Part shown: positions 1-64,000 of the stretch, in pieces
Position numbering within the stretch: position 1 is the first letter of the stretch
Layout of the letters: each line of letters starts with the position of its first letter
Origin: Arcticibacter tournemirensis
GTDB lineage: Bacteria; Bacteroidota; Bacteroidia; Sphingobacteriales; Sphingobacteriaceae
NCBI RefSeq assembly: GCF_006716645.1
Contig: NZ_VFPL01000001.1
Span: forward strand, 4,712,001 to 4,776,000
DNA: 64,000 nt
Direction of reading: 5' to 3'
The notes under the pieces: generated by a model
What the model was told of the DNA's origin: nothing
Databases searched by the model: none
The model's input: the letters and a program-made list of their open reading frames with translations, nothing else
Program-made: the position numbers and the translations under genes

Positions 1-1421
1 CTTCCATCCTGCCCCGATACCCGGTAATTGGCTGTATCCTTATCAAAATAGGCGCATCCGTTCCTTCCCAGGTCGTAATCAACAGCTTGAATAATCGTAC
101 CAGGTCCGGTCAAATGTTTTTTAAACGGTTTGGTTTCTGTAGAGAAAGGCTGTCTGATCATTGCATCAATTACGTCGCGATGAACCACATTGTTCCGAAT
201 CTTAAGTGCGGAAGCCAGCTCCATTAAACCACTGTAAGCGTCGCTCTCGCCCGGTTTTTTCCCCACCCCGTTCCAATAATTTACTACCCGGTCGTAATTG
301 GGATTAGATTTCACTTCAAGCGGGTTGTTGATGCCAACTTTCTTCAAAGGCCACCACGACCATCCAATATTATTCGTCTCCAGTAATCGGATAGCATCGG
401 TAAACCACACATTCGAGTTTTCGCCCGTTTCGCCCAGCCATATCGGAATATTGTATTTCTCCCGGGCTTCAAGGAATCCCTTTATTGACTCTAAATCATT
501 AAAATTCCAATACTTATGATAGCTTAATGCCATGTTGTTATCCCATTGAGGTAAAATTCCCCTGTAGTTATTACCCCAGCCGTTTCCTTCAATAATGATA
601 AGGTGATTTTTATCCACTTCACGAATTGCCCTCGTGATATCCACCATCAGCTTTTTCAATGGCCCGTTTGTTGGTTCTCCCGTTCCATTTTTATCTTTTT
701 CCGGATCAGTAAAACCCCAGTTTGGTTCATTAATAATGTCATATCCACCTATCCACTGTTCACTTACGTACCGCTCTGCCAGCTTCCTCCATAAAGCAAC
801 AGTCTTTTGCTGGTTTGCTTCACTATCCCACAGCGAGGGTTTTGAAGGATCACGGTCCGAGATATTCAGATCGTTCCCCTGGCCTCCCGGCGCAGCATGC
901 AAATCAAGGATAAGGTACATCTGATTTGCCTTGCACCATGACAACAGGCTGTCAGTCATGGCAAACCCTTTAGCAAGCCAGGTATTCACTCCTTTCACAG
1001 GCTCCTTTTCTAGTGGTAGAGTATAAAGGTTATAGTGCATGGGTAAGCGAATCGAGTTAAAACCCCAGGCCTTCATCGAATCCACATCGGCCTTCGTGGT
1101 ATGATTCAATAGCCACGATTCGTAAAATTCATCTGCCTGCTTTTTACCAATGAGTTCCTCAATTCTTTCCCTGATCCTATACTGCTGGCCATCCCTGTTA
1201 ACCTTCAACATGTACCCTTCCTGTAACATCCATCCGCCAAGTCCTATACCACGAAGTAATACATTGTCTCCTTTCCTGTTAATTATCTTTTGGCCGTCAG
1301 CTCTTAAGAAGCCCTGACCAAGGGCCGTACCGTAAAAAAGGAAGTGTGTTAAAAAAAATATACAAGATACGAGTATAACCCTGCGGTCAAGTAGTTGTGT
1401 TTTATTTGAAGTGGAGTACAT
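1..1421 (-). CDS. Secreted GH5 family glycosidase (endoglucanase-like), 3' end outside window
   Basis: This is a glycoside hydrolase family 5 enzyme, expected to cut beta-linked glucan or mannan outside the cytoplasm. The ATG at 1421-1419 opens a protein with a Sec signal peptide (hydrophobic core about residues 15-33, cleavage near ALGQG). The TIM-barrel then shows RGIGLGGWM, the acid/base motif INEPNWG (Glu232) and the nucleophile motif WLGETGE (Glu331). After the barrel the chain continues with AVDYDLGRNGCAYFDKDTANYR, typical of a C-terminal CBM6/35-like sugar-binding module, and runs off the window edge without a stop. The ORF is intact for 473 codons. It lies alone here, far from the SusCD locus at 54.8 kb, so its substrate cannot be read from neighbours. 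The family call is firm; the substrate is not. Confidence 0.9.
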   Translation of the reverse strand, partial: MYSTSNKTQLLDRRVILVSCIFFLTHFLFYGTALGQGFLRADGQKIINRKGDNVLLRGIGLGGWMLQEGYMLKVNRDGQQYRIRERIEELIGKKQADEFYESWLLNHTTKADVDSMKAWGFNSIRLPMHYNLYTLPLEKEPVKGVNTWLAKGFAMTDSLLSWCKANQMYLILDLHAAPGGQGNDLNISDRDPSKPSLWDSEANQQKTVALWRKLAERYVSEQWIGGYDIINEPNWGFTDPEKDKNGTGEPTNGPLKKLMVDITRAIREVDKNHLIIIEGNGWGNNYRGILPQWDNNMALSYHKYWNFNDLESIKGFLEAREKYNIPIWLGETGENSNVWFTDAIRLLETNNIGWSWWPLKKVGINNPLEVKSNPNYDRVVNYWNGVGKKPGESDAYSGLMELASALKIRNNVVHRDVIDAMIRQPFSTETKPFKKHLTGPGTIIQAVDYDLGRNGCAYFDKDTANYRVSGQDG

Positions 1422-1623
1422 TATTATTGAACTTAAAACTTTCACTGTAAAGGCTAATAGCCTGAACGCATTGCTGCGATAAATCTAACACAATTGCAGC
1501 AGTTTTGGCGACAGTTTTCTAACACTGATACACTTATTCGAACACGACCAAAAGCGTCGCAAAAGCGTTTGAAAAGCGCAGCCATACCGCAGCCCGCCAC
1601 CAACTACCAGCTGAAATAGCTAG

Positions 1624-2361
1624 CTATATATCCACTTTCATACCGTCAAACGCACATTCAGCATCAATCTGATCAATATTATTCAGCATTTCGTTATCAA
1701 AATGAGTGAGGATGATTTTTTTACATGTTAGACCGGGCAGCCACAACTTCAAACTCTGATAATTCATGTGCCCTCTAACCTGAAGATTGAAAAAGTTACA
1801 TTCACAAATGAAAAGATCGGCATCTGCACTAAGAGGAATCAGATTGTCAGTCCACTCGGTATCACCTGAATAACTGATGATCTTATCAGCAATATGTATA
1901 CGTAAACCATGTGGAAATGCGGCTTCTGAATGAATAACTGGATAAGCTTGTACCTTAAGCCCTCCGGTGACAATAGTTTCGAAGGGCTGATACTCCAAAA
2001 AACTGATATTAAGCTTCTCCAGAACCTCAGTTCCAGGATAAAGCAGCGAGAGAAGTTGAGTTACCTTTTCCTTACACCCGGGGGGACTGACAACGGTGAT
2101 CGGCTTCTCACACCTGCATACAGCAGCTTCCAGGAGAAAAAAGGGCAGTCCACCGAAGTGGTCACCATGAAAATGAGTAATGAGGATGGTACCGATATCT
2201 TTAATATCTATACCGTTCATTTTCAAGCCAGGGATGGAACTCGCACCGCAGTCAATTAGAAATCCAGAATCTGGCGCCTTAACGTAAAAACAAGTACTTA
2301 ACCTCCCTCCGCTGCCAAAAGCGTCACCGGTTCCTATAAATGTCAATTTAATTTCTGTCAT
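1624..2361 (-). CDS. MBL-fold metallohydrolase, RNase Z-like
   Basis: This is a 245-aa cytoplasmic metallo-beta-lactamase-fold protein. The zinc-binding signature HFHGDHFGG is at residues 63-71, an SGDTEW motif supplies the bridging aspartate, and a late THFDNE motif gives the last histidine. The N-terminus (FIGTGDAFGSGGRLSTCF) is like that of RNase Z/ElaC and related phosphodiesterases. It is shorter than canonical RNase Z (about 300 aa), and I see no insertion resembling the tRNA-gripping exosite arm. It is therefore more likely one of the many RNase Z-like hydrolases than the tRNA 3'-processing enzyme itself. It lies 30 bp downstream of the DNA glycosylase gene on the same strand, so the two may be cotranscribed. 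Confidence 0.85.
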   Translation of the reverse strand: MTEIKLTFIGTGDAFGSGGRLSTCFYVKAPDSGFLIDCGASSIPGLKMNGIDIKDIGTILITHFHGDHFGGLPFFLLEAAVCRCEKPITVVSPPGCKEKVTQLLSLLYPGTEVLEKLNISFLEYQPFETIVTGGLKVQAYPVIHSEAAFPHGLRIHIADKIISYSGDTEWTDNLIPLSADADLFICECNFFNLQVRGHMNYQSLKLWLPGLTCKKIILTHFDNEMLNNIDQIDAECAFDGMKVDI

Positions 2362-2391
2362 TGTCGTTGTAAGGACTATATGGTTAATGTT

Positions 2392-3087
2392 CTATTTACA
2401 CTGACTGAACGCTTCCAAATACTTATCTATATACTCCCTCTTTGTTTTTGATTTATACTGCATAATATAGCGGGGATGCTCCAGCGCAATGATCCTTTTG
2501 AAAATTTTTTGTTCATCATTTAGCTTCCTGAGAAAGGCTTCGTTCCTGCCCGTACCAAAACAAAAACAAATATCTGTTTCAAATCCAATATCGATCTGTT
2601 TTCGGATATTCTCGATTATAAACGGGTAAGCAGCATTCTGCAATTCCTTATTATCGTAGTAATTATAATTGGTTTCCCGGCCATTCGCCCCTCTGATAGT
2701 AAATCCAAGGGGAAATACGGAATGAATATAAAACCTGTGATAAAAGGCTGCTACTCCGCCAAATGCTTCAATCATATCATAAATAAACTCCGACGAAGGC
2801 TCGTGAGTTATCGGTCCGGGAAATGCGATTCCACATCTGGATATCAACCTTTTGGGATCAGTAAATGAAACCCCGGTAGTTCCAGAGCCGAACCTTCCAG
2901 GGTTGATGCCAAGTATTAAATGCCGCGGATGATTATCATTATAGTACTTGTGATAGAATTCGGTAGAAGCCGCGAGGGCAACTTCGTTTTGCTTATAAGG
3001 ATTCATAATGGAAATCCCATCAGGTAAAGGTCCAGTATACTCAAGTTGGTTGTTATATTCAATAATCTTATCGGCAAAAGTTGTCAT
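2392..3087 (-). CDS. SMUG2-like uracil-DNA glycosylase family protein
   Basis: This 231-aa protein belongs to the uracil-DNA glycosylase superfamily and resembles the SMUG2/DUF4918 group found in Bacteroidota, which removes deaminated bases to start base excision repair. Motif 1, GINPGRFGSG, is at residues 60-69, followed by TTGVSFTDP. Motif 2 appears as ALEHPRYIM near the C-terminus, where the HPR histidine and intercalating loop are expected. An internal CFCFGTGRN stretch precedes it. Length and motif order fit the family. The start (ATG at 3087) gives a complete N-terminal helix. Which lesion it prefers cannot be told from sequence. A perfect ATTCTAA/TTAGAAT palindrome lies 18 bp upstream of the start. 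Confidence 0.85.
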   Translation of the reverse strand: MTTFADKIIEYNNQLEYTGPLPDGISIMNPYKQNEVALAASTEFYHKYYNDNHPRHLILGINPGRFGSGTTGVSFTDPKRLISRCGIAFPGPITHEPSSEFIYDMIEAFGGVAAFYHRFYIHSVFPLGFTIRGANGRETNYNYYDNKELQNAAYPFIIENIRKQIDIGFETDICFCFGTGRNEAFLRKLNDEQKIFKRIIALEHPRYIMQYKSKTKREYIDKYLEAFSQCK

Positions 3088-3105
3088 CGTCTCTTCCTGG
3101 TTTCA

Positions 3106-3120
3106 ATTCTAAATTAGAAT
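3106..3120. promoter_or_regulatory. Perfect 7-1-7 palindrome, iron-box-like
   Basis: ATTCTAA-A-TTAGAAT is a perfect 7-1-7 palindrome 18 bp upstream of the DNA glycosylase start. It shares ATTCTAAA with the two operator-like repeats near the PepSY gene. The 7-1-7 layout is that of Fur boxes; assignment to Fur is inference. Confidence 0.5.
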
Positions 3121-3209
3121 GCATTAAATTATATCAGAGGTTATAAATATACTTAACGGAGCTTTTATGGAGCGTCCAAGGATGAAGCAGGGATCAAATT
3201 TAAATTATA

Positions 3210-3285
3210 TAGAATTATTCTAAATAATTTGGTGTTTTAATTACAATCTCATTACTTTGCGACTGTTTGTAATTATTCTAAATAA
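3210..3285 (+). promoter_or_regulatory. Promoter with two iron-box-like repeats upstream of the PepSY gene
   Basis: The 15-mer AATTATTCTAAATAA occurs exactly at 3213-3227 and again at 3271-3285. The first copy also forms the palindrome TAGAAT-T-ATTCTA (3210-3222). Between them are TTTG (3228-3231) and, 21 nt later, TTACTTTG (3253-3260), a near match to the Bacteroidota -33/-7 promoter TTTG...TAnnTTTG. The first copy touches the -33 and the second lies just past the expected transcript start, as expected for repressor sites. Fur is the likely binder given the downstream gene. Confidence 0.55.
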
Positions 3286-3375
3286 ATAGAGAAATTAATA
3301 CGTGGTTGTGCCTGAACGATTCTACCGGCAAGCAAGCACCGTGAATTAAAAGTTAGCATATCACTCTGATCCCGC

Positions 3376-4548
3376 ATGACAGTAAAAAAGATAATAGGCA
3401 AATTGCATCTTTGGCTCGGACTCGCATCGGGACTAATTGTTTTATTTCTGGGAGTTACAGGATGTATTCTTGCCTATCAACGGGAAATTGAAGATGCTGT
3501 TCAATCTTATCGTTTTACCGAAAAGCAGAACCAGGCTTTGCTGACACCAACCCAACTGCAGAAGATTGCGGATATTCAACTGCCCGGAAAAAAACTTCAC
3601 AGCATCAGCTATCAGACGGGCCGCTCCTCAGTAGCAGTATATTTTAGCTTAGAACCAGAGCAATATTATTACACCGTATTCATCAATCCTTACAGCGGTG
3701 AAGTACTCAAGGTAAAGAATATGGCCAATGACTTCTTCCGCATAGTTATCAATGGACATTACTATCTCTGGCTTCCCCCTCATATCGGCCAGCCAATCCT
3801 TGCGACAGGTACCCTTATTTTTGTAATCATGATGATAACGGGTATTATTTTATGGTGGCCCCGACATAAAAAAGCATTAAAACAGCGGTTTTCAATAAAA
3901 TGGGATGCGCGATGGCGAAGGGTAAACTACGACATGCATAATGTATTGGGTTTTTACATGACCTGGGTAGCCCTGTTCCTTGCCTTATCTGGCTTGGTTA
4001 TGGGATTTCAGTGGTTTTCAAAATCGGTGTACTGGATTGCATCCGGAGGAAAACAACAGGTTCAGTATACTGAAACATTTTCAGACACTACTAAAATCCT
4101 CGCAGCAGGTACCGGTATGCCGACAGTAGACAGGCTATGGATGAAAACGATGAAAGAGAATCCTCAATTTAAGGGGATCATCGATGTACATCCTCCTGAA
4201 AATGAAAAATCAGCCATTGAGATTGCTGTTAACCCCGACAGTGAAACGTACTGGAAGGCCGACTATCGTTACTATGATCAGCATACTTTAAAAGAGATTG
4301 AAGTAAACCATATTTATGGCAGATTTGCCAATGCTTCAGTAGCCGACAAGATCATTCGCATGAATTATGATATCCATGTGGGAGCCATCGGAGGGCTGGC
4401 AGGAAAGACTATTGCTTTCTTTTCAAGCCTGATCGCGTCAAGCCTTCCCATTACCGGTTTTCTGATTTGGAGGGGCCGAAAAAAGAAAAAAAGGAAGGCT
4501 ATTCATTCTATTGAGAAGGTCGAGTTAGCATCAGTGCTGCCCTCATAA
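3376..4548 (+). CDS. PepSY-associated transmembrane protein (iron-regulated, PiuB-like)
   Basis: This 390-aa inner-membrane protein has the layout of the PepSY_TM family. There is a first membrane helix at about residues 13-37, a periplasmic PepSY-like region, helices near 140-162 and 190-212, a second periplasmic segment, and a last helix around 345-365 followed by the basic tail GRKKKKRK. Members act with TonB-dependent siderophore receptors, probably in reducing or releasing iron from ferric siderophores in the periplasm. No receptor gene is adjacent here. The upstream region carries two exact 15-bp AT-rich repeats around a promoter, which fits iron-controlled expression. The family call is firm; the biochemical role is inferred from the family. 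Confidence 0.88.
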   Translation: MTVKKIIGKLHLWLGLASGLIVLFLGVTGCILAYQREIEDAVQSYRFTEKQNQALLTPTQLQKIADIQLPGKKLHSISYQTGRSSVAVYFSLEPEQYYYTVFINPYSGEVLKVKNMANDFFRIVINGHYYLWLPPHIGQPILATGTLIFVIMMITGIILWWPRHKKALKQRFSIKWDARWRRVNYDMHNVLGFYMTWVALFLALSGLVMGFQWFSKSVYWIASGGKQQVQYTETFSDTTKILAAGTGMPTVDRLWMKTMKENPQFKGIIDVHPPENEKSAIEIAVNPDSETYWKADYRYYDQHTLKEIEVNHIYGRFANASVADKIIRMNYDIHVGAIGGLAGKTIAFFSSLIASSLPITGFLIWRGRKKKKRKAIHSIEKVELASVLPS

Positions 4549-4664
4549 ATCCAGCACACAGCTGTTTCAAAAGCTTAACATAACGATAATAATCGTAAAG
4601 TAACACAATTCCCCGACCAACTGTTATATAAACGAGCTGTCTGATAAACAGCCTGAAAAAACAG

Positions 4665-4838
4665 ATGATTATGGACTTAAATTACTGGTTAATCGTACTT
4701 GTTCTGCTGATTGTTATCGCAGCCCTTTTTTTCTTTTTAAAACGGAATGCAAAAGACAAGAAAGCACTGGGGAAAAAGCTTAACGCCTCTGAAACAATCC
4801 CGGCCAGACATGACGAAAACGATGAAAATGTAACCTGA
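4665..4838 (+). CDS. Small single-pass membrane protein, 57 aa
   Basis: ATG at 4665 (or the in-frame ATG at 4671) opens a 57-codon frame ending TGA at 4836-4838. The product has one strongly hydrophobic helix (YWLIVLVLLIVIAALFFFL, about residues 7-25), then a lysine-rich stretch (KRNAKDKKALGKKL) and an acidic tail ending DENDENVT. That is a typical N-out/C-in small bitopic membrane protein. The helix followed at once by positive charges and a charged hydrophilic tail argues for a real gene rather than chance. I recognise no named family. It follows the PepSY gene by 116 bp on the same strand but probably has its own promoter. Confidence 0.6.
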   Translation: MIMDLNYWLIVLVLLIVIAALFFFLKRNAKDKKALGKKLNASETIPARHDENDENVT

Positions 4839-5141
4839 TCATATTCAGGCAAGGGCAGTCTCCTCGATATATATACTTGTCGATATATACTTGCCCGAGG
4901 CGGTGCTGAGTGTACACAATTGCGGCATACTGTTACTCAACAGTTCATAGATACCATTCCTATCTGGCTGGATTCAAACCATCAAAGTCCATAAGCATTG
5001 TTGCAAAGCAGCGATTAATTTATGCTGAGCTAACAATGAAATAACATCTGCCATCTAACTTGCACTGCAGTGAGAGCTATAATATCAGAGGTATGGAATA
5101 TAACTGCCAGTAACAAGGAGTGAACTATAAAAGCCACCACA
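4839..5141. other. Non-coding stretch upstream of the GT4 operon
   Basis: I see no gene here. The decamer TCGATATATA occurs twice (near 4863 and 4880) within a CCTCG...CGAGG enclosure. TAACA occurs at 5031-5035 and 5042-5046, 11 bp apart, the same spacing as the repeat before pstS. No clear TAnnTTTG box was found. Confidence 0.4.
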
Positions 5142-6311
5142 ATGACTAAAATCAAAGTAGCCTTCTTTGCTGAAATACTGATCGAGGATTTCGATGGTGC
5201 CTCACGCACGATGTTTCAAATCATCAAAAGAATACCATCTGAAGAATTTGAATTCCTTTTCATTTGTGGAACAGGCCCCGATCAGCTTTACGGATTTGAT
5301 TGTATCCGTATGCCTACCATTACTTTACCTGTCAACCATACTTATAAAATGGCATTGCCAGCTCTCGCACAAAACAGGCTTAAGACAAAACTCCAGGCTT
5401 TTGCTCCAGACATCATTCATATTGCAACCCCTTCTATCCTGGGCAATTTTGGTCTTAAATATGCCCGTCGACGGCAGATACCTGTTATATCAATTTATCA
5501 TACCCACTTTATTTCATATATTGATTATTATTTCAAACATGCCCCCTTTCTGATCAGCACAGCGAAGTCCCTTGTAGCCGACAGCCAGAAAAGCTTTTAT
5601 AACCAGTGCGACCTTGTGTATGTTCCATCGGAGAGCATTTCATCAGAGCTCGTTGAAATGGGCATCAATGAGCGCCTCATGAAGCTTTGGAAAAGAGGAT
5701 TGGATGCGAATTTGTTCTCGCCTGAAAAAAAGAATTTTAAGGCGCTGCACAAGATAACGGGAAATAGTGATCCCTGCATTCTCTTTGCCAGCCGCCTTGT
5801 TTGGGAGAAGAACCTGGAGACCTTGTTTGAAATATATGACGAAATCACAAAAGAAGGCCTGGCTGTAAACCTGCTGATAGCCGGAGACGGAATAGCGCGA
5901 AAAGCGTGCGAACAACGTATGCCACAAGCTTTTTTCCTGGGGCATAAAGGCCATCAGGAACTAGCCGCGATTTATGCGTCAGTCGATATTTTTCTGTTTC
6001 CGTCTGTTTCCGAAACATATGGTAACGTAGTGCTTGAAGCAATGGCTTCTGGTATTCCCTGCGTCATCGCCGACGGCGGGGGCTCAGCAGACTTTATTAA
6101 CCACGGTGTAAACGGGTTTAAATGTGAGCCATATAACGCTGTGGATTATGCAGAAAAAATTGAAATTCTGCTCAGCGATAAAACACTAAGAGACCGTTTT
6201 ATTACTGAAGGATTGGCCTTAAGCAGGTCATGCAGCTGGGATCAACTGGTAAATATCTATTTCGACGACCTCAAAAAATTATCAGAGTACCATGTATTGG
6301 CAGCTGTTTAA
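5142..6311 (+). CDS. GT4-family glycosyltransferase (GDP-mannose-type alpha-glycosyltransferase-like)
   Basis: This 389-aa GT-B fold glycosyltransferase transfers a sugar from a nucleotide donor and is expected on the cytoplasmic side of the membrane. The N-terminal Rossmann domain starts MTKIKVAFFAEI and has the acceptor-side glycine region DGASRT. The C-terminal domain has LFASRLVWEKNLETL and the donor-binding EX7E motif in SETYGNVVLEAMASGIP (about residues 288-303). It resembles the GDP-mannose-dependent alpha-mannosyltransferases that make glycolipids, but donor and acceptor are not readable from sequence. Its TAA overlaps the ATG of the next gene (TAATG at 6309-6313), so translation of the two is coupled. 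It is the first gene of a three-gene operon. Confidence 0.88.
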   Translation: MTKIKVAFFAEILIEDFDGASRTMFQIIKRIPSEEFEFLFICGTGPDQLYGFDCIRMPTITLPVNHTYKMALPALAQNRLKTKLQAFAPDIIHIATPSILGNFGLKYARRRQIPVISIYHTHFISYIDYYFKHAPFLISTAKSLVADSQKSFYNQCDLVYVPSESISSELVEMGINERLMKLWKRGLDANLFSPEKKNFKALHKITGNSDPCILFASRLVWEKNLETLFEIYDEITKEGLAVNLLIAGDGIARKACEQRMPQAFFLGHKGHQELAAIYASVDIFLFPSVSETYGNVVLEAMASGIPCVIADGGGSADFINHGVNGFKCEPYNAVDYAEKIEILLSDKTLRDRFITEGLALSRSCSWDQLVNIYFDDLKKLSEYHVLAAV

Positions 6312-7351
6312 TGACACCGATGAAACTGATTAAAGTCATTGTCACTGTCTCCGTTATTGTTTCGCTGGTGATTTTCATTCGGGCGACCGATTATAAAGAA
6401 GTAATAATCAGCATTAAGAAGGTTGGTTATAACTTTATCATTCTGATCCTCACTACCGGGGTTGCCTATATATTTGGCACTTTAAGCTGGAAATACTCTA
6501 TGGGCAAACATCTGGCAGATATTTCACTCCGCAGACTCTTTCAGGTCCGCCACGCCGGTGAAACAATAAGCCTTCTTAACCCGATGGGGATTGTCGGCGG
6601 AGAGGCGGCAAAAGTACAGCTACTGGGATCATATATTCGAAACAAAAAAGCTATTGTGGCCTCTATCCTGGTTTCACGGGCAATTATGATCATTAGCCAG
6701 CTCTTCCTGTTCTTTCTTACGGCAACTATTCTTTTTATACAGGGTGTAAAAATGGACACCATTAATTTAAATGCAGAGAAGTGGGTTCTCCCTATTGGGA
6801 TTGTCGTTGTATTGGTTATAATCATGTTAGTAGTTGGAGTTACTTATAAAACGAGGTTAACGGGGATGATTCGAACGACAAAGCAAGGTCGTCAGCTTGC
6901 CTTTAAAACAGGGGCATTAAGGCTCAAACTAAAGGAGATATATGCCGAAACTATTAAATTATGCCGGTACAGCAGAAAAGCAGTCATACTTGCGGTTGTG
7001 TTTGCTCTTCTTCACTGGATTGCCGGCGCCTTTGAATTTTACTTCATACTTCATTTTTTGGGAGTAAAAATCAGCATTCAGCAGGCCCTGCTGATTGATA
7101 TGGGCGTCATCTTTTTTAAGGCGGCAGGCGCTTTTATACCGGGGCAGATTGGCATTGAAGAACTTGGCAATAAGATGATGCTTTCTGTTATAGGAGTGCA
7201 CGAAGCCGGGATATGGATCTCTGCCTCGATTTTAAGACGTTCACGGCAATTAGTCTGGATTGCGTTTGGAGCGTGTATCTATTTCTTCCTCGATAAAAAC
7301 CGGCTGTCAACGTCACAAGAACCCAATGGAAGTACTTTTTGTAAGTCATAA
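6311..7351 (+). CDS. Flippase-like integral membrane protein (YbhN / LPG-synthase TM domain family)
   Basis: This 346-aa polytopic membrane protein has about eight hydrophobic helices and the family landmarks: an early GxxSWKYSMG segment, LLNPMGIVGGEAAKVQLL near residues 90-107, and the late FIPGQIGIEELGNKMM motif. It matches the lysylphosphatidylglycerol-synthase TM/UPF0104 'flippase-like' family, members of which are thought to move or present lipid-linked substrates. I chose ATG at 6311 because it overlaps the upstream stop codon; a second ATG at 6320 is possible. The frame also runs upstream into the GT gene, but that part lacks membrane character. It is flanked on both sides by GT4 enzymes, so it probably handles their glycolipid product. 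Confidence 0.85.
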   Translation: MTPMKLIKVIVTVSVIVSLVIFIRATDYKEVIISIKKVGYNFIILILTTGVAYIFGTLSWKYSMGKHLADISLRRLFQVRHAGETISLLNPMGIVGGEAAKVQLLGSYIRNKKAIVASILVSRAIMIISQLFLFFLTATILFIQGVKMDTINLNAEKWVLPIGIVVVLVIIMLVVGVTYKTRLTGMIRTTKQGRQLAFKTGALRLKLKEIYAETIKLCRYSRKAVILAVVFALLHWIAGAFEFYFILHFLGVKISIQQALLIDMGVIFFKAAGAFIPGQIGIEELGNKMMLSVIGVHEAGIWISASILRRSRQLVWIAFGACIYFFLDKNRLSTSQEPNGSTFCKS

Positions 7352-8504
7352 ATATCCCCCGGCTACCGGCGGAATGGAAAAACAAAGTTATGAACTGATC
7401 AAAGGCGTAGGACGGTATACTAAAGTGCATACTATTGTGTTTGAAGGAGATGGAAGCCGGATTGAGTTTTTCACCCGTCTTAACAGGAGGATTATAAGAA
7501 TATGCAAGGAGAATCCAGGCATTTCCCTTATACACTTTAACGATGCCCTGATAGGGGCCTGGAGCCTTACACACACAGGATACAGCCATCTCAAACGTAC
7601 TATGACTGTTCACGGGCTGGATATAGTGTTTCCCTCATTCCTTTACCAGCGCTTTGTTCTTCCAAAGTTCAATAAATTCGATCTGATAATTGCTGTCAGC
7701 CAGGCTACAGCGGATGCCTGTACAAGCAGGGGCATTGCTGAAGATAAAATCAAAGTTGTAAATAATGGAGTCGGCAATGGAATAAGTTTACCGGTAGCGA
7801 GAACAGATGCAGACTTCCTTCTTCAAAAGAAATTCCAAATCAACAGCACTGGAAAAAGGCTCCTCATATCGCTGGGGAGGCAGGTGAAACGTAAAGGTTT
7901 CTCATGGTTTCTTCGAAATGTGATTCCGGAATTACACGACGACTTTATCTATTTAATGGTAGGGCCGACAATAAGTCCGTCTGATCCCACCGCCCGCTTG
8001 CTAAAGTTATTGCCCACTACTGTCAAAAACCTTATTGAATTATTTCTCGGCTTCCCCGGTGATGCTGAAGCTATCAGGGGCCTCTTCAACGATCCGCAAA
8101 TCTCTGCTAAAGCTAAGCTTTTAGGAAAACTCACCGCTGACGATATCAGGATACTCCTGGGTGCTGCCGATGCGTTTATAATGCCTAACATAAAAGTAGA
8201 AGGCGATATGGAAGGCTTCGGGCTTGTCTGTCTGGAGGCGTCATTGCTGGGCACAAGGGTAGTCGCCTCTGACATAGAAGGAATAAGAGATGCGGTTCAC
8301 AACGAAAAAAACGGATATCTTTTGCCATCCGGCGACGTTGCCGTATGGACTCGTACTTTAAATCAGTTGATTACGCATCCGGAATCTTTAACATTGCAAC
8401 GAGAAGATGTTGCAAGATACACCAGGCAGCACTTCAGCCTGGAAAGAATGGCACAGTCGTACTTCTCGCTGTTTAAGCAAACAGGCAATCCACCGGATAT
8501 ATAA
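7326..8504 (+). CDS. GT4-family glycosyltransferase, second of the operon
   Basis: This 392-aa GT-B glycosyltransferase starts MEVLFVSHKYPPATGGMEKQ, the usual N-terminus of GT4 enzymes with the glycine-rich loop. It continues with VHGLDIVFPS, the C-terminal-domain opening LISLGRQVKRKGF, and the donor motif EGDMEGFGLVCLEAS (about residues 291-305). An insertion of roughly 30 residues (PSDPTARLLKLLP region) separates it from the first GT of the operon, so the two are not recent duplicates. ATG at 7326 was chosen because it aligns with the family start; the gene overlaps the flippase gene by 26 bp. It closes the operon, 163 bp before pstS. Confidence 0.87.
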   Translation: MEVLFVSHKYPPATGGMEKQSYELIKGVGRYTKVHTIVFEGDGSRIEFFTRLNRRIIRICKENPGISLIHFNDALIGAWSLTHTGYSHLKRTMTVHGLDIVFPSFLYQRFVLPKFNKFDLIIAVSQATADACTSRGIAEDKIKVVNNGVGNGISLPVARTDADFLLQKKFQINSTGKRLLISLGRQVKRKGFSWFLRNVIPELHDDFIYLMVGPTISPSDPTARLLKLLPTTVKNLIELFLGFPGDAEAIRGLFNDPQISAKAKLLGKLTADDIRILLGAADAFIMPNIKVEGDMEGFGLVCLEASLLGTRVVASDIEGIRDAVHNEKNGYLLPSGDVAVWTRTLNQLITHPESLTLQREDVARYTRQHFSLERMAQSYFSLFKQTGNPPDI

Positions 8505-8510
8505 AATCAA

Positions 8511-8533
8511 CATAAACTTAACGTAAACATAAC
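8511..8533 (+). promoter_or_regulatory. 11-bp direct repeat upstream of pstS (Pho-box-like)
   Basis: CATAAACTTAA (8511-8521) and CGTAAACATAA (8522-8532) are tandem 11-bp units that match at 9 of 11 positions, with TAAC placed again exactly 11 bp apart. PhoB-type regulators bind 11-bp direct repeats, and the site lies between the GT operon and pstS. Assignment to PhoB is inference. Confidence 0.45.
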
Positions 8534-8667
8534 ATGACGAACAAAACATGCTTCAGCGGTTTCCGTTTTAGGTGTAAGATTTATAGTGCGAAAAGCTTGC
8601 CCCGGACACGTGATAGCGTCGCCCGACTTTGTTATGGAATATACAACAAAAACGAGAGAGTAAGACC

Positions 8668-9750
8668 ATGAAATCAAGAAAGGGTGAGTTTTTAAATATT
8701 GCAGGCTTTGTTTTCGTGTTGCTCCCAGCATTCCTGATTTCCTGCAACAGTGGTAATGACAAGGCTACCGGCCTGATTGGCGCGGGGAGCAGTTTTGTAT
8801 ATCCCCCTTTTTCTACCATGTTCTCTGAGTATCATAACCAGTACAGGATGCAGGTAAATTACCAGTCTATTGGTTCCGGCGGCGGCATCCTGCAGTTAAC
8901 GAACAAAACCATCGATTTTGGCGCCACTGATGCACCCGTTAACGAGGAGCAGGAAAAGAATCTTGAAGTACCGGTATTGCACGTACCGGTATGTATTGGC
9001 GCAACAGTCATCAGTTATCATATACCAGGAGTAAAAGACACTTTAAACCTCTCACCGGAGGTACTGGCAGACATTTTTTTAGGTAAGATCAAAAACTGGA
9101 ATCACCCTTCTCTCAAAAAGGATAATCCCGGAATATCTCTTCCAAACCGGATGATCACCGTGGTACACCGCTCCGATGGAAGCGGCACGTCTTTCATTTT
9201 CACTGATTACCTTACCAAGGTTAGTAACGAGTGGAAAGAAAGGGTTGGAAGGGGAACCGCTGTAAACTGGCCTGCAGGATTAGGTGGTAAAGGAAATGAA
9301 GGTGTTGCCGGACTGATTAAACATTCGCCTGGAAGTATCGGATATGTAGAGCTTTCTTATGCTCTTGAAAATAAGATGGGTGTTGCCCGGATTAAGAATC
9401 TTTCAGGCCGGTACATTGCGCCAACCATCAGCTCTATCGCAGCAGCAGCCGATATTGAACTGCCGGCAGATGCTAAAGCATCTATCACGCAGACCCCAGC
9501 CCCTGAGGGATATCCTTTATCCAGCTTTTCATGGGCGCTGATCTATAAGGAGCAGAAATACAAAGGCCGGAGCAGGGAAAAAGCGGAGGAGTTACTACGC
9601 TTGTTATGGTGGTGTACGCACGAAGGGCAGCAATACAATGAGCCGCTGCACTATGCTCCCTTACATGGGCAGGCATTAAAGGTAACAGAAAAGATTTTGC
9701 GGTCGGCTACCTACGATGGACAGCCTATATCCGCACTTATAAATAAATAA
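8668..9750 (+). CDS. pstS: Phosphate ABC transporter substrate-binding lipoprotein PstS
   Basis: This is the 360-aa phosphate-binding component of the Pst high-affinity importer. The start at ATG 8668 gives a lipoprotein signal ending LISC (Cys26), so the protein is anchored facing the periplasm. Phosphate-binding elements are visible: GAGSSFVYP, the YQSIGSGGGI loop, DFGATDAPV and HRSDGSGTSF. The order pstS-pstC-pstA-pstB with short gaps and overlaps confirms the assignment. An in-frame ATG at 8629 exists but adds a polar stretch that would spoil the signal peptide. Phosphate-starvation induction is expected, and an 11-bp repeat lies about 135 bp upstream. Confidence 0.95.
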   Translation: MKSRKGEFLNIAGFVFVLLPAFLISCNSGNDKATGLIGAGSSFVYPPFSTMFSEYHNQYRMQVNYQSIGSGGGILQLTNKTIDFGATDAPVNEEQEKNLEVPVLHVPVCIGATVISYHIPGVKDTLNLSPEVLADIFLGKIKNWNHPSLKKDNPGISLPNRMITVVHRSDGSGTSFIFTDYLTKVSNEWKERVGRGTAVNWPAGLGGKGNEGVAGLIKHSPGSIGYVELSYALENKMGVARIKNLSGRYIAPTISSIAAAADIELPADAKASITQTPAPEGYPLSSFSWALIYKEQKYKGRSREKAEELLRLLWWCTHEGQQYNEPLHYAPLHGQALKVTEKILRSATYDGQPISALINK

Positions 9751-9790
9751 CAGGCAGTCAGACGTCAGTAATAAAGACAAAAGGGCACAG

Positions 9791-10777
9791 ATGGAAAAAG
9801 AAAAAATCAAGAAAGGAAAGAATGCTGGCAGCTTCAGGGAGCTTTCGGGTACTTTATGGGATAATGAAAGCAAGGTTCTTTTGCCCTTGGAGAGCCTTGA
9901 TAAACTCCGGCTGCAGGAGCGAAACTTCAGGGCTGGACTTTCCACAGCCTCTGCCCTGATCCTGGCGATAGTAACGGGCATCTTTATCACGCTGGTGATT
10001 GCATCGCTGCCTTCTATTAGGGCAACGGGCTTCGTTTTCTTTACCGGAAGCACCTGGGACCCAGTAAAGAACATATATGGCACTCTTCCTTTTCTCGTAG
10101 GCACAGTTATTACCTCGTTTCTGGCTTTGCTCATCTCGGTCCCCTTTTCATTAGGTGTAAGTTTATTTTTAGGAGAATACTATCCCAAGGGATGGTTTTC
10201 GTCGGCCTTGCGCACGGCTGTCGACCTGATGGCGGGCATACCTTCTGTTATATATGGCTTCTGGGCCTTACTTATCCTGGTGCCCCTTGTGCGAAGTTTA
10301 GAAATGGGCATTGGGGTACCGGCATATGGAGTAAGTATATTAACCGCGTCGTTGGTTTTAGCTATTATGATCATTCCCTATTCTGCTTCTCTGGGACGTG
10401 AGGTGATCGCTATGGTACCAAAGAACTTAAAGGAGGCGGCTTATGCCATGGGCGCTACGCGGTTCGAAATGATCAAAATGGTGGTGATCAGTTATTCGAA
10501 GTCAGGATTGTTTGCAGCCACGCTGCTATCCCTGGGAAGGGCATTAGGAGAAACGATGGCAGTGACAATGGTAATAGGAAACTCTTCTATATTGCCCAAA
10601 AGTCTGTTTGATCCAGGCAATACCATGGCCAGTGTAATTGCCAATGAATTTACCGAAGCAGCAAGTACTACTTATTTTTCGGCCCTGATTGAGCTGGGCC
10701 TTCTGCTCTTCCTCCTTACAGCGGTTATTAACATCGTCGGCAAATCGGTAATGAAGAAATTAAATGTAGTGAAATGA
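9791..10777 (+). CDS. pstC: Phosphate ABC transporter permease PstC
   Basis: This 328-aa inner-membrane permease of the Pst phosphate importer starts at ATG 9791. A hydrophilic cytoplasmic lead of about 50 residues is followed by six membrane helices. The EAA loop for contact with PstB reads KEAAYAMGATRFEMIK (about residues 215-230), and the downstream segment GRALGETMAVTMVIGN is the PstC signature. The gene overlaps pstA by four bases (ATGA at 10774-10777), so the two permeases are translationally coupled and made in equal amounts. Length is normal for the family, and nothing is missing. Confidence 0.95.
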   Translation: MEKEKIKKGKNAGSFRELSGTLWDNESKVLLPLESLDKLRLQERNFRAGLSTASALILAIVTGIFITLVIASLPSIRATGFVFFTGSTWDPVKNIYGTLPFLVGTVITSFLALLISVPFSLGVSLFLGEYYPKGWFSSALRTAVDLMAGIPSVIYGFWALLILVPLVRSLEMGIGVPAYGVSILTASLVLAIMIIPYSASLGREVIAMVPKNLKEAAYAMGATRFEMIKMVVISYSKSGLFAATLLSLGRALGETMAVTMVIGNSSILPKSLFDPGNTMASVIANEFTEAASTTYFSALIELGLLLFLLTAVINIVGKSVMKKLNVVK

Positions 10778-11622
10778 AAGAAACTGCAATAAGAAACAGG
10801 ATATACAAAAACAACCTGATAAAGGGTTTAGTTATCACTTTTGCCCTTTTATGCGTTGTTCCGCTGATATCAGTCCTCTTCTATATTGTAAAACAGGGGG
10901 TAGGCAGTATAAACTGGGATTTCCTGGTAAATGTGCCTAAGCCTGTAGGAGAAGAAGGAGGAGGCATAGCCAATGCGCTTGTGGGAAGCCTGATCATTGT
11001 AGGAATAGCCACCCTGATGGCCGTGCCCATAGGCGTTGCCGGCGGAATCTATCTGCATGAAAATAAAAACACCAGGCTGGCTAACTGGAGCCGGCTTTCA
11101 ACCGATGTGCTGATGGGCGTGCCCTCTATTGTTATAGGGATCATTGCTTACTTCTGGATTGTGATGACCTTTGGCAGCTTCTCTGCATTTTCAGGAAGTG
11201 TAGCCTTAGCAATCATGATGTTGCCCGTAATTGTCCGGTCGACAGAAGAGACGCTATCACTCCTGCCCCGCCAGTTGAAAGAGGCTTCTTTTGCACTGGG
11301 AGTGCCCTATCATAAAACCATTATGCGGCTGGTTTTACCCTGCGCATTGAGTGGTATTATCTCGGGCATTCTATTATCTGTGGCACGGGTTGCCGGAGAA
11401 ACAGCTCCGCTGCTCTTTACTTCTTTTGGCAATGCTTACCTGAATACCCATCCGGGACAGCCAATGCAAAGTCTTCCATTGCTTATTTTCAACTACGCTA
11501 CCAGTCCTTACGAAGACTGGCACAACTTAGCCTGGGGCGCATCCTTCATTCTTTTAGTCTGGATCCTGCTCATGAACTTTTTTACGAAACTTGCCATCAG
11601 AAAATGGAGAATTACATACTAA
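10774..11622 (+). CDS. pstA: Phosphate ABC transporter permease PstA
   Basis: This 282-aa permease is the partner of PstC. It has six membrane helices, starting with LVITFALLCVVPLISVLFYIV. The conserved FLVNVPKPVGEEGGGIANALVGSL segment is typical of PstA, and the EAA loop is KEASFALGVPYHKTIMRL, followed by VARVAGETAPLLFT, the counterpart of the PstC GETMAV region. The ATG overlaps the pstC stop, and its 3' end overlaps pstB by 19 bp. Together these make the transmembrane channel through which phosphate enters the cell using ATP. Confidence 0.95.
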   Translation: MKETAIRNRIYKNNLIKGLVITFALLCVVPLISVLFYIVKQGVGSINWDFLVNVPKPVGEEGGGIANALVGSLIIVGIATLMAVPIGVAGGIYLHENKNTRLANWSRLSTDVLMGVPSIVIGIIAYFWIVMTFGSFSAFSGSVALAIMMLPVIVRSTEETLSLLPRQLKEASFALGVPYHKTIMRLVLPCALSGIISGILLSVARVAGETAPLLFTSFGNAYLNTHPGQPMQSLPLLIFNYATSPYEDWHNLAWGASFILLVWILLMNFFTKLAIRKWRITY

Positions 11623-12362
11623 AAACTGAGAACCTTAACGCATACTTCGGAACAAACCATATAGTAAAAAATGTAAACGTTCAGTTTAAGCCGAATCACG
11701 TTGTCTCGGTAATGGGACCATCGGGATGTGGAAAAACAACCTTTCTCAGATGCCTGAACAGAATGCATGAACTAACTCCCGGAACGCATACAGAAGGTAA
11801 GATCCTGATGCATGGTAAAGATATCCAGGATTTACCACCTATACTGGTAAGATCGAAGATCGGCATGGTATTTCAGCAACCTAATCCCTTTCCTAATATG
11901 AGCATTTACGATAACGTGATTGCAGGATATAAGCTAAACGGGGTTCAACTAAATAAAGATGACCGGGATCAGATTGTGCAGGATGCCCTTACCCGCGCTG
12001 CTCTGTGGGATGAAGTAAAAGATAAGCTGGGACATAGGGGGGCCTTTATTTCCGGAGGGCAGCAGCAACGGCTTTGTATAGCAAGGGCCATTGCGCTGAA
12101 GCCCGACGTTTTACTAATGGACGAACCTACTTCGGCTCTCGATCCTAAGTCGACATCCCAAATAGAAGAACTTATACAGAAGTTAAAGCAAAACTATACG
12201 GTCATCGTAGTGACTCACAATATGCATCAGGCAAAGCGGATCAGCGACTATTCGGCTTTTTTCTTCTTAGGCGAGCTGGTAGAATATGGTGTAACCAAAG
12301 AAGTTTTCGACGGACCGGCCGATAAGCGTACAAGGGGATATATTTCCGGCGACTTCAGCTAG
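11604..12362 (+). CDS. pstB: Phosphate ABC transporter ATP-binding protein PstB
   Basis: This 252-aa ATPase powers the Pst importer from the cytoplasmic face. Walker A is GPSGCGKT at residues 38-45, the Q-loop is MVFQQPNPFPN, the ABC signature is ISGGQQQRLCIARA, Walker B is VLLMDEPTSALDPKST and the switch histidine is VTHNMHQ. The FFFLGELVEYG tail is typical of PstB. The gene begins inside the last 19 bp of pstA. In most bacteria phoU follows pstB; here the operon ends and a 390-bp non-coding stretch follows. The phosphate-signalling protein, if present, is elsewhere in the genome. Confidence 0.96.
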   Translation: MENYILKTENLNAYFGTNHIVKNVNVQFKPNHVVSVMGPSGCGKTTFLRCLNRMHELTPGTHTEGKILMHGKDIQDLPPILVRSKIGMVFQQPNPFPNMSIYDNVIAGYKLNGVQLNKDDRDQIVQDALTRAALWDEVKDKLGHRGAFISGGQQQRLCIARAIALKPDVLLMDEPTSALDPKSTSQIEELIQKLKQNYTVIVVTHNMHQAKRISDYSAFFFLGELVEYGVTKEVFDGPADKRTRGYISGDFS

Positions 12363-12473
12363 CGGCCTCCCGGAAATATCGCCGGCGAAATGCGATTAAA
12401 TAGCAAAATTACTTTGGAGGAGAATAATATGATTTAAACTTAACAAATTCTTATTACTAAACTCTTATTTTTG

Positions 12474-12548
12474 CATAAAACCACCGGGACAAATACAGCT
12501 AAAGAAAGAGGCATCTATTGATGCAGCCTCTTTCTTCAAAGAGCGGTG
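12474..12548 (+). ncRNA. Candidate small structured RNA
   Basis: An exact Bacteroidota -7 box, TATTTTTG, at 12466-12473 is followed by sequence that folds as two nested stems. The outer one is CACCG (12482-12486) with CGGTG (12544-12548). The inner one is an 11-bp perfect stem, 12502-12512 with 12526-12536. There is no open reading frame and no U-run, so it is not a plain terminator. It could also be a processed 3' end of the pst transcript. Confidence 0.3.
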
Positions 12549-12675
12549 ACATTCCATCCTTCCTCATTCATTTCTTAAACAAACTTGTTACAATCCTCTT
12601 AATTGGTGCGATTTCGTGTTTGTAGAGGCCGAAAAGGTAATAAGTAGATATAGCAGATCAGCAGCATCTGAATTA

Positions 12676-12731
12676 GTGATTACAATCACACAGCTAAGTG
12701 TATTAATTACACTAAGTTTTATTTACCTTTA
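12676..12731 (+). promoter_or_regulatory. Two palindromes and a -7-like box before the BadF-type kinase gene
   Basis: GTGATT-AC-AATCAC (12676-12689) and AGTGTA-TTAAT-TACACT (12697-12713) are perfect inverted repeats with arms of six. TACCTTTA (12724-12731), one base off TAnnTTTG, lies just downstream, so the second palindrome would cover the -33 region. They look like operator sites for an unidentified regulator. Confidence 0.4.
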
Positions 12732-12751
12732 AAGTCTTAACTATAAACATT

Positions 12752-13609
12752 ATGATACTTATAGCAGACGGAGGATCAACCAAGACGCACTGGTGTCTTA
12801 TTCATCAAAACAACGAATCAACGGACTTCCATTCAGAGGGTTACAATCCCTATTATGTTAATGAAAGCTATATCATTCCTTCCTTAAGGGCTTCGCTTCC
12901 CGCCGGCCTGAACGTGAATGAAGTGTCTGAGCTTTACTTTTATGGCGCGGGTGTTCACAATGAGGAAAAAGCAGATATACTTAAGAATGCCTTTCAAACG
13001 GTGTTTCCGAACGCTGTAATTGCTATTGAACACGATCTGCTTGCCGCTTGCAGAGCACTTTTAGGAAACCAGGAAGGATTTGCTGCCATTTTAGGAACGG
13101 GTACGAACACCTGCATGTATAACGGAACCGAAGTTGCACATAATATCGATTCTGCTGCTTACATCCTGGGAGACGAAGGAAGCGGCTGTTATATGGGGAA
13201 GAAGCTCCTGAAAGATATCATACGGAATACCGTACCTGCCGATATTAAAAAGAAATTTGATGCGGCGTATAACTTAAGCGAGCATGAGATTATGGATAAT
13301 ATCTATACAAAGCCGCTTGCAAACCGTTTTTGTGCAGGGTTTACCAAATTTTTTGATGACAATATGGACAGCGAGTATTGCAGAAACTTAATCACATCTT
13401 CTTTCAGGGATTTTTTCAGGGAGCTTGTAAGTCTTTATCCGGGTTACAAGGAAGTTAAGTTTAACTGCATCGGTTCTGTAGGCTTCTATTTCCAGGATAT
13501 TCTTAAAGCCGTTGCTTCAGAGTTCGGAATGGAAACGGGGGTTATCCTTCAATCTCCAATTGCAGGATTGAAACATTACCATTCATTAAACAATGAAGTA
13601 AACGCCTAA
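12752..13609 (+). CDS. BadF/BadG-type ATPase, N-acetylglucosamine kinase-like
   Basis: This 285-aa cytoplasmic protein has the ASKHA fold used by N-acetylglucosamine kinases. The phosphate-1 loop ADGGSTKTHW is at residues 5-14, the phosphate-2 element AILGTGTNTCMY near 114-125, and the LGDEGSGCYMGKKLL motif near 140-154 places the sugar and nucleotide. The likely reaction is ATP-dependent phosphorylation of GlcNAc or a related amino sugar from cell-wall turnover. BadF-family benzoyl-CoA reductase activators share the fold but carry iron-sulfur cysteines not seen here. It is monocistronic, between a non-coding stretch and a strong terminator hairpin. Confidence 0.85.
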   Translation: MILIADGGSTKTHWCLIHQNNESTDFHSEGYNPYYVNESYIIPSLRASLPAGLNVNEVSELYFYGAGVHNEEKADILKNAFQTVFPNAVIAIEHDLLAACRALLGNQEGFAAILGTGTNTCMYNGTEVAHNIDSAAYILGDEGSGCYMGKKLLKDIIRNTVPADIKKKFDAAYNLSEHEIMDNIYTKPLANRFCAGFTKFFDDNMDSEYCRNLITSSFRDFFRELVSLYPGYKEVKFNCIGSVGFYFQDILKAVASEFGMETGVILQSPIAGLKHYHSLNNEVNA

Positions 13610-13617
13610 ATACTATT

Positions 13618-13670
13618 TTGCAGGTATTAACAGTACCTGGATTTTTCCGGTGATCTGTTAATACCTGCAA
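13618..13670. terminator. Perfect 16-bp inverted repeat between convergent genes
   Basis: TTGCAGGTATTAACAG (13618-13633) is exactly complementary to 13655-13670, with a 21-nt loop. It lies between the kinase-like gene and the alkaline phosphatase gene, which converge, so it can end transcripts from both sides. No long U-run follows. Confidence 0.75.
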
Positions 13671-13691
13671 TTATACGTTACTTATTATCTG

Positions 13692-15104
13692 TTAAGCCCT
13701 TAATCCCGTGGCTTCAAGCATCAAATTGTGCAACTCTGTATTTTTCACGAAGGGATTCAAAAGCTCGCTACCCGGTCCGCACATTGCTACCTCGACATAA
13801 TCTCCGGAGTGGTCCATACTTCCCCAGCCTACCGAAGTATACTTTGTTTGGATCTCTGCCAGCTCTCTGAATGGAAGTTTATATGGATTATAAATCCCAT
13901 CAGCATCAGCAGCCGAAAAATGCTTTAAGAGAGAAGATGCCTCGTCTTTCGTAATAACAATTCCCTGCGCTGCTTCAATGCGCTCTATCAAACGGGGTAC
14001 AGTAAACGCCCTGTCGACGCCCTTTAATATCCACTCGTTGGTGTGCTTAAAATGCTGAATCTTATCAAAATTCTCATTTGCCTTACCCCCCGAGAACAAT
14101 CCGGGATTAGCATTTCCGTGATCCGTTGTGATGACCACCAAAGTTTCCTGGTCCTGTTCAGCAAAATCGATCGCCACCTTTATTGCTTCATCAAAGGCTA
14201 TCTGATCGTAGAGCAGAGCTCCGACATCATTCGCATGTGCGCTCCAGTCTACTTTGCCGCCTTCTACCTGCATCACAAAACCTTTCTTATTCTTGCGTAA
14301 ATACGATATTGCCTGAGATGTCATCTCAGCAAGAGAAGGAGTGGCAGCTTTTAACCCATCGGTATGATCCCGGTCAAGAGCATAAGGAAGTCCGTCTTCA
14401 TAAAAAACTCCCATAACTGGTTTATCAGAGGAGAGTGAAAGCTTCATCAGATCATTCCTGCTTTGCAACACGGTATACCCTGTCGATTTATATTTACCAA
14501 AAAGATCCGTTTTATCTTTTCTCTTTTCCGCAAGGAAATACTCCAGTCCTCCGCCTAACATAATATCGAACTTCAATGGCAGGTACTGAAGCGCTATCTC
14601 TCCCTGGTCCCCCCGTTTATTATTATTAATACAAAAGCCCGCTGGTGTAGCATGGGTGACCGGAACCGAGGTAACGCATCCCACTGATTTTCCGGCTGCT
14701 TTAAACTTTTGAAGTATGGGTTTATGCTCTGTACCATCCGGACCGACGTTCAATGAACCATTGTTCACGCGAACTCCTCCTCCCCAGGATGAGCTGGCCG
14801 CTGCAGAATCGGTTACGAGCGAATTGGCCGACGCGGTATCCATCATAGCTCGTCGCACTTTATTCTCGTGATATAACCGCACCCAATTGCTCTCCCTTCC
14901 CTCCTTACGCTGTAACAATAAATTTGCCATGGTCAGCGTACCAATGCTCATTCCGTCGCTTACCATGAAAATTATATTTTTAGCAGTCTTTCCATCGCTC
15001 CGACGCTTATTGGCGGGGATTGAAGCAAGTAAATCTACAGGTGATAAAAAGGCCGATCCGATAGCGGCAAGCGAAGTATTTTTGAAAAAGTCTCTTCTTT
15101 TCAT
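13692..15104 (-). CDS. Alkaline phosphatase, Tat-exported (PhoA family)
   Basis: This 470-aa enzyme releases phosphate from phosphomonoesters outside the cytoplasm. The N-terminus MKRRDFFKNTSLAAIGSAFL is a twin-arginine signal, meaning export after folding. Metal and catalytic residues of the alkaline phosphatase fold are visible: Asp50 in MVSDGMSIG, the nucleophile Ser100 in LVTDSAAAS, a late TTDHGNANPG carrying an Asp/His metal pair, and the final HSGDYVEV histidine. It lies near pstSCAB and next to a divergent secreted hydrolase, which fits a phosphate-scavenging role. The shared 234-bp intergenic region to the EEP gene has no certain regulator site. Confidence 0.93.
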   Translation of the reverse strand: MKRRDFFKNTSLAAIGSAFLSPVDLLASIPANKRRSDGKTAKNIIFMVSDGMSIGTLTMANLLLQRKEGRESNWVRLYHENKVRRAMMDTASANSLVTDSAAASSSWGGGVRVNNGSLNVGPDGTEHKPILQKFKAAGKSVGCVTSVPVTHATPAGFCINNNKRGDQGEIALQYLPLKFDIMLGGGLEYFLAEKRKDKTDLFGKYKSTGYTVLQSRNDLMKLSLSSDKPVMGVFYEDGLPYALDRDHTDGLKAATPSLAEMTSQAISYLRKNKKGFVMQVEGGKVDWSAHANDVGALLYDQIAFDEAIKVAIDFAEQDQETLVVITTDHGNANPGLFSGGKANENFDKIQHFKHTNEWILKGVDRAFTVPRLIERIEAAQGIVITKDEASSLLKHFSAADADGIYNPYKLPFRELAEIQTKYTSVGWGSMDHSGDYVEVAMCGPGSELLNPFVKNTELHNLMLEATGLRA

Positions 15105-15338
15105 GTATTTTTAAAGAGTAAATTAAAGCCAAATATTGGCGAATAAGTTAACGACAACAACAAGATAACATTAAGTTATCTTTAAATAAAACATGGATCC
15201 CGCTTTTATTCGACATCATTAAATCTTAACCTTGTATTAATGTAAGGCATTTACCTTTACAGCGACAGCGCGATAAACGAACCTGTTATTCATAGCAAAA
15301 ACTCAATATTTATAATTAAATCCATATAAAACGACACA

Positions 15339-16187
15339 ATGAAAATTCAAAAACTACTAGTACTGGTACTTGTGCTCTTACTTCCTTTCCTTGGTAAAGC
15401 GCAGGTGTTCATCGCAGGTTCTTATAATATTCGTTTTGACAATCCGCGTGATACGGGCGATCTTTGGATAAACAGAGCTCCGGTGGTAGCCGCTCTTATC
15501 CGCTTCCACGAATTTGATATTTTAGGAACGCAGGAGGGATTAAAAAATCAACTCGACGATATACAGAAAGCCCTTCCAGAATATGCCTATTATGGAGCTG
15601 GAAGGGATGATGGCAAAGAACGCGGAGAGCATTCTGCAATATTTTACAGAAAGGACAAGTTTAAGGTTCTTGATAAGGGCAACTTCTGGCTTTCTGAAAC
15701 GCCCGATAAACCAGGCTTAGGCTGGGATGCAACCTGCTGTAACCGTATCTGCTCCTGGCTATATCTCCAGGATTTGAAATCTAACAGGAAGTTCTATTTC
15801 TTCAATGCTCATTTTGATCACCAGGGAGTAAAAGCCCGCGTAGAAAGTGGAAAGCTGATCGTCAGTAAAATAAAGGAAATTGCCGGTACCAACCCTGCGA
15901 TATTTACAGGCGATCTCAACGGAGGCCATGACAGTGACTGGTATCTCACTCTCAAAAACTCAGGCTTACTGAAAGACACCTACGATCAGGTAGATACCCA
16001 TTATGCCAATAACGCTTCTTTTAATGCTTTTGGGTCAAAAAGGGCTTTAAATTCTGACGAGATAATTGATCACATTTTTACAACCCGGCAGTGGACCACA
16101 AGAAAATGGGGAATTTTAACCGATACTTATCGTGGCAGATTCCCGTCTGATCATTTTCCAATCCTCTGCACATTAGCACTTAAATAA
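15339..16187 (+). CDS. Secreted endonuclease/exonuclease/phosphatase (EEP) family hydrolase
   Basis: This 282-aa protein begins with a clear Sec signal peptide (MKIQKLLVLVLVLLLPFLGKAQ, cut after KAQ) and has the DNase I-like EEP fold. Motifs seen are SYNIRFDNP, GTQEG with the metal-binding Glu near residue 63, FFNAHFDHQG, FTGDLNGGHDSDWY and the C-terminal SDHFPI with the catalytic Asp/His. The family covers nucleases, phospholipases and inositol phosphatases, so the substrate is open. Its divergent position next to an alkaline phosphatase suggests organic-phosphate degradation in the periplasm or outside the cell. A strong terminator follows. Confidence 0.88.
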   Translation: MKIQKLLVLVLVLLLPFLGKAQVFIAGSYNIRFDNPRDTGDLWINRAPVVAALIRFHEFDILGTQEGLKNQLDDIQKALPEYAYYGAGRDDGKERGEHSAIFYRKDKFKVLDKGNFWLSETPDKPGLGWDATCCNRICSWLYLQDLKSNRKFYFFNAHFDHQGVKARVESGKLIVSKIKEIAGTNPAIFTGDLNGGHDSDWYLTLKNSGLLKDTYDQVDTHYANNASFNAFGSKRALNSDEIIDHIFTTRQWTTRKWGILTDTYRGRFPSDHFPILCTLALK

Positions 16188-16199
16188 GTTAAGAAATAG

Positions 16200-16245
16200 C
16201 CGGCCATGATCAGATTAATAATCGTGGCCGGTTTTAGCTTTTTTT
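16200..16245 (+). terminator. Rho-independent terminator after the EEP hydrolase gene
   Basis: CCGGCCATGAT (16200-16210) pairs with ATCGTGGCCGG (16221-16231) with one G-U pair and a 10-nt loop, followed by TTTTAGCTTTTTTT. It lies 12 bp after the plus-strand stop and just before the end of the convergent outer-membrane gene. Confidence 0.88.
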
Positions 16246-16252
16246 GCGAATT

Positions 16253-18745
16253 TTACTCCTCTTCGTCCAGCACATTATTACCCTTTTCCCTAATATCTTT
16301 TTTTTGTCTGTTTACGGTGTTACGGCCAGTTTTAGTAAAGCGATAACTCAGCGCAACGCTGAAGTTTCGTGTTGCTTGCGATGAATACCTTTCCTGCGTA
16401 TAATTAAGTCCTTCAATAAACTCCCGGTTGCTTTTCTGACTAAAGAGATCTGCTGAGATAATTCGGAATACGAGCTTGTTCTGGAGAAATAGCTTGCGGG
16501 CTCCGAAGCTGGATGAAAGTGAACCTTTACTCCGGCCCTGTGCAGAGGCATTATTATGATAATTCAGATTTCCCTCAAAAGCAATCTTCTCTGGTAATTT
16601 AAGGGCCAGACCGAAATTGCCGCGGTAACTCAATCCGCCTTTTCTGGCTCCGATATTTCCGTCGGAATGATACGTAATATGACTTATGGTAAAACCGGCG
16701 TTTGTAGAGACTTTCTTACCAGGCCGGTAGTTTCCAAATAGGCTAAAAGTAAGGGCATTACTTGTAGCCAGGTTTCTATAGGTAGTTTCTATATTCCCAT
16801 TGTCGTCAACCGGAATGCGGATGCGCTCAATAATATCGTCAGTTTTCGAAAAACTTACACGGGGTGCAACTGACCATGTACGGCCAAACGTACTGAAACT
16901 TAGTTCAGCTTGTTGTGTAACTGAAGGTTTTAAAGCCGGATTGCCATAGGAGATATTGGTTGAGTCACGGTTATCAATGAGAGGATTAAGAGCATTCTCG
17001 CGTGGTCTGTTAATACGAACCGAATAATTAATACCTGTTACATATTTTTTATTGAATGTTTTACTGACAGAAGCATTAGGGAATATATTGAAATAAGGCT
17101 GCATAGCAACCCCATTTGTTCGCGACTGATTAAAACTTGCATCAGTGAGCTCAGCACGTGTCCCCACTTTGAAGGACCACCGTTTTTTTGAGCGAAGATT
17201 GTAACCGGCATAAGCCGAATAAATATTTTCAAAAAAAGAGAATTTGTTCGTCAGGTATTGGTTTACTGTATCCTGCGCGAGTGCGAAATCATAATCGCTA
17301 ACGTTCTGCTGATTATCATTTTTTTTCACACTAGCTTGTAAACCTGCGATAAAAGTACCCATTTTGCCTAAAGAACGGGCATAGTCTGCGTTGGTCTGAA
17401 ACCCACTTCCGTCCAGTTCATTATCGGCATGCTGCAGAAATGCACTTTCAGACTCATTTATCCTTGTTACTGTTCTATCAACCGACCTTGCCTGGTCTGT
17501 ATTGTTTATGCTTGTAATAAAGCCTATTTCAAGCTTTTCATTCTTTTTCTTATTTAGCTTAATTGTATAGTCTGCGTCCACTATAACATTAACCGAATTG
17601 TTATTGTTACTGTTACTCTGATTTCGTAACTCCTGCTGTACTTCACTTGAATTCAGGCGGTAATCATCAGACCAGGAATCCCCTCCCGCAGAATTACGTC
17701 CGGTATTAATACTGATGCTGAAGTTCTGATTGGGAGTCATGTCCCAATCAGCATTGGCCCTGAAGTTGTGAGCGTTACTATTATTATCACCAACGTTATA
17801 GCGGTTTCTGTAGGAAGAAACTACATTCTGCTTATAGTTCTGAGTAAGCGAATAGCTGTTTATAACCCTGTCGTTATTCTTATATCCATAACTTGAACCC
17901 AGAACCAGGTTCTCTGTCCTGTAGGCAATGTAAGCCGTTCCGGTATAAGTTCCCCGGGTTCCCGCATTTACTGAAAGTGTTCCATTAAGGCCTATTTTAT
18001 ATCCCTTTTTCAGAACAATATTCACGATACCCTCACCGTCGGCAGAATAACGTACCTCGGGATTTGTTATAACTTCTATTTTATCAATAGCGTCTGATGG
18101 TAAGACACTTAAGAGGTCGGCCATATTGCCAACCATATAGTCAGATGGTTTCCCGTTTATAAAGATCCGGGTATTGCGTTTCCCGGCAATACTGACTTTA
18201 CCGTCGATATCTACATCGACCATGGGAACATTCTTCAGGATATCAGTTGCCATACTACCTTCAGCAAGAATACTCTGCCCTACATTATAAGTAATAGTAT
18301 CGGCTCCGAACTGAATTTCGGGCTTTGATTCAGTAATAACAACTTCACCGAGCATCTTTGTATCCCTTTTAAGTTTAATTGTTGGCAGCTTTTTTGTTCC
18401 CCTTTCCGGCATAACGACATTCTCAAGAGTGTCGGCGAGATATCCAACATACGAAATCTTTACTCTATATGTCCCTGTCGGAATATTTTCAAATCTGAAC
18501 TGGCCATCCTCGTCCGTTTTAGTGCTTTTTGTGATGCTGTTATCCGGCTTCCTGTAGAGGGTAACAACAGCATATTCCAGGCTTTCGCCTGTGTCGGCAT
18601 CTGTTACTTTACCTGAAAGCTGGCCGGCCTCAACAGCAAACAACTGAGATGAAAAAAGGAACAGGTAAACCAGATATAGAAACTGTTTATTTTTAGAGAT
18701 ACGGGGTTTAAAATAATAGCAGGCGACAAAAAAACTGATTAACAT
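16253..18745 (-). CDS. TonB-receptor-like outer-membrane beta-barrel protein (OMP_b-brl_3)
   Basis: This 830-aa outer-membrane protein has three parts. After a hydrophobic export segment (about residues 20-38) there is a carboxypeptidase-regulatory-like domain starting GQLSGKVTDADTGESLEYA (about 42-125). Next comes a TonB-plug-like region with DTITYNVGQSILAEGSMATDILKNVP and IFINGKPSDYM. The rest is a barrel rich in aromatic/Asn/Ser strands ending in an acidic DEEE tail. It lacks the SusC signature and has no SusD partner. The group is widespread in Bacteroidota and often has no known ligand. Its position after the sulfatase/FGE genes suggests, but does not show, uptake of desulfated products. 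Confidence 0.85.
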   Translation of the reverse strand: MLISFFVACYYFKPRISKNKQFLYLVYLFLFSSQLFAVEAGQLSGKVTDADTGESLEYAVVTLYRKPDNSITKSTKTDEDGQFRFENIPTGTYRVKISYVGYLADTLENVVMPERGTKKLPTIKLKRDTKMLGEVVITESKPEIQFGADTITYNVGQSILAEGSMATDILKNVPMVDVDIDGKVSIAGKRNTRIFINGKPSDYMVGNMADLLSVLPSDAIDKIEVITNPEVRYSADGEGIVNIVLKKGYKIGLNGTLSVNAGTRGTYTGTAYIAYRTENLVLGSSYGYKNNDRVINSYSLTQNYKQNVVSSYRNRYNVGDNNSNAHNFRANADWDMTPNQNFSISINTGRNSAGGDSWSDDYRLNSSEVQQELRNQSNSNNNNSVNVIVDADYTIKLNKKKNEKLEIGFITSINNTDQARSVDRTVTRINESESAFLQHADNELDGSGFQTNADYARSLGKMGTFIAGLQASVKKNDNQQNVSDYDFALAQDTVNQYLTNKFSFFENIYSAYAGYNLRSKKRWSFKVGTRAELTDASFNQSRTNGVAMQPYFNIFPNASVSKTFNKKYVTGINYSVRINRPRENALNPLIDNRDSTNISYGNPALKPSVTQQAELSFSTFGRTWSVAPRVSFSKTDDIIERIRIPVDDNGNIETTYRNLATSNALTFSLFGNYRPGKKVSTNAGFTISHITYHSDGNIGARKGGLSYRGNFGLALKLPEKIAFEGNLNYHNNASAQGRSKGSLSSSFGARKLFLQNKLVFRIISADLFSQKSNREFIEGLNYTQERYSSQATRNFSVALSYRFTKTGRNTVNRQKKDIREKGNNVLDEEE

Positions 18746-18808
18746 CCTTTAAATAGAGGGTACACCTTTGGTTTGAGTCAAAATCTATCAAGAGGTTTAA
18801 AGTACACT

Positions 18809-19030
18809 TTATTTAATTTTCGTCGGAAAGCGCGGAGGGATGTTTGAAGAGCAGCATTTACCTTTCTGCATTTTAAGTTTATGCGATTGACTACTGACAA
18901 GCGTTGACTGATTCCTTCCGCTCTTTTTTTCAGAGTCTGCTGCTACTGTTCTTTTTACGCCCGTTGGTGTGCACGATGTAATTATCACCGACACCAAAAC
19001 TATCGCTGCTATTGCTGTTTTACTTTTCAT
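18809..19030 (-). CDS. Small lipoprotein, 73 aa, with Cys-Cys
   Basis: The frame codes a 73-aa protein with a textbook lipoprotein signal: MKSKTAIAAIVLVSVIITSC, lipid-anchored Cys20 after ITS. The mature part is short, basic and Ser/Thr/Lys-rich, and ends with KMQKGKCCSSNIPPRFPTKIK, including a Cys-Cys pair. I recognise no family. It lies 36 bp downstream of the formylglycine-generating enzyme gene on the same strand and 63 bp before the outer-membrane protein, so it is probably made with the sulfatase operon. The combination of signal and operon position makes it a likely real gene. Confidence 0.6.
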   Translation of the reverse strand: MKSKTAIAAIVLVSVIITSCTPTGVKRTVAADSEKKSGRNQSTLVSSQSHKLKMQKGKCCSSNIPPRFPTKIK

Positions 19031-19066
19031 AAGTACATTAACTAATAACTATTTTCCATTGTTGCA

Positions 19067-20161
19067 TCATCTGACACATCTGAATCCCATATTGCTCATT
19101 CCCGAATCGTGAGAGGTCTTCATTCTTCTTGCGACTCTGTATCCTGAACAATAACTGTCATTACACATAAAAGAACCTCCTCTTGCTACCCTTTTTGGCA
19201 CATAAGGTTCGTCAGGATCATAGCTATCTGACGGTCCCTGTGGGTTCTTTACACCGTGTGGATTACTTACTGTTTTGTAATAGTCATTGCGGTACCAATC
19301 AGAACACCATTCCCAAACATTCCCGGCCATATCATAAAGTCTATACCCGTTGGGAGAAAAGGATTTTACAGGCGCCAAACCGGAAAAGCCGTCAATTGCG
19401 GTATTCTTATCCGGAAAACTCCCCTCCCATGAGTTAGCCTTCGGTTTGCGATCATTAATATGCTCATTTCCCCATGGGTAAATATTATTTATTAAACCAC
19501 CGCGCGCGGCAAACTCCCATTCTGCTTCAGAAGGAAGGCGTTTTCCTGCCCATTTGCAGTAAGCGACCGCATCGTCCCAGCTTACATGCACTACCGGATA
19601 GTTTTCCTTTCCTTCAATATCACTTCCCGGGCCCGTGGGATGTTTCCAGTTAGCGCCCGGCACCCAACTCCACCACTGCGAATAATCGTTTAAATCAACA
19701 CTATGAGAGGGGGGAGTAAAAACCAGAGAAGCAGCTACCAATTCACTTTCGTCCGGTTTTGGCGTATCAGGAGGCAGCTGTTTTTTCATCTCCTCCCAAT
19801 CAGGCTTTTGCTCGGCAGTTGTTATGTAACCCGTGGCTTTTACAAAAGCGTCAAACTGAGCGTTTGTTACCTCGTGCTCGTCCATCCAGAAAGGATCGAC
19901 CATTACCTTATGTTTAGGATATTCGTCTTCACTGGCCTGATCATTATCTCCACCCATCATAAACGTTCCGCCAGGAATGCGCACCATTCCTCTTTTAGAA
20001 GTATCTCCGTTAAAGGAGATATCTTCAAGATTGATTTTTGCTACCCCGGTTGAGCCTTTACTATCCTGATTATTCACTGTTTCCTTATTTTGATTGCAAA
20101 AGCTGAAGAAAACAGATATGCAACTAAATAGTAATATATAGGTTAGAGTATTTCTTTTCAT
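19067..20161 (-). CDS. Exported formylglycine-generating enzyme (SUMF1/FGE)
   Basis: This 364-aa protein activates Cys-type sulfatases by oxidising the active-site Cys to formylglycine, using copper and oxygen. It has the whole FGE-sulfatase domain: RIPGGTFMMGGDND, WMDEHEVTNAQF, HVSWDDAVAYCKWAGKRLPSEAEWE split over residues about 200-225, GNVWEWCSDWY, and the catalytic pair Cys333/Cys338 in GGSFMCNDSYC, spaced as in active FGEs. Many FGE-domain paralogues in Bacteroidota lack this pair, so activity is likely. The N-terminus is an export signal, possibly a lipoprotein one (LLFSC, Cys14). Two Cys-type sulfatase genes lie directly upstream on the same strand. Confidence 0.9.
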   Translation of the reverse strand: MKRNTLTYILLFSCISVFFSFCNQNKETVNNQDSKGSTGVAKINLEDISFNGDTSKRGMVRIPGGTFMMGGDNDQASEDEYPKHKVMVDPFWMDEHEVTNAQFDAFVKATGYITTAEQKPDWEEMKKQLPPDTPKPDESELVAASLVFTPPSHSVDLNDYSQWWSWVPGANWKHPTGPGSDIEGKENYPVVHVSWDDAVAYCKWAGKRLPSEAEWEFAARGGLINNIYPWGNEHINDRKPKANSWEGSFPDKNTAIDGFSGLAPVKSFSPNGYRLYDMAGNVWEWCSDWYRNDYYKTVSNPHGVKNPQGPSDSYDPDEPYVPKRVARGGSFMCNDSYCSGYRVARRMKTSHDSGMSNMGFRCVR

Positions 20162-20256
20162 GCCTTATTTCAACCTCTATTTTTTGTAAATTATCCTCTG
20201 CCCTACGCTTTCCACTTTCCAAAAGCTTCGCATCAGCATCGTCAATTAAAACTTTG

Positions 20257-21666
20257 TTATTCTTCCTTCTGAATACCTGTAGCTGTAATAACTGGTTTTT
20301 CAGCATTCACTTTAGCTTTCCAGTTCTCAAGCAAAAACTTTAATTCCGCAGCCTTCTCAGGAAGCTTTTTACTCAAGTCATTACTTTCACCCGGGTCTGT
20401 TTTTAAATTATATAATTCTATGCGGTTATCCCGATAGAATTCAAGAAGTTTAAAATCACCTTTGCGTATAGCGCTTGCCATTTTCTCAGCTGATTTGACC
20501 GTTTCTGATGGATAGTGCCAGAACAGCTCGTCTCTTACAAGTTTCCTCCCGGCAAACAGGGGTATTAAACTGATTCCGTCCATAACCTGGTCACCCGGGG
20601 GTTCTGATGTAGAAACACTTAAAAACGTAGGATAAAAATCAATGCTGCTCACTGGCGTTGCTTCTATCGCCCCTCCTTTTATTTTGCCTGGCCAGCGCAT
20701 TATCAATGGTTCCCTTATACCACCCTCGTAAATCCACATTTTGCTCTCCCTTAAGTTTCCGTTGTTAGCACTCTTACCGGCTCCTCCATTATCAGAGAAA
20801 AAAACGAGCAAGGTATTTTCTGCCAACCCGTTGTTATCCAATGTCTGCATGATCTGGCCTACGCCGGCATCTATACGCTCGATCATCGCAGCAAGGTACG
20901 GGTTATCTTTGTGCGGTCCTTCAGTCTTTTTTCCGAAGATTTTTTCTGCCTGTCCCGCTCCATATTTAACATCAAACTTCCTTTTGTACTTATTAACGAG
21001 CATTGCAGGAGCATCTAACTTAGAATGCACGCCATAAAAGCTAAGATAAAGGAAAAACGGAGTATTTTTATTACGATCTATAAAAGCTGCAGCCTCGTCG
21101 CATTGTCTGTCAGTCAGGTATTCGTTCTCCGATCCTTTAATGAAAGTACTGATCTTATCGTAAGGAAAGAAATAATCACCTCCGGCAATATACTTTGTCT
21201 CCGAACCTATTACTTCGTCGAACCCATGAGCTTTTGGTCCGCCTCGATAATTTTGATAATGAGTATCCAAATGCCATTTACCAACGATTCCGGTATGATA
21301 CCCGGCTCTGGCAAGAGCTTCATTCAGCGTAACAAATTTAGCCGGATCTAACCATCGCTTCGTGTCCGCACCTTCTGGCAAAAAATCGGTGATTCCAACT
21401 CTTGCCGGGTATTGACCCGTCATAATACTCGCCCTCGTTGGCGAACAATTAGGAGCTGCGGCGTAAGCCTGAGTAAACCTCGTTCCCTGAGAAGCCAGCT
21501 TATTTAAATTGGGAGTTTCATTAAAGGTGCTGCCATAGGTATTAAGCTCTCCCCATCCCAGATCATCAGCCATAATAAAAACGATATTCGGCTTTTTCTT
21601 AGCTTGAGCGGACACCTGAAAGGTATAAATTAACAGCAATAGTACAGCCACTTTCAAGTCTTTCAT
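20257..21666 (-). CDS. Secreted Cys-type sulfatase A (S1 family arylsulfatase-like)
   Basis: This 469-aa sulfatase starts with a Sec signal peptide (cut near VSAQ). Metal ligands are in FIMADDLGWGE (Asp34, Asp35). The formylglycine motif is CSPTR, with Cys74 as the residue to be converted, followed by ASIMTGQYPAR. Further family motifs are GKWHLD and the late metal site FFSDNGG. It removes sulfate esters from a carbohydrate or aryl substrate in the periplasm; the substrate is not readable. It starts 5 bp after the stop of sulfatase B and is followed 95 bp later by the FGE gene, its likely maturase. Confidence 0.93.
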   Translation of the reverse strand: MKDLKVAVLLLLIYTFQVSAQAKKKPNIVFIMADDLGWGELNTYGSTFNETPNLNKLASQGTRFTQAYAAAPNCSPTRASIMTGQYPARVGITDFLPEGADTKRWLDPAKFVTLNEALARAGYHTGIVGKWHLDTHYQNYRGGPKAHGFDEVIGSETKYIAGGDYFFPYDKISTFIKGSENEYLTDRQCDEAAAFIDRNKNTPFFLYLSFYGVHSKLDAPAMLVNKYKRKFDVKYGAGQAEKIFGKKTEGPHKDNPYLAAMIERIDAGVGQIMQTLDNNGLAENTLLVFFSDNGGAGKSANNGNLRESKMWIYEGGIREPLIMRWPGKIKGGAIEATPVSSIDFYPTFLSVSTSEPPGDQVMDGISLIPLFAGRKLVRDELFWHYPSETVKSAEKMASAIRKGDFKLLEFYRDNRIELYNLKTDPGESNDLSKKLPEKAAELKFLLENWKAKVNAEKPVITATGIQKEE

Positions 21667-21671
21667 AAAGC

Positions 21672-23087
21672 TTAGTACTTTTTTTCAAATTCTGTATCCA
21701 TCGCAGCTCCCCGGTCCCCCTGCTGCCTCATCCATTTTTTCAATCTGGTGTCATACTTTTTAATCATCCCTTTATATTCGTCGATGTCCGCAAGATTGTT
21801 CAATTCATAAGGATCTTTTCTGATATCGTAGAATTCAACTGCAGGACGATTAGTAATACGGCGGGTGAGAAAATCTGCCTGTGAGTTGGATTCGGCTTTC
21901 TTCATCCATGAAGTCCACGCAAGAGTCCCTTTACTTGTATTCATCATGTATTTGATGTAGTAAGAGCTATCGAAACTCAGGTTATTTATCAACTTATAGT
22001 TACCGTCTCTGATTGCACGGCTAGGATAAGCAGGGCCTTCTGGCATATTATTGTGAATTAAAAAGGCGTAATCCCTATGTCTGTCCGACTTCCCTGTGAT
22101 TACCTTAAGAAAACTCCGCCCATCCAGGCCCGATACCGCCCGTCCGCCTGCTATGTCTATTAACGTTGGAGTGATGTCTTCGTACTGAACAATAGCGTCG
22201 GTTTCCGTCTTAGGCTTTACATTTCCTGGCCACTTAACAATCATCGAACTTTTTGCCCCGTTATCCCACACAGTCCATTTTCCACCGGGAAACTGCGGAC
22301 CTTGTTCACCCAAGAATATTACAATAGTATTTTCATCCTGACCGGTTTCCTTCAATAAATTCATTACATCCCCAACCTGATTGTCAAGTCTTCTTACTTC
22401 GGCCAGATATCTGCAGAAGTCCTTTCTTGTAAGCTTCGTATCTACCCAGTGCTGAGGAAGCTTAAGTTTACCCGCATCGAACTCTGAAGGATCACCGACA
22501 GTCCAAGGCGCATGAGGATTAATACTCATTACGAACAGACAATAAGGCTTGTCCTTTTGGCTGATAAAGGTTTTTATGCTATCGAGAAAATAATTATCTG
22601 TGGCAGCAACACAATTAGGTTCAAAACCCTGTATTATTTGAAATGGAAATACTGATTTCGGTCTGGTTACATGATCTTTCCCGGTTAAACCCACTTTATA
22701 GCCGAGGTCCCCTAAGTAATGTGCTACACTTTTCAAACTGTTATATACCGGTTTATGATTTTGATAAGCGCCATGTTTGAGCGGATATAAACCAGTAAAC
22801 AAAGAGGCTCTCGTAGGAATACACATTGCTTCCGAGGTAATTATCTGATTAAATTTCAAGCCCTGCGCTGCTAACGCATCAATATTTTTAGTATTGATAT
22901 TTTGCCCTCCGTAACAACTTAACTGTCTTGAATCAAGGTCGTCGGCCATGATAATTATAATATTTGGCCTGCCCTCCTCCTTTTTCTGTTGCGCCGCAGA
23001 TTTCACCGGATTAAAAACAGCTGTGAATATGTAAAATATGGCGGTATTGGTTATCGTTATAACGGCCCTGTTAATTCTATTCTTCAT
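21672..23087 (-). CDS. Secreted Cys-type sulfatase B
   Basis: This 471-aa sulfatase is the first gene of the minus-strand sulfatase operon. A Sec signal (about residues 8-32) is followed by the metal-binding IIMADDLDSRQLSCYG (Asp49, Asp50). The formylglycine motif CIPTR has Cys89 as the target, then ASLFTGLYP. The later segment has GKDHVTRP in place of the usual GKWH and a FLGEQGPQFPGGKWT site near the C-terminal metal ligand. This is the pattern of heparan- and N-sulfoglucosamine sulfohydrolase-like subfamilies, so sulfated glycosaminoglycans are one possible substrate. Only 5 bp separates it from sulfatase A; the two proteins are diverged and not a recent duplication. Confidence 0.9.
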   Translation of the reverse strand: MKNRINRAVITITNTAIFYIFTAVFNPVKSAAQQKKEEGRPNIIIIMADDLDSRQLSCYGGQNINTKNIDALAAQGLKFNQIITSEAMCIPTRASLFTGLYPLKHGAYQNHKPVYNSLKSVAHYLGDLGYKVGLTGKDHVTRPKSVFPFQIIQGFEPNCVAATDNYFLDSIKTFISQKDKPYCLFVMSINPHAPWTVGDPSEFDAGKLKLPQHWVDTKLTRKDFCRYLAEVRRLDNQVGDVMNLLKETGQDENTIVIFLGEQGPQFPGGKWTVWDNGAKSSMIVKWPGNVKPKTETDAIVQYEDITPTLIDIAGGRAVSGLDGRSFLKVITGKSDRHRDYAFLIHNNMPEGPAYPSRAIRDGNYKLINNLSFDSSYYIKYMMNTSKGTLAWTSWMKKAESNSQADFLTRRITNRPAVEFYDIRKDPYELNNLADIDEYKGMIKKYDTRLKKWMRQQGDRGAAMDTEFEKKY

Positions 23088-23484
23088 TTTGTTTTACTAT
23101 TCAGAATCGGAAACTAATTTAGTTGAATTATCTTGTTCAGTCCGGGATCAAATTCGCGCGACGATTGATCCCCAATCATAAAGCTACGACACCGGAGGTC
23201 AAAAGACAACAGAAAACATCCGCACGATTCATATAGTGCTATTTTTCGATAGTCCACTCTTTGGGTGCTACGAAACCCTTACGCCCCTGCCCAACATTAC
23301 CAGAGCTACGATCAGGAAAACTTTCTTAAAAGAAGGGGCTTTCATTTATTTTTATCCGTTCTGGGTATATTGATCTCTTTTCCCCGGATTAGTTTAAAGA
23401 CAAAGACAATATTCTTTAAAGGAAGGCATCAGAACAGAGAATCAAATTGACGGATAAGTTAGGGGTGAGAACGGCGTTCCCTTA
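23088..23484. other. Non-coding region upstream of the sulfatase operon
   Basis: No gene is supported. The perfect inverted repeat GGGATCAA/TTGATCCC (23144-23151 and 23165-23172) lies about 60-85 bp upstream of the sulfatase B start and may be an operator. A 61-codon plus-strand frame at 23265-23450 has no recognisable protein features. Confidence 0.4.
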
Positions 23485-23760
23485 TTATTTGTATTGATAT
23501 TCAATCATTTCCTTGATTAATTCAGGATGGTTTATATCACAATATTCCAGGCCACAACTTTCACAAATATATTTAGTTCTGTATTCAGCGTTGCTGATGT
23601 TCCGTAAAGGGGATTGCCTGCATGCGCTGTTTATACAAGCGGGTACGATATGATGAGGTTCATATTTCCTGGTCTTCTCGTCGAGGCGCCATTGCCATCT
23701 CCAGAGAATCTCGTCCACTTTCATGGAAGTAAATGTGTAACGATCGCCTTTTTCTGCCAT
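23485..23760 (-). CDS. Small putative zinc-ribbon protein, 91 aa
   Basis: This 91-aa protein has four cysteines in two clusters: CINSAC (residues about 58-63... first cluster in the middle) and CESCGLEYC near the C-terminal third. It also has HHIVPA before the first cluster and a late NHPELIKEMIEYQYK. The cysteines look like zinc ligands, and the HHIVPACINSAC stretch recalls HNH-like or treble-clef elements, though a full HNH motif is not present. I do not recognise the family. It stands alone, 124 bp from the SDR gene, with an ATG start in good context. It is likely real because the cysteine pairing and charge pattern are not random. Confidence 0.6.
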   Translation of the reverse strand: MAEKGDRYTFTSMKVDEILWRWQWRLDEKTRKYEPHHIVPACINSACRQSPLRNISNAEYRTKYICESCGLEYCDINHPELIKEMIEYQYK

Positions 23761-23884
23761 TGCTATACAAAGCTAAGATAACAATTTGATTTGATACTCC
23801 TTATACTCCTAGTCGCTTTCCAAGGTTACACTCGATCTTCATGCTTGTATAATCAAACTATATACATCAACGTTCAGATTTTCA

Positions 23885-24646
23885 TTAAAAATTCACCACT
23901 GCACCTCCATCAACTGGCAGCAAAACCCCGGTAATATACCTGGCTGCCTGTGATGCTAAAAATACTGCTGCGTTACCAATGTCCTCAGGAGAACCGAAGC
24001 CAGGCATGGCAATCCGGTTAGTTATTTTCTCTTTTCTTTCAGGATCTGAGCTTATTGCATTCAGAAACATCGGAGATTCTATCCAGCCGGGAGCAATGGT
24101 ATTAATCCTGACGTTATACTTGGAATATTCCGTCACCAGATTCTTCATTAAACCGGTGAGAGCGGCTTTAGAAGTGCCATACGCAACAACCCTGTCTATT
24201 CCGAATATACCCGCCATAGAGCCAATTAATATAATGGAACCGCTTTTTTGTGCTATCATTTGTTTTGCACATTCCCGTGTAAGAGCGAAGACCGACAAAA
24301 GATTAGTTTGAAGAATATATTCAAATTCATCGTCCGTAGTTTCCTGTGCAAACTTTTTCAGATGCACTCCTGCATTATTTACAAGAATGTCAATACTGCC
24401 AAACTCTTTCGATATTTGAGTCAGCATATCCGGAATCCTGGCTTTGCAGGTAACGTCAAAAACCACATATGATGCCTGTTCGCCGAGTGTCGCAACAGCA
24501 GTTTTCAAAACCTCCTCCCGCCTCCCGGTAATCACTACTCTGGCGCCTGCCAGAATCAGCGACCTGCTTATTCCCAGTCCGATACCGGTGCCCCCTCCCG
24601 TTACCAAAGCAACTTTTCCTTTCAGCGAAAATGCATCTAAACTCAT
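23885..24646 (-). CDS. SDR-family NAD(P)-dependent oxidoreductase
   Basis: This 253-aa short-chain dehydrogenase begins MSLDAFSLKGKVALVTGGG. The Rossmann motif TGGGTGIG is at about residues 15-22, NNAG near 87-90, the catalytic Ser in LIGSMAG, the YxxxK motif in AYGTSKAAL and the C-terminal PVDGGAVV typical of classical SDRs. I chose ATG 24646-24644 because it overlaps the TGA of the upstream enolase-superfamily gene (ATGA), which shows coupled translation; an upstream in-frame ATG at 24667 would extend it by seven residues. The pairing with a sugar-acid dehydratase-like enzyme suggests oxidation of a sugar, sugar acid or keto-acid product. Confidence 0.9.
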   Translation of the reverse strand: MSLDAFSLKGKVALVTGGGTGIGLGISRSLILAGARVVITGRREEVLKTAVATLGEQASYVVFDVTCKARIPDMLTQISKEFGSIDILVNNAGVHLKKFAQETTDDEFEYILQTNLLSVFALTRECAKQMIAQKSGSIILIGSMAGIFGIDRVVAYGTSKAALTGLMKNLVTEYSKYNVRINTIAPGWIESPMFLNAISSDPERKEKITNRIAMPGFGSPEDIGNAAVFLASQAARYITGVLLPVDGGAVVNF

Positions 24647-25731
24647 AGTTTTATTTCGGTTAAGCAATCGTCTATAAAATTAAATCCCCAACCGGCGCCC
24701 TGCCTGGGGAAGGCGAAGCCATCTTTTACAAGCATCGGTTCATCAATCAAGGGGTCGATCCAGTCGAATGATTCAACTCCAAGTCCGTTTGGAATGGAAC
24801 ACACCAACGATACATCGTAATCTTTATAGTAATGAGGAAGAACCGGAACATGGTAACTATTTGCAAGTGCAGCACTTTCGCGCCAAGCCTCCACGCTGCC
24901 TATTCTGAGCAAATCAGGCTGCCAGATATCAATCGCCTTTCGCTGGAGCAGCTGAAGCAGCGGCAATGTATCATATTCCCTTTCTCCCATGGCCAGCGAA
25001 ATGCCTGTATGCTGTTTGAGCGACTGATACCCGTCGAAATCCTGATGATTCAAGGGCTCTTCAAACCAAAAAATATCGAGATCGTTAACGGCATTTGCAA
25101 GTTGAATGGCAGCAGGAAGGGTCATACCCTGATTAGCATCCATCATAATATTTATGCCGTTGCCTACAGCCTCGCGTACAAGCTTTAGCCGCTCAGCATC
25201 GGTTCGCCAGTCTGCCGATCCAACTTTAATTTTCACGGCGCTGAAACCTCTGCTTTTATATCCCGATACCTCTTCAATCAATTCATCGATAGAGTATGAG
25301 ATCCAGCCGCCGCTTCCATAGATTGAACATTTATCGCGGTACGTTCCCAAAAGTTTACCTACGGGTTGGTTCAAATATTTCCCCCAGGCATCCCACATAG
25401 CAATGTTAATAGCTGCCTGTGCCCAACGATTAATACCTTGGTTGCCAAAGTACTCAGATAAATTATTGAGCTTGTTAAATACTTGCCCCATCTCGTTCAC
25501 CGCGAAGCCCTTTACATGAGGCAGTAAGTCTCTAAAGGCTCCCCGTATTGCTTCCGGCGAATATTGAAAGGACAATAAATACGATTCGCCAACAACGCCG
25601 TTATCGAGCCGAAGGCGTAAAACAAGAAAGGAAATTTCATGCAGTGTATGCGTTGCATCGGCAATCGGCTTCTTTAGTGTCGCTGTCGCCTTATACAATT
25701 TGTAGTCGCGGATCGTTATAGCTGAACTCAT
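24643..25731 (-). CDS. Mandelate racemase/muconate lactonizing-type enolase-superfamily enzyme
   Basis: This 362-aa enzyme has the enolase-superfamily layout: an N-terminal capping domain (about 1-120) and a TIM barrel. The catalytic Lys pair is VKIKVG (Lys167, Lys169). The metal ligands are Asp198 (MMDANQG), Glu224 (WFEEPLNHQ) and Glu250 (MGEREY), and a late LPHYY histidine completes the site. The KxK pattern fits acid-sugar dehydratases, epimerases and cis,cis-muconate-type enzymes, so sugar-acid dehydration is the most likely role. It is translationally coupled to the SDR gene and divergent from a XylR-type regulator 82 bp away, which probably controls both. Confidence 0.88.
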   Translation of the reverse strand: MSSAITIRDYKLYKATATLKKPIADATHTLHEISFLVLRLRLDNGVVGESYLLSFQYSPEAIRGAFRDLLPHVKGFAVNEMGQVFNKLNNLSEYFGNQGINRWAQAAINIAMWDAWGKYLNQPVGKLLGTYRDKCSIYGSGGWISYSIDELIEEVSGYKSRGFSAVKIKVGSADWRTDAERLKLVREAVGNGINIMMDANQGMTLPAAIQLANAVNDLDIFWFEEPLNHQDFDGYQSLKQHTGISLAMGEREYDTLPLLQLLQRKAIDIWQPDLLRIGSVEAWRESAALANSYHVPVLPHYYKDYDVSLVCSIPNGLGVESFDWIDPLIDEPMLVKDGFAFPRQGAGWGFNFIDDCLTEIKL

Positions 25732-25813
25732 TTTATTTTTTTTTCAAATTTAGGTACGCCTCTATATTCAATAAAGCCTATTTTGGCTATTTTACCGCCA
25801 TTTATTACCCCCC

Positions 25814-26965
25814 ATGCCAAGAAAAAAAGTACTAGTTCATTTAGATTCCAGTCGCGGCTATAGTCGCGATCTGCTCCGTGGCATTTATGCTTACAACAAT
25901 AGTGTATCTCACTGGGACATCATTTTTGAGCCTGCCTACTTTCTTAAAAACAATAAAAAAAGAAACGATCTGGGCATAATAAAGCAGGTAAAACCGGATG
26001 GATGTATTCTGGAATTTGCAGAAAACGTTCCCGATCTCATCGCAATGAATATTCCAATCATTCAAACAACATCAGTGAATCTGGTAAAAAAGATTCCTTA
26101 TGTTAAAGGGAATTATGTATCCGACGCACATGTTGCGGCAGAATACTTCATAGGAAAGGGATTTAAGATTTTTGCCTTTTTCGGTATTGAGGGTCTGGAA
26201 TGGTCAGAAGAAAGAAAGAGCAACTTCCAAAAAATGACATTGGATTACGGTGGCGAGTTTTACGAATATTCGTTGAAAGGAGATGAAGCGGATGTTCTGT
26301 CGCACAACTTCGACGAGCTCGAAAACTGGCTGAAGCATTTACCTAAACCCGTAGGAATTCTATGTTGTAATGACGACTTCGGCCAGATACTTATCAATTC
26401 GTGCTCAGCTGCCGGGATAAAGGTTCCTCATGAAATCGCCGTGCTCGGAATCGACAATGATGAACTTCTCTGTAATATTACCCACCCTAATCTTTCGAGT
26501 ATTCGTCGCAATCATATAAAAACAGCAAACGCCATTTGCAGCAAATTGAACTGCATGATGGAGGGACAGAAACCTCCAGAAGAGATAATCTTTACGGAGG
26601 CTATGGAAGTCATTGAAAGGACCTCAACAGATACCATTGTTAACAGCGATCCTGATGTATCTAAGGCAATCTCTTTTATTGCTAATAACATACACCGTAC
26701 CCTAAAAACCAGCACCGTTGCAGAGCACGTTAACCTGTCGGTAAAGGTGCTGAACAGAAAATTCAAGGTCGGAAGTGGCAATACTATATCAGAAGAAATA
26801 CAGATGCGAAAGCTTTCGCGGTTCAAGCAGTTACTCCTTGCTAACCTAAGCGTTAAAGAGATAGCATTTGAACTTGGTTTTACCGAGATTAGTCATGTAA
26901 GCAGATGGTTCAGCAACCTGGAAGGGGTCGCACCAATGGAATGGAAAAAGAAATACGCGGGATAG
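25814..26965 (+). CDS. XylR-type transcriptional regulator: sugar-binding domain plus AraC HTH
   Basis: This 383-aa DNA-binding protein has a LacI/periplasmic-binding-like ligand domain (about 1-270: KVLVHLDSSRGYSRDLLRGI, CCNDDFGQILINSC, VLGIDNDELLCN) fused to a C-terminal AraC-type double helix-turn-helix (about 280-383: VNLSVKVLNRKFK and LGFTEISHVSRWFSNLEGVAPMEW). This order is that of XylR of E. coli, a sugar-activated regulator. It is transcribed away from the enolase-superfamily/SDR pair, so those genes are the likely targets, with a sugar or sugar acid as inducer. The start ATG at 25814 follows a C-rich stretch; the protein is complete. Confidence 0.92.
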   Translation: MPRKKVLVHLDSSRGYSRDLLRGIYAYNNSVSHWDIIFEPAYFLKNNKKRNDLGIIKQVKPDGCILEFAENVPDLIAMNIPIIQTTSVNLVKKIPYVKGNYVSDAHVAAEYFIGKGFKIFAFFGIEGLEWSEERKSNFQKMTLDYGGEFYEYSLKGDEADVLSHNFDELENWLKHLPKPVGILCCNDDFGQILINSCSAAGIKVPHEIAVLGIDNDELLCNITHPNLSSIRRNHIKTANAICSKLNCMMEGQKPPEEIIFTEAMEVIERTSTDTIVNSDPDVSKAISFIANNIHRTLKTSTVAEHVNLSVKVLNRKFKVGSGNTISEEIQMRKLSRFKQLLLANLSVKEIAFELGFTEISHVSRWFSNLEGVAPMEWKKKYAG

Positions 26966-26987
26966 AGATGTATCTTCAGAAATTATG

Positions 26988-27062
26988 TGGGAATTACTGG
27001 GTTCGAACCAGTGACCCCTACCTTGTCGAGGTAGTGCTCTAAACCAGCTGAGCTAAACTCCC
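26988..27062 (-). tRNA. tRNA-Val (anticodon GAC)
   Basis: On the minus strand the sequence folds as a tRNA. The acceptor stem is GGGAGTT/AATTCCC with one G-U pair, the D arm carries AGCTCAGCTGG, the anticodon stem CTACC/GGTAG holds the loop TCGACAA (anticodon GAC), and the T arm is CTGGTTCGAACCCAG. The discriminator base is A, and CCA is not encoded. It lies only 2 nt after the T-run of a hairpin that follows tRNA-Phe. Confidence 0.93.
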
Positions 27063-27064
27063 TG

Positions 27065-27095
27065 AATAAAAAAACCTCAGATTTCTCTGAGGTTT
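27065..27095 (-). terminator. Hairpin with T-run between the two tRNA genes
   Basis: AAACCTCAG (27095-27087 on the minus strand) pairs perfectly with CTGAGGTTT (27080-27072) around a 6-nt loop, and a T-rich run follows on the minus strand (27071-27065). It is a normal intrinsic terminator for tRNA-Phe but sits directly in front of tRNA-Val. Confidence 0.8.
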
Positions 27096-27096
27096 G

Positions 27097-27169
27097 TGGT
27101 ATCAGCTGGAATCGAACCAGCGACACAAGGATTTTCAGTCCTTTGCTCTACCAACTGAGCTATGATACC
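27097..27169 (-). tRNA. tRNA-Phe (anticodon GAA)
   Basis: This is a minus-strand cloverleaf: acceptor GGTATCA/TGATACC, D arm AGCTCAGTTGGTAGAGC, anticodon stem AAGGA/TCCTT with loop CTGAAAA (anticodon GAA), and T arm CTGGTTCGATTCCAG. The discriminator is A and CCA is not encoded. A TATTTTTG box lies 20 nt upstream. Confidence 0.95.
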
Positions 27170-27188
27170 ATCCCGTTGTTTGGGACTG

Positions 27189-27196
27189 CAAAAATA
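27189..27196 (-). promoter_or_regulatory. -7 promoter box for the tRNA-Phe/Val transcript
   Basis: TATTTTTG on the minus strand is an exact TAnnTTTG match, 20 nt before the tRNA-Phe 5' end. A clear -33 TTG is not seen at the expected distance. Confidence 0.6.
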
Positions 27197-27335
27197 GATT
27201 CTTTTTCGGTTTATTAAAACATTTTTTAAAAAAAAATGAACCCTTTTTACCGGATCTTACATTCTAAGCTGATAATTAGAATCTTATCAACAAAATAAAA
27301 TCGTTCATAAAAAGCACTTTTCCTCAAAATCCCTT

Positions 27336-27821
27336 CTATTCAATCCGATCCTGCTTAAAACTTTCTAAATAACGATTCAGAGTATCAAGTTGCTCTGGCT
27401 CCATATTTACTACAGGAAGTTTCAGCGATGTCGCCATTGAATCAACATTTCCTTTCCGGTCATTATAAGTCTGCACGATAATATCATCCGCTTTCGTTTT
27501 CAATATGATATATCCTGAGCCGACAGTACCGAGATAAGTCATGGCATTCAGTCTTGACAAATTAAACGAAAAGTACTCCTGTTTACCGTTCGGGTAATAT
27601 TTCCTTAAACGGAGAAAACCCACTTCGCTAATATTTAGCTCCCACTTTTTTAGCTTCGTTCCTTCAGATGCATTAAAACGTCCTGCAATACAATGATGGA
27701 TCCATTCGATCGTCTGTTGATCAGAGACACTTCTTTTCCAGCCGGACAAGAGGACAATGCAGAAAATCAATCCCGTTTTTATAAGGAAAACTGCCGCGCG
27801 CTTTTTACAAAGAGAAAACAT
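27336..27821 (-). CDS. Hypothetical secreted or membrane-anchored protein, about 161 aa
   Basis: I do not recognise this protein. With the ATG at 27821 it has a basic then hydrophobic N-terminus (CKKRAAVFLIKTGLIFCIVLLSGW) that looks like a signal peptide or anchor. A globular region of about 130 residues follows, rich in beta-strand-like stretches (FLRLRKYYPNGKQEYFSFNLS, GSGYIILKTKADDIIVQTYND). The frame can be extended to an ATG at 27872, but that would put an extra hydrophobic stretch before the basic residues and leave no room for a promoter before the divergent gene at 27874. The C-terminus is charged (ESFKQDRIE). It is likely a periplasmic protein of unknown role. Confidence 0.6.
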   Translation of the reverse strand: MFSLCKKRAAVFLIKTGLIFCIVLLSGWKRSVSDQQTIEWIHHCIAGRFNASEGTKLKKWELNISEVGFLRLRKYYPNGKQEYFSFNLSRLNAMTYLGTVGSGYIILKTKADDIIVQTYNDRKGNVDSMATSLKLPVVNMEPEQLDTLNRYLESFKQDRIE

Positions 27822-27873
27822 ACAGGACTTAAATAACAAGAGCACCAAATTAAGAAATTCGTAGATTTGCAAT

Positions 27874-28356
27874 ATGGAAATTTCTGAAAATTCGAGAGTA
27901 TGGATCTATCAGGCAAACAGGCCTTTTAACGGGCCCGAACAAAGCCGGATAGAACAGGTATTAGGCGATTTTGTTAAGGGATGGGACGCACACGGACATA
28001 AGCTGGCTTCAGGATATGAAATTCGTTATGGTCGCTTCGTGATCCTGATGGTAGACGAATCGGTAACGGCTGCAAGCGGATGCTCGATCGACAAATCGTC
28101 CAATATCATCCGACAGATTGAGCAGGAATTCGGGGTAAATCTCTTTGACCGTTTTAATATGGCATACCGTAAAGATAATGAGGTGGTCTCCTGCAGCAGA
28201 AGTGAGTTCGAAGCACTGTTGCAGCAGGGGGTGATCAACGAGAATACCGTTGTATTTAATAATACAGTGCAAACAAAAAAAGAATTAGATTCCTCCTGGG
28301 AAGTTCCTTTCAAAGAAAGTTGGCATTCGCGCTTCTTTCAGCAGAGTGTTTCATAA
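27874..28356 (+). CDS. Conserved Bacteroidota protein, 160 aa (often misnamed ABC transporter ATPase)
   Basis: This 160-aa cytoplasmic protein starts ISENSRVWIYQANRPFNGPEQ. It has the conserved core FVKGWDAHGHKL, YEIRYGRFVILMVDE and ASGCSIDKSSN, with a Cys/Ser-Asp pattern kept across Bacteroidota. I recall homologues being labelled 'ABC transporter ATPase', but it has no Walker motif and is far too short, so that label is not supported. The true function is unknown to me. A truncated YciI-like frame begins one base after its stop codon, which suggests the two were once one operon. The neighbour on the other side is divergent. Confidence 0.8.
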   Translation: MEISENSRVWIYQANRPFNGPEQSRIEQVLGDFVKGWDAHGHKLASGYEIRYGRFVILMVDESVTAASGCSIDKSSNIIRQIEQEFGVNLFDRFNMAYRKDNEVVSCSRSEFEALLQQGVINENTVVFNNTVQTKKELDSSWEVPFKESWHSRFFQQSVS

Positions 28357-28357
28357 A

Positions 28358-28456
28358 ATGTTCATTATCGATTTAATCTATATAGCTCCGCTTGAGTTAA
28401 TCGACGAAGCTATGCCCGAACATGTTGAGTACCTTTATAGCTTACTTTTGAATTAA
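28358..28456 (+). pseudogene. Truncated YciI-like gene remnant
   Basis: ATG at 28358, one base after the preceding stop codon, opens a 32-codon frame MFIIDLIYIAPLELIDEAMP, then EHVEYLYSLLLN and TAA at 28454-28456. The first 28 or so residues match the typical start of YciI-related proteins (about 95 aa: first beta-strand, the DxxMPEH helix). The rest of the domain is missing. The stop overlaps the 3' end of the convergent mtgA gene by 4 bp, so the missing part was lost rather than simply frameshifted in place. It is too short to fold as the YciI dimer. Confidence 0.6.
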
Positions 28457-29181
28457 TCGAACGCTTGCTTTCTTACAATTCGCATATTTCTACGAATAAG
28501 AGAGCTTTTATACAATATATACCTGGTGGGATGCTTAGGCGTCCACTTTCTCGGATTAGGAAATACAGCAACGAGGAGCGACGCCTGTCTTTTCGTTAAC
28601 CGCTCAGATGATTTATTGTAATATTCCCGACAAGCTGCTTCAGCTCCATAAATTCCATCGCCCATTTCTATGACATTCAGGTAAACCTCAAGAATACGTT
28701 CTTTACTCCAGAACACTTCGATAAGAACGGTGAAATACGCTTCAAAACCTTTTCTAAGCCACGACCGCCCGGGCCATAGAAAAACGTTCTTGGCTGTCTG
28801 CTGACTAATGGTACTACCTCCCCTCATAGGTTTACCGGCTTTATTTTTAAGGTAGGCTTTTTGTATGGCATTAGGATCGAAACCCCAGTGATTCATAAAA
28901 CCAGCATCTTCGCCCGCTATGGCCGAATATTTTAAATTATCCGACATCTCGTTGAAATCACGCCATTCCTTTTCCAGCTTCCACGTTTTGCCATCGGCCT
29001 TACGTTCGAACCCTCGCTGGAGCATTAGCCATGTTACCGGTGGGTTGATAAAGCGATAGGCGATCACCCACAGGATTGATAAGGAAAAGAAATACAATAT
29101 TACCTTTTTTACTATCCTTAATAAATTGGGGAACCATTTAACTGAGGTACTTCGGGAAGGCTTTCGATTTTTCCTGGACAT
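28453..29181 (-). CDS. mtgA: Monofunctional peptidoglycan glycosyltransferase MtgA (GT51)
   Basis: This 242-aa membrane-anchored enzyme polymerises lipid II into glycan strands at the outer face of the inner membrane. A basic N-terminus and one membrane helix (about residues 22-42) precede the GT51 domain. The domain has the catalytic Glu in AIAGEDAGFMNHWGFD, the GGSTISQQTAKN motif, the second Glu region KERILEVYLNVIEMGDGIYG and the AEAACREYYNKS segment. There is no transpeptidase domain, which separates it from class A PBPs. ATG at 29181 was chosen over the upstream GTG at 29190, which sits next to the rplI terminator. Confidence 0.93.
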   Translation of the reverse strand: MSRKNRKPSRSTSVKWFPNLLRIVKKVILYFFSLSILWVIAYRFINPPVTWLMLQRGFERKADGKTWKLEKEWRDFNEMSDNLKYSAIAGEDAGFMNHWGFDPNAIQKAYLKNKAGKPMRGGSTISQQTAKNVFLWPGRSWLRKGFEAYFTVLIEVFWSKERILEVYLNVIEMGDGIYGAEAACREYYNKSSERLTKRQASLLVAVFPNPRKWTPKHPTRYILYKSSLIRRNMRIVRKQAFD

Positions 29182-29198
29182 TTCTGGCACAAAAATAA

Positions 29199-29226
29199 AA
29201 AAGGCGCCCTGAAAAGAGCGCCTTTT
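29199..29226 (-). terminator. Rho-independent terminator of the rpsF-rpsR-rplI operon
   Basis: On the minus strand AAGGCGC (29224-29218) pairs with GCGCCTT (29207-29201) across a 10-nt loop, flanked by A and T runs that make it work well in this direction. It ends 18 bp before the mtgA ATG. Confidence 0.85.
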
Positions 29227-29246
29227 TTAAATAATATCTGCTGACG

Positions 29247-29690
29247 TTATTCCGCTACAACTTCAAAAGGAACCTGTACTTTCACTTCTTTATGAAGATT
29301 AAGGTTGGCTACATATTCACCAACAAATTTAGGTTCTGTTTCAAAAGTGATCCGGCGACGGTCAACTTCAAATCCTTCTCTCTTAAGAGCGTCAGCTACC
29401 TGAATGGTATTAACAGCACCGAAGATCTTGCCACTTTCACCAGCTTTAGCGCCAATGGTAAGCTTAACACCTTCTAAACGGGCAGCAACCGCAAGAGCAT
29501 CATTCTTGATCTTTTCCTGCTTGAACTGTGCCTGTTTTAAGTTTTCCGCTAACACCTTCTTTGCCGACTCTGTTGCTAAAGCAGCGAAGCCTTTTGGAAT
29601 AAGGTAGTTACGTCCATAACCAGGCTTAACGTTTACTACATCGTCTTTCTCGCCGAGGTTTTTAATATCCTGTTTTAAAATAATTTCCAT
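29247..29690 (-). CDS. rplI: 50S ribosomal protein bL9
   Basis: This is ribosomal protein bL9, 147 aa, the normal length. The N-terminal rRNA-binding domain starts MEIILKQDIKNLGEKDDVVNVKPGYGRNYLIPKG; the GYxRNYLxPxG stretch is the bL9 signature. A long connecting helix (about 45-75) joins a C-terminal domain with GKIFGAVNTIQVADAL. It is the last gene of the rpsF-rpsR-rplI operon, 16 bp after rpsR, with a strong terminator after it. Expression follows the ribosomal operon promoter upstream of rpsF. Nothing unusual is seen in the protein. Confidence 0.98.
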   Translation of the reverse strand: MEIILKQDIKNLGEKDDVVNVKPGYGRNYLIPKGFAALATESAKKVLAENLKQAQFKQEKIKNDALAVAARLEGVKLTIGAKAGESGKIFGAVNTIQVADALKREGFEVDRRRITFETEPKFVGEYVANLNLHKEVKVQVPFEVVAE

Positions 29691-29706
29691 GTTGCTTTAC
29701 CTCCGC

Positions 29707-29970
29707 TTATTTTAATGAGTCAGTAACATAAGGTAATATACCAATATGGCGGGCACGTTTAACTGCCTGAGCAACTTTACGCTGAAACTTCAGAGAAGTT
29801 CCGGTTAAACGGCGTGGTAATACTTTACCCTGATCGTTGATAAACTTCAAAAGGAAGTTAGCATCTTTATAATCAATGTACTTGATTCCGTTTTTCTTAA
29901 AACGGCAATATTTCTTACGTGTATCCTCTACTTTAGGGGCAGTAACGTATTGAATTTGTTCTCTTGCCAT
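29707..29970 (-). CDS. rpsR: 30S ribosomal protein bS18
   Basis: This is ribosomal protein bS18, 87 aa. The core reads KKYCRFKKNGIKYIDYKDANFL, then RRLTGTSLKFQRKVAQAVKRARHIGILPY, which is diagnostic. The single cysteine in YCRF fits a zinc-free form. The protein binds bS6 in the platform of the 30S subunit, and its gene starts at the stop of rpsF (shared base at 29970), so the two partners are translationally coupled. The operon order rpsF-rpsR-rplI without priB or ssb between them is common in Bacteroidota. Confidence 0.98.
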   Translation of the reverse strand: MAREQIQYVTAPKVEDTRKKYCRFKKNGIKYIDYKDANFLLKFINDQGKVLPRRLTGTSLKFQRKVAQAVKRARHIGILPYVTDSLK

Positions 29971-30344
29971 TATCCTGCTACCTCCTCAGTTGATGTTTCT
30001 GGTTTAGCTTTTTTCTGGAAAGCACCGCTGTGTTTTCTTTCGTTGTAGATCACCGCATGTTTGTCGAGTGCTACGGTTAAGAAACGCATGATACGCTCAT
30101 CACGTTTGTATTCAACCTCCAGTTTGCTGATTAATTCACCCGGAGCCCTGAATTCAGTTAGGTGATAGTATCCTGTAGTTTTCTTCTGAATAGGATACGC
30201 AAGTTTCTTCAAACCCCAATTGTCCTCATGAACAATCTCGGCTCCGTTATCTGTAAGTACACCGCGAAATTTGGTAATTACCTCTTTTGCAGCATCATCA
30301 GATAACAACGGGGTCAGAATGATTACTGTTTCGTACTGTTGCAT
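29970..30344 (-). CDS. rpsF: 30S ribosomal protein bS6
   Basis: This is ribosomal protein bS6, 124 aa. The start QQYETVIILTPLLSDDAAKEV and the motif WGLKKLAYPIQKKTTGYYHL are typical, followed by ELEVEYKRDERIMRFLTVALDKHA-like sequence. An extended Lys/Glu-rich tail (ERKHSGAFQKKAKPETSTEEVAG) is usual in this phylum. It is the first gene of the operon. The promoter TTG-N20-TACATTTG lies 44-74 bp upstream, with the TTG sitting inside a GTATCAAG repeat array, so a dispersed repeat contributes part of the promoter. The bS6:bS18 complex can regulate its own mRNA in some bacteria; no such hairpin was verified here. Confidence 0.98.
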   Translation of the reverse strand: MQQYETVIILTPLLSDDAAKEVITKFRGVLTDNGAEIVHEDNWGLKKLAYPIQKKTTGYYHLTEFRAPGELISKLEVEYKRDERIMRFLTVALDKHAVIYNERKHSGAFQKKAKPETSTEEVAG

Positions 30345-30387
30345 TTTATTAATTAATTTTCAATTATTTATCCCTGTTAAGGGAGCG

Positions 30388-30418
30388 CAAATGTAGGAAT
30401 AATATCTATAAGTATCAA
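30388..30418 (-). promoter_or_regulatory. Promoter of the rpsF operon
   Basis: On the minus strand TTG (30418-30416) is followed after 20 nt by TACATTTG (30395-30388), an exact match to the Bacteroidota -33/-7 promoter. The -33 TTG is part of the CTTGATAC repeat array at 30410-30440. Confidence 0.75.
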
Positions 30419-30440
30419 GTATCAAGACACAAGTATCAAG
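30410..30440. repeat. GTATCAAG repeat cluster 1 (upstream of rpsF)
   Basis: AAGTATCAAG occurs as a tandem pair and again after a GACAC spacer, giving three GTATCAAG units in 31 bp. Related clusters in opposite or mixed orientation lie at 30598-30650 and 32561-32640. The dispersed, imperfect units look like an intergenic repeat family. Confidence 0.75.
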
Positions 30441-30597
30441 AGAGAATGCAAGAAATTAGAACCAAGCTCAAAACCCAATGTAACTCTTTTTTACTTCTCA
30501 ACCCTCAGTCTGTGTATAATTTGCCACCTATAGCGCTCATCTCTTAAATATCTACACCCATAACTTTCTTGCTATGCATCTGGTAATCCTTACCCCC

Positions 30598-30650
30598 TGA
30601 TACTTGTGACTTGATTCTTGATACTAGTGTCTTGATTCCTGATACTTGAA
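30598..30650. repeat. CTTGATAC repeat cluster 2 (upstream of dnaX)
   Basis: TGATACTTGTGACTTGATTC and further TTGATACTAG, GTCTTGATTC and TGATACTTG units form the reverse complement of cluster 1. The two clusters, about 160 bp apart, could pair as a long imperfect stem in RNA or DNA. Confidence 0.7.
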
Positions 30651-30713
30651 ACCCGCTACCTGATCTATTCTTCCCTCTTGCACATCCACAGGCTTCTTCC
30701 TATCTTAGTGCCG

Positions 30714-32555
30714 ATGGATAATTTTATAGTGTCGGCGAGAAAATATCGTCCGGTGACGTTCGAAAGCGTTGTAGGCCAGCAACATATTACCAATACTCTT
30801 AAAAACGCTATAAAGAACAATCAGCTTGCACAGGCGTTTTTATTCTGCGGTCCGCGTGGAGTAGGTAAAACCACATGTGCACGCATACTCGCAAAAACCA
30901 TCAACTGCCAGGATCTTGGTCCCGAAACAGAAGCATGCGGCGTATGCGATTCCTGCCGCTCCTTTCAAAACGGCAACTCCTTCAACATTCACGAACTGGA
31001 TGCTGCATCGAATAATTCTGTTGACGATATACGGAGTCTTATTGAGCAAGTTCGGATCCCGCCACAGGCAGGTAAATATAAGATCTATATAATAGATGAG
31101 GTTCACATGTTATCTCAGGCTGCATTTAATGCTTTCCTTAAAACATTGGAGGAGCCGCCATCTTACGCTATTTTCATTCTGGCCACTACAGAAAAGCACA
31201 AAATATTACCCACCATTCTTTCGCGTTGTCAGATATTCGATTTCAACAGGATCAGAGTAGAAGATATGGCCCGTCACCTTACTTCTATTTCGAAGAAGGA
31301 GAATGTAACCTATGATGCCGACGGTTTGCACCTTATTGCGCAAAAGGCCGACGGAGGATTGAGAGATGCATTGTCTATGTTCGATCAGATAGTGAGCTTT
31401 TCAAACAGGAACGTAACCTATAAGGCGGTCATCGACAATCTGAATATACTGGATTACGATTACTATTTCAAAATTACCGACAGCCTGCTTGCAGAAGATG
31501 TTGCCTCTACTCTCCTTATTTTTGATGAGATACTGGTAAACGGATTCGATGGAAATAATTTCATCACCGGTCTTGCTTCGCATTTCCGGAATCTCCTCGT
31601 AGGTAAAGATAACTCTACTTTAAAATTACTTGAAGTGAGTGAAGGTATCCGCCAAAAATACCTTGAACAATCACAAAAAGCCTCCAGCTCATTCCTGCTG
31701 TCGGCATTGAATATTGTAAACCAGTGCGATCTGAACTATAAGAACAGCAAGAATCAGCGGCTGCAGGTTGAACTCTCCCTGATAAAGGTTTGCCATATAT
31801 CTTCAGCTTTAAATTTATCAGCTGCTGCACAAACAGAAGCATTAAAAAAAAAACCTGATACAACAGTAAACACTTCTCAGCAAAAGGAAAACACGACCCA
31901 CCAGAACACACAACAAGCTATAAAAGAACCCATTACAGAAAAAGAGAAACACTTCTCCGAAAACACCGCAATAAAGATCTCAGATCCGGTGCAAACAGGC
32001 ACAGCGATTCCGGCACCTATAAATACGTCCGAAACCGTTGTAAATCCGCCTGTGGAAGCAGAAAGAACGAAGATCGTTATTAAGCCTCTTAAAGCGGCCC
32101 CCTCAATTATCCCTAATTTGAACGACCTGGGTGCGAAGTCGGAAGTCGCCGAGGATGACGCTCCAAAGTACATTTCGGGAGACAGCAGAGAAAGCTTTAA
32201 CGGAGACCAGATGCTTGAGCGCTGGAACGAGTATGCTGAAGAAGTAAAGCGTTTAGGAAAAATTAACCTTTTTACTTTGATGACATCCAATGCACCGGTT
32301 TTGCTTGATAACTATCAAATAGAAGTTATCATAGAGAACCGCATCCAGGATAATCTTTTAGCTATTGAAAAAATAGACTTGCTTAACTTCCTAAGAGTCA
32401 AACTCAGGAATTTCGGTATTGATATCGTAACGCGCCACGCAGAAAAAAGCGATAAAAAGCGTTTATATACCGCTCATGAAAAATACCAGCACATGGCTGG
32501 AAAAAACCCTCAATTGGAAGAATTCCGGAGAAGGTTTAATCTTGAAATAGGATAA
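30714..32555 (+). CDS. dnaX: DNA polymerase III subunits gamma/tau (DnaX)
   Basis: This 613-aa clamp-loader ATPase loads the sliding clamp and organises the replisome. The start MDNFIVSARKYRP (ATG 30714) is the family start; an in-frame upstream ATG at 30678 adds unrelated residues. Walker A is GPRGVGKT (46-53). A four-Cys zinc module spans about residues 64-79 (CQDLGPETEACGVCDSC), Walker B/DExx is IIDEVHML, and SRC near 168 is the arginine-finger motif. After about residue 370 a Thr/Pro/Lys-rich linker leads to a tau-like C-terminal domain. I did not find a clear slippery site for gamma production. Repeat clusters flank the gene on both sides. Confidence 0.96.
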   Translation: MDNFIVSARKYRPVTFESVVGQQHITNTLKNAIKNNQLAQAFLFCGPRGVGKTTCARILAKTINCQDLGPETEACGVCDSCRSFQNGNSFNIHELDAASNNSVDDIRSLIEQVRIPPQAGKYKIYIIDEVHMLSQAAFNAFLKTLEEPPSYAIFILATTEKHKILPTILSRCQIFDFNRIRVEDMARHLTSISKKENVTYDADGLHLIAQKADGGLRDALSMFDQIVSFSNRNVTYKAVIDNLNILDYDYYFKITDSLLAEDVASTLLIFDEILVNGFDGNNFITGLASHFRNLLVGKDNSTLKLLEVSEGIRQKYLEQSQKASSSFLLSALNIVNQCDLNYKNSKNQRLQVELSLIKVCHISSALNLSAAAQTEALKKKPDTTVNTSQQKENTTHQNTQQAIKEPITEKEKHFSENTAIKISDPVQTGTAIPAPINTSETVVNPPVEAERTKIVIKPLKAAPSIIPNLNDLGAKSEVAEDDAPKYISGDSRESFNGDQMLERWNEYAEEVKRLGKINLFTLMTSNAPVLLDNYQIEVIIENRIQDNLLAIEKIDLLNFLRVKLRNFGIDIVTRHAEKSDKKRLYTAHEKYQHMAGKNPQLEEFRRRFNLEIG

Positions 32556-32560
32556 GAAAA

Positions 32561-32640
32561 GTATCCAGACACAAGTATCAAGTATCTGGATCGAGGGGCG
32601 ATTTGGACCATCTTGATACTTGTATCTTGATACCTGATAC
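32561..32640. repeat. GTATCAAG/CTTGATAC repeat cluster 3 (after dnaX)
   Basis: ACACAAGTATCAAGTATC (32571-32588) on one side and CTTGATACTTGTATCTTGATAC (within 32612-32633) on the other form an inverted pair with about 24 nt between them. The shared ACACAAGTATCAAG string is the same as in cluster 1. It may also serve as the dnaX terminator. Confidence 0.72.
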
Positions 32641-32649
32641 TCTTTAAAA

Positions 32650-33102
32650 CTATTTCAGATATTCATTATCATCCTGATCGGCTGCATCATTCTTAGGATA
32701 TCCCTCTTCATCAAGATCGTCCCGGTCGTCTTCAGGAGTTCGGGCGAGAGCCTCATCTGCGTCACTCAGTTTAGCTATTTTACCGCTGTCAATGTGCATT
32801 CCGTACTCTTCTATTTCCGGCTCTATATCATCATTAACACGGCGATACTCGTCTACGGCAGTTAAATTTGCTTCATCATAATCCGAATCGAAATCAGTTC
32901 CGTTCTTTGCCGCCGTATTATAGGGATCAGGATGATCATAATCCTCATCTTCGCTATTTACATCAATCTCAAAACTATCGCTTTCTGCATTATATGAAAG
33001 GTCATCCTTAGATACTTCACCTTTCAGATCCTCTCTCATTCGTTTATCTCTATCGAGGTTCTCATCATTAAACCCGGGATAGAACTTATCCTTATTACTC
33101 AT
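32650..33102 (-). CDS. Very acidic, probably disordered protein, 150 aa
   Basis: This 150-aa protein is dominated by Asp and Glu. Examples are SEDEDYDHPDPYN, TDFDSDYDEANLTAVDEYRR, TPEDDRDDLDEEGYPKNDAADQDDNEYLK. It has no signal peptide, no membrane segment and almost no hydrophobic core, so it is probably disordered in the cytoplasm. The DEEGYPKND/DxDDxxDxDEEGYP-like repeats recall small acidic proteins seen next to housekeeping genes in Sphingobacteriaceae, but I know no function. It lies convergent with dnaX and divergent from icd. Codon use looks normal, and the frame is long for such a biased composition, so it is very likely a real gene. Confidence 0.75.
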   Translation of the reverse strand: MSNKDKFYPGFNDENLDRDKRMREDLKGEVSKDDLSYNAESDSFEIDVNSEDEDYDHPDPYNTAAKNGTDFDSDYDEANLTAVDEYRRVNDDIEPEIEEYGMHIDSGKIAKLSDADEALARTPEDDRDDLDEEGYPKNDAADQDDNEYLK

Positions 33103-33306
33103 ATCATTCAGATTTATTTATATATAAAAGGAAAAAATACTGTTAAATGTTTGTAATAAAATTGCGATTACATTTATTCAAACATCACCGTCACTTCATA
33201 TTTTCTTCTTTAAAACTGTCCCCCAGAGGCAAGGAAGGGAGAAGTTGCGACTTTTCATGAACCTTCTGAGGTAAAATTGAATGTAAAACAATTTCATCTT
33301 AGTTTA

Positions 33307-33314
33307 TATCTTTG
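33307..33314 (+). promoter_or_regulatory. -7 promoter box for icd
   Basis: TATCTTTG is an exact TAnnTTTG match, 34 bp before the icd ATG at 33349. The nearest TTG (33277-33279) is 27 nt upstream, further than usual, so the -33 element is unclear. Confidence 0.55.
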
Positions 33315-33348
33315 GGAAACAGAACAAGTACTCAATCAAATTCAAACT

Positions 33349-34581
33349 ATGTCTATACAAAAAATTAAAGTAACTAACCCGGTAGTAGAGCTGGATGGCG
33401 ATGAAATGACCCGTATCATCTGGAAATTCATCAAGGACAAACTTATTCTTCCTTACCTCGATGTTGATATTAAATATTATGATCTTGGTATCGAACACCG
33501 CGACGAAACAAACGACCAGGTTACCATAGATGCAGCTAACGCAATTAAACAATATGGTGTTGGCATCAAATGCGCCACTATCACTCCCGATGAAGCACGT
33601 GTAAAAGAATTCAATCTGAAACAAATGTGGAAGTCGCCTAACGGAACTGTCCGTAATATTCTTGATGGAACTGTCTTCCGTGAGCCGATCGTAATGAAAA
33701 ACGTTCCCCGCCTGGTTCCAAACTGGACTGCTCCTATCTGTATTGGCCGTCATGCTTTTGGCGATCAATACCGTGCAACAGATTTTGTCACTAAAGGGAA
33801 AGGAAAATTAACGATTACTTTTACTCCTGAAGATGGAGGCGAAGAACAATCATTCGAGGTATTTAACTTTAAAGGCGATGGAGTTGCTCTGGCTATGTAC
33901 AACACCGATGAGTCGATCAAAGGTTTCGCCCGGGCGTGCTTCAATCAGGCCTTAATGAAAAAATGGCCCTTATATTTATCTACAAAAAATACGATCCTGA
34001 AAAAATACGATGGCCGGTTTAAGGACATTTTCGAGGAGATTTACGAACAGGAGTTCAAAGCCGAATTCGATCAACAAGGCCTCACTTATGAGCATCGCCT
34101 GATAGACGACATGGTTGCATCTGCATTAAAATGGAACGGCAACTTTGTTTGGGCATGTAAAAACTATGATGGCGACGTTCAGTCGGACACTGTTGCTCAG
34201 GGCTTCGGATCACTGGGATTAATGACTTCAACCTTAGTTACACCCGATGGTAAAACAATGGAAGCAGAAGCAGCGCACGGCACGGTTACCCGTCACTACA
34301 GGGAGCATCAGAAAGGAAACCCGACCTCTACGAATCCCATTGCTTCTATCTTTGCATGGACCAGAGGTCTTGAATTCCGCGGAAAGCTCGATAATAATCA
34401 GAAACTGATTGATTTTTGCCACGCATTAGAGCAGGTATGTATTGAAACTGTAGAAAGCGGAAAAATGACTAAGGACCTTGCCATCACTATTAAACCAAAA
34501 GTAGAGCATGGCACAGATTATCTTTACACAGAAGAATTCCTTGAAGCTATCGATCAGAACTTAAAGGCAAAACTAAGCTAA
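33349..34581 (+). CDS. icd: NADP-dependent isocitrate dehydrogenase
   Basis: This 410-aa TCA-cycle enzyme oxidises isocitrate to 2-oxoglutarate, making NADPH. It is of the eukaryote-like homodimeric type: it starts [25 protein letters not shown] and has the substrate loop [19 protein letters not shown], the [12 protein letters not shown] stretch, the metal ligands in [12 protein letters not shown], and the NADP-binding [16 protein letters not shown] segment with His-Arg for the 2'-phosphate. A TTG-initiated extension of 24 codons is possible but has no homology to the family, and a promoter box falls inside it, so ATG 33349 is preferred. A bidirectional terminator follows. Confidence 0.97.
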
Positions 34582-34635
34582 AAGGTGAAAGCCAAAAGGT
34601 GAAAGGTTAACGTTAAAAACGGAAAGCTGATTACT

Positions 34636-34682
34636 AAAAGAGGAAAGAAACTGCGGGACGACCGTAAGCTCTTTCCTCTTTT
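34636..34682. terminator. Bidirectional terminator between icd and the Uma2 gene
   Basis: AAAAGAGGAAAGA (34636-34648) is exactly complementary to TCTTTCCTCTTTT (34670-34682), a 13-bp stem with a 21-nt loop, between convergent genes. The A and T runs at each end allow it to work in both directions. Confidence 0.8.
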
Positions 34683-34687
34683 CAATT

Positions 34688-35272
34688 CTAAAGCTCTATG
34701 CCTTCGTATATTTCTTTTAATGACAACTTAATTCCAACCGTCTGGATAGTTAACTGTGCATCAGAAGTGTTATGTTCATGTAATTCCCAGTTGCCGTTAG
34801 AATTAATACAAAATCTCTCCACGTTAACAGATTCAGAATCTATAAGGATATACTCCCTCAACTCTGGAATATCCCTGTACAACTTAAACTTCACTCCCCT
34901 ATCATAGCTTTTGGTTGAAGGCGATAATACCTCTATCAGAACTGTCGGCCCTGAAACAGGCTCATTATCGCCCTGCTCTGTAAGGCTTTTACAAAGAATG
35001 GATATGTCGGGATAGGTATACGAGGAATTCTGAGGAATATGAATGCGAAGAGTGCTTCCATAAGGCTGACACCTGTGTCCTTTCAAACGGTATGCCAGTT
35101 CGCCGTATATGTTCTTAAATATAACATTATGCCTCCTTCCCTTACCAGCCATTGCAAATACCTCTCCATTGTAGTATTCATGCTTTTCGGATGAAACATT
35201 CTCTAAATCGAGATACTCATTAACAGTCATCCTTCCTTTATTGTATGCAATTGCCGGCTCGTGAAGTTCCAT
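34688..35272 (-). CDS. Uma2-family (DUF820) putative PD-(D/E)XK nuclease
   Basis: This 194-aa protein has the Uma2 layout: the N-terminal [28 protein letters not shown], the [11 protein letters not shown] strand with the first acidic metal ligand, and [21 protein letters not shown] carrying the ExL/ExV part of the PD-(D/E)XK site. It ends in a two-strand cap. The family is widespread in cyanobacteria and Bacteroidota, is predicted to be a nuclease, and has no settled role. It is not next to a visible mobile element or toxin partner. Fold assignment is firm and activity is predicted only. Confidence 0.85.
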
Positions 35273-35291
35273 GAGTAAATTACTATTATTT

Positions 35292-35975
35292 TTAATCGTA
35301 CAAGTGACTTAAGGTCGATTTGAGAGCAGACACCTCGCCCGACTTAGTTTTCGAAGCTCCTTTGAACAAGGTGGTAGAACTAACTTCTTCTCCATAAAAA
35401 TCAGCGGCTGCCTTATCGTCAATTTCCAGAGCGGCGCCATTCAGACTGATGCCCGCAAAGAGGCCTTTACTTCTGGAATAGGAATATACCTCTGCTTCCA
35501 GCTTGTAGTCAGTACTTGCCGTGGAATTCCGGCCTAATGGTCCTGCGGCTACAGAAATATCACCACCGAGGGTGAAGCTCGATTTAGTTATATTCATCAG
35601 GCTTTCCTTATGCTTGAATATCAGAACCAGATCAACCGCCTGCACTCCAGCCTGAAACCCAAAACTGCCGCCTGTGAGCGTTATAAATACCGGATCGCTC
35701 CATACTCCCCCGGCCCCTTTAACCATCGCAATGCCCTTTCCCCGCTTACCGCCAACTACCAGACCGGCATTGATCATTTTTGGAATAATTATAATTCCTT
35801 CCGTTATCTCAAGCAACTGTGAAGGGATAGATTCCTTCATGGCGCCAAAATCCTTCAAAACTGTGGTTGAGGCTTCGATTTTCTTCAACTCCTTTTGTTG
35901 CGCACCAGCCGGCACACTTAAAAGTATTCCTGCTGACAAAAGTGCGGCAAATGTTATTCTTTTTAGCGTTTTCAT
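35292..35975 (-). CDS. Secreted SYLF-domain (YSC84-like) lipid-binding protein
   Basis: This 227-aa protein begins with a Sec signal peptide ([26 protein letters not shown]). The SYLF/YSC84 domain covers most of the mature part: [36 protein letters not shown], the [25 protein letters not shown] strand pair and a late [20 protein letters not shown] domains bind phosphoinositides in eukaryotes; bacterial members are exported and probably bind lipids. It is monocistronic, 20 bp from the end of the Uma2 gene on the same strand. The physiological role in bacteria is not established. Confidence 0.88.
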
Positions 35976-36181
35976 AGCTCAAATTTACTAAACATAAAAG
36001 TACGAGTGAAGCATTCATTCTGTCCTTCATCCAGATTGAAAGTTATCTGCCAGATAATCAGGGCATCCAAAGGCCAGCATCACTTTCAATTAACAATATT
36101 TAACATTATTCACCCTTGTCTGTTATTATCTCTTCTCTGTAGTCGTAGTACTTTAAATCATTTAAGTTAAAAAAATCAAAC

Positions 36182-36604
36182 ATGAGACAATCTATGAAAC
36201 ACAGCCTCTTCCTTCTTCTAATCTGCATCACTGTATTAACGGCCTGTGCTACAAAAAAAATAAAACAAGAAAACGCAGGCTTAGAAGGTAAGCGTTGGAA
36301 TTTAGTATCCGTTGATGGAAAATCGGCTGCCCATTCAGAAAGCTACATCGAGTTTGACAGCACGTCGGGTAAGATTCATGGAAAAGGAGGCTGCAACGGC
36401 TTCGGTGGTACCTATACTTCAAAAACGAATACATTGAAGATCGAGGGTATTATAAGCACGAAGATGGCCTGTGATCATCTCGACATTGAAAACAGTTTCT
36501 TCAGAATACTGGAAAAAGCAGATCGCTACACCATAGACAAGGGAGCGCTGCAATTGTATCAAGGGAATAGTCTCCTTGCTACATTAAAAGCAGCGTCGCT
36601 CTGA
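36182..36604 (+). CDS. META-domain lipoprotein (HslJ-like)
   Basis: This 140-aa lipoprotein has the signal MKHSLFLLLICITVLTAC with lipid-anchored Cys after LTA. The mature META domain shows LEGKRWNLVSVDGK, YIEFDSTSGKIHGKGGCNGFGGTYT and IISTKMACDHLDIENSFFRILEKADRY, the last two being the domain signatures. META proteins such as E. coli HslJ are linked to stress and antibiotic resistance; the molecular function is unknown. The start could be ATG 36182 or 36194. It is followed 20 bp later by a Crp/Fnr regulator gene that appears to have its own promoter. Confidence 0.87.
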   Translation: MRQSMKHSLFLLLICITVLTACATKKIKQENAGLEGKRWNLVSVDGKSAAHSESYIEFDSTSGKIHGKGGCNGFGGTYTSKTNTLKIEGIISTKMACDHLDIENSFFRILEKADRYTIDKGALQLYQGNSLLATLKAASL

Positions 36605-36612
36605 TTTTGTCG

Positions 36613-36620
36613 TATCTTTG
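36613..36620 (+). promoter_or_regulatory. -7 box 4 nt before the Crp/Fnr start codon
   Basis: TATCTTTG is an exact TAnnTTTG match ending 4 nt before the ATG at 36625. With usual spacing the transcript would begin at or next to the start codon, giving a leaderless mRNA. No good -33 TTG is seen at 19-21 nt. Confidence 0.45.
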
Positions 36621-36624
36621 AGTA

Positions 36625-37206
36625 ATGTATGAGTTGTTACATCAGAAGATCCGGGAAAAAGTATCTCTGACAGACGAGGAATTCAAAATCTGCAAAGAAG
36701 CATTTGTTTCTAAAAGGCTCCGCAAGCACCAATACTTATTGCAGCAGGATGACGTGGCACGAAATCTGGCGTTCGTTAATGAAGGCGCCTTAAGAATGTT
36801 TGCTTCGGGTGAAAAGAATGGGGAGCTTACTATTCAGTTTGCCTTTTCGGGATGGTGGATAACAGACAATTTCAGTTTCCTCACAGGCGAGCCAACTGTC
36901 TACAACATTCAGGCACTTGAAAACAGTTCGATTCTTCTGATCAGCAAACAAGCATGGGAAGGGCTTTTTGATCGTGTTCCCTCACTCGAACGTTATTTCC
37001 GTATCCTTCTTCAAAACAATTATATCGCGACGCAACGCAGATTGGTAAGCTCGCTATGCCAAAGTGCCGAAGAAAAATACCTCTCTCTGATTAAGGCTCA
37101 ACCCGACATTATTCAAAGGATACCTCAGCATATGATCGCTTCGTACCTGGGAATTACTCCCGAAACACTTAGCAGGATACGCAAGCAGGTAACATTAACA
37201 AAATGA
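36625..37206 (+). CDS. Crp/Fnr-family transcriptional regulator
   Basis: This 193-aa regulator has an N-terminal cyclic-nucleotide-binding-like jelly roll (about 1-120: LRKHQYLLQQDDVARNLAFVNEGALRMF, then LTIQFAFSGWWITDNFSFLTGEPTVYNIQALE) and a dimer helix. The C-terminal winged helix is short, with IPQHMIASYLGITPETLSRIRKQ as the recognition helix. It lacks the cysteine set of FNR and the full cAMP-binding motif of CRP, so the ligand is unknown, as for most Bacteroidota members. A perfect TTGAT-N4-ATCAA box lies 26 bp after its stop and upstream of yceI, which makes yceI/ygiD its probable targets. Confidence 0.9.
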   Translation: MYELLHQKIREKVSLTDEEFKICKEAFVSKRLRKHQYLLQQDDVARNLAFVNEGALRMFASGEKNGELTIQFAFSGWWITDNFSFLTGEPTVYNIQALENSSILLISKQAWEGLFDRVPSLERYFRILLQNNYIATQRRLVSSLCQSAEEKYLSLIKAQPDIIQRIPQHMIASYLGITPETLSRIRKQVTLTK

Positions 37207-37231
37207 AACATAGGCCTTTTGCGGCATTTCA

Positions 37232-37245
37232 TTGATCTGGATCAA
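37232..37245. promoter_or_regulatory. Perfect FNR/CRP-type box TTGATCTGGATCAA
   Basis: TTGAT-CTGG-ATCAA is an exact FNR-family consensus palindrome; the arms extend to CATTGAT/ATCAATG. Its centre lies about 65 bp upstream of the transcript start expected from the TACCTTTG box, a position suited to activation. The nearest regulator gene is the Crp/Fnr gene just upstream. Confidence 0.7.
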
Positions 37246-37290
37246 TGCCATTTCTTATTTCATGTCAATGCACAGCTAATATTTGCTGTA

Positions 37291-37298
37291 TACCTTTG
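37291..37298 (+). promoter_or_regulatory. -7 promoter box of yceI
   Basis: TACCTTTG matches TAnnTTTG exactly, 24 bp before the ATG. There is no TTG at the -33 distance, as is common for activator-dependent promoters. Confidence 0.6.
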
Positions 37299-37321
37299 GT
37301 TATAGATTTTAACTCAAAGAC

Positions 37322-37909
37322 ATGAAAAAAATTATTTTATCCGCAGCCGTTCTTTTATTGAACACAGCACTATTTGCACAAACAAAATGGACCGCTGACA
37401 AGGTCCATTCAACCGTAAAGTTTTCGGTTTCTCACTTGGTTATATCCGAAGTGGAGGGACAATTCAAAAACTTCGAAGGTATGATCGCCAGCAAATCTGC
37501 CGACTTCAATAATTCGGCTATTACGTTTAATATTGACGTTAAAAGTATTGACACAGAAAATAGTGATCGCGACAAACACCTTCTTGGGCCCGACTTTTTT
37601 GATGCTGATAAATACCCGCAAATGGCATTTAAAAGCACTTCTTTTAAAAAGCTCAGCGGCAACAAGTATCTTCTTACCGGCAATCTTACCTTGCACGGTG
37701 TAACAAAACCCGTTAAATTCAATGTAACATACGGAGGTACAGCAAAAGACGGATATGGGAATACCAAAGCTGGATTTAAAGCCTCCACAGTGATTAACCG
37801 GTTTGACTATAATCTTAAATGGAACGCCCTTACCGAAGCGGGAGGTGCTACCGTAGGGAAAGATGTAACGATTGAACTCAAACTGGAGTTCGCTCAACAG
37901 AAAAGCTAA
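37322..37909 (+). CDS. Secreted YceI-family lipid-binding protein
   Basis: This 195-aa periplasmic protein starts with a Sec signal peptide (KKIILSAAVLLLNTALFAQ). The YceI lipocalin-like barrel follows: WTADKVHSTVKFSVSHLVISEVEGQF, IDVKSIDTENSDRDKHLLGPDFFDADKYPQM and LTLHGVTKPVKFNVTYGG. The family binds isoprenoid chains such as polyprenols or ubiquinone-type lipids. It lies 115 bp downstream of the Crp/Fnr gene behind an FNR-type box and is followed 78 bp later by the extradiol dioxygenase gene, so the latter two probably form a unit. Confidence 0.93.
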   Translation: MKKIILSAAVLLLNTALFAQTKWTADKVHSTVKFSVSHLVISEVEGQFKNFEGMIASKSADFNNSAITFNIDVKSIDTENSDRDKHLLGPDFFDADKYPQMAFKSTSFKKLSGNKYLLTGNLTLHGVTKPVKFNVTYGGTAKDGYGNTKAGFKASTVINRFDYNLKWNALTEAGGATVGKDVTIELKLEFAQQKS

Positions 37910-37987
37910 GTCAGGGTTATAATTTGTTATAGGAGCGATCAGGATCATTGGGAAACCGTGATCCTGAAAGCATTTTAAGAAAAAAAA

Positions 37988-38818
37988 ATGGAATCACCTA
38001 TCTTTAAGCAGGCAACAAAGGGATTGGAATTACAGTCTGAACTTATGCCCGTACTCTTTATCGGGCATGGTTCTCCCATGAATGGCATTGAGGATAATGA
38101 ATTTAGCCGCACATGGGCTCTTATGGGAACGGAAATCCCCAGGCCCTCAGCGGTGATCGTGATCTCCGCCCATTGGCTTACAAAAGGCACCCACGTTACC
38201 GCAATGGATTTTCCCGAAACGATTCACGACTTCAGGGGCTTTCCACCTGCTTTGAATGAAGTTCAATATCCCGCCCCGGGCAATCCTCTACTGGCAGCAG
38301 AACTAGGATCACTTGTTAAATCGACCGCTGTATTTCAGGATCACGACTGGGGACTGGATCATGGAGCATGGACCATAGTGAGGCACATGTATCCGGATGC
38401 GAACATCCCGGTCCTGCAGATAAGTATTGATTATACAAAGGGGCCCGAGTATCACTACCGCCTTGCATCTGAACTATACGAGCTAAGGAAAAAAGGGGTG
38501 CTGATTCTGGGAAGTGGCAATATGGTGCACAACTTACGACTAATGTCGTGGGAGATGATCAACGGCGGTGGTTATGATTGGACGCTGCATATTAACAATA
38601 AGTTTAAGGAACTTATACATGATAACAACTTCGGTGCCCTTGTCAATTATAAGAGCCTCGGGCCGGAAGCTCAAATGGCAATCCCAACGCCCGAACATTA
38701 CCTGCCTCTCCTTTACACACTCGGGCTAAAAGGACCAAAAGATAACGTTTCCTTTTTCAATGACAAGGCGGTAGGCGGCTCTCTTACTATGACCTCTGTT
38801 AAGATATCGGTGCCTTAA
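37988..38818 (+). CDS. ygiD: 4,5-DOPA dioxygenase extradiol-like (YgiD, LigB family)
   Basis: This 276-aa class III extradiol dioxygenase uses a single metal (zinc or iron). Likely metal ligands are the histidines in FIGHGSPMNG, ISAHWLTKGTH and LDHGAWTIVRHMYPD. GSGNMVHNL supplies another conserved His. YgiD of E. coli opens the L-DOPA ring at the 4,5 position; the natural substrate in Bacteroidota is unknown. The start is taken at ATG 37988 behind an A-run; an in-frame ATG at 38045 would also leave the domain complete. Its neighbours are YceI and a Crp/Fnr regulator, an arrangement that suggests redox or quinone-related control. Confidence 0.9.
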   Translation: MESPIFKQATKGLELQSELMPVLFIGHGSPMNGIEDNEFSRTWALMGTEIPRPSAVIVISAHWLTKGTHVTAMDFPETIHDFRGFPPALNEVQYPAPGNPLLAAELGSLVKSTAVFQDHDWGLDHGAWTIVRHMYPDANIPVLQISIDYTKGPEYHYRLASELYELRKKGVLILGSGNMVHNLRLMSWEMINGGGYDWTLHINNKFKELIHDNNFGALVNYKSLGPEAQMAIPTPEHYLPLLYTLGLKGPKDNVSFFNDKAVGGSLTMTSVKISVP

Positions 38819-38896
38819 TGCCGCGAAAGCTCGATTCATTTAAATTCTTCTTTATGTTTAAAAGCTTTGTATATTGCATACCCTTAATTATAAACC

Positions 38897-39511
38897 ATGC
38901 GATTACAAGGCATTCTCATAAAATTTCGGTTTATAGTCCTCCTGACAGGAATATGTTGCGTCTGCAGTACAATTGTTCGGGCCCAATATTTTGCAGACTC
39001 ATCAGGTCTTGAAGGTGGTTTAGCAGGACAGGTTCTGGAGTCGGCCAAAGAATATAAGAACAGAACCATTTATACCAATCTCACCCCTGACGTTATAGAT
39101 TCAGCACCCGACAATAAACTTAGCCAGATCATTACCGATTATATCAGATCTAAAATGAATAAACGGTTGAGTAATGAATACGAAGTATTGATGCAAGAAC
39201 CGGAGCAGCTGCGTACCATTTATATCATATCACAGGTTGAAGCAGAAGTGAATAATGGAGGATTCGCACAATTTTATTCAAGTACCGCAGGGAGGCTTGG
39301 AGAGGAGGCAGAAAAAGCATTTGAAGCTATACAGGCTTCTCACCTGGCAAGTCTGATAAAAAAAGCAAACTCTACATACAAAGCTGAAGGTATTACTGAT
39401 AAGTTAAAGAGCCTCGACGAGCAATTCTTCTCCTTATATGAAAAAGAAGATTTGTGTGAGCTAAAAGTAAAATACATTAGAAAGAACAAAAAGGCCCTCA
39501 CCAACAACTAA
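38897..39511 (+). CDS. Exported DUF4375 (DMP19-like) protein
   Basis: This 204-aa protein has an N-terminal hydrophobic export segment (about residues 10-28). The DUF4375 domain that follows contains LRTIYIISQVEAEVNNGGFAQFYSSTAGR and AEKAFEAIQASHLASLIKKAN. The NNGGFxQ(F/Y) motif is the family hallmark and also occurs in the phage DNA-mimic DMP19, but most members are uncharacterised. Here the export signal argues against a DNA-binding-protein target in the cytoplasm. The gene stands alone between ygiD and an EamA transporter, all on the plus strand. The stop at 39511 is followed 73 bp later by the next gene. Confidence 0.75.
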   Translation: MRLQGILIKFRFIVLLTGICCVCSTIVRAQYFADSSGLEGGLAGQVLESAKEYKNRTIYTNLTPDVIDSAPDNKLSQIITDYIRSKMNKRLSNEYEVLMQEPEQLRTIYIISQVEAEVNNGGFAQFYSSTAGRLGEEAEKAFEAIQASHLASLIKKANSTYKAEGITDKLKSLDEQFFSLYEKEDLCELKVKYIRKNKKALTNN

Positions 39512-39584
39512 GGATTTTCAGAATAATTTTTACCTTCGCCGAACTCCTGACCGTCAGAACCTGGCCGGGTAAGAACGATAAACT

Positions 39585-40547
39585 ATGTCTGCGACAAAAC
39601 AACCACATGCGCCCGCCCTGCTGGTGATACTTGCATTTACTACAGTCTATATCGTTTGGGGATCTACTTACTTTTTTATTCAGCAAGCAGTACATCATAT
39701 ACCTCCTTTCCTGATGGGTTCAATCAGGTTTTTAACAGCTGGAATACTGATGCTCGGCTGGAGCATATTGCGAAAAGAGAGGGTATTTGTATGGAGACAT
39801 ATATTAACGGCTGCAATAACCGGACTGCTTCTTCTATTTATCGGAAATGGCCTGGTTATATGGGTAGAACAATTTCTTCCCAGCGCAATGGTTGCTATAA
39901 TGGTTTCTTCAGCACCTGTTTGGTTTGTATTGTTAGACAGACCAAAATGGCAGGAAAACATCAAAAGCAAGAGCACCATTACGGGCTTGATTTCAGGTTT
40001 TGCCGGAGTGATACTCCTCTTCTGGGATCAGGTGCGCGACTCTTTTCAGAGTTCGGCTGATGACAATAAGCTATTGAATCTGTTTCTATTGTTAATTGCC
40101 TCTGTTGCGTGGTCGGGAGGCTCGCTTTATTCTAAATACAATTCAAAAGCCGGGTCGGCAATGACTAATACCTCCTGGCAGATGATCGCTGCTGGAATTG
40201 CATTTATACCCGGATGCATTACTACAGGCGAATTAAAGAATATGAAATGGGAGACGGTTCCTGCAGAAGGCTGGCTAGCATTGATCTACCTTATTTTGAT
40301 GGGATCCATCGCGGCGTTCAGCGCTTATGTATGGTTGTTGCAGGTACGGCCAGCAACCCAGGTCAGTACCTATGCATATGTTAACCCTGTTATTGCCGTA
40401 CTTTTAGGCGTGTTCTTCGCTAATGAGACAGTTTCGGGGCTTCAGGTAATCGGACTTGTTGTTATTTTAGGAAGCGTATTGCTTATTAACCTTAACAATT
40501 ACCGGAAAAAGAGAGCTGACCGGCAAGTGGCAGCTTCAATAGAGTGA
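39585..40547 (+). CDS. EamA-family (DMT) transporter
   Basis: This 320-aa inner-membrane protein has ten hydrophobic helices in two EamA repeats. The first repeat starts FTTVYIVWGSTYFFIQ and the second VAWSGGSLYSKYNSKAG, with a GSIAAFSAYVWLLQVRPATQVSTYAYVNPVIAVLLG segment that is typical of YedA/RhaT-type exporters. Such proteins export amino acids, purines or other metabolites; the substrate is not readable. The start ATG at 39585 follows an A/T-rich leader. A strong terminator follows at 40570, shared with the convergent Arc-like gene. Confidence 0.9.
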   Translation: MSATKQPHAPALLVILAFTTVYIVWGSTYFFIQQAVHHIPPFLMGSIRFLTAGILMLGWSILRKERVFVWRHILTAAITGLLLLFIGNGLVIWVEQFLPSAMVAIMVSSAPVWFVLLDRPKWQENIKSKSTITGLISGFAGVILLFWDQVRDSFQSSADDNKLLNLFLLLIASVAWSGGSLYSKYNSKAGSAMTNTSWQMIAAGIAFIPGCITTGELKNMKWETVPAEGWLALIYLILMGSIAAFSAYVWLLQVRPATQVSTYAYVNPVIAVLLGVFFANETVSGLQVIGLVVILGSVLLINLNNYRKKRADRQVAASIE

Positions 40548-40569
40548 TAGCTTGAAAACAGTTGAGTAA

Positions 40570-40604
40570 AAGGACGACCAATTCAGAGGCCGTCCTTTTT
40601 TTTT
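40570..40604 (+). terminator. Rho-independent terminator after the EamA gene
   Basis: AAGGACG (40570-40576) pairs with CGTCCTT (40591-40597), followed by a run of T. It overlaps the stop codon of the convergent Arc-like gene (40583-40585). Confidence 0.85.
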
Positions 40605-40759
40605 CCTTCCTTTTTTAATCTGCCTGCATCCTTTAAACTTTTGTGCAACATCCATTCGATCTGGCCATTTACACTACGAAACTCATCCGCTGCCCACTTT
40701 TCGATTGCCTTCATCGTTTCTGCATCTATCCTTAATGCAAATGACTTCTTTTCCCCCAT
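40583..40759 (-). CDS. Arc-family ribbon-helix-helix DNA-binding protein, 58 aa
   Basis: ATG at 40759-40757 opens a 58-codon frame ending TGA at 40585-40583. The product starts GEKKSFALRIDAETMKAIEKWA and continues DEFRSVNGQIEWMLHKSLKDAGR. This is the classic Arc-type fold: a short beta-strand (SFALRI) that enters the DNA major groove, a first helix, then SxNGxIExML, the hallmark of Arc-family proteins. A basic tail (RLKKEGKKK) follows. Only 2 bp separate it from the stop of the SPFH gene, so both are one operon. A 10-bp perfect palindrome over the operon promoter is its likely operator, giving self-repression. Confidence 0.85.
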   Translation of the reverse strand: MGEKKSFALRIDAETMKAIEKWAADEFRSVNGQIEWMLHKSLKDAGRLKKEGKKKDGL

Positions 40760-40761
40760 AA

Positions 40762-41616
40762 TTATTGATGTAATGTTCCCGCGTTTACAACAGGCTGTGT
40801 CTCCCGGTCACCGCAAAGCACCACCATTAAATTGCTTACCATTGCTGCCTTTTTTTCTTCATCAAGTTCAATAATCTGCTTTTCAGAAAGAAGGGTCAGC
40901 GCACTTTCTACCATTCCAACTGCCCCTTCTACTATTTTATGACGCGCTGCAACAATAGCCGAAGCTTGCTGACGGCGCAGCATGGAATGTGCAATTTCAG
41001 GAGCATAGGCCAGATATGCAATACGTGCTTCTATTACGTCGATTCCTGCCATTTCCATACGATCAACTATTTCCTGCTCCAGCGCCATATTTACATCGTC
41101 AAAATTCGTGCTCAAAGTGATGGTGGCCCGCTCGTCCTCAAAATGATCATAAGGAAAACTGCCTGCAAGTTTCCTTACCGCAGAATCGGTTTGTACCTTT
41201 ATAAAGTTCTCGTAATTATCCACCTCAAATGAAGCTTTAAAGGTATCCTTCACTTTCCATACAAGGATAACACTGATCAAAATAGGGTTGCCTAATTTGT
41301 CGTTCACCTTAATCTTCTCGCTTTCGAAGTTTCGGGCCCTGAGAGATATACCAATGCGCCGATAAAATGGATTTACCCAAAATAATCCGCTCTGGCTAAT
41401 GCTTCCTTTATAGTTCCCAAAAAGGAGCAGCACCTTTGCATTGTTCGGCGTTACAATTACCAAACCCGTGACAACAATCAAAAAGAGCAGCACCAGTACA
41501 GGGACCAGAATCTCGGGCCGGTTGTAATAAAAAACAGACAGTGCTAATGCAACAAATAGAAAGATCGAAATGATCAGATAGCCGTTTAATCCGGGTACTA
41601 TTTTTTCAGTTTTCAT
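40762..41616 (-). CDS. SPFH-domain membrane scaffold protein (slipin/HflC-like)
   Basis: This 284-aa protein has two N-terminal membrane helices (about 12-32 and 35-55), then an SPFH domain. Landmarks are [31 protein letters not shown], a central [12 protein letters not shown], the [20 protein letters not shown] stretch and the coiled AEARI-like helix [40 protein letters not shown]. It forms ring-like membrane scaffolds that organise microdomains or proteases. It is transcribed with the 58-aa Arc-like protein directly downstream. The promoter (TTTG-N21-TATATTTG) is overlaid by a 10-bp inverted repeat. Confidence 0.9.
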
Positions 41617-41621
41617 GTTAG

Positions 41622-41675
41622 TATTTGATATTAAAATGATATCAAATATATATAATTAAATCACTCATTTCCAAA
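41622..41675 (-). promoter_or_regulatory. SPFH-Arc operon promoter with perfect 10-bp palindromic operator
   Basis: On the minus strand TTTG (41675-41672) is followed after 21 nt by TATATTTG (41650-41643), a full Bacteroidota promoter. TATTTGATAT (41622-41631) and ATATCAAATA (41639-41648) are perfect inverted arms of 10 with a 7-nt spacer. They cover the -7 box and the expected transcript start, ending 5 bp before the SPFH start codon. Confidence 0.7.
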
Positions 41676-41799
41676 TAAAAAAGATCGACCGAAACTCGCG
41701 ATATTTGACCCAAAATGGATTATATGCCGAGTCGTGTCAAACGAAATCTCATATGGCCTGTTATTTCGTAAACATACCCTTTAATAAAAAAGTAAAGCT

Positions 41800-41976
41800 A
41801 TGGCAAAGTATAAATTCGGAGATAAAGTGGTCACGCCTCAGGGAAAGGCCACAGTAGAAGAAGATCAGGAAGACGGCTCAAAAGATGTTAAAGTTCAACT
41901 ACAAGGCGAAGACGTAGCCCATATTTATAACGAAGATGATCTTAGCCTCGACAACGACAAGGACTTTGATCAGTAA
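41800..41976 (+). CDS. Small acidic protein, 58 aa, SH3/KOW-like
   Basis: ATG at 41800 opens a 58-codon frame ending TAA at 41974-41976. The product begins AKYKFGDKVVTPQGKATVEE and continues DVKVQLQGEDVAHIYNEDDLSL, ending in an acidic DNDKDFDQ. The FGDxVxTPxGxGxV pattern followed by two more strands is that of small SH3-like barrels that sit on nucleic acid or protein partners; I do not recognise a named family. It is monocistronic, with a strong hairpin right after the stop. The codon pattern and the following hairpin make it a convincing gene. Confidence 0.75.
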   Translation: MAKYKFGDKVVTPQGKATVEEDQEDGSKDVKVQLQGEDVAHIYNEDDLSLDNDKDFDQ

Positions 41977-41981
41977 ATATA

Positions 41982-42021
41982 TTTCAGGAACGCTATATCG
42001 TTCGGTATAGCATTCCTGAAA
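41982..42021 (+). terminator. Strong hairpin after the 58-aa gene
   Basis: TTTCAGGAACGCTATA (41982-41997) pairs with 42006-42021 (TATAGCATTCCTGAAA) with one mismatch and an 8-nt loop, 6 bp after the stop codon. It has no long U-run but is a likely terminator. Confidence 0.7.
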
Positions 42022-42087
42022 GTAGCTGGTGTTATGCTAAAGGTAAAATGGAAATGAGCTACTATCTTTAGCTGCTTTGCACTTAAA

Positions 42088-42113
42088 ACGTATAACTTAT
42101 TACGTATAACTTA
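42088..42113. repeat. Tandem 12-mer ACGTATAACTTA
   Basis: ACGTATAACTTA occurs twice, 14 bp apart, just after the 3' end of the convergent aminopeptidase gene. No function is evident. Confidence 0.55.
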
Positions 42114-42116
42114 ACA

Positions 42117-43895
42117 CTAGATTGCTTTCGCCTTTTCTTTGAGCCAGCGAAGCTCCTCCTCGTCCAGAAGAGGCCCTAACTTTGCCACAACCTCCTCGTT
42201 GTAGTTATTGAGCCATTCAATATGATGAGGCTGAAGAAGGTCTTTTTTAACCGGCGCTGTATCGATAACAAATAACGTCAGCGTTTCAAACGTATAGAAT
42301 TCTCCAAACTCACTGATCTCGTCAACTACCGTTAGTACAAGGTTCTCAATCCGGATACCATATTTAAAAGGACGATAAATACCCGGTTCAACAGAAGTGA
42401 TCATTCCGGGCTCTATTTCCACAGGCCAGTTTGAGGGATTAAATATCTGAGGCCCCTCGTGTACGTTAAGGAAATAACCTACCCCGTGACCTGTACCATG
42501 TCCGTAATTACGGGCATGATCCCATAAGGGTTTTCTTGTTATGGCGTCGATCTGGTATCCTTTGCTTCCTTTAGGAAAACGAGCCGTAGAGCCTTCTATC
42601 ATACCCTTTAATACAAGCGTATAGTCTATCTTCTCTTCATCCGTAATATTTCCCAGGGAAACCACCCTTGTAATATCTGTCGTTCCACTTTTGTACTGTC
42701 CGCCCGAATCGAGAAGAAAAAGTCCATCGGCTTTCAGTTCAACATCACTCTGAGGGGTAGCTTTATAATGAGGAAGCGCACCATGTTCTTTATATCCGGC
42801 AATAGTATCGAAACTTTCACCTACAAAATCTTCCTGTTCGGCCCTGAACTGATATAGACGTTCTGCTACAGATATTTCTGTAAGCCTGCTTCTACCAATA
42901 TTTTCGTCCAGCCATTTAAAGAAACGCGTTAAGGCTACGCCATCCCGAATCATGGTTCTGCGGGTGTTAGCTATCTCAGTTGCGTTTTTTAATGCCTTAA
43001 AATTGGTACTCGGATTGGTGTCGAATACCACCTTTACTGATTGTGGGATCTGTTGATAAAGAGCAAAACAGTTTCGCTTAGGGTCTACCAGAATGGAAGA
43101 GCCGGCAGGAATTGATGCAAGTGCATTTGAAACACCACCATACGGCTCAAGTTCCACTCCGCATTCTGTCAACTGGCTTTTCTCCTGTGCGCTAAGCTTC
43201 GTTTCATCGATATAAAGACTCGTGCCTTCTGGCTTCAATAAGGCAAAAGCAAGGACTACGGGATTACATTTCACGTCACTCCCCCTGATGTTAAACAACC
43301 ACGCAATGTCGTCCAGAGAAGAGATGAGATGATAATGCGTGCGATATTTAGATAAGGCAGCCTTTACTTCTTCCAACTTGGACGAAACAGTCTTTCCGGT
43401 AATAGTATCAGGAAGCAAGTAAGCAGTCTCCGTCGGCAAGCCAGGTCGGTTTTCCCATACAGGACTGAGGTAATCTTTATCGCTGCTTATCTTGATACCG
43501 GCAAAGGCAAGTTCCGTTTCGAGCAGTTCAGCCAGCTGAATGGATATCAGATTAGCATCGAATGCTACGGTTGCTCCTTCATTTAAGCGCCCGGTCAGCC
43601 AGGCAATATACTCTGGTGTAGCCTGAGCCTGTAACTTCACCAATTGAAAGCCACTATCCTGTAACTGCTCTTCAGCCTGAACAAAATAACGCGCATCGGT
43701 CCACAAACCCGCAAAGTCGTGTGTAATAACCAGTGTCCCTGCCGAGCCGGTAAACCCGGAGGTGAAAGCGATACATTTATACCGGTCGGGCACATATTCA
43801 CTGATGTGCGGATCTGCAGAAGGAATGATATAGGCTTCTACCTGATCTTTTTCCATTTGACTGCGTATTCCGGCAAGTTTATCCTGATATGTCAT
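42117..43895 (-). CDS. Xaa-Pro aminopeptidase (aminopeptidase P, M24B)
   Basis: This 593-aa cytoplasmic metallopeptidase removes N-terminal residues before proline. It is of the long, three-domain (eukaryote-like) aminopeptidase P type. The first creatinase-like domain starts MTYQDKLAGIRSQMEKDQVEAYIIPSAD-like sequence, the second spans about 170-310, and the catalytic pita-bread domain follows. Metal ligands are in FLLDSGGQYKSGTTDITR (two Asp), GHGTGHGVGYFLNVHEGP (His) and MITSVEPGIYRP plus IRIENLVL (two Glu). ATG at 43895 begins the family homology; a longer frame reaches 44075, but that part is unlike the family and would overlap the corA start. Confidence 0.93.
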   Translation of the reverse strand: MTYQDKLAGIRSQMEKDQVEAYIIPSADPHISEYVPDRYKCIAFTSGFTGSAGTLVITHDFAGLWTDARYFVQAEEQLQDSGFQLVKLQAQATPEYIAWLTGRLNEGATVAFDANLISIQLAELLETELAFAGIKISSDKDYLSPVWENRPGLPTETAYLLPDTITGKTVSSKLEEVKAALSKYRTHYHLISSLDDIAWLFNIRGSDVKCNPVVLAFALLKPEGTSLYIDETKLSAQEKSQLTECGVELEPYGGVSNALASIPAGSSILVDPKRNCFALYQQIPQSVKVVFDTNPSTNFKALKNATEIANTRRTMIRDGVALTRFFKWLDENIGRSRLTEISVAERLYQFRAEQEDFVGESFDTIAGYKEHGALPHYKATPQSDVELKADGLFLLDSGGQYKSGTTDITRVVSLGNITDEEKIDYTLVLKGMIEGSTARFPKGSKGYQIDAITRKPLWDHARNYGHGTGHGVGYFLNVHEGPQIFNPSNWPVEIEPGMITSVEPGIYRPFKYGIRIENLVLTVVDEISEFGEFYTFETLTLFVIDTAPVKKDLLQPHHIEWLNNYNEEVVAKLGPLLDEEELRWLKEKAKAI

Positions 43896-44063
43896 TTTAT
43901 GAATTCTAAGAGGGAGGCAATTTACAAATTGGATATCGGATATCTGAAATCGATATCCAAAAAGCCGGCAATTCTCATAAGAAGAAGACAGCAACTTGAA
44001 TACCAAGTCCAAGTCTAAAAAAACACTTTCCTTGTTTAATGTCATTATTACTATTTTAGAGAA

Positions 44064-44963
44064 ATGTTTAAGCAAATTGCAACCAAAGAAGAAGACGGAT
44101 TTGAATGGTTTGACCTATCACAACCTCAAAACGAAGAATTACAACAGGTTGCTGCAAGATTTAAACTTCACGAAGCCTCTGTGCACGATTGCCTCCAGGC
44201 TGACCATCTTCCGAAATATGAAAAGGTAAATGGGTACTCCTTTATCATATTCAGAATTTATGCAGAACAGCAGGAACTCGAGGCAGATACAGTGCAGGAG
44301 CTGACAGATAAAATAGCGATCTTTTACTCTGCGGATTATATTATCACTATCCATAGATTAGACCAAAGCTTAATTACAGAGCTTGCTGATGCACTACGTC
44401 TGTATAAGTGTAAAACCACGGGACAGCTGCTTAATATGCTTATCAAAAGCTGCTTAAGCACATACGACAAGCCTTCAGCCAAAATCGCAAAGGCGATCGA
44501 TTATTATGAGGAGAATGTGTTTCTGAGAAGCAGGAAAGTTTCTCTTCTCAAAGCCCTATACTATTTACGCCGTAAGATTGATCTTGTAAGGCGGATGCTG
44601 ATCTTATCTTATGATATTATCGATAATGTAGATACAGAAGACGGCGGCAATGTAAACACCAGGGATACGCGCGATCTATATATAAAACTTCAGAACGTCT
44701 ACGACAGTCTGTATGATAATATCAATCAATTACTCAATGCATACTTCTCGACTTCTTCACAGCGAACCAATGAAACGATGCGTGTGCTTACCATTTTCTC
44801 GGTCTTCTTTATGCCGCTTACCTTTATCGTAGGAATATATGGTATGAATTTCCGCTTTATGCCCGAACTTGATTGGAAATATGGTTACCCCACCGTCATG
44901 CTTGTAATGATAGCAATAACGATAGCTATCTATTTCTGGTTTAAAAAGAAAGGATGGCTATAG
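44064..44963 (+). CDS. corA: CorA-family magnesium/divalent cation transporter
   Basis: This 299-aa inner-membrane channel has a large cytoplasmic N-terminal domain (about 1-235), including the long helix SLLKALYYLRRKIDLVRRMLILSYDI. Two C-terminal helices follow, with the ion-selectivity motif YGMNF between them (VGIYGMNFRFMPELDWKYGYP). It ends in a basic tail (WFKKKGWL). It forms a pentamer that lets Mg2+ or Co2+ into the cell. The start ATG at 44064 is divergent from the aminopeptidase P gene, with 168 bp between their starts. All key residues are present. Confidence 0.94.
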   Translation: MFKQIATKEEDGFEWFDLSQPQNEELQQVAARFKLHEASVHDCLQADHLPKYEKVNGYSFIIFRIYAEQQELEADTVQELTDKIAIFYSADYIITIHRLDQSLITELADALRLYKCKTTGQLLNMLIKSCLSTYDKPSAKIAKAIDYYEENVFLRSRKVSLLKALYYLRRKIDLVRRMLILSYDIIDNVDTEDGGNVNTRDTRDLYIKLQNVYDSLYDNINQLLNAYFSTSSQRTNETMRVLTIFSVFFMPLTFIVGIYGMNFRFMPELDWKYGYPTVMLVMIAITIAIYFWFKKKGWL

Positions 44964-45041
44964 GACGTATTGTTCTTATTAAAACTAATATTGGCTCTGG
45001 TTGTACTGTAGTTAACATCTATACAGAAAAACACGAGCGCT

Positions 45042-46382
45042 ATGAAGGTTATTATTATAGGAGCAGGATTCGCAGGTCTTGATCTTGCCAGAAAATTAAA
45101 TAATAAAGAAGGGATTGAGGTTTTACTGATCGATAAATTAACCTATCATCAGTTTCAGCCGCTGTTTTACCAGGTTGCCACATCAGCCCTTGAGCCAAGC
45201 AGCATTTCTTTTCCTATCAGAAAGGTATTTCAGAAAAGCAAGAATACTCGAATTCGCATATCGGAAGTTAAAGCTATCCATAGTGAAAAGAATGAAGTTG
45301 AGACTGATACAGGTGTCTATCGCTATGATGCATTGGTAATAGCGACGGGTGCAACCACCAATTACTTTGGCAACGATAAGATTGCGTCCAAAGCGCTGCC
45401 GATGAAATCTACTCTCGAGGCTGTAAAGTTGAAGAACAGACTCATCAACAATTTCGAAGATGCTCTTGATATTAAAGATCCTGTTTCAAGACGTAAGTAT
45501 CTTACAGTTGTTATCGCCGGAGCCGGCCCAACAGGAGTTGAACTTGCCGGTGCGCTCTCCGAAATGCGAAAGAATATGCTTCCAAAGGATTATCCCGAAC
45601 TAGACTTTAGGATGATGGACATCTATCTTCTTGATGGTCTTGACCGGCCCCTGTTCAATATGAGCGCTGAATCTTCTGCAGACGCGGTAAAGTACCTGGA
45701 TCAATTGGGAATTATTCAAATGATGAAAACGACAGTTAAGGATTACGACGGAGAAAATGTGTTGCTTGCAGACGGTAATGTTATTCAATCAAAAACACTC
45801 ATCTGGGCGGCTGGTGTAAAAGGAGCTATACCTTCGGGAATAGAACCTGATGTGGTAATAAAAGGCCGTATAAAGGTCGACCGGTTTAACAAAGTATTCA
45901 ACACCCGCAATATTTATGCTATTGGAGACATTGCCACTATGGAAACCCCATTATACCCTAAAGGACATCCTCAACTGGCGAGTGTAGCTAAGGCACAGGG
46001 AAAGCATCTCGCTGAAAATCTGATTAGATTCAGTAAAGCTGAAAACATGACGGAATTTGAGTTTCAAAACAAGGGCACAATGGCAACTATAGCCAGAGGC
46101 ATGGGAGTAGTCGACATGGAAAAACCGGTTAAAACACATCTTAATGGAGTATTTGCCTGGATAACATGGATGCTGCTTCATGCATCCTTACTATACGGCG
46201 GCAAAAACAGGATCATCGTATTTATAAACTGGCTTTACAAACTTTTCAGCTTCGATCAAACCTTACGACTGGCAGAAAGACACCACACTATTATCAGCGA
46301 CGATACCATTGAGAAAATCAAAAACGAAGATTGCCTGGAAGCAGAGGCTAAAGCAGCTGAAGGGCGAGACCTTAGGTCCTGA
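45042..46382 (+). CDS. Type II NADH dehydrogenase (NDH-2)-like FAD oxidoreductase
   Basis: This 446-aa membrane-associated flavoprotein oxidises NADH and passes electrons to quinone without pumping protons. The FAD-binding motif is IIIGAGFAGLDLA (residues 4-16). LTYHQFQPLFYQVATSALEP is the quinone-site signature of NDH-2, the second dinucleotide-binding site is VIAGAGPTGVELAGALSE (about 157-174), and NIYAIGDIA closes the FAD site. The C-terminus has a hydrophobic/amphipathic anchor segment (WITWMLLHASLLYGG). Its 3' end overlaps the convergent 75-aa gene by 11 bp. Confidence 0.92.
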   Translation: MKVIIIGAGFAGLDLARKLNNKEGIEVLLIDKLTYHQFQPLFYQVATSALEPSSISFPIRKVFQKSKNTRIRISEVKAIHSEKNEVETDTGVYRYDALVIATGATTNYFGNDKIASKALPMKSTLEAVKLKNRLINNFEDALDIKDPVSRRKYLTVVIAGAGPTGVELAGALSEMRKNMLPKDYPELDFRMMDIYLLDGLDRPLFNMSAESSADAVKYLDQLGIIQMMKTTVKDYDGENVLLADGNVIQSKTLIWAAGVKGAIPSGIEPDVVIKGRIKVDRFNKVFNTRNIYAIGDIATMETPLYPKGHPQLASVAKAQGKHLAENLIRFSKAENMTEFEFQNKGTMATIARGMGVVDMEKPVKTHLNGVFAWITWMLLHASLLYGGKNRIIVFINWLYKLFSFDQTLRLAERHHTIISDDTIEKIKNEDCLEAEAKAAEGRDLRS

Positions 46383-46599
46383 ACCCCTTCAGCTGCTCTT
46401 TCATTCTGCTTTCAAGATCGCTGTCGATATTTCCGGGGTTATCCGATATATCCCATTCGCCGTTCTCTCCCGCTATGAAGGCGACTAAAAGGTTATCGTC
46501 CTTAAATACCTTATATTCATCAGAATTTCTTTCTGCTTTCACTGTATAGTCGGCAAAAGAGCCGTCGGGCAGCATTAACTGCATATCAAACTGATCCAT
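46372..46599 (-). CDS. Small conserved-looking protein, 75 aa, unknown function
   Basis: The 75-aa product MDQFDMQLMLPDGSFADYTVKAE continues with strands DEYKVFKDDNLLVAFIAG and GEWDISDN and ends with a helix, SRMKEQLKGFRT. It looks like a small mixed alpha/beta domain that resembles short unnamed proteins I know from Pedobacter-type genomes. There is no signal peptide. The gene overlaps the 3' end of the NDH-2 gene by 11 bp in antisense. It lies between NDH-2 and the LytTR regulator, with 60 bp to the latter. Real gene likely; function unknown. Confidence 0.6.
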   Translation of the reverse strand: MDQFDMQLMLPDGSFADYTVKAERNSDEYKVFKDDNLLVAFIAGENGEWDISDNPGNIDSDLESRMKEQLKGFRT

Positions 46600-46659
46600 A
46601 TCCTGAATTTTTAAGAATAACCTTAACCGGAGGTTTATGTTTCATCCTTCATGAAGATA

Positions 46660-47373
46660 TTAGAAATTCACTCTTAATCTGCGTTGAACTTCATTCTTAT
46701 AATTTCGACCTACCGGCAATTCTTTTCCACCTATTTCAACAGCATACGAATAATAGCTTGTAACTTTAGGAACGGATACAATAAAAGAACGATGGATCCT
46801 TACAAACTGCGGTGGGAGCAGTTCTTCCAGCACGCTGATCTTTTGTTTTGTTATATAGCTCTTGTCTTCTAAAACTACTTTCACATAGTCTTTCAAGCTT
46901 TCGATCCAGAGTATATCTCCTACATTTATCTTAATTGTTTTCCGGTCAACTTTAAGATACATAAAGATCTCTTTATCCACAGAAGGCTCTGCCGTAAAAC
47001 TAAGCCCCGATTTCATTTCATATAGCTTCAATACTTTATCGATTGCCCTCAGAAAACGGTCGAATGATACAGGTTTTACAAGATAATCAACAGCGGCAAG
47101 ATCAAATCCTTCGAGCGCATATTCTGGATAGGCCGTTGTAAAGATCACATGAGGAGGCCTGTTCAAGCTCCGCAAAAAATCGGTCCCTTTTAAAGCAGGC
47201 ATTTGTATATCAAGAAACATCAGATCAATTTGCTTCTGCCTCAAAACCTGGTATGCTTCTATAGCTGTCGTGCAGGAGGATACGATTTCAATATTCTGAA
47301 AGTTCTCAAGGTAGTTTTTTATTACCTCTATTGCCTGCGGTTCGTCATCAACTATTAAGACTTTAAGATTCAT
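46660..47373 (-). CDS. LytTR-family response regulator
   Basis: This 237-aa response regulator has a receiver domain (about 1-120) with VDDEPQA acidic residues, the phospho-acceptor Asp in LMFLDIQMPALKG and the late Lys in YLVKPVSF. A C-terminal LytTR DNA-binding domain follows (about 135-235: YLKVDRKTIKINVGDILWIESLKDYVKV, VRIHRSFIVS and VGRNYKNEV). It is encoded 3' of and overlapping the sensor kinase gene by 11 bp, so the pair is one two-component system. No typical target such as an exporter lies next to it here. Confidence 0.95.
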   Translation of the reverse strand: MNLKVLIVDDEPQAIEVIKNYLENFQNIEIVSSCTTAIEAYQVLRQKQIDLMFLDIQMPALKGTDFLRSLNRPPHVIFTTAYPEYALEGFDLAAVDYLVKPVSFDRFLRAIDKVLKLYEMKSGLSFTAEPSVDKEIFMYLKVDRKTIKINVGDILWIESLKDYVKVVLEDKSYITKQKISVLEELLPPQFVRIHRSFIVSVPKVTSYYSYAVEIGGKELPVGRNYKNEVQRRLRVNF

Positions 47374-48469
47374 ACCTTAAGGGATTGCTTCGTTTAAGAT
47401 TTAGTTCAAGGACCGCCAAAAAGAGCTCCCCCTCATCAAATAACTTCAGCTTATACGCATCAGGATATAAGAGTTCAAGTCGTTTTTTTACATTTTTCAG
47501 CCCTATGCTACCCTCTGAAGGATCAGCAGGATGTTCCGCAGGTTCAGGCTTACTATTGGATACTTTCAGCTTAAGACGTCGATTTTGCAGCTGAAGATCT
47601 ATATTTATCCAGCAATTACCCACCTGTTCGCTCGTGCCATGCTTAAATGCATTCTCGACAAAGGGAAGGATCAGCAGAGGCGAAATTTCAATATTATCAT
47701 AATCGCCATTTACACTAAACTGAACGTCGAGGCGTTCACCATACCTTATTTTCTCCAGCTCAATATAGGCCGAGATCATCTGAACTTCCTTTTGCAATTC
47801 TATACGGTCGGTATTGCATTCGTACAGCATGTAACGGAGTATCCCAGATAGTTTTAGCACCATCTGGGGAGACTGGTCAGAACCGCTCAGAGTTAAACCA
47901 TACAGATTATTAAGAGTGTTGAATAAGAAATGTGGATGAATCTGGCCTTTTAGAAAATTGAGTTCCGCTTCAAGGGCAGCGTTACGCCGCTCAAGCAGCA
48001 ATTTAAATAATTTAATAGCAAGGCCAAACCAAAGTATGAAATTCACTCCTTTTAGTGCGCCAAAAAAAGCGTTTGGATAGAGTACTTTATCCCAAAAACC
48101 TTTTACACCTTCATCATACCATACTGCATAACTTCCGTATAATCTGACAAGATAAGGTTCTACAAATAACACATCGACAAATCGGGTTAGATAAATCGCA
48201 GCGAAGAACACTATCGAGAAAAGTACAAAAAAATACACGTATCTCCGTTTCAGCAAAAATTGCGGAATCAGCCAGCCTGAAAGCGTATAAAAATACACAA
48301 CATGTACAGGAATATAGAAGAAGTTATTTCTTGCAGCCGCACTATATGTAGTTTTGCTGTAGCCATACACGAGGACCATTATAACGTAGGCCGCTATCCA
48401 AAACAATATATGCTGCGTTAAACGGCTTATCCTGAGTCCGCCCAGATAAATATCGCCAGAAGGTTGCAT
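47363..48469 (-). CDS. Sensor histidine kinase of the LytS/YehU type
   Basis: This 368-aa inner-membrane kinase has four N-terminal helices (about 15-160), with no periplasmic sensor domain of note. The His_kinase domain carries the phospho-acceptor in KGQIHPHFLFNTLNNLYGL. The ATPase domain follows, with LLILPFVENAFKHGT (N-box) and GSIGLKNVKKRLELLYPD (G-box). It is coupled by an 11-bp overlap to the LytTR response regulator. The signal it senses cannot be read; membrane or small-molecule stimuli are usual for this class. The start ATG at 48469 is in a clear context. Confidence 0.94.
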   Translation of the reverse strand: MQPSGDIYLGGLRISRLTQHILFWIAAYVIMVLVYGYSKTTYSAAARNNFFYIPVHVVYFYTLSGWLIPQFLLKRRYVYFFVLFSIVFFAAIYLTRFVDVLFVEPYLVRLYGSYAVWYDEGVKGFWDKVLYPNAFFGALKGVNFILWFGLAIKLFKLLLERRNAALEAELNFLKGQIHPHFLFNTLNNLYGLTLSGSDQSPQMVLKLSGILRYMLYECNTDRIELQKEVQMISAYIELEKIRYGERLDVQFSVNGDYDNIEISPLLILPFVENAFKHGTSEQVGNCWINIDLQLQNRRLKLKVSNSKPEPAEHPADPSEGSIGLKNVKKRLELLYPDAYKLKLFDEGELFLAVLELNLKRSNPLRYES

Positions 48470-48699
48470 GTGCTAAAATACGATGATCTCCGAATTCTTC
48501 CTAAAATACGGGCCATTCGGTCGACATATGACTTAAAACATCGACAAACTACGAAATACAATACCCCTGTACAGAAAAAGTGACACCAAATTCCGTTCGT
48601 ATTCCGGGTAATGTATTATATCTTTCATTGCCGCTCTTACAGCGTCAGTCTCATTTCCCTGATTTAAGCCTCTTTATCTTCGAACTAAATATTATAACA

Positions 48700-49011
48700 A
48701 TGAAAGCGACAATAACAGCATTCCTGATGATTATTATATGGTCATCGGGAAAAGCCCAAACGAATCCTGCTGCAAGCAAAGGATTTTGGGTAATAGAAGG
48801 TAATATTAAAGAAAAGAAAACACAGCTTGTTAAGTTCTATGATTCAGATCATCGGTTAATTTATGAGGAAAAAATAGAAGGGAAGCGCATCCGATATGAG
48901 AAACCCCGGACTCAAAAGAAACTCAATGAGGTATTACAGGCAGTTTTAGAGACTAAAGACACTTTACATTCGAAAAGCCTCCTGGCGAAACACTTCAAAA
49001 GTCCTGTTTGA
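48700..49011 (+). CDS. Secreted small protein, 103 aa, unknown function
   Basis: ATG at 48700 gives a signal peptide (KATITAFLMIIIWSSGKAQ) and an 83-residue mature protein: PAASKGFWVIEGNIKEKKTQ, then VKFYDSDHRLIYEEKIEGKRI and a basic C-terminal helix. An in-frame upstream ATG at 48580 would hide the signal peptide behind 40 unrelated residues, so it is rejected. The strand pattern (GFWVIEGN, VKFYDSDHRLIYEEKIEG) recalls short exported beta-rich proteins common in Bacteroidota. I do not recognise a named family. It is monocistronic, with a hairpin soon after the stop. Confidence 0.65.
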   Translation: MKATITAFLMIIIWSSGKAQTNPAASKGFWVIEGNIKEKKTQLVKFYDSDHRLIYEEKIEGKRIRYEKPRTQKKLNEVLQAVLETKDTLHSKSLLAKHFKSPV

Positions 49012-49017
49012 TTAGAT

Positions 49018-49042
49018 GAGGATGCGGCTACGGCCGCACCTC
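49018..49042 (+). terminator. Hairpin after the 103-aa secreted protein
   Basis: GAGG-A-TGCGGC pairs with GCCGCA-CCTC around a 4-nt loop, with one bulged A. It lies 6 bp after the stop. No U-run follows, so termination is likely but not certain. Confidence 0.5.
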
Positions 49043-49270
49043 TATTGTAAGGATACCATTTAATTGTAGCTTATGCTGGGCATAATAGCGCCTGTATGAA
49101 CAAAAACCTGAACAGGTATTTTTACATTTTTCATTGGGTTAAATACGAAAAAGCATTGCCAAAGCACCACAACACCCTTCCTGTCAAACTTTTACAACCA
49201 CCACCAAAACAACGATTTCTTCATGGCATGACTTTAGCGTATTACCATGTGTAAACAAATCAGTGCTATT

Positions 49271-49423
49271 ATGAAAAAGAATATTGACATCATAGAAATC
49301 AACAAGCTGACACAGAATACCGACAAACTACTTATGCAGATGCTGAGAGCCGACTTAAAGACCTTTCGGGGAAGAAAATCCGGCAACGCAGAATTACCTG
49401 GGAGAAACCAGCAGGCTGCCTAG
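49271..49423 (+). CDS. Possible 50-aa protein, basic tail
   Basis: ATG at 49271 opens a 50-codon frame ending TAG at 49421-49423. The N-terminal part, KKNIDIIEINKLTQNTDKLL, is followed by MQMLRADLKTFRGRKSGN and a polar Gln/Ala end. Most of it is predicted as one amphipathic helix. A canonical terminator with T-run follows 32 bp after the stop, which shows that something is transcribed here. No family is recognised. The 592-bp gap between its two larger neighbours holds no other credible frame. Confidence 0.45.
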   Translation: MKKNIDIIEINKLTQNTDKLLMQMLRADLKTFRGRKSGNAELPGRNQQAA

Positions 49424-49455
49424 GAATACTATAAAACTACATCTATCTATGAACG

Positions 49456-49482
49456 GGGGAGCTTTAACAGCCTCCCCTTTTT
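49456..49482 (+). terminator. Rho-independent terminator after the 50-aa frame
   Basis: GGGGAG (49456-49461) pairs with CTCCCC (49472-49477), followed directly by TTTTT. It confirms a short transcription unit ending before the mannose-6-phosphate isomerase gene. Confidence 0.85.
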
Positions 49483-49603
49483 ATTGCTATTTGTGCCATC
49501 CTTACCTCTACTAAATCGATTAACCTACCTCCTGCTTAAGCAGAAAAATCAACCAACTATTCAACAAATTACTTATACTTGCAGGGTATAATCTAAGAAT
49601 ACC

Positions 49604-50581
49604 ATGGCGAAACTCTATCCCTTCAAATTCAAAACTATCTTTAAAGATAAAATCTGGGGTGGCGAAAAGATCAGAACCTATCTTGGCAAAGACTTTTCTC
49701 CCCTTCCTAACTGCGGTGAAACCTGGGAAATATCAGGTGTAAAAAGCGATGTTTCTGTTGTTAAAAATGGTGAGCTGGAAGGACAAAGCCTTGCCACTCT
49801 CCTTGAAACATATAAAGAAGAGCTAGTTGGGAAAGCAGTATATGAACGTTTCGGCAATGAATTTCCATTATTGATAAAATTTATTGACGCTAACGACGAT
49901 CTCTCCATCCAGGTCCACCCCGATGACGAGCTTGCCCGCAAACGCCACAATTCTTTTGGCAAAACAGAAATGTGGTACGTTATAGAAGCAGATCCCGGAG
50001 CTACGCTTATATCCGGCTTCAATCAGCCGGTAGACGAGGCGAAGTACCTTGAAAAGTTCAACAGCGGCAGGCTTACCGATATCCTGAATAAAGAAACAGC
50101 AGAAGCCGGAGATGTGTTCTTCCTTCCTGCAGGACGGGTTCATACGATTGGAAAAGGTCTTCTTATTGCCGAGATACAACAAACCTCCGATATCACTTAC
50201 CGCATTTACGATTTCGACAGGGTTGATGATAAGGGTAACAAGCGTGAGCTGCACACAGAGGAAGCTCTGGCTGCCATAGATTATAATTTTTATGATCAGT
50301 ATAAATCACCTTACGACAAGAAAAAGAACGAGCCTGTTGAAGTGGTAACATGTCCTTATTTCACAACCAACATTCTTGATTTCAGTCAGTCTGTTTCCCG
50401 TGATTATAGCTCACATGATTCATTTGTTATCCATGTGTGTGTACAGGGTTCGTATACACTTAATTACGGCGATGAAAAGCTAAATGTACATATGGGCGAT
50501 TGCATTCTTCTTCCTGCGACAATAGAAAAGGTATCATTAGAAACCTCTTCAGGGTTTAAGATCCTGGAAAGCTATATTTAA
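49604..50581 (+). CDS. manA: Mannose-6-phosphate isomerase, class I
   Basis: This 325-aa zinc enzyme interconverts mannose-6-phosphate and fructose-6-phosphate and supplies GDP-mannose or mannose catabolism. It starts AKLYPFKFKTIFKDKIWGGEKI and has the zinc ligands in SIQVHPDDELARKRHNSFGKTEMWYVIEA (Gln, His, Glu). The VFFLPAGRVHTIGKGLLIAEIQQTSDITYR stretch holds the last His and the catalytic Arg region. It is shorter than the E. coli type and matches the Bacteroidota/Firmicutes form. The start ATG at 49604 has a near-match -7 box (TATACTTG, 49574-49581) before it. Confidence 0.94.
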   Translation: MAKLYPFKFKTIFKDKIWGGEKIRTYLGKDFSPLPNCGETWEISGVKSDVSVVKNGELEGQSLATLLETYKEELVGKAVYERFGNEFPLLIKFIDANDDLSIQVHPDDELARKRHNSFGKTEMWYVIEADPGATLISGFNQPVDEAKYLEKFNSGRLTDILNKETAEAGDVFFLPAGRVHTIGKGLLIAEIQQTSDITYRIYDFDRVDDKGNKRELHTEEALAAIDYNFYDQYKSPYDKKKNEPVEVVTCPYFTTNILDFSQSVSRDYSSHDSFVIHVCVQGSYTLNYGDEKLNVHMGDCILLPATIEKVSLETSSGFKILESYI

Positions 50582-50600
50582 GTTTTTCCCTAAAAAGACA

Positions 50601-50640
50601 ACTGGCATTACTTATGGCACACTGCTAAAGTAATGTCAGT
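50601..50640 (+). terminator. Hairpin after manA
   Basis: ACTGGCATTACTT (50601-50613) pairs with AAGTAATGTCAGT (50628-50640) with one G-U pair and a 14-nt loop, 20 bp after the manA stop. No strong T-run follows. Confidence 0.55.
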
Positions 50641-50719
50641 TACCAGTAATTATTATTACACCTTTTTCTCGCAACTCAACAAAAATTGCGAAATTGGCTA
50701 CCCTTAAATTTAACCTGAA

Positions 50720-52600
50720 TTGTTGGGACGGTCAATATATCTCTTTTTATTTCTGATTTTTTTTACCGCCGGAGTTTTCCCGGCTTCAGCACAAAAAGCT
50801 GTATCCTTAGATGCTGGCATAGATCAGCATATTTTCGAATTCGGTGAGATAGAAGCCTTCGAAGACACTTCGGCAAAACTAACCTTTAACGAAGTTCAAA
50901 GGAAGCCTTTTACTCCAAGCACCACAAGTACCCCCCAGACTACCAAACTCAAATCAGCTTACTGGTTCAGGATTAAAATCAGTAACACCTCGAACGTTAA
51001 AAAGCGGTTCCTTCTGGAGTTCTTTGATCAGACGATTGACGAAATAACGGCATATATACCAGACGACTCCGGAAAGTACACATCCAAAATTCTAGGCGAC
51101 AACTACAGATTCCATCAACGGGAAATCATTCATAAGAATTTTGAGTTGCCCATTGAAAATTTACAAGGAGAAAGCGCCTATTATTTTAGGGTCAAATCAT
51201 GGCAAAGGGCGGACGTGATCATCGTTCTCCGCTCTGTAAACTGGTTCATTCATTACGCCCTCGACGAGTATTTTTCATTTGGGATATTCTACGGAATGAT
51301 CCTGGTGTTTAGCTTTTATAATCTCCTGATGTTTTTTGCCATGAGGCAAAAGCAGTATTTATACTACGTTCTTTACATATTGAGTATCGGATTCTATGAA
51401 ATGTCTACAGATGGGATCGCTTATCAGTATCTGTGGTCAAAATACCCCCAGTGGAACCAATATGCGTTTGGCGTGGCTTTATTCTTTGTAAGCATTTTCT
51501 CTCTTCTTTTCACAAAAGAACTGCTATACGTTAAAGCAAAAGCTCCGGCACTAAACAAACTGCTGAATATCCTGATAGCTGCAGCCTGTATCTATTTCAT
51601 TGCCGGAATGTTCGTCTACAGGCCACTGTTTAATTATAAGTTCTTCGAATTTATACCCCTATCGGCAGCATTCTTCACTGGGATTTATATTCTTAGGAGA
51701 GGCTACCGTCCGGCACGCTTCTTCGTACTGGGTTATGGATTTCTTTTCCTCGGTTTCTCTCTTAAATTACTTATTCTGATTAGCGATGGCACTCTGAATT
51801 TTGGCGTTCTGAGTTATTACAGTCTCAGTCTGTGTTTTATCCTTGAGATGATTTTACTGTCGTTCGCAATAGGTGATAAAGTGCGTCTCCTTAAACATAA
51901 AAAGGAAAAAGCTCAGCGCAGGATAATGGTCCAGATGAAGGAGAATGCGAGGCTGAAGGATCATATTAATAAAGAACTTGAATCGCAGGTACAGCAACGA
52001 ACGAAAGAGGTGATCGAAAAATCGTCTATCATTGAAGACCAAAACGAAGAGCTAAAGGCGGTAAATGCCATATTGAAAGAACAGGCTGAAGAGATTTCCC
52101 GGATGAACGTTCTCCTGGAGCAGGACAATATGGAGCTGCAAACCAACATTGAAAAAGTGAGCCGTGCGCGGGTGATGTCGGCAGAGGTCAACTTTGAAGA
52201 ATTCAGCAAAATATATCCGGATAATGAATCATGTTACCAGTTTCTGGCCGAACTGAAGTGGGAAAAAGGATATATATGCAGTAAATGCGGAAGTACACAC
52301 TATTTCCAGGGACATTTGCCCTACAGCCGCAGATGCAGCAAATGCAGTTATGAAGAATCGGTGACCACCAATACGATTTTGCACAACACGCGGATACCCA
52401 TAAATAAAGCCTTTTACATGATCTTCCTTGTTTACTCCACTAAGGGTAAGATTTCATCGCACAAGCTTTCTGAGATAGTTGCCATCAGGCAAAGCACATG
52501 CTGGGCTTATAGCACCAGGATTAAGAAAGTTATGGAAGACCGGAAAAAAGATTTGAAAAACGCAGGAGAAAAAGGCTGGAGCAAACTCGTGCTCGACTGA
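50720..52600 (+). CDS. 7TM-DISM membrane sensor fused to an IS1595-type transposase zinc-ribbon/helical domain
   Basis: This 626-aa protein has four parts. A signal peptide (1-24) leads to an extracytoplasmic 7TMR-DISMED2-like region (about 30-170) with YWFRIKISNTSNVKKRFLLEFF and YYFRVKSW. Seven membrane helices follow (about 183-385), then a cytoplasmic coiled coil (about 388-485). The C-terminus has NFEEFSKIYPDNESCYQFLAELKW, a zinc ribbon with Cys520, Cys523, Cys539 and Cys542 (CSKCG/CSKC), then ITKALYMVFLVYS-like helices (FYMIFLVYSTKGKISSHKLSEIV, RQSTCWAYSTRIKKV). That is the N-terminal part of IS1595-family transposases, without the DDE domain. Translation must start at TTG 50720 or 50723: a stop lies at 50711 and no ATG exists before the signal peptide. 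It is probably a membrane-bound transcription regulator. Confidence 0.85.
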   Translation: MLGRSIYLFLFLIFFTAGVFPASAQKAVSLDAGIDQHIFEFGEIEAFEDTSAKLTFNEVQRKPFTPSTTSTPQTTKLKSAYWFRIKISNTSNVKKRFLLEFFDQTIDEITAYIPDDSGKYTSKILGDNYRFHQREIIHKNFELPIENLQGESAYYFRVKSWQRADVIIVLRSVNWFIHYALDEYFSFGIFYGMILVFSFYNLLMFFAMRQKQYLYYVLYILSIGFYEMSTDGIAYQYLWSKYPQWNQYAFGVALFFVSIFSLLFTKELLYVKAKAPALNKLLNILIAAACIYFIAGMFVYRPLFNYKFFEFIPLSAAFFTGIYILRRGYRPARFFVLGYGFLFLGFSLKLLILISDGTLNFGVLSYYSLSLCFILEMILLSFAIGDKVRLLKHKKEKAQRRIMVQMKENARLKDHINKELESQVQQRTKEVIEKSSIIEDQNEELKAVNAILKEQAEEISRMNVLLEQDNMELQTNIEKVSRARVMSAEVNFEEFSKIYPDNESCYQFLAELKWEKGYICSKCGSTHYFQGHLPYSRRCSKCSYEESVTTNTILHNTRIPINKAFYMIFLVYSTKGKISSHKLSEIVAIRQSTCWAYSTRIKKVMEDRKKDLKNAGEKGWSKLVLD

Positions 52601-52659
52601 GTAGCGTGTATCTGAAACGCTTCTTATTACCACCCCGGTTTTCTTTTAATCTGCCACTC

Positions 52660-52683
52660 AACGTCGCTTCTTCGACGTTTTTT
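52660..52683 (+). terminator. Rho-independent terminator after the 7TM-DISM gene
   Basis: AACGTCG (52660-52666) pairs with CGACGTT (52673-52679) over a 6-nt loop, followed by TTTTTT. It lies 59 bp after the stop codon. Confidence 0.85.
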
Positions 52684-52690
52684 CGTCACG

Positions 52691-52789
52691 CTGACGAACA
52701 CGAGACGAACAGCTGACGAACAACTGTAAAGCAACTGACGAACAACTGTAAAGGAATTGACGAGCAATCGACAAGGAGTTGACGAACAG
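52691..52789. repeat. Degenerate tandem repeats with GACGAAC core
   Basis: GACGAAC occurs at 52693, 52704, 52715, 52737 and 52781. Around 52713-52755 a 22-bp unit (CTGACGAACAACTGTAAAGC plus AA) is repeated. Related strings (AACGAGCG, GGAACGAATG) continue on the far side of the IS element, so the element was inserted inside a repetitive spacer. Confidence 0.7.
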
Positions 52790-52814
52790 TGTCTTGTCCT
52801 GAAATAGCTATACA
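52790..52814. repeat. IS terminal inverted repeat, orfB-distal end
   Basis: TGTCTTGTCCTGAAATAGCT then ATACA. It matches the other end (as reverse complement) at 20 of 25 positions, with the inner AGCTATACA fully conserved. Confidence 0.88.
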
Positions 52815-52909
52815 GGTTAATGAATAAATCCTGAATTAATTATACACTTCGATTTGTTATTCCTGTTTCGATTATACACTGCAATTTGTTAATCCTGTTT
52901 GAACTATAC
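52809..52909. repeat. 32-bp periodic TATAC array inside the IS end
   Basis: TATAC begins at 52809, 52841, 52873 and 52905, exactly 32 bp apart. The two central units (52839-52870 and 52871-52902) match closely: ATTATACACT, then ATTTGTTA and TCCTGTTT. The first unit starts in the inverted repeat and the last touches the orfB stop. These are likely transposase-binding sites. Confidence 0.75.
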
Positions 52910-53803
52910 AAGGACAAGTCCCTCCTTTTTTGATTTTTTATTTTTCCAGCGTTTCATCAAGACCCCTGCCCGTAAATGCGCCTGCTCAGGGGTTAGGTAA
53001 TCACAACTGGCATGAGGTCTTACCTCATTATATGCCCGGATGCTTTCGGCGATCTTTGTTTTGGTGTCCTCAAAGCCGAGTCCTGAGTGATGCAGATTGA
53101 ATTCTTCTTTGAGAATCCCGTTCACCCGTTCAGCCAGTGCATTTTCATAGGGATCGCCATTTTCGGTCATACTGATGGCAATCCTGCTGCCCAGTAAAAC
53201 CTCTACATACTCTTTGCTGCAATACTGGGATCCCCGGTCGGAATGATGGATCAGTTCATCCTGATAGATCCGCTGGTCCAGGGCCATTCGCAGTGCTTCT
53301 ACACATCCTTCCGCGCTGAGATCTTTATGAAAGCAGTAACCCATGATCTTGCGGGAGTAAGCATCCGTCACCAGGCTGAGATAACCCCATCCGCTGTTCA
53401 TGCGGATATAAGTAATGTCACTCACCCATACCTGCTCGGGACGGTTAACCCTCAATTCTCTCACCAGATTGGCATATTTATGCATCCAATGGCGCGAATC
53501 GGTCGTCACTACCCGCCTCTTTCTGCGACGGATATCCAGTCCGTGCTCCCGCATCAGATCAAATAAATAGTCCCGCCCGATCCGGATGCCATGCTCTGCC
53601 AGCATGGGAGCGAGCATGTAATGTAATTTCAGGGTACCTGTCCGCGGAAGGCCCTGACGGATCTGATGGACATGCTGAAGGGTGATCTCCTCTTTTAATC
53701 CAATATCCTCATAGCGCCACTGGTGGTCATACCAGGCATGGCGGCTCTTGCCAAACAATCTGCACAGCGTCTTTATTCCCATTCGGGGCTCCTCCTGTTT
53801 CAT
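52904..53803 (-). CDS. IS3-family transposase OrfB (DDE integrase core)
   Basis: This 299-aa catalytic transposase subunit has an N-terminal HTH_21-like region (YDHQWRYEDIGLKEEITLQHVHQIRQGLPRTGTLKLHYML), then the retroviral-integrase core. The DDE residues are visible: Asp in WVSDITYIRM, Asp in IHHSDRGSQYCS and Glu in NALAERVNGILKEEF. The C-terminal RPHASCDYLTPEQAH is the usual end. Its ATG overlaps the orfA TGA (ATGA at 53800-53803), so reinitiation may replace the -1 frameshift usual for this family. The inverted repeats around the pair and the intact motifs show a recent, active-looking element. Confidence 0.95.
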   Translation of the reverse strand: MKQEEPRMGIKTLCRLFGKSRHAWYDHQWRYEDIGLKEEITLQHVHQIRQGLPRTGTLKLHYMLAPMLAEHGIRIGRDYLFDLMREHGLDIRRRKRRVVTTDSRHWMHKYANLVRELRVNRPEQVWVSDITYIRMNSGWGYLSLVTDAYSRKIMGYCFHKDLSAEGCVEALRMALDQRIYQDELIHHSDRGSQYCSKEYVEVLLGSRIAISMTENGDPYENALAERVNGILKEEFNLHHSGLGFEDTKTKIAESIRAYNEVRPHASCDYLTPEQAHLRAGVLMKRWKNKKSKKEGLVLV

Positions 53804-54351
53804 TTTGGTGACTGTTTGGCTCCAGACTTTTTTCGGATATCGATTTTAAGCTGTTCTTCGGCTATATCGATCATCGTCTCCAGGGCCCGGATCTTTAACT
53901 GTGCCTCTGCCAGTTGTTCCGCCAACCTCTTGACCTGGCCTGACGAATCTCCTTTTGGTTCCTTCTCTTCTGATTTCACGGGTGCTATTTGACGCCTAAG
54001 TTCGGCATTTTCTGCTTTCTGTTGTCTTAGCCAGCCGGCTACTACTGTTTTGCTCCTTATTCCAAAAGCTATACATGCTTCCCGAACCGACATCCCTGAC
54101 TCCACGGCCCGCAGCACTGACCGTTTCTCCGAGGGACTATACCTCCGGTTTTGCCCTGCATGATACGCCTCTGATCCATACCGGCTCATCCAATTGGTCA
54201 AGGTCGATTCATGCATCCCGTACTGACTCCGTATCTCCCGACGGGGTACGCCTGATTCGATCATTTCGACTATTGTCTCAATTTCTCGCTTGTCAAAGGG
54301 AACATTCTTATTCTCCCTTGTTGACTTTTTTCCTCCTCTTTTTGTTTCCAT
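53800..54351 (-). CDS. IS3-family OrfA (helix-turn-helix plus leucine zipper)
   Basis: This 183-aa DNA-binding protein of the IS has two helix-turn-helix units: KREIETIVEMIESGVPRREI with MHESTLTNWMSRYG, and PSEKRSVLRAVESGMSVREA with IRSKTVVAGWLRQ. A leucine-zipper-like helix follows (QVKRLAEQLAEAQLKIRALETMIDIAEEQLKID) that allows multimerisation with OrfB. It is longer than the common 90-110 aa OrfA, because it has two HTH units. The start at 54351 is 16 bp inside the right inverted repeat. The 3' end overlaps orfB by four bases. Confidence 0.93.
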   Translation of the reverse strand: METKRGGKKSTRENKNVPFDKREIETIVEMIESGVPRREIRSQYGMHESTLTNWMSRYGSEAYHAGQNRRYSPSEKRSVLRAVESGMSVREACIAFGIRSKTVVAGWLRQQKAENAELRRQIAPVKSEEKEPKGDSSGQVKRLAEQLAEAQLKIRALETMIDIAEEQLKIDIRKKSGAKQSPK

Positions 54352-54366
54352 ACACTTCTTGTTGGG

Positions 54367-54391
54367 TGTATAGCTTTTTTAGGAATGGACA
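54367..54391. repeat. IS terminal inverted repeat, orfA-proximal end
   Basis: On the minus strand it reads TGTCCATTCCTAAAAAAGCT then ATACA. It pairs with the other end at 20 of 25 positions and is followed by the CAG duplication. Confidence 0.88.
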
Positions 54392-54789
54392 CAGCTAACG
54401 AGCGAAAAGCGAGTTAGGAACGAATGAAAAACGAGCGGAAAACAAACATCTAACGAAGCGTGTCTTGTCCTGCCTTCAGCAGAAGCGTATTTCTCATTGA
54501 CACCCGGCTCTATGGTCTTTTTTCAAAAAAAGACAGTCGGTAAAGAACCGTATCAGCACCCCGCCCTTCGTCTGAAAAAAACCTGTATATATAGCTTGAT
54601 TATCAGCAGATAAGCCATTAAACTGTACAGGTACCGAAGCGTATCACTTTACACGCAAATACCTGCAAATCAAATATTTACAAAAAATATTTTACCGAAA
54701 ACTCTTGGAAGTATGCAATAAAAGCCGATAACTTTGCTTAACCAATTATTGAGGTAAGAAGACCAGTTCATTTAACTAATTATTTTTTT
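54392..54789. other. Non-coding region between the IS and susC
   Basis: No gene is seen. It holds the continuation of the ACGA-rich spacer, a solo GTGTCTTGTCCTG string (54460-54472) identical to the start of the IS left end, and the susC promoter at 54705-54736. Confidence 0.5.
54705..54736 (+). promoter_or_regulatory. Promoter of the susCD-GH30-GH30-GH3 locus
   Basis: TTG (54705-54707) and TAACTTTG (54729-54736) are separated by 21 nt and match the Bacteroidota -33/-7 consensus. The susC ATG follows 53 bp later. Confidence 0.7.
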
Positions 54790-57696
54790 ATGAAAAGAAG
54801 ATTACTATTACTAATGTCCTTTATTCTGTTGGGATGCATGGCATCATTTGCACAGAATATGACCGTAAAAGGAACGGTTAAGGACCAGAAAGGAGAGCCT
54901 CTGCCTGGAGTATCAATAAAGATCAAGGGTACCACTCTTGGGACATCCACAGGCATTAACGGCGACTTTACAATAAGTGCACCCGGCAACGCAGTACTTT
55001 CACTGAGCTATGTTGGCTTTAGCCCACAGGAGGTTCCAGTCAACAATCGCGCTCAAATTAACATTACTTTAAAAGATGCAAACACAGAACTAAATGAAGT
55101 AGTTGTTGTGGGTTATGGTACTCAAAGGAAAAAAGACATTACAGGCTCTGTAGCCGTGGTGAAGTCTTCTGATTACGAGAACCGGCCAATAGTGAGTGCT
55201 GCAGCTGCCTTGCAGGGGCAGGCTGCCGGGGTTACAGTGTCTTCGGCTTCCGGAAAACCTGGCAGCGGATTAGCTATTAGTGTTAGAGGGAATACTTCAA
55301 TTAATGCAAAAAATAATCCATTGTATGTGGTTGACGGAATTGTTGTAGAAAACATCGATTTTCTAAATCCTCAGGACATCGAAAGCTTTTCCGTATTGAA
55401 AGATGCCTCATCTGCCGCCATCTATGGATCGAGCGGAGCTAATGGAGTCGTCCTGCTAACCACCAAAAAGGGAGCAGCGGGTACATCAAAAATAGGGGTC
55501 ACCGCATATACTGGGTTCTCAAACTTTGCCAAGAAGATTCCGGTACTGAATAATGCCGAATATCTGGCGTTACTTAAGGACTTAGGACAAACTGACCCTA
55601 ATATAGCCACAACTGACTGGCAGGATGAAGTTTTTGGAACGGGAAAAGACCATAATATCCAGCTCGCTGTGTCGGGCGGTGCCGAAAACAACCGCTACTA
55701 CGTTTCCGGAGGTTATCAAAAGCAACAGGGAGTGGTAGCTCCGGCTGATTACGACAGGTATTCCTTAAGGATGAACTTTAATAATAAGCCCAAGAAATGG
55801 GTAGATCTTGCTACTAATTTATCTTTTAACCGTTCTGAGTTTGTCGACATTACGGATAATGCAGGCGTTGCCAGAGGTGGTACCATCCTCTCTGCACTGA
55901 CCTCTCCTCCAACTATAGGGATATTCACTGCCGACGGGCGTACTTACAGTTCAAATCCCAATCAACCAGGATGGGAAAATCCGATGGCTGCAGCTTTTGG
56001 TCCGGATCAAAAAAGTATTGACAACAGGGCACTTGGAAACTTTGCAGCTGATTTCAAAATCTTGCCCGAACTAACCTTCAAGTCGAATTTCGGTGGAGAG
56101 TACCAGGGTTCACGGTGGGACTACTTCCTCGATCCATATAAAACGGATTATGGAAGGTCCAATAACGGTTTAGGAAAATCGTCATCAACCAGCAGGTTCG
56201 TGTGGCAGTGGGATAATACATTGAATTATTCAAAGATCACAGGCAAGCACAACATCCAGGCCCTAATAGGGCATAGCATGCAGGAGTCGGATTATAAGTA
56301 CACCTATGATGAGGCAAAAGATTATCCGAACGACGCAGTTCACACTCTGAATGCTGCAAAAACGAAAATTTCTCAAAGCACTACCATGTCTCAGTGGTCC
56401 AGGCGCTCATATATAGGGCGGTTAAATTATGCCTACAATGACAAGTATCTCTTAACAACCAACATCCGATACGATGGATCATCAAGATTTCCAAAAGACA
56501 ATCGCTGGGGCTGGTTTCCTTCTGTAAGTGCAGGCTGGAGAATCAACAACGAAGAATTCCTGAAATCAACAGATATTTTCTATGATTTGAAATTGAGAGC
56601 AGGATGGGGAAAAACGGGCAATGATCAAATAGGTGATTACGATTATTTCGCAAAGTTTGATCCTAACGGTACCGGCGGATACAATTTCAATACGCTGCCA
56701 AAGGATAATCTAACCTGGGAAAAAACAGATCAAACGAATTTCGGACTTGATGCTAGTATACTTAGGGGGCGTTTAGGAGTCACTCTCGAGTATTATATCA
56801 AGAAAACCAACGACTTATTGGTTGATGTAACTCCTCCGCCATCATCAGGCTTTGGGTCTCAGAAATACAATGTGGGATCAATGGAGAACAAAGGTTTTGA
56901 AATTACAGTAAATGCTATTCCTGTTGACAGCAAATCCTTCAAATGGGATATTAACGGAAATATTGCATTCAACAAGAATAAGGTCAAAAGCCTTGGAGAA
57001 TATACGTCAAACTTATTTAAGGGCGACGTTTACGAAAGAGGAAATGTTATAAAAATTGAGCCGGGACATGCTTTAGGTTCATTCTTTGGTTATATCTCAG
57101 AAGGTGTAGATCCGCAGACCGGAAACATCATTTACACTGATTTAGATAATAGCGGAAGCATTGATGCAAACGACCGAACCTATATCGGATCAGCACAGCC
57201 CGACTTCACTTATGGGTTAACAAACAACCTGAGTTATAAAAACTTCAGCCTGAACGTATTCCTTCAGGGAGTACAGGGGAACGACCTGTTTAATGCGTCA
57301 AGGATTGAGCTTGAAGGAATGTACGATGCAAAAAACCAAAGTACCGCTGTTTTGAGAAGATGGACAGAGCAGAACCGCAATACAGATATTCCAAAAGCGG
57401 ACTATGGTGTAACAAATAACACCCGCGCTTCTTCAAGATTTATTGAGGATGGTTCTTATCTGCGACTGAAATCTGTGACGCTTAATTACAGTTTCAATAA
57501 GAGTGTGCTTCAGAAAGCGGGCCTCGGACGTCTGAATGTTTATGTTACTGCACAAAACCTTTTCACAATAACCAACTACAGTGGTTTTGATCCGGAAGTA
57601 AGTGTAAATAGTCCAAACGGTCCGGAAATGGGTATTGACTATGGCACTTATCCGCAGGCGCGTTCGTTTATCTTCGGTGTTAATTTAGACTTCTAA
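54790..57696 (+). CDS. SusC/RagA-family TonB-linked outer-membrane transporter
   Basis: This 968-aa outer-membrane transporter imports oligosaccharides with its SusD lid. It has a signal peptide (MKRRLLLLMSFILLGCMASFAQ) and a carboxypeptidase-regulatory-like domain (VKGTVKDQKGEPLPGVSIKIKGTTLGTSTGINGDF, about 26-105). The TonB-box-like ELNEVVVVGYGTQ comes next, then the plug with NPLYVVDGIVVEN and SAAIYGSSGANGVVLLTTKKG, and a 22-strand barrel to the end (SFIFGVNLDF). It has no STN domain, so it is not an anti-sigma-linked receptor. It is the first gene of the polysaccharide utilisation locus, 16 bp before susD. Confidence 0.97.
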   Translation: MKRRLLLLMSFILLGCMASFAQNMTVKGTVKDQKGEPLPGVSIKIKGTTLGTSTGINGDFTISAPGNAVLSLSYVGFSPQEVPVNNRAQINITLKDANTELNEVVVVGYGTQRKKDITGSVAVVKSSDYENRPIVSAAAALQGQAAGVTVSSASGKPGSGLAISVRGNTSINAKNNPLYVVDGIVVENIDFLNPQDIESFSVLKDASSAAIYGSSGANGVVLLTTKKGAAGTSKIGVTAYTGFSNFAKKIPVLNNAEYLALLKDLGQTDPNIATTDWQDEVFGTGKDHNIQLAVSGGAENNRYYVSGGYQKQQGVVAPADYDRYSLRMNFNNKPKKWVDLATNLSFNRSEFVDITDNAGVARGGTILSALTSPPTIGIFTADGRTYSSNPNQPGWENPMAAAFGPDQKSIDNRALGNFAADFKILPELTFKSNFGGEYQGSRWDYFLDPYKTDYGRSNNGLGKSSSTSRFVWQWDNTLNYSKITGKHNIQALIGHSMQESDYKYTYDEAKDYPNDAVHTLNAAKTKISQSTTMSQWSRRSYIGRLNYAYNDKYLLTTNIRYDGSSRFPKDNRWGWFPSVSAGWRINNEEFLKSTDIFYDLKLRAGWGKTGNDQIGDYDYFAKFDPNGTGGYNFNTLPKDNLTWEKTDQTNFGLDASILRGRLGVTLEYYIKKTNDLLVDVTPPPSSGFGSQKYNVGSMENKGFEITVNAIPVDSKSFKWDINGNIAFNKNKVKSLGEYTSNLFKGDVYERGNVIKIEPGHALGSFFGYISEGVDPQTGNIIYTDLDNSGSIDANDRTYIGSAQPDFTYGLTNNLSYKNFSLNVFLQGVQGNDLFNASRIELEGMYDAKNQSTAVLRRWTEQNRNTDIPKADYGVTNNTRASSRFIEDGSYLRLKSVTLNYSFNKSVLQKAGLGRLNVYVTAQNLFTITNYSGFDPEVSVNSPNGPEMGIDYGTYPQARSFIFGVNLDF

Positions 57697-57712
57697 GAAA
57701 ACTATATCCAAC

Positions 57713-59116
57713 ATGAAAAAGACAACTATATATATAACAGCAGGTATATTAGCAATTTTTGGCTTTCAGTCCTGCGAGAAAGATTTTTTACAAAAGGATC
57801 CGATCAGCAGCGCTTTGCCGGAGCAAATGAACACAGCAGAAGGTTTACTGCAGGGCGCTTATGACAATCTTTATGATGAGTATTATACCATGGACTTCCT
57901 GGTTAATTCCGACGTCATGGCCGACAATTGTTATGCGGGCGGTGATAACCCCGGGATGATCAGTATTGATAAATATGATGTCATTTCTACTAATTCTATT
58001 CTCACGAGAGACTGGGACTATCTTTATACCGACATCAAAAACTGTAACATCGTGCTAAGTTTCGTTCCGGAGATGAAAGATCCTAATCTGACAGATGAAC
58101 GCAGAAACGAAATTCTCGGCGAAGCTTCCGCTTTGCGTGCATGGCATTATTTCAATCTGATAAGAACCTGGAAAGAAGTGCCCATTGTTACAACGGTGCC
58201 TTCATCGGTTGAAGGAATGTTTGTGTCTAAGAAACCCGCAGAAGATGTGTACGCTCAAATCATCAGTGATTTAGAATTTGCGCTACCTAAAGTTAAAACT
58301 ACGGGTGCAAATAAAGGCGTTATAACTAAAGGTGTAGTAAATGCGTTACTGGCTAAAGTGTATGCGCAAAAGCCTAACCCCGACTGGGCAAAAGTGGTAC
58401 AGTATTGCGATGCTGTAAAAGCCCTGGGTTACGACCTTGTACCGGATTATGCAAGTTTGTATCAAACAAGTGGCGAAAATAATGTCGAATCTATCTGGGA
58501 AACCCAAAACGATGGTGTAGTTCATCAAAACTGGATTACAGGGATGGTGACACCATGGATGTGGGGAGACTGGAAGAAGTTCGCTATCCCTACCCATAAT
58601 CTCGTAAAAGCGTTTAACGACGAAGGCGATAATGTGAGAAAAAATGCCAGTATCAGATACGTTAATACCAGCTGGAATGACGACTATTGGACGCAACCGG
58701 TTCCTGTTATTAATAAATATCCTGACCCCGACGGCAAAAGCAATACTTACCGGTTAAGATACGCTGACATCGTTTTACTTAAAGCTGAAGCACTTACAGA
58801 ACTTAATCAACTAAGCGATACAGAAAACGGAGCTCAGTTCTATGTCAATAAGGTAAGGAATCGCGTAGGACTTGCCAAAACAACGGCAACTACACAGGCT
58901 GCCCTCCGGCTGGCAATAGAAAAGGAACGGCAACTGGAGCTTGCTTTTGAAGGCCACAGAATGTACGATCTGATAAGGACCAACCGCGCGGTGGCAGTGA
59001 TGAATGCTCAGAAAGATGGAAATAATAATCCGATTACATATAACGTAACGGATGCAAAACTATATTTCCCTATCTCCCAGAAAGAGGTAGATGCAAATCC
59101 GAACATAAATAAATAG
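57713..59116 (+). CDS. RagB/SusD-family glycan-binding lipoprotein
   Basis: This 467-aa surface lipoprotein forms the lid of the SusC channel and binds glycan. The lipoprotein signal ends FQSC (AIFGFQSCEKDFLQKDP). The N-terminal SusD_N/TPR-type helices include TRDWDYLYTDIKNCNIVLSF and GEASALRAWHYFNLIRTWKEVPIVT. The C-terminal half has YRLRYADIVLLKAEALTELNQ and the conserved KERQLELAFEGHRMYDLIR, the family signature. It is adjacent to susC and followed after a long hairpin by the hydrolases. The ligand is inferred from the neighbouring GH30 and GH3 genes. Confidence 0.96.
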   Translation: MKKTTIYITAGILAIFGFQSCEKDFLQKDPISSALPEQMNTAEGLLQGAYDNLYDEYYTMDFLVNSDVMADNCYAGGDNPGMISIDKYDVISTNSILTRDWDYLYTDIKNCNIVLSFVPEMKDPNLTDERRNEILGEASALRAWHYFNLIRTWKEVPIVTTVPSSVEGMFVSKKPAEDVYAQIISDLEFALPKVKTTGANKGVITKGVVNALLAKVYAQKPNPDWAKVVQYCDAVKALGYDLVPDYASLYQTSGENNVESIWETQNDGVVHQNWITGMVTPWMWGDWKKFAIPTHNLVKAFNDEGDNVRKNASIRYVNTSWNDDYWTQPVPVINKYPDPDGKSNTYRLRYADIVLLKAEALTELNQLSDTENGAQFYVNKVRNRVGLAKTTATTQAALRLAIEKERQLELAFEGHRMYDLIRTNRAVAVMNAQKDGNNNPITYNVTDAKLYFPISQKEVDANPNINK

Positions 59117-59125
59117 AAAATAAAC

Positions 59126-59170
59126 ATTACACAACAGCGCCTGGCAACCGGGGTTGTTGTGTAATCATTT
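59126..59170 (+). terminator. Intercistronic hairpin between susD and the GH30 genes
   Basis: ATTACACAACA (59126-59136) pairs perfectly with TGTTGTGTAAT (59155-59165) with an 18-nt loop, followed by CATTTTT. It lies 10 bp after the susD stop and 24 bp before the GH30 ATG. It may partly end transcription so that SusCD is made in excess over the enzymes. Confidence 0.65.
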
Positions 59171-59188
59171 TTGATAAATCTAAAATCC

Positions 59189-60634
59189 ATGAGAATCTTC
59201 GATCGTTCATCCGCTCTTCTTAACCTGATATTCTTTATTATCCCCTTTGTGAGTTGTTCAGCTAACTCTGATGAACCATCAAAGCCTGATCCTCAACCCT
59301 CAGACCATTCTGATATCACGTTCTGGCTTACCAATCCCGATAAGTCGGCTCTGTTTCAGAAGCAAAATATTACTTTGAACTTTGGTAGCAGCACCAATCA
59401 GAACCCAATAATAAGTGTGGATGATAGCCAAACCTTCCAAACTATGGATGGATTTGGATATTCGTTAACAGGAGGAAGCGCCATGCACATATACCGCATG
59501 GAGAAGAGTGCGCGTGCTGCCCTGCTGGACGAACTCTTTAAAACAGAAGGAAATAATATTGGCGTTTCGTATTTAAGAATTAGCATTGGGGCCTCCGACC
59601 TCGACGACCGTACGTTCTCTTATAACGATCTCCCTGCCGGAGAAACCGATCCGGAATTGAAGAAGTTTAGTCTTGCTCCGGACAAGACATATCTTATCCC
59701 TCTTTTAAAAGAGATTCTCGCCATTAATCCGGACATAAAAATACTTGGCTCTCCATGGTCGCCTCCTGCCTGGATGAAAACAAACAACAGTCCGAAAGGC
59801 GGATCATTAAAACCCGAATGGTACGGTACATACGCTAATTACTTTGTTAAGTACATAGAAGGAATGAAAGCTGAAGGAATCCGTGTTGACGCGATTACTG
59901 TTCAGAATGAACCCCTTCATCCGGGTAATAACCCGAGCTTATTGATGGTAGCAGATGCCCAGGCGGAATTTGTAAAAAACCACCTTGGCCCTGCCTTTAA
60001 AGGAGCTGGAATAGATACAAAAATCATTATTTACGACCATAACGCCGACAGACCAGACTACCCTATCTCTATTCTGAACGACCCTGAAGCGAAGAAGTAT
60101 ATCGACGGCTCTGCGTTCCACCTTTATGGAGGGAAAATAGAAGCTTTATCAGATGTTCATAGCGCTCATCCGGATAAGAGCCTCTATTTTACAGAGCAAT
60201 GGATTGGCGCTCCGGGAAACTTTCCCGACAACCTGCAATGGCATACGAGAGAATTGATTATTGGCGCTACACGCAACTGGTGTAAAACCGTGCTCGAATG
60301 GAATCTGGCCGCCGATTCAAAATGGGAACCCCATACTGACGGAGGTTGTACAGAATGCCTTGGAGCTCTTACTATCACAGGTAACACGGTAGTACGTAAT
60401 CCCGCTTATTATATTATAGCACATGCCTCGAAATTTGTAAGACCGGGCTCTGTCAGGATTGGTTCTACCCTTAATGTAAATCTGCCGAACGTAGCGTTTA
60501 AAACACCTGCAGGCAATAAAGTGTTGATCGTTTTAAATAACAGCAACGACGATCAACGATTCAATATCCGGTTTGCAGGCAAATCGGTCGGCACATTATT
60601 AAAAGCCGGCGCTGTCGGTACTTACATCTGGTAA
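59189..60634 (+). CDS. GH30-family glycosidase lipoprotein (1), beta-1,6-glucanase-like
   Basis: This 481-aa enzyme is a glycoside hydrolase of family 30 (clan A TIM barrel with a side beta-domain). It has a lipoprotein-type signal (FFIIPFVSC), so it is surface- or periplasm-anchored. The FQTMDGFGYSLTGGSA start, the LGSPWSPPAWMKTNNS motif, the acid/base in TVQNEPLHPGNNPS (Glu241) and the nucleophile in LYFTEQWIG (Glu336) are all present. In Bacteroidota, GH30 subfamily 3 enzymes in this setting are endo-beta-1,6-glucanases. ATG 59189 was chosen over an upstream TTG at 59171. The GH30 behind it is a diverged paralogue. Confidence 0.92.
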   Translation: MRIFDRSSALLNLIFFIIPFVSCSANSDEPSKPDPQPSDHSDITFWLTNPDKSALFQKQNITLNFGSSTNQNPIISVDDSQTFQTMDGFGYSLTGGSAMHIYRMEKSARAALLDELFKTEGNNIGVSYLRISIGASDLDDRTFSYNDLPAGETDPELKKFSLAPDKTYLIPLLKEILAINPDIKILGSPWSPPAWMKTNNSPKGGSLKPEWYGTYANYFVKYIEGMKAEGIRVDAITVQNEPLHPGNNPSLLMVADAQAEFVKNHLGPAFKGAGIDTKIIIYDHNADRPDYPISILNDPEAKKYIDGSAFHLYGGKIEALSDVHSAHPDKSLYFTEQWIGAPGNFPDNLQWHTRELIIGATRNWCKTVLEWNLAADSKWEPHTDGGCTECLGALTITGNTVVRNPAYYIIAHASKFVRPGSVRIGSTLNVNLPNVAFKTPAGNKVLIVLNNSNDDQRFNIRFAGKSVGTLLKAGAVGTYIW

Positions 60635-60648
60635 TATTATTAATACGC

Positions 60649-62109
60649 ATGAAAACATACCACTTATTAATTCCGGCAATATTCATGGCGGCTTGTTCGC
60701 CGAAGATACCGCAATCCGGCCGGGCTGAGAAGCGCTTTTCGTTGGAGGACAAAACGGTCAGTATTATTACCACGGCCGAAAACACTTCGCTCCGCCTCTC
60801 TCCTGCTGGGTCGCTCACCTTTAAAGATTCGCCGCAGCCGCTCGAAACACAGGTTGCTGTGTTCGTAGACCCTAATCATACCTTTCAAAGCATTACAGGT
60901 ATTGGGGCTGCGTTAACAGATGCATCTGCAGAGGTTTTCGCTAAGCTGTCTAAAGAAAAACAGCAGGAATTCCTTACGGCTTACTATGATAAAGAAAAAG
61001 GGATTGGTTATACCCTCGCCCGCACCAATATTAACAGTTGCGATTTCTCGTCGGGAAGTTATACCTATGTTGCTGAAGGAGATAAAGATCTCAAAACATT
61101 CAGCATTGATCACGACAAACAGTTTAAGATTCCATTTATCAAAGCAGCAACGCAGGCGGCAGGTGGTAAATTGACATTATTTGTAAGCCCCTGGAGTCCC
61201 CCGGCATGGATGAAAACCAATAACAGCATGTTAAAGGGCGGAAAACTGAAGCCTGAATTCAACCAGACGTGGGCTAACTATTACGTTAAGTTCATTAAGG
61301 CTTATGAAGCCGAAGGGGTTCCTGTATGGGGGCTATCAGTGCAAAATGAACCAATGGCTACACAAACCTGGGAATCGTGCATATTCACAGCAGAAGAAGA
61401 GCGCGATTTTATAAAATCATACCTTGGCCCTACCTTACATAAACAGGGATTAGGGAGTAAAAAGCTGATCGCCTGGGATCACAACCGCGACCTGATCTAT
61501 CAGCGCGCCAGTACTATCCTGAACGACCCGGAAGCCGCGAAGTATGTCTGGGGAATTGGTTTCCACTGGTACGAAACATGGACGGGCGCTGGAATGAACT
61601 TTGAAAACCTGAAAAGGGTTCATGAAGCCTTTCCAGACAAGAACCTGATTTTTACAGAAGGCTGTGTAGAGAAGTTCAGGCTCGACCAGGTAGATGAATG
61701 GCGTTTAGGCGAACGTTATGGGACATCCCTCCTCAACGATTTCAACAGCGGAACAACTGCATGGACAGACTGGAACATCCTGCTGGATGAAAAAGGAGGC
61801 CCCAATCATGTAGGAAACTTTTGCTTCGCTCCGGTACACGCCGACCTCCCCAACGATAAACTGATTTATACAAATAGCTATTACTATCTTGGACATTTCT
61901 CAAAGTTTATACAACCGGGAGCAAAACGAATAATCAGCTCCGCCAGCCGCGATATGCTTCAAACTACGGCCTTCCTGAACCCGGACGGAAAAGTTGTTGT
62001 AATTGTATTAAATTTGTCGGACGATAAAATACCTTACCAGCTATGGATAAGCGGGAAAGCTGCTGAAACAAGCAGTCTTCCGCATTCTATAACTACTTTA
62101 ATATTTTAG
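60649..62109 (+). CDS. GH30-family glycosidase lipoprotein (2)
   Basis: This 486-aa second GH30 enzyme starts 14 bp after the first. The signal MKTYHLLIPAIFMAAC makes it a lipoprotein (Cys16). The catalytic site is intact: FQSITGIGAALTDASAEVF, SPWSPPAWMKTNNSMLKGGK, acid/base SVQNEPMATQTWESC (Glu234) and nucleophile LIFTEGCVEK (Glu337). Compared with the first GH30 it has a longer QTWESCIFTAEEERDFIKSYLGP segment near the active site and IGFHWYETWTG, so it probably differs in chain-end or linkage preference, or in whether it acts on polymer or oligomer. Both enzymes would feed beta-1,6- or mixed-linked gluco-oligosaccharides to the GH3 enzyme. Confidence 0.92.
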   Translation: MKTYHLLIPAIFMAACSPKIPQSGRAEKRFSLEDKTVSIITTAENTSLRLSPAGSLTFKDSPQPLETQVAVFVDPNHTFQSITGIGAALTDASAEVFAKLSKEKQQEFLTAYYDKEKGIGYTLARTNINSCDFSSGSYTYVAEGDKDLKTFSIDHDKQFKIPFIKAATQAAGGKLTLFVSPWSPPAWMKTNNSMLKGGKLKPEFNQTWANYYVKFIKAYEAEGVPVWGLSVQNEPMATQTWESCIFTAEEERDFIKSYLGPTLHKQGLGSKKLIAWDHNRDLIYQRASTILNDPEAAKYVWGIGFHWYETWTGAGMNFENLKRVHEAFPDKNLIFTEGCVEKFRLDQVDEWRLGERYGTSLLNDFNSGTTAWTDWNILLDEKGGPNHVGNFCFAPVHADLPNDKLIYTNSYYYLGHFSKFIQPGAKRIISSASRDMLQTTAFLNPDGKVVVIVLNLSDDKIPYQLWISGKAAETSSLPHSITTLIF

Positions 62110-62126
62110 TCTTAACCGATATAACC

Positions 62127-64000
62127 ATGTTAAAAAAAATCATTTCCTTCACCCTGATCACATTCTGTTTCTCAATTGCCTATTCACAGAAGAAAAAGAG
62201 CCCGACGGCTCCCGGCATTGATGAGAAGGTGGAAGCTCTTCTTCAGAAAATGACCCTCGACGAGAAGATCGGGCAATTAAACCAATACACCGGCGACTGG
62301 GAAGCTACGGGGCCTGTAACAAACTCCGGAAATAAACTTGAGGATGTTAAACAGGGAAAAATTGGCTCGATGCTGAATGTTAAGGGAGCAAAACATACAA
62401 GAGCGCTGCAGGAAGCTGCTATGCAGTCGCGATTAAAGATTCCTCTTCTTTTCGGGCTGGATGTTATTCACGGATATCGTGTCACATTTCCCATTCCTTT
62501 AGCAGAAGCCGCAAGCTGGGATTTAGAAGCTATTGAGAAATCAGCACGTATTGCAGGTACAGAAGCAGCAGCTTCGGGTATCCACTGGACGTTTGCTCCC
62601 ATGGTAGATATCGCACGCGATCCCCGCTGGGGCCGTGTAATGGAAGGAGCCGGAGAAGACACATACCTTGGTTCACTGATAGCAAAAGCAAGAGTAAAAG
62701 GATTCCAGGGAAAAGGGCTTGGAAACCTCGATGCTGTGATGGCCTGTGCGAAACACTTCGCTGCTTACGGAGCTGCTATCGGAGGAAGAGATTACAATAG
62801 CGTGGATATGGGTCTTCGTACCCTCTGGGAAGTATACCTACCTCCCTTTAAAGCCGCTGTTGACGCCGGCGCCGCTACGTTTATGAATTCATTCAACGAC
62901 ATTAACGGCATCCCGGCGACAGGGAACAGTTATATCCAAAGAGATATATTGAAAGGAAAATGGGGATTTAAAGGATTTGTAGTGAGCGACTGGGGTTCTA
63001 TAGGTGAGATGATCCAGCACGGCTATGTAAAAGATAACTATGAAGCTGCCGAAGTGGCAATAAATGCGGGAAGCGACATGGATATGGAAAGCCGCAGCTA
63101 TATTAATAATCTGGCTAAACTGGTAAAGGAAGGAAAGGTGAAGGAAGAAGTCATTAATGATGCGGTCAGAAGAATCCTCGTTAAAAAGTTCGAACTTGGC
63201 TTATTTGATGACCCTTACCGGTTCAGCAACGAACAACGTGAAAAGAAAACATTGAACACGCCTGAATTCCTTGAGGCGGCACGTGATGTGGCAAGAAAAA
63301 GCATCGTCCTTCTTAAGAATGAAAAACAGGTGTTACCGCTGTCTAAAGATCTTAAGTCAGTCGCTCTTATTGGTCCGCTTGTAAAAGCAGAAAAGGATAT
63401 GCAGGGTTTCTGGTCGATTGACTGGGGAAAAGAAGACCATCTGGTTTCTTTATATGAGGGAATGCAGAATCAGGCGGGAAAAGCCAGGCTGCTTTATGCA
63501 AAGGGATGTGAAATAAGTGATACTTCGAAAGCAGGCTTCGCAGAAGCTGTAAGCACAGCGCAACAGGCAGATGTAGTGGTGATGGCTATGGGCGAAAAAT
63601 ACGACATGAGCGGCGAAGCCAAAAGCCGTGCAAATATTCACTTACCTGGAAACCAGGAGGAGCTTATTAAGGCCATTCAGGCAACCGGAAAACCGGTAGT
63701 GGTGCTGCTGATGGCAGGCCGTCCGTTAGTATTTAACTGGACTGCAGATAACGTTCCCGCTATTGTGTACACGTGGTGGCTCGGGAGCCAGGCAGGAAAT
63801 GCTATCGCTGATGTACTATACGGCAATTACAATCCGTCGGGAAAACTTCCTATGACCTTCCCGAGATCGGAGGGTCAGATTCCTATTTACTATAACTACT
63901 TTAACACTGGAAGACCTGCAAAAGACGATAACGACCTCAACTACCGGTCGGGTTATATCGACATGCAGAAGAGCCCGCGTTATGCTTTTGGCTATGGGCT
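62127..64000 (+). CDS. GH3-family beta-glucosidase (BglX-like), 3' end outside window
   Basis: This exported beta-glucosidase (first 624 residues seen) has a Sec signal (KKIISFTLITFCFSIAYSQ). The N-terminal GH3 barrel includes LLFGLDVIHGYRVTFPIPLAEA, MVDIARDPRWGRVMEGAGEDTYLG, CAKHFAAYGAA and the nucleophile in FVVSDWGS (Asp288). The second domain has SIVLLKNEKQVLPLS and the acid/base region MAMGEKYDMSGEAKSR, then YGNYNPSGKLPMTFPRS. It cleaves terminal beta-linked glucose from short oligosaccharides in the periplasm and completes breakdown of products from the two GH30 enzymes. It starts 18 bp after the second GH30 and continues past the window end, where the fibronectin-like C-terminal domain is expected. 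Confidence 0.95.
   Translation, partial: MLKKIISFTLITFCFSIAYSQKKKSPTAPGIDEKVEALLQKMTLDEKIGQLNQYTGDWEATGPVTNSGNKLEDVKQGKIGSMLNVKGAKHTRALQEAAMQSRLKIPLLFGLDVIHGYRVTFPIPLAEAASWDLEAIEKSARIAGTEAAASGIHWTFAPMVDIARDPRWGRVMEGAGEDTYLGSLIAKARVKGFQGKGLGNLDAVMACAKHFAAYGAAIGGRDYNSVDMGLRTLWEVYLPPFKAAVDAGAATFMNSFNDINGIPATGNSYIQRDILKGKWGFKGFVVSDWGSIGEMIQHGYVKDNYEAAEVAINAGSDMDMESRSYINNLAKLVKEGKVKEEVINDAVRRILVKKFELGLFDDPYRFSNEQREKKTLNTPEFLEAARDVARKSIVLLKNEKQVLPLSKDLKSVALIGPLVKAEKDMQGFWSIDWGKEDHLVSLYEGMQNQAGKARLLYAKGCEISDTSKAGFAEAVSTAQQADVVVMAMGEKYDMSGEAKSRANIHLPGNQEELIKAIQATGKPVVVLLMAGRPLVFNWTADNVPAIVYTWWLGSQAGNAIADVLYGNYNPSGKLPMTFPRSEGQIPIYYNYFNTGRPAKDDNDLNYRSGYIDMQKSPRYAFGYG

Follow-up and report, generated by a model that had tools for sequence, protein, structure and literature searches.

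The window, a stretch of 64,000 nucleotides of Arcticibacter tournemirensis DNA, carries a ribosomal operon on its minus strand and dnaX on its plus strand, and matches to NCBIfam confirmed these genes as the sequence-only reading had named them. The operon consists of rpsF (30S ribosomal protein S6, 29970..30344; TIGR00166), rpsR (30S ribosomal protein S18, 29707..29970; TIGR00165) and rplI (50S ribosomal protein L9, 29247..29690; TIGR00158), and dnaX (DNA polymerase III gamma/tau; NF011531) occupies 30714..32555. Promoters of Bacteroidetes have a -33 TTG and a -7 TAnnTTTG, spaced 19-21 nt apart. The rpsF promoter, on the minus strand, conforms to this motif, with TTG (30418-30416), a 20-nt spacer and the -7 element TACATTTG (30395-30388), which was read from the sequence and whose motif is kept in loci of the family. 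The conserved dnaX promoter has its -33 TTG at 30678..30680 and a -7-like TATCTTAG at 30701..30708, both on the plus strand. This dnaX promoter (window 30678-30716; TTG-20-TATCTTAG, conserved in relatives) ends 5 nt upstream of the ATG at 30714, and given that distance and its conservation, the dnaX mRNA may be nearly leaderless.

Between these two conserved divergent promoters is placed an element of about 250 bp, referred to here as element 1. Its left arm of degenerate AGTATCA heptads (30406..30441, plus strand) and its right arm of inverted heptads (30594..30662, minus strand, with CTTGATAC running outward to dnaX) fold into a hairpin (z -4.69, folded as DNA), and enclose a core without strand (30442..30593); the dnaX -33 TTG lies just beyond the right arm. 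The outermost unit of the left arm (30412-30419) contains the rpsF -33 TTG at 30416-30418, as had been claimed from the sequence alone, and the -33 box now reads CTTG where the relatives G003, G004, G005 and G001 have TTTG. A query with the core (30442-30592) matched this genome only at itself, with weak matches of 26 and 28 bases in G003 and G004.

A second element lies beyond dnaX, so that repeat clusters flank this gene on both sides (30594-30662 before it; 32559-32587 and 32611-32646 after it), also as previously noted. The left arm of element 2 (32559..32587, plus strand) follows directly after the dnaX stop, its core (32588..32610) has no strand, and its right arm (32611..32646, minus strand) adjoins the stop of a convergent ORF at 32650-33102, for which no NCBIfam match was found; its hairpin has a z of -5.05 (folded as RNA). 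No RNA-family model scored above its gathering score in the window between 29900 and 33000, and two sub-threshold snoRNA-model matches there, the second (E 0.92) covering element 2, were dismissed as chance. The window as a whole has 10 exact matches to CTTGATAC against 1.68 expected, a number reached in 0 of 100 shuffles. Heptad arrays of unrelated sequence are also present in its gene gaps (34582-34617, directly 3' of the stop of the isocitrate dehydrogenase gene; 42075-42116; 20194-20222). The window also has neighbouring tandem repeats of 22 and 32 bp (52713-52767 and 52827-52910) that are unrelated to the heptads.

Age of the rpsF promoter

In G003, G005 and G001 the rpsF-dnaX gap measures 133-135 bp and is without the repeat, and both promoters are present: the rpsF promoter is TTTG-20-TACATTTG and the dnaX promoter TTG-20-TATCTTAG, with TATCTTCG as the -7 form in G003. 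G004 has kept TTTG-20-TACATTTG, and its gap is occupied by another insert, about 260 bp long, in which the heptads differ and 45 positions are N. The named species nearest in rpsF are Pararcticibacter amylolyticus (91%) and Arcticibacter pallidicorallinus (81%), which are probably G004 and G003, respectively, judging by identity to the query and, for G004, also by the same sequence with 45 N. Across the family, TTG-19/20-TAnnTTTG stands before rpsF at 77 of 80 named Sphingobacteriaceae loci (-33 forms TTTG 60, CTTG 13, other 4) and is missing from three, a degree of conservation that lends support to the earlier description of it as the only good promoter before rpsF; L091-L095, which have the other orientation, were left out of the first promoter count and read separately. 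At these same 80 loci AGTATCAAG was found on neither strand. The orthologous gap in G002 has arms on both sides, and its contig (L420) starts in the rpsF promoter spacer, 17 nt from a TTG in the same register as here.

The element is therefore common to A. tournemirensis and G002 and absent from three other same-genus species and, as judged from these orthologous gaps, the rpsF promoter is older than element 1, which did not create it. With the promoter present in relatives without the repeat, and arms present in G002, the element would have entered beside an existing -33 box before A. tournemirensis and G002 separated. The suggestion that a mobile repeat seeded this promoter is thus contradicted by the same promoter in repeat-free relatives and at most family loci. 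A repeat that overlaps a -33 box tempts one to the wrong inference of promoter creation, which is corrected here.

Architecture and placement of the elements

The repeat was correctly described before as dispersed and intergenic: AAGTATCAAGA occurs 86 times genome-wide against 3 for the reversed control, and AGTATCAAG 273 times against 39 (individual places being the 100 of 273 among the matches listed, and likewise the first 100 for G409). It is shown here to be the arm of a larger structure, a heptad-armed inverted-repeat element in which heptads, an unconserved core and inverted heptads follow one another. Arms are about 31 bp in length and usually comprise four degenerate AGTATCA units; the consensus of the arms in this genome, AGTATCAAGTANNTAGTATCAAGTATCAAGA, has four heptads of which the second is variable (aligned on a chosen inner double unit). 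Read 5' to 3', the AGTATCA strand leads away from the flanking gene and into the gap. Counted by exact units, the multi-copy clusters of this genome are arranged as '+-' in 21 cases and '-+' in one, with 33 on one strand only; 23 further clusters are single units, and of 16 single units 8 fall within called ORFs. When arms are sought in nine genomes with a more tolerant model, adjacent arms within 300 bp are '+-' in 93 cases, '-+' in 0, '--' in 24 and '++' in 7, and core length has a median of 40 and a range of 4-185.

Placement relative to genes follows the same polarity. Among one-armed clusters in A. tournemirensis, '+' clusters are nearer to the left gene (7/7) and '-' clusters nearer to the right gene (17/20), and of the multi-copy clusters (n=49), 47 are intergenic, one is within a called ORF and one is at a stretch edge. 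Stops are faced by 42 of 67 boundary-facing arms of this genome, at a median of 7.5 bp (40 of the 42 within 30 bp), and starts by the other 25, at a median of 48 bp (11 within 30 bp). Gene calls, made with a simple script, are rough and miss small genes, among them one noticed by eye after 2438302 that we take to be rpmI. Cluster stretches were selected for carrying the repeat; L071-L090 and the window were not, and the window had been picked by the sequence-only reading. The counts of cluster pairs, consensus arms and one-armed clusters include the same 220-bp gap twice, at C1:6874 and C2:461672. One copy of that gap is close to where contig 1 of the assembly begins and the other to where contig 2 ends, so the two contigs may overlap or have a repeat in common.

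The two arms of one locus share deviations from the consensus modestly above chance (49 vs 34.2, p 0.007), a modest degree of sharing from which it cannot firmly be said that both arms were born in one event; strict arm-to-arm compensation was considered and set aside, the excess being only modest. Elements in G409 are compact, and there the variable heptad is alike in both arms of 16 of 23 elements (10.3 expected, p 0.005), with weaker concordance at A. tournemirensis loci (p 0.01-0.05 depending on the positions used). Comparison of the 86 cores of at least 25 bases from nine genomes (7 shorter cores were left out) gave matches at E<=0.01 for 9 of 3655 pairs, over 12-32 bases. An interior common to the copies, as in MITEs, was rejected on these few weak matches and on the uniqueness of the core in the window.

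The TATCAAG/AGTATCA units are one of several heptad families. In 464 kb of sequence not chosen for the repeat, intergenic autocorrelation is elevated at 7, 14 and 21 (z 6.2, 5.6 and 7.3), and also at 1 (26.4), 3 (6.0), 6 (5.6) and 8 (4.4), so that taken alone it speaks weakly for a period of 7. An array search of 208 gaps, an unbiased sample, returned 27 arrays of period 7 and 0-8 at each of periods 5, 6 and 8-11, and 25 of the 27 are not TATCAAG. Of these other arrays, those near the left gene have G>C over G<C at 7:1 and those near the right gene at 2:14 (p 7e-4; arrays with equal G and C, 1 of 25 in this set, are omitted from polarity counts), such that the G-richer strand runs into the gap, vs 80:82 and 78:97 at array-free gap ends of the same sample. 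Arrays at the 80 named rpsF loci gave 12:1 and 1:4 (p 0.008; array-free ends 82:59 and 66:66), and those in the element-chosen stretches of A. tournemirensis 11:4 and 4:14 (p 0.005; array-free ends 38:30 and 21:51). Array-free ends lean likewise in G003 (16:6 and 8:15), in G004 (16:8 and 8:14) and in the Y1_Tnp set (32:22 and 19:38) and, as this lean is seen in the chosen A. tournemirensis stretches too, background bias contributes to the polarity. At the orthologous loci, period-7 arrays number 0 in 25 gaps of G003 and 6 in 31 gaps of G004.

Spread and turnover in the family

Of 399 family genomes sampled, 127 contain the composite four-heptad unit, AGTATCAAGNNNNNAGTATCAAG; these represent 10 of 25 genera, and copy number over the sample is 0-117 per genome, where individual places per genome are only those among the matches listed. 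A. tournemirensis has 59 copies, G002 has 8, and the other four same-genus species have none. By an eye count, the reversed control of the unit matched roughly 37 of the 399 genomes, with up to 11 matches on one strand, and for that reason low counts in the survey may be chance; this control is not clean, as reversing a heptad pattern yields another heptad pattern. Stretches holding the composite unit were also seen in viral contigs (28 stretches, L312-L339), and at about 580-1170 of L260, a contig start in G018, there are apparent tandem copies of about 100 bp that carry these units.

Segments of the genes flanking 24 of 47 element-bearing gaps in A. tournemirensis were sought in relatives, and 22 of these together with the gap in the window gave 23 comparable loci. 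Median gap lengths at orthologous loci are 211 bp in A. tournemirensis (23), 34.5 bp in G003 (20) and 127 bp in G004 (23). The A. tournemirensis gap is longer than that of G003 at 18 of 20 sites, the exceptions being 332 vs 244 bp and 472 vs 443 bp in favour of G003, and longer than that of G004 at 19 of 23 loci, with the G004 gap longer at the other 4. Several of the G004 gaps carry inverted repeats of other sequence (by eye). Runs of N occur in 8 of the 23 G004 gaps orthologous to elements, as if the assembly had broken at palindromes or the stretches had been masked.

In G002, five of six regions align to A. tournemirensis stretches and arms are present in both genomes at four gaps, rpsF-dnaX among them; in L423 the units are outside the aligned part. 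Comparison of G343 with G409 gave single cases of several kinds. The pair L444/L343 is an orthologous element in which the core is kept, and represents the longest core match; the pair L438/L380 has the same site and arms and a different core; and one gap has a TATCAAG element in G343 and a palindrome of another heptad type in G409 (by eye). As far as aligned loci can tell, these single cases show inheritance together with turnover of the core and, at one gap, of the heptad family. Apparently the same gap is occupied across genera between what we take from protein sequence to be nusG and rplK (A. tournemirensis and G343) and sdhA and sdhB (A. tournemirensis and G370), while a gap beside a presumed phoH (A. 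tournemirensis and G310) is less certain as the same gap, and the alignments L352, L353 and L356 appear to represent different gaps. Between species, the flanks of the elements are too diverged for target-site duplications to be found.

Origin of the elements and comparison with known repeats

Intergenic heptamers of other sequence have been reported in distant bacteria. Rehm et al. 2015 (PMC4692102) describe GGGAATC and GGGGA(T/C)T heptamers in Xanthomonas and Nostoc that are intergenic, prefer four units and include inverted pairs that converge (70 in one and 75 in the other of two Xanthomonas genomes). Regardless of how that gene is oriented, they are closer to the ORF 5' of them, mostly at 50 bp or less from a stop (sense strand) or a start (antisense strand), and 83% are kept in the same gene context in related species; the repeats form G-quadruplexes, to which the authors link the four units. 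Compared with that account, AGTATCA arms likewise have a seven-base period, four units, a nearer ORF on the 5' side and convergent pairs, with exceptions to this placement here in 1 of 22 pairs and in 3 of the 27 clusters with one arm. However, they belong to a different phylum, their consensus AGTATCAAGTANNTAGTATCAAGTATCAAGA is a different sequence without G runs, and here several heptad families share one genome. As AGTATCA has no G-tracts, quadruplexes would not explain the shared placement rule here. MacGregor 2015 (PMC4679880) describes TAACTGA intergenic direct repeats in Beggiatoaceae, Cyanobacteria and some Bacteroidetes, mostly direct with one indirect repeat in the main genome, and proposes a translational role; in F. 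litoralis 12 of 14 sets are 'forward' before starts and one set is reversed just after a stop. The unit of the present family, read as TACTTGA, has the same polarity as these F. litoralis sets; it agrees with TAACTGA at 5 of 7 bases and differs at 2. As in MITEs, terminal inverted repeats are present, but no interior is common to the copies. A literature search, with subscription journals mostly outside its reach, found no report of the TATCAAG element. The TATCAAG/AGTATCA family follows a known, unexplained placement rule, here without G-tracts.

What makes the elements may now be considered. We regard as probable that the heptad-armed inverted repeats in dispensable gene gaps are made by a process at the DNA level and not by promoter selection. 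Elements would arise by insertion or end-extension that copies heptad arms, and would persist because the site tolerates them; promoter selection would not be their source. That several genera have the composite four-heptad unit in common fits copying from a template, the copier being left unspecified, and a directional DNA process at both gap ends would fit best. It is most improbable that CTTGATACTTG is a mobile repeat that supplies genes with a -33 TTG at a constant distance and has been retained for this reason. Among the 239 outermost units of the nine genomes, 5 have exact TAnnTTTG at a spacing of 19-21 (1.3 expected; three in A. tournemirensis, one in G409, one in G002), as do 4 of 265 CTTGATAC units in A. 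tournemirensis stretches (rpsF, 1326377, the unit at 4965107 and C2:335669), vs 1.13 per three-offset window elsewhere, but with one mismatch allowed the excess over the 239 units vanishes (8 vs 8.1). A weak excess of exact sites remains, with rpsF among them on account of the element abutting a pre-existing -33 box, and the predicted enrichment at fixed distance did not clearly appear. Moreover, the rpsF promoter predates the element, a promoter running outward from those boundary-facing arms that face stops would be antisense into the gene, and heptad arrays of unrelated sequence mostly share the matching polarity. Movement in trans by a REP-associated tyrosine transposase (RAYT) would make the elements REPINs, with which, as described in reports on REPINs and REP-BIMEs with RAYT (PMC3116915, PMC2817692, PMC3733652), they share short conserved inverted ends, a variable spacer, an extragenic location, high copy number and patchy occurrence. 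Among high-copy genomes 11 of 15 have a strong Y1_Tnp match (E<1e-20) and 14 of 15 have any match, vs 3 and 7, respectively, of the 14 zero-copy genomes, in a comparison of 29 genomes picked by copy number and not at random. Yet the search, which was for PF01797 only, gave no match in the A. tournemirensis genome and none in high-copy G097; 0 of 36 Y1_Tnp loci among the matches listed have at least two units nearby (4 have a single unit), so that none of these RAYT-type loci is flanked by arms; and the ends here, unlike those of REPINs, are heptad arrays. RAYT is thus an unlikely source, with the greater frequency of Y1_Tnp in high-copy genomes leaving room for help in trans in other genomes.

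Selection for an RNA or DNA hairpin, whether for mRNA 3'-end protection, as a terminator or as an insulator between neighbours, has more to draw on and is nonetheless doubtful. Element gaps of A. tournemirensis fold better than its control gaps (median z -3.85, n 36, vs -1.11, n 60; p 9e-5), N-free G004 gaps at the same loci, of other sequences, fold slightly better (-1.74, n 11; p 0.04), a compensatory-looking change is seen between the orthologues L425/L375, and arms begin right after stop codons. But stability would be about equal with the arms exchanged, yet polarity is 93 to 0; G003 mostly manages without a hairpin at the corresponding gaps (median z 0.3, n 6), most arm deviations are unmatched in the partner arm, and arms occur between divergent promoters too. 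Slippage of heptamers during replication has been suggested in the literature. Plain slippage of simple repeats with a 7-bp step would account for the prominence of period 7 over neighbouring periods in the array search and for an array such as C1:325060, with eight exact units in a row, but would not produce inverted arms paired in a single polarity, nor a composite unit (A-V-A-A) common to many loci and genera, and is improbable as the source. Lastly, polarised arrays could be scars of a telomere-like process, in which the two 3' ends at a chromosome break each have heptads added by an enzyme before they are joined. Such a process predicts features that are observed here: inverted pairs whose single polarity depends on the ends of the gap, whatever the direction of the genes; an unrelated core where the two ends meet; nested families in one gap; and species-specific heptads. 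In arrays other than TATCAAG the G-richer strand runs into the gap, like the GGGAATC rule of PMC4692102. On the other side, for several genera to have a composite unit in common, either existing arms would have to be copied or the template would have to measure at least 31 nt; AGTATCA contains a single G and a single C; and array-free gap ends lean likewise in the smaller sets, which makes this version of a directional process speculative and rather unlikely.

On the preferred reading, of elements made at the DNA level, the effect of element 1 on rpsF transcription would be small, amounting to an altered -33 neighbourhood and a palindrome between two promoters. Heptamers in bacterial gene gaps have so far been described case by case, and the reasons put forward have been quadruplexes, translational control or slippage. 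Here, many heptad sequences are found in one genome, mostly of one polarity, and the main family has no G-tracts; together these facts remove quadruplexes as a general explanation, and the many heptads of one polarity make pure hairpin selection and plain slippage less likely. The polarity of the heptads points instead to a directional DNA process.
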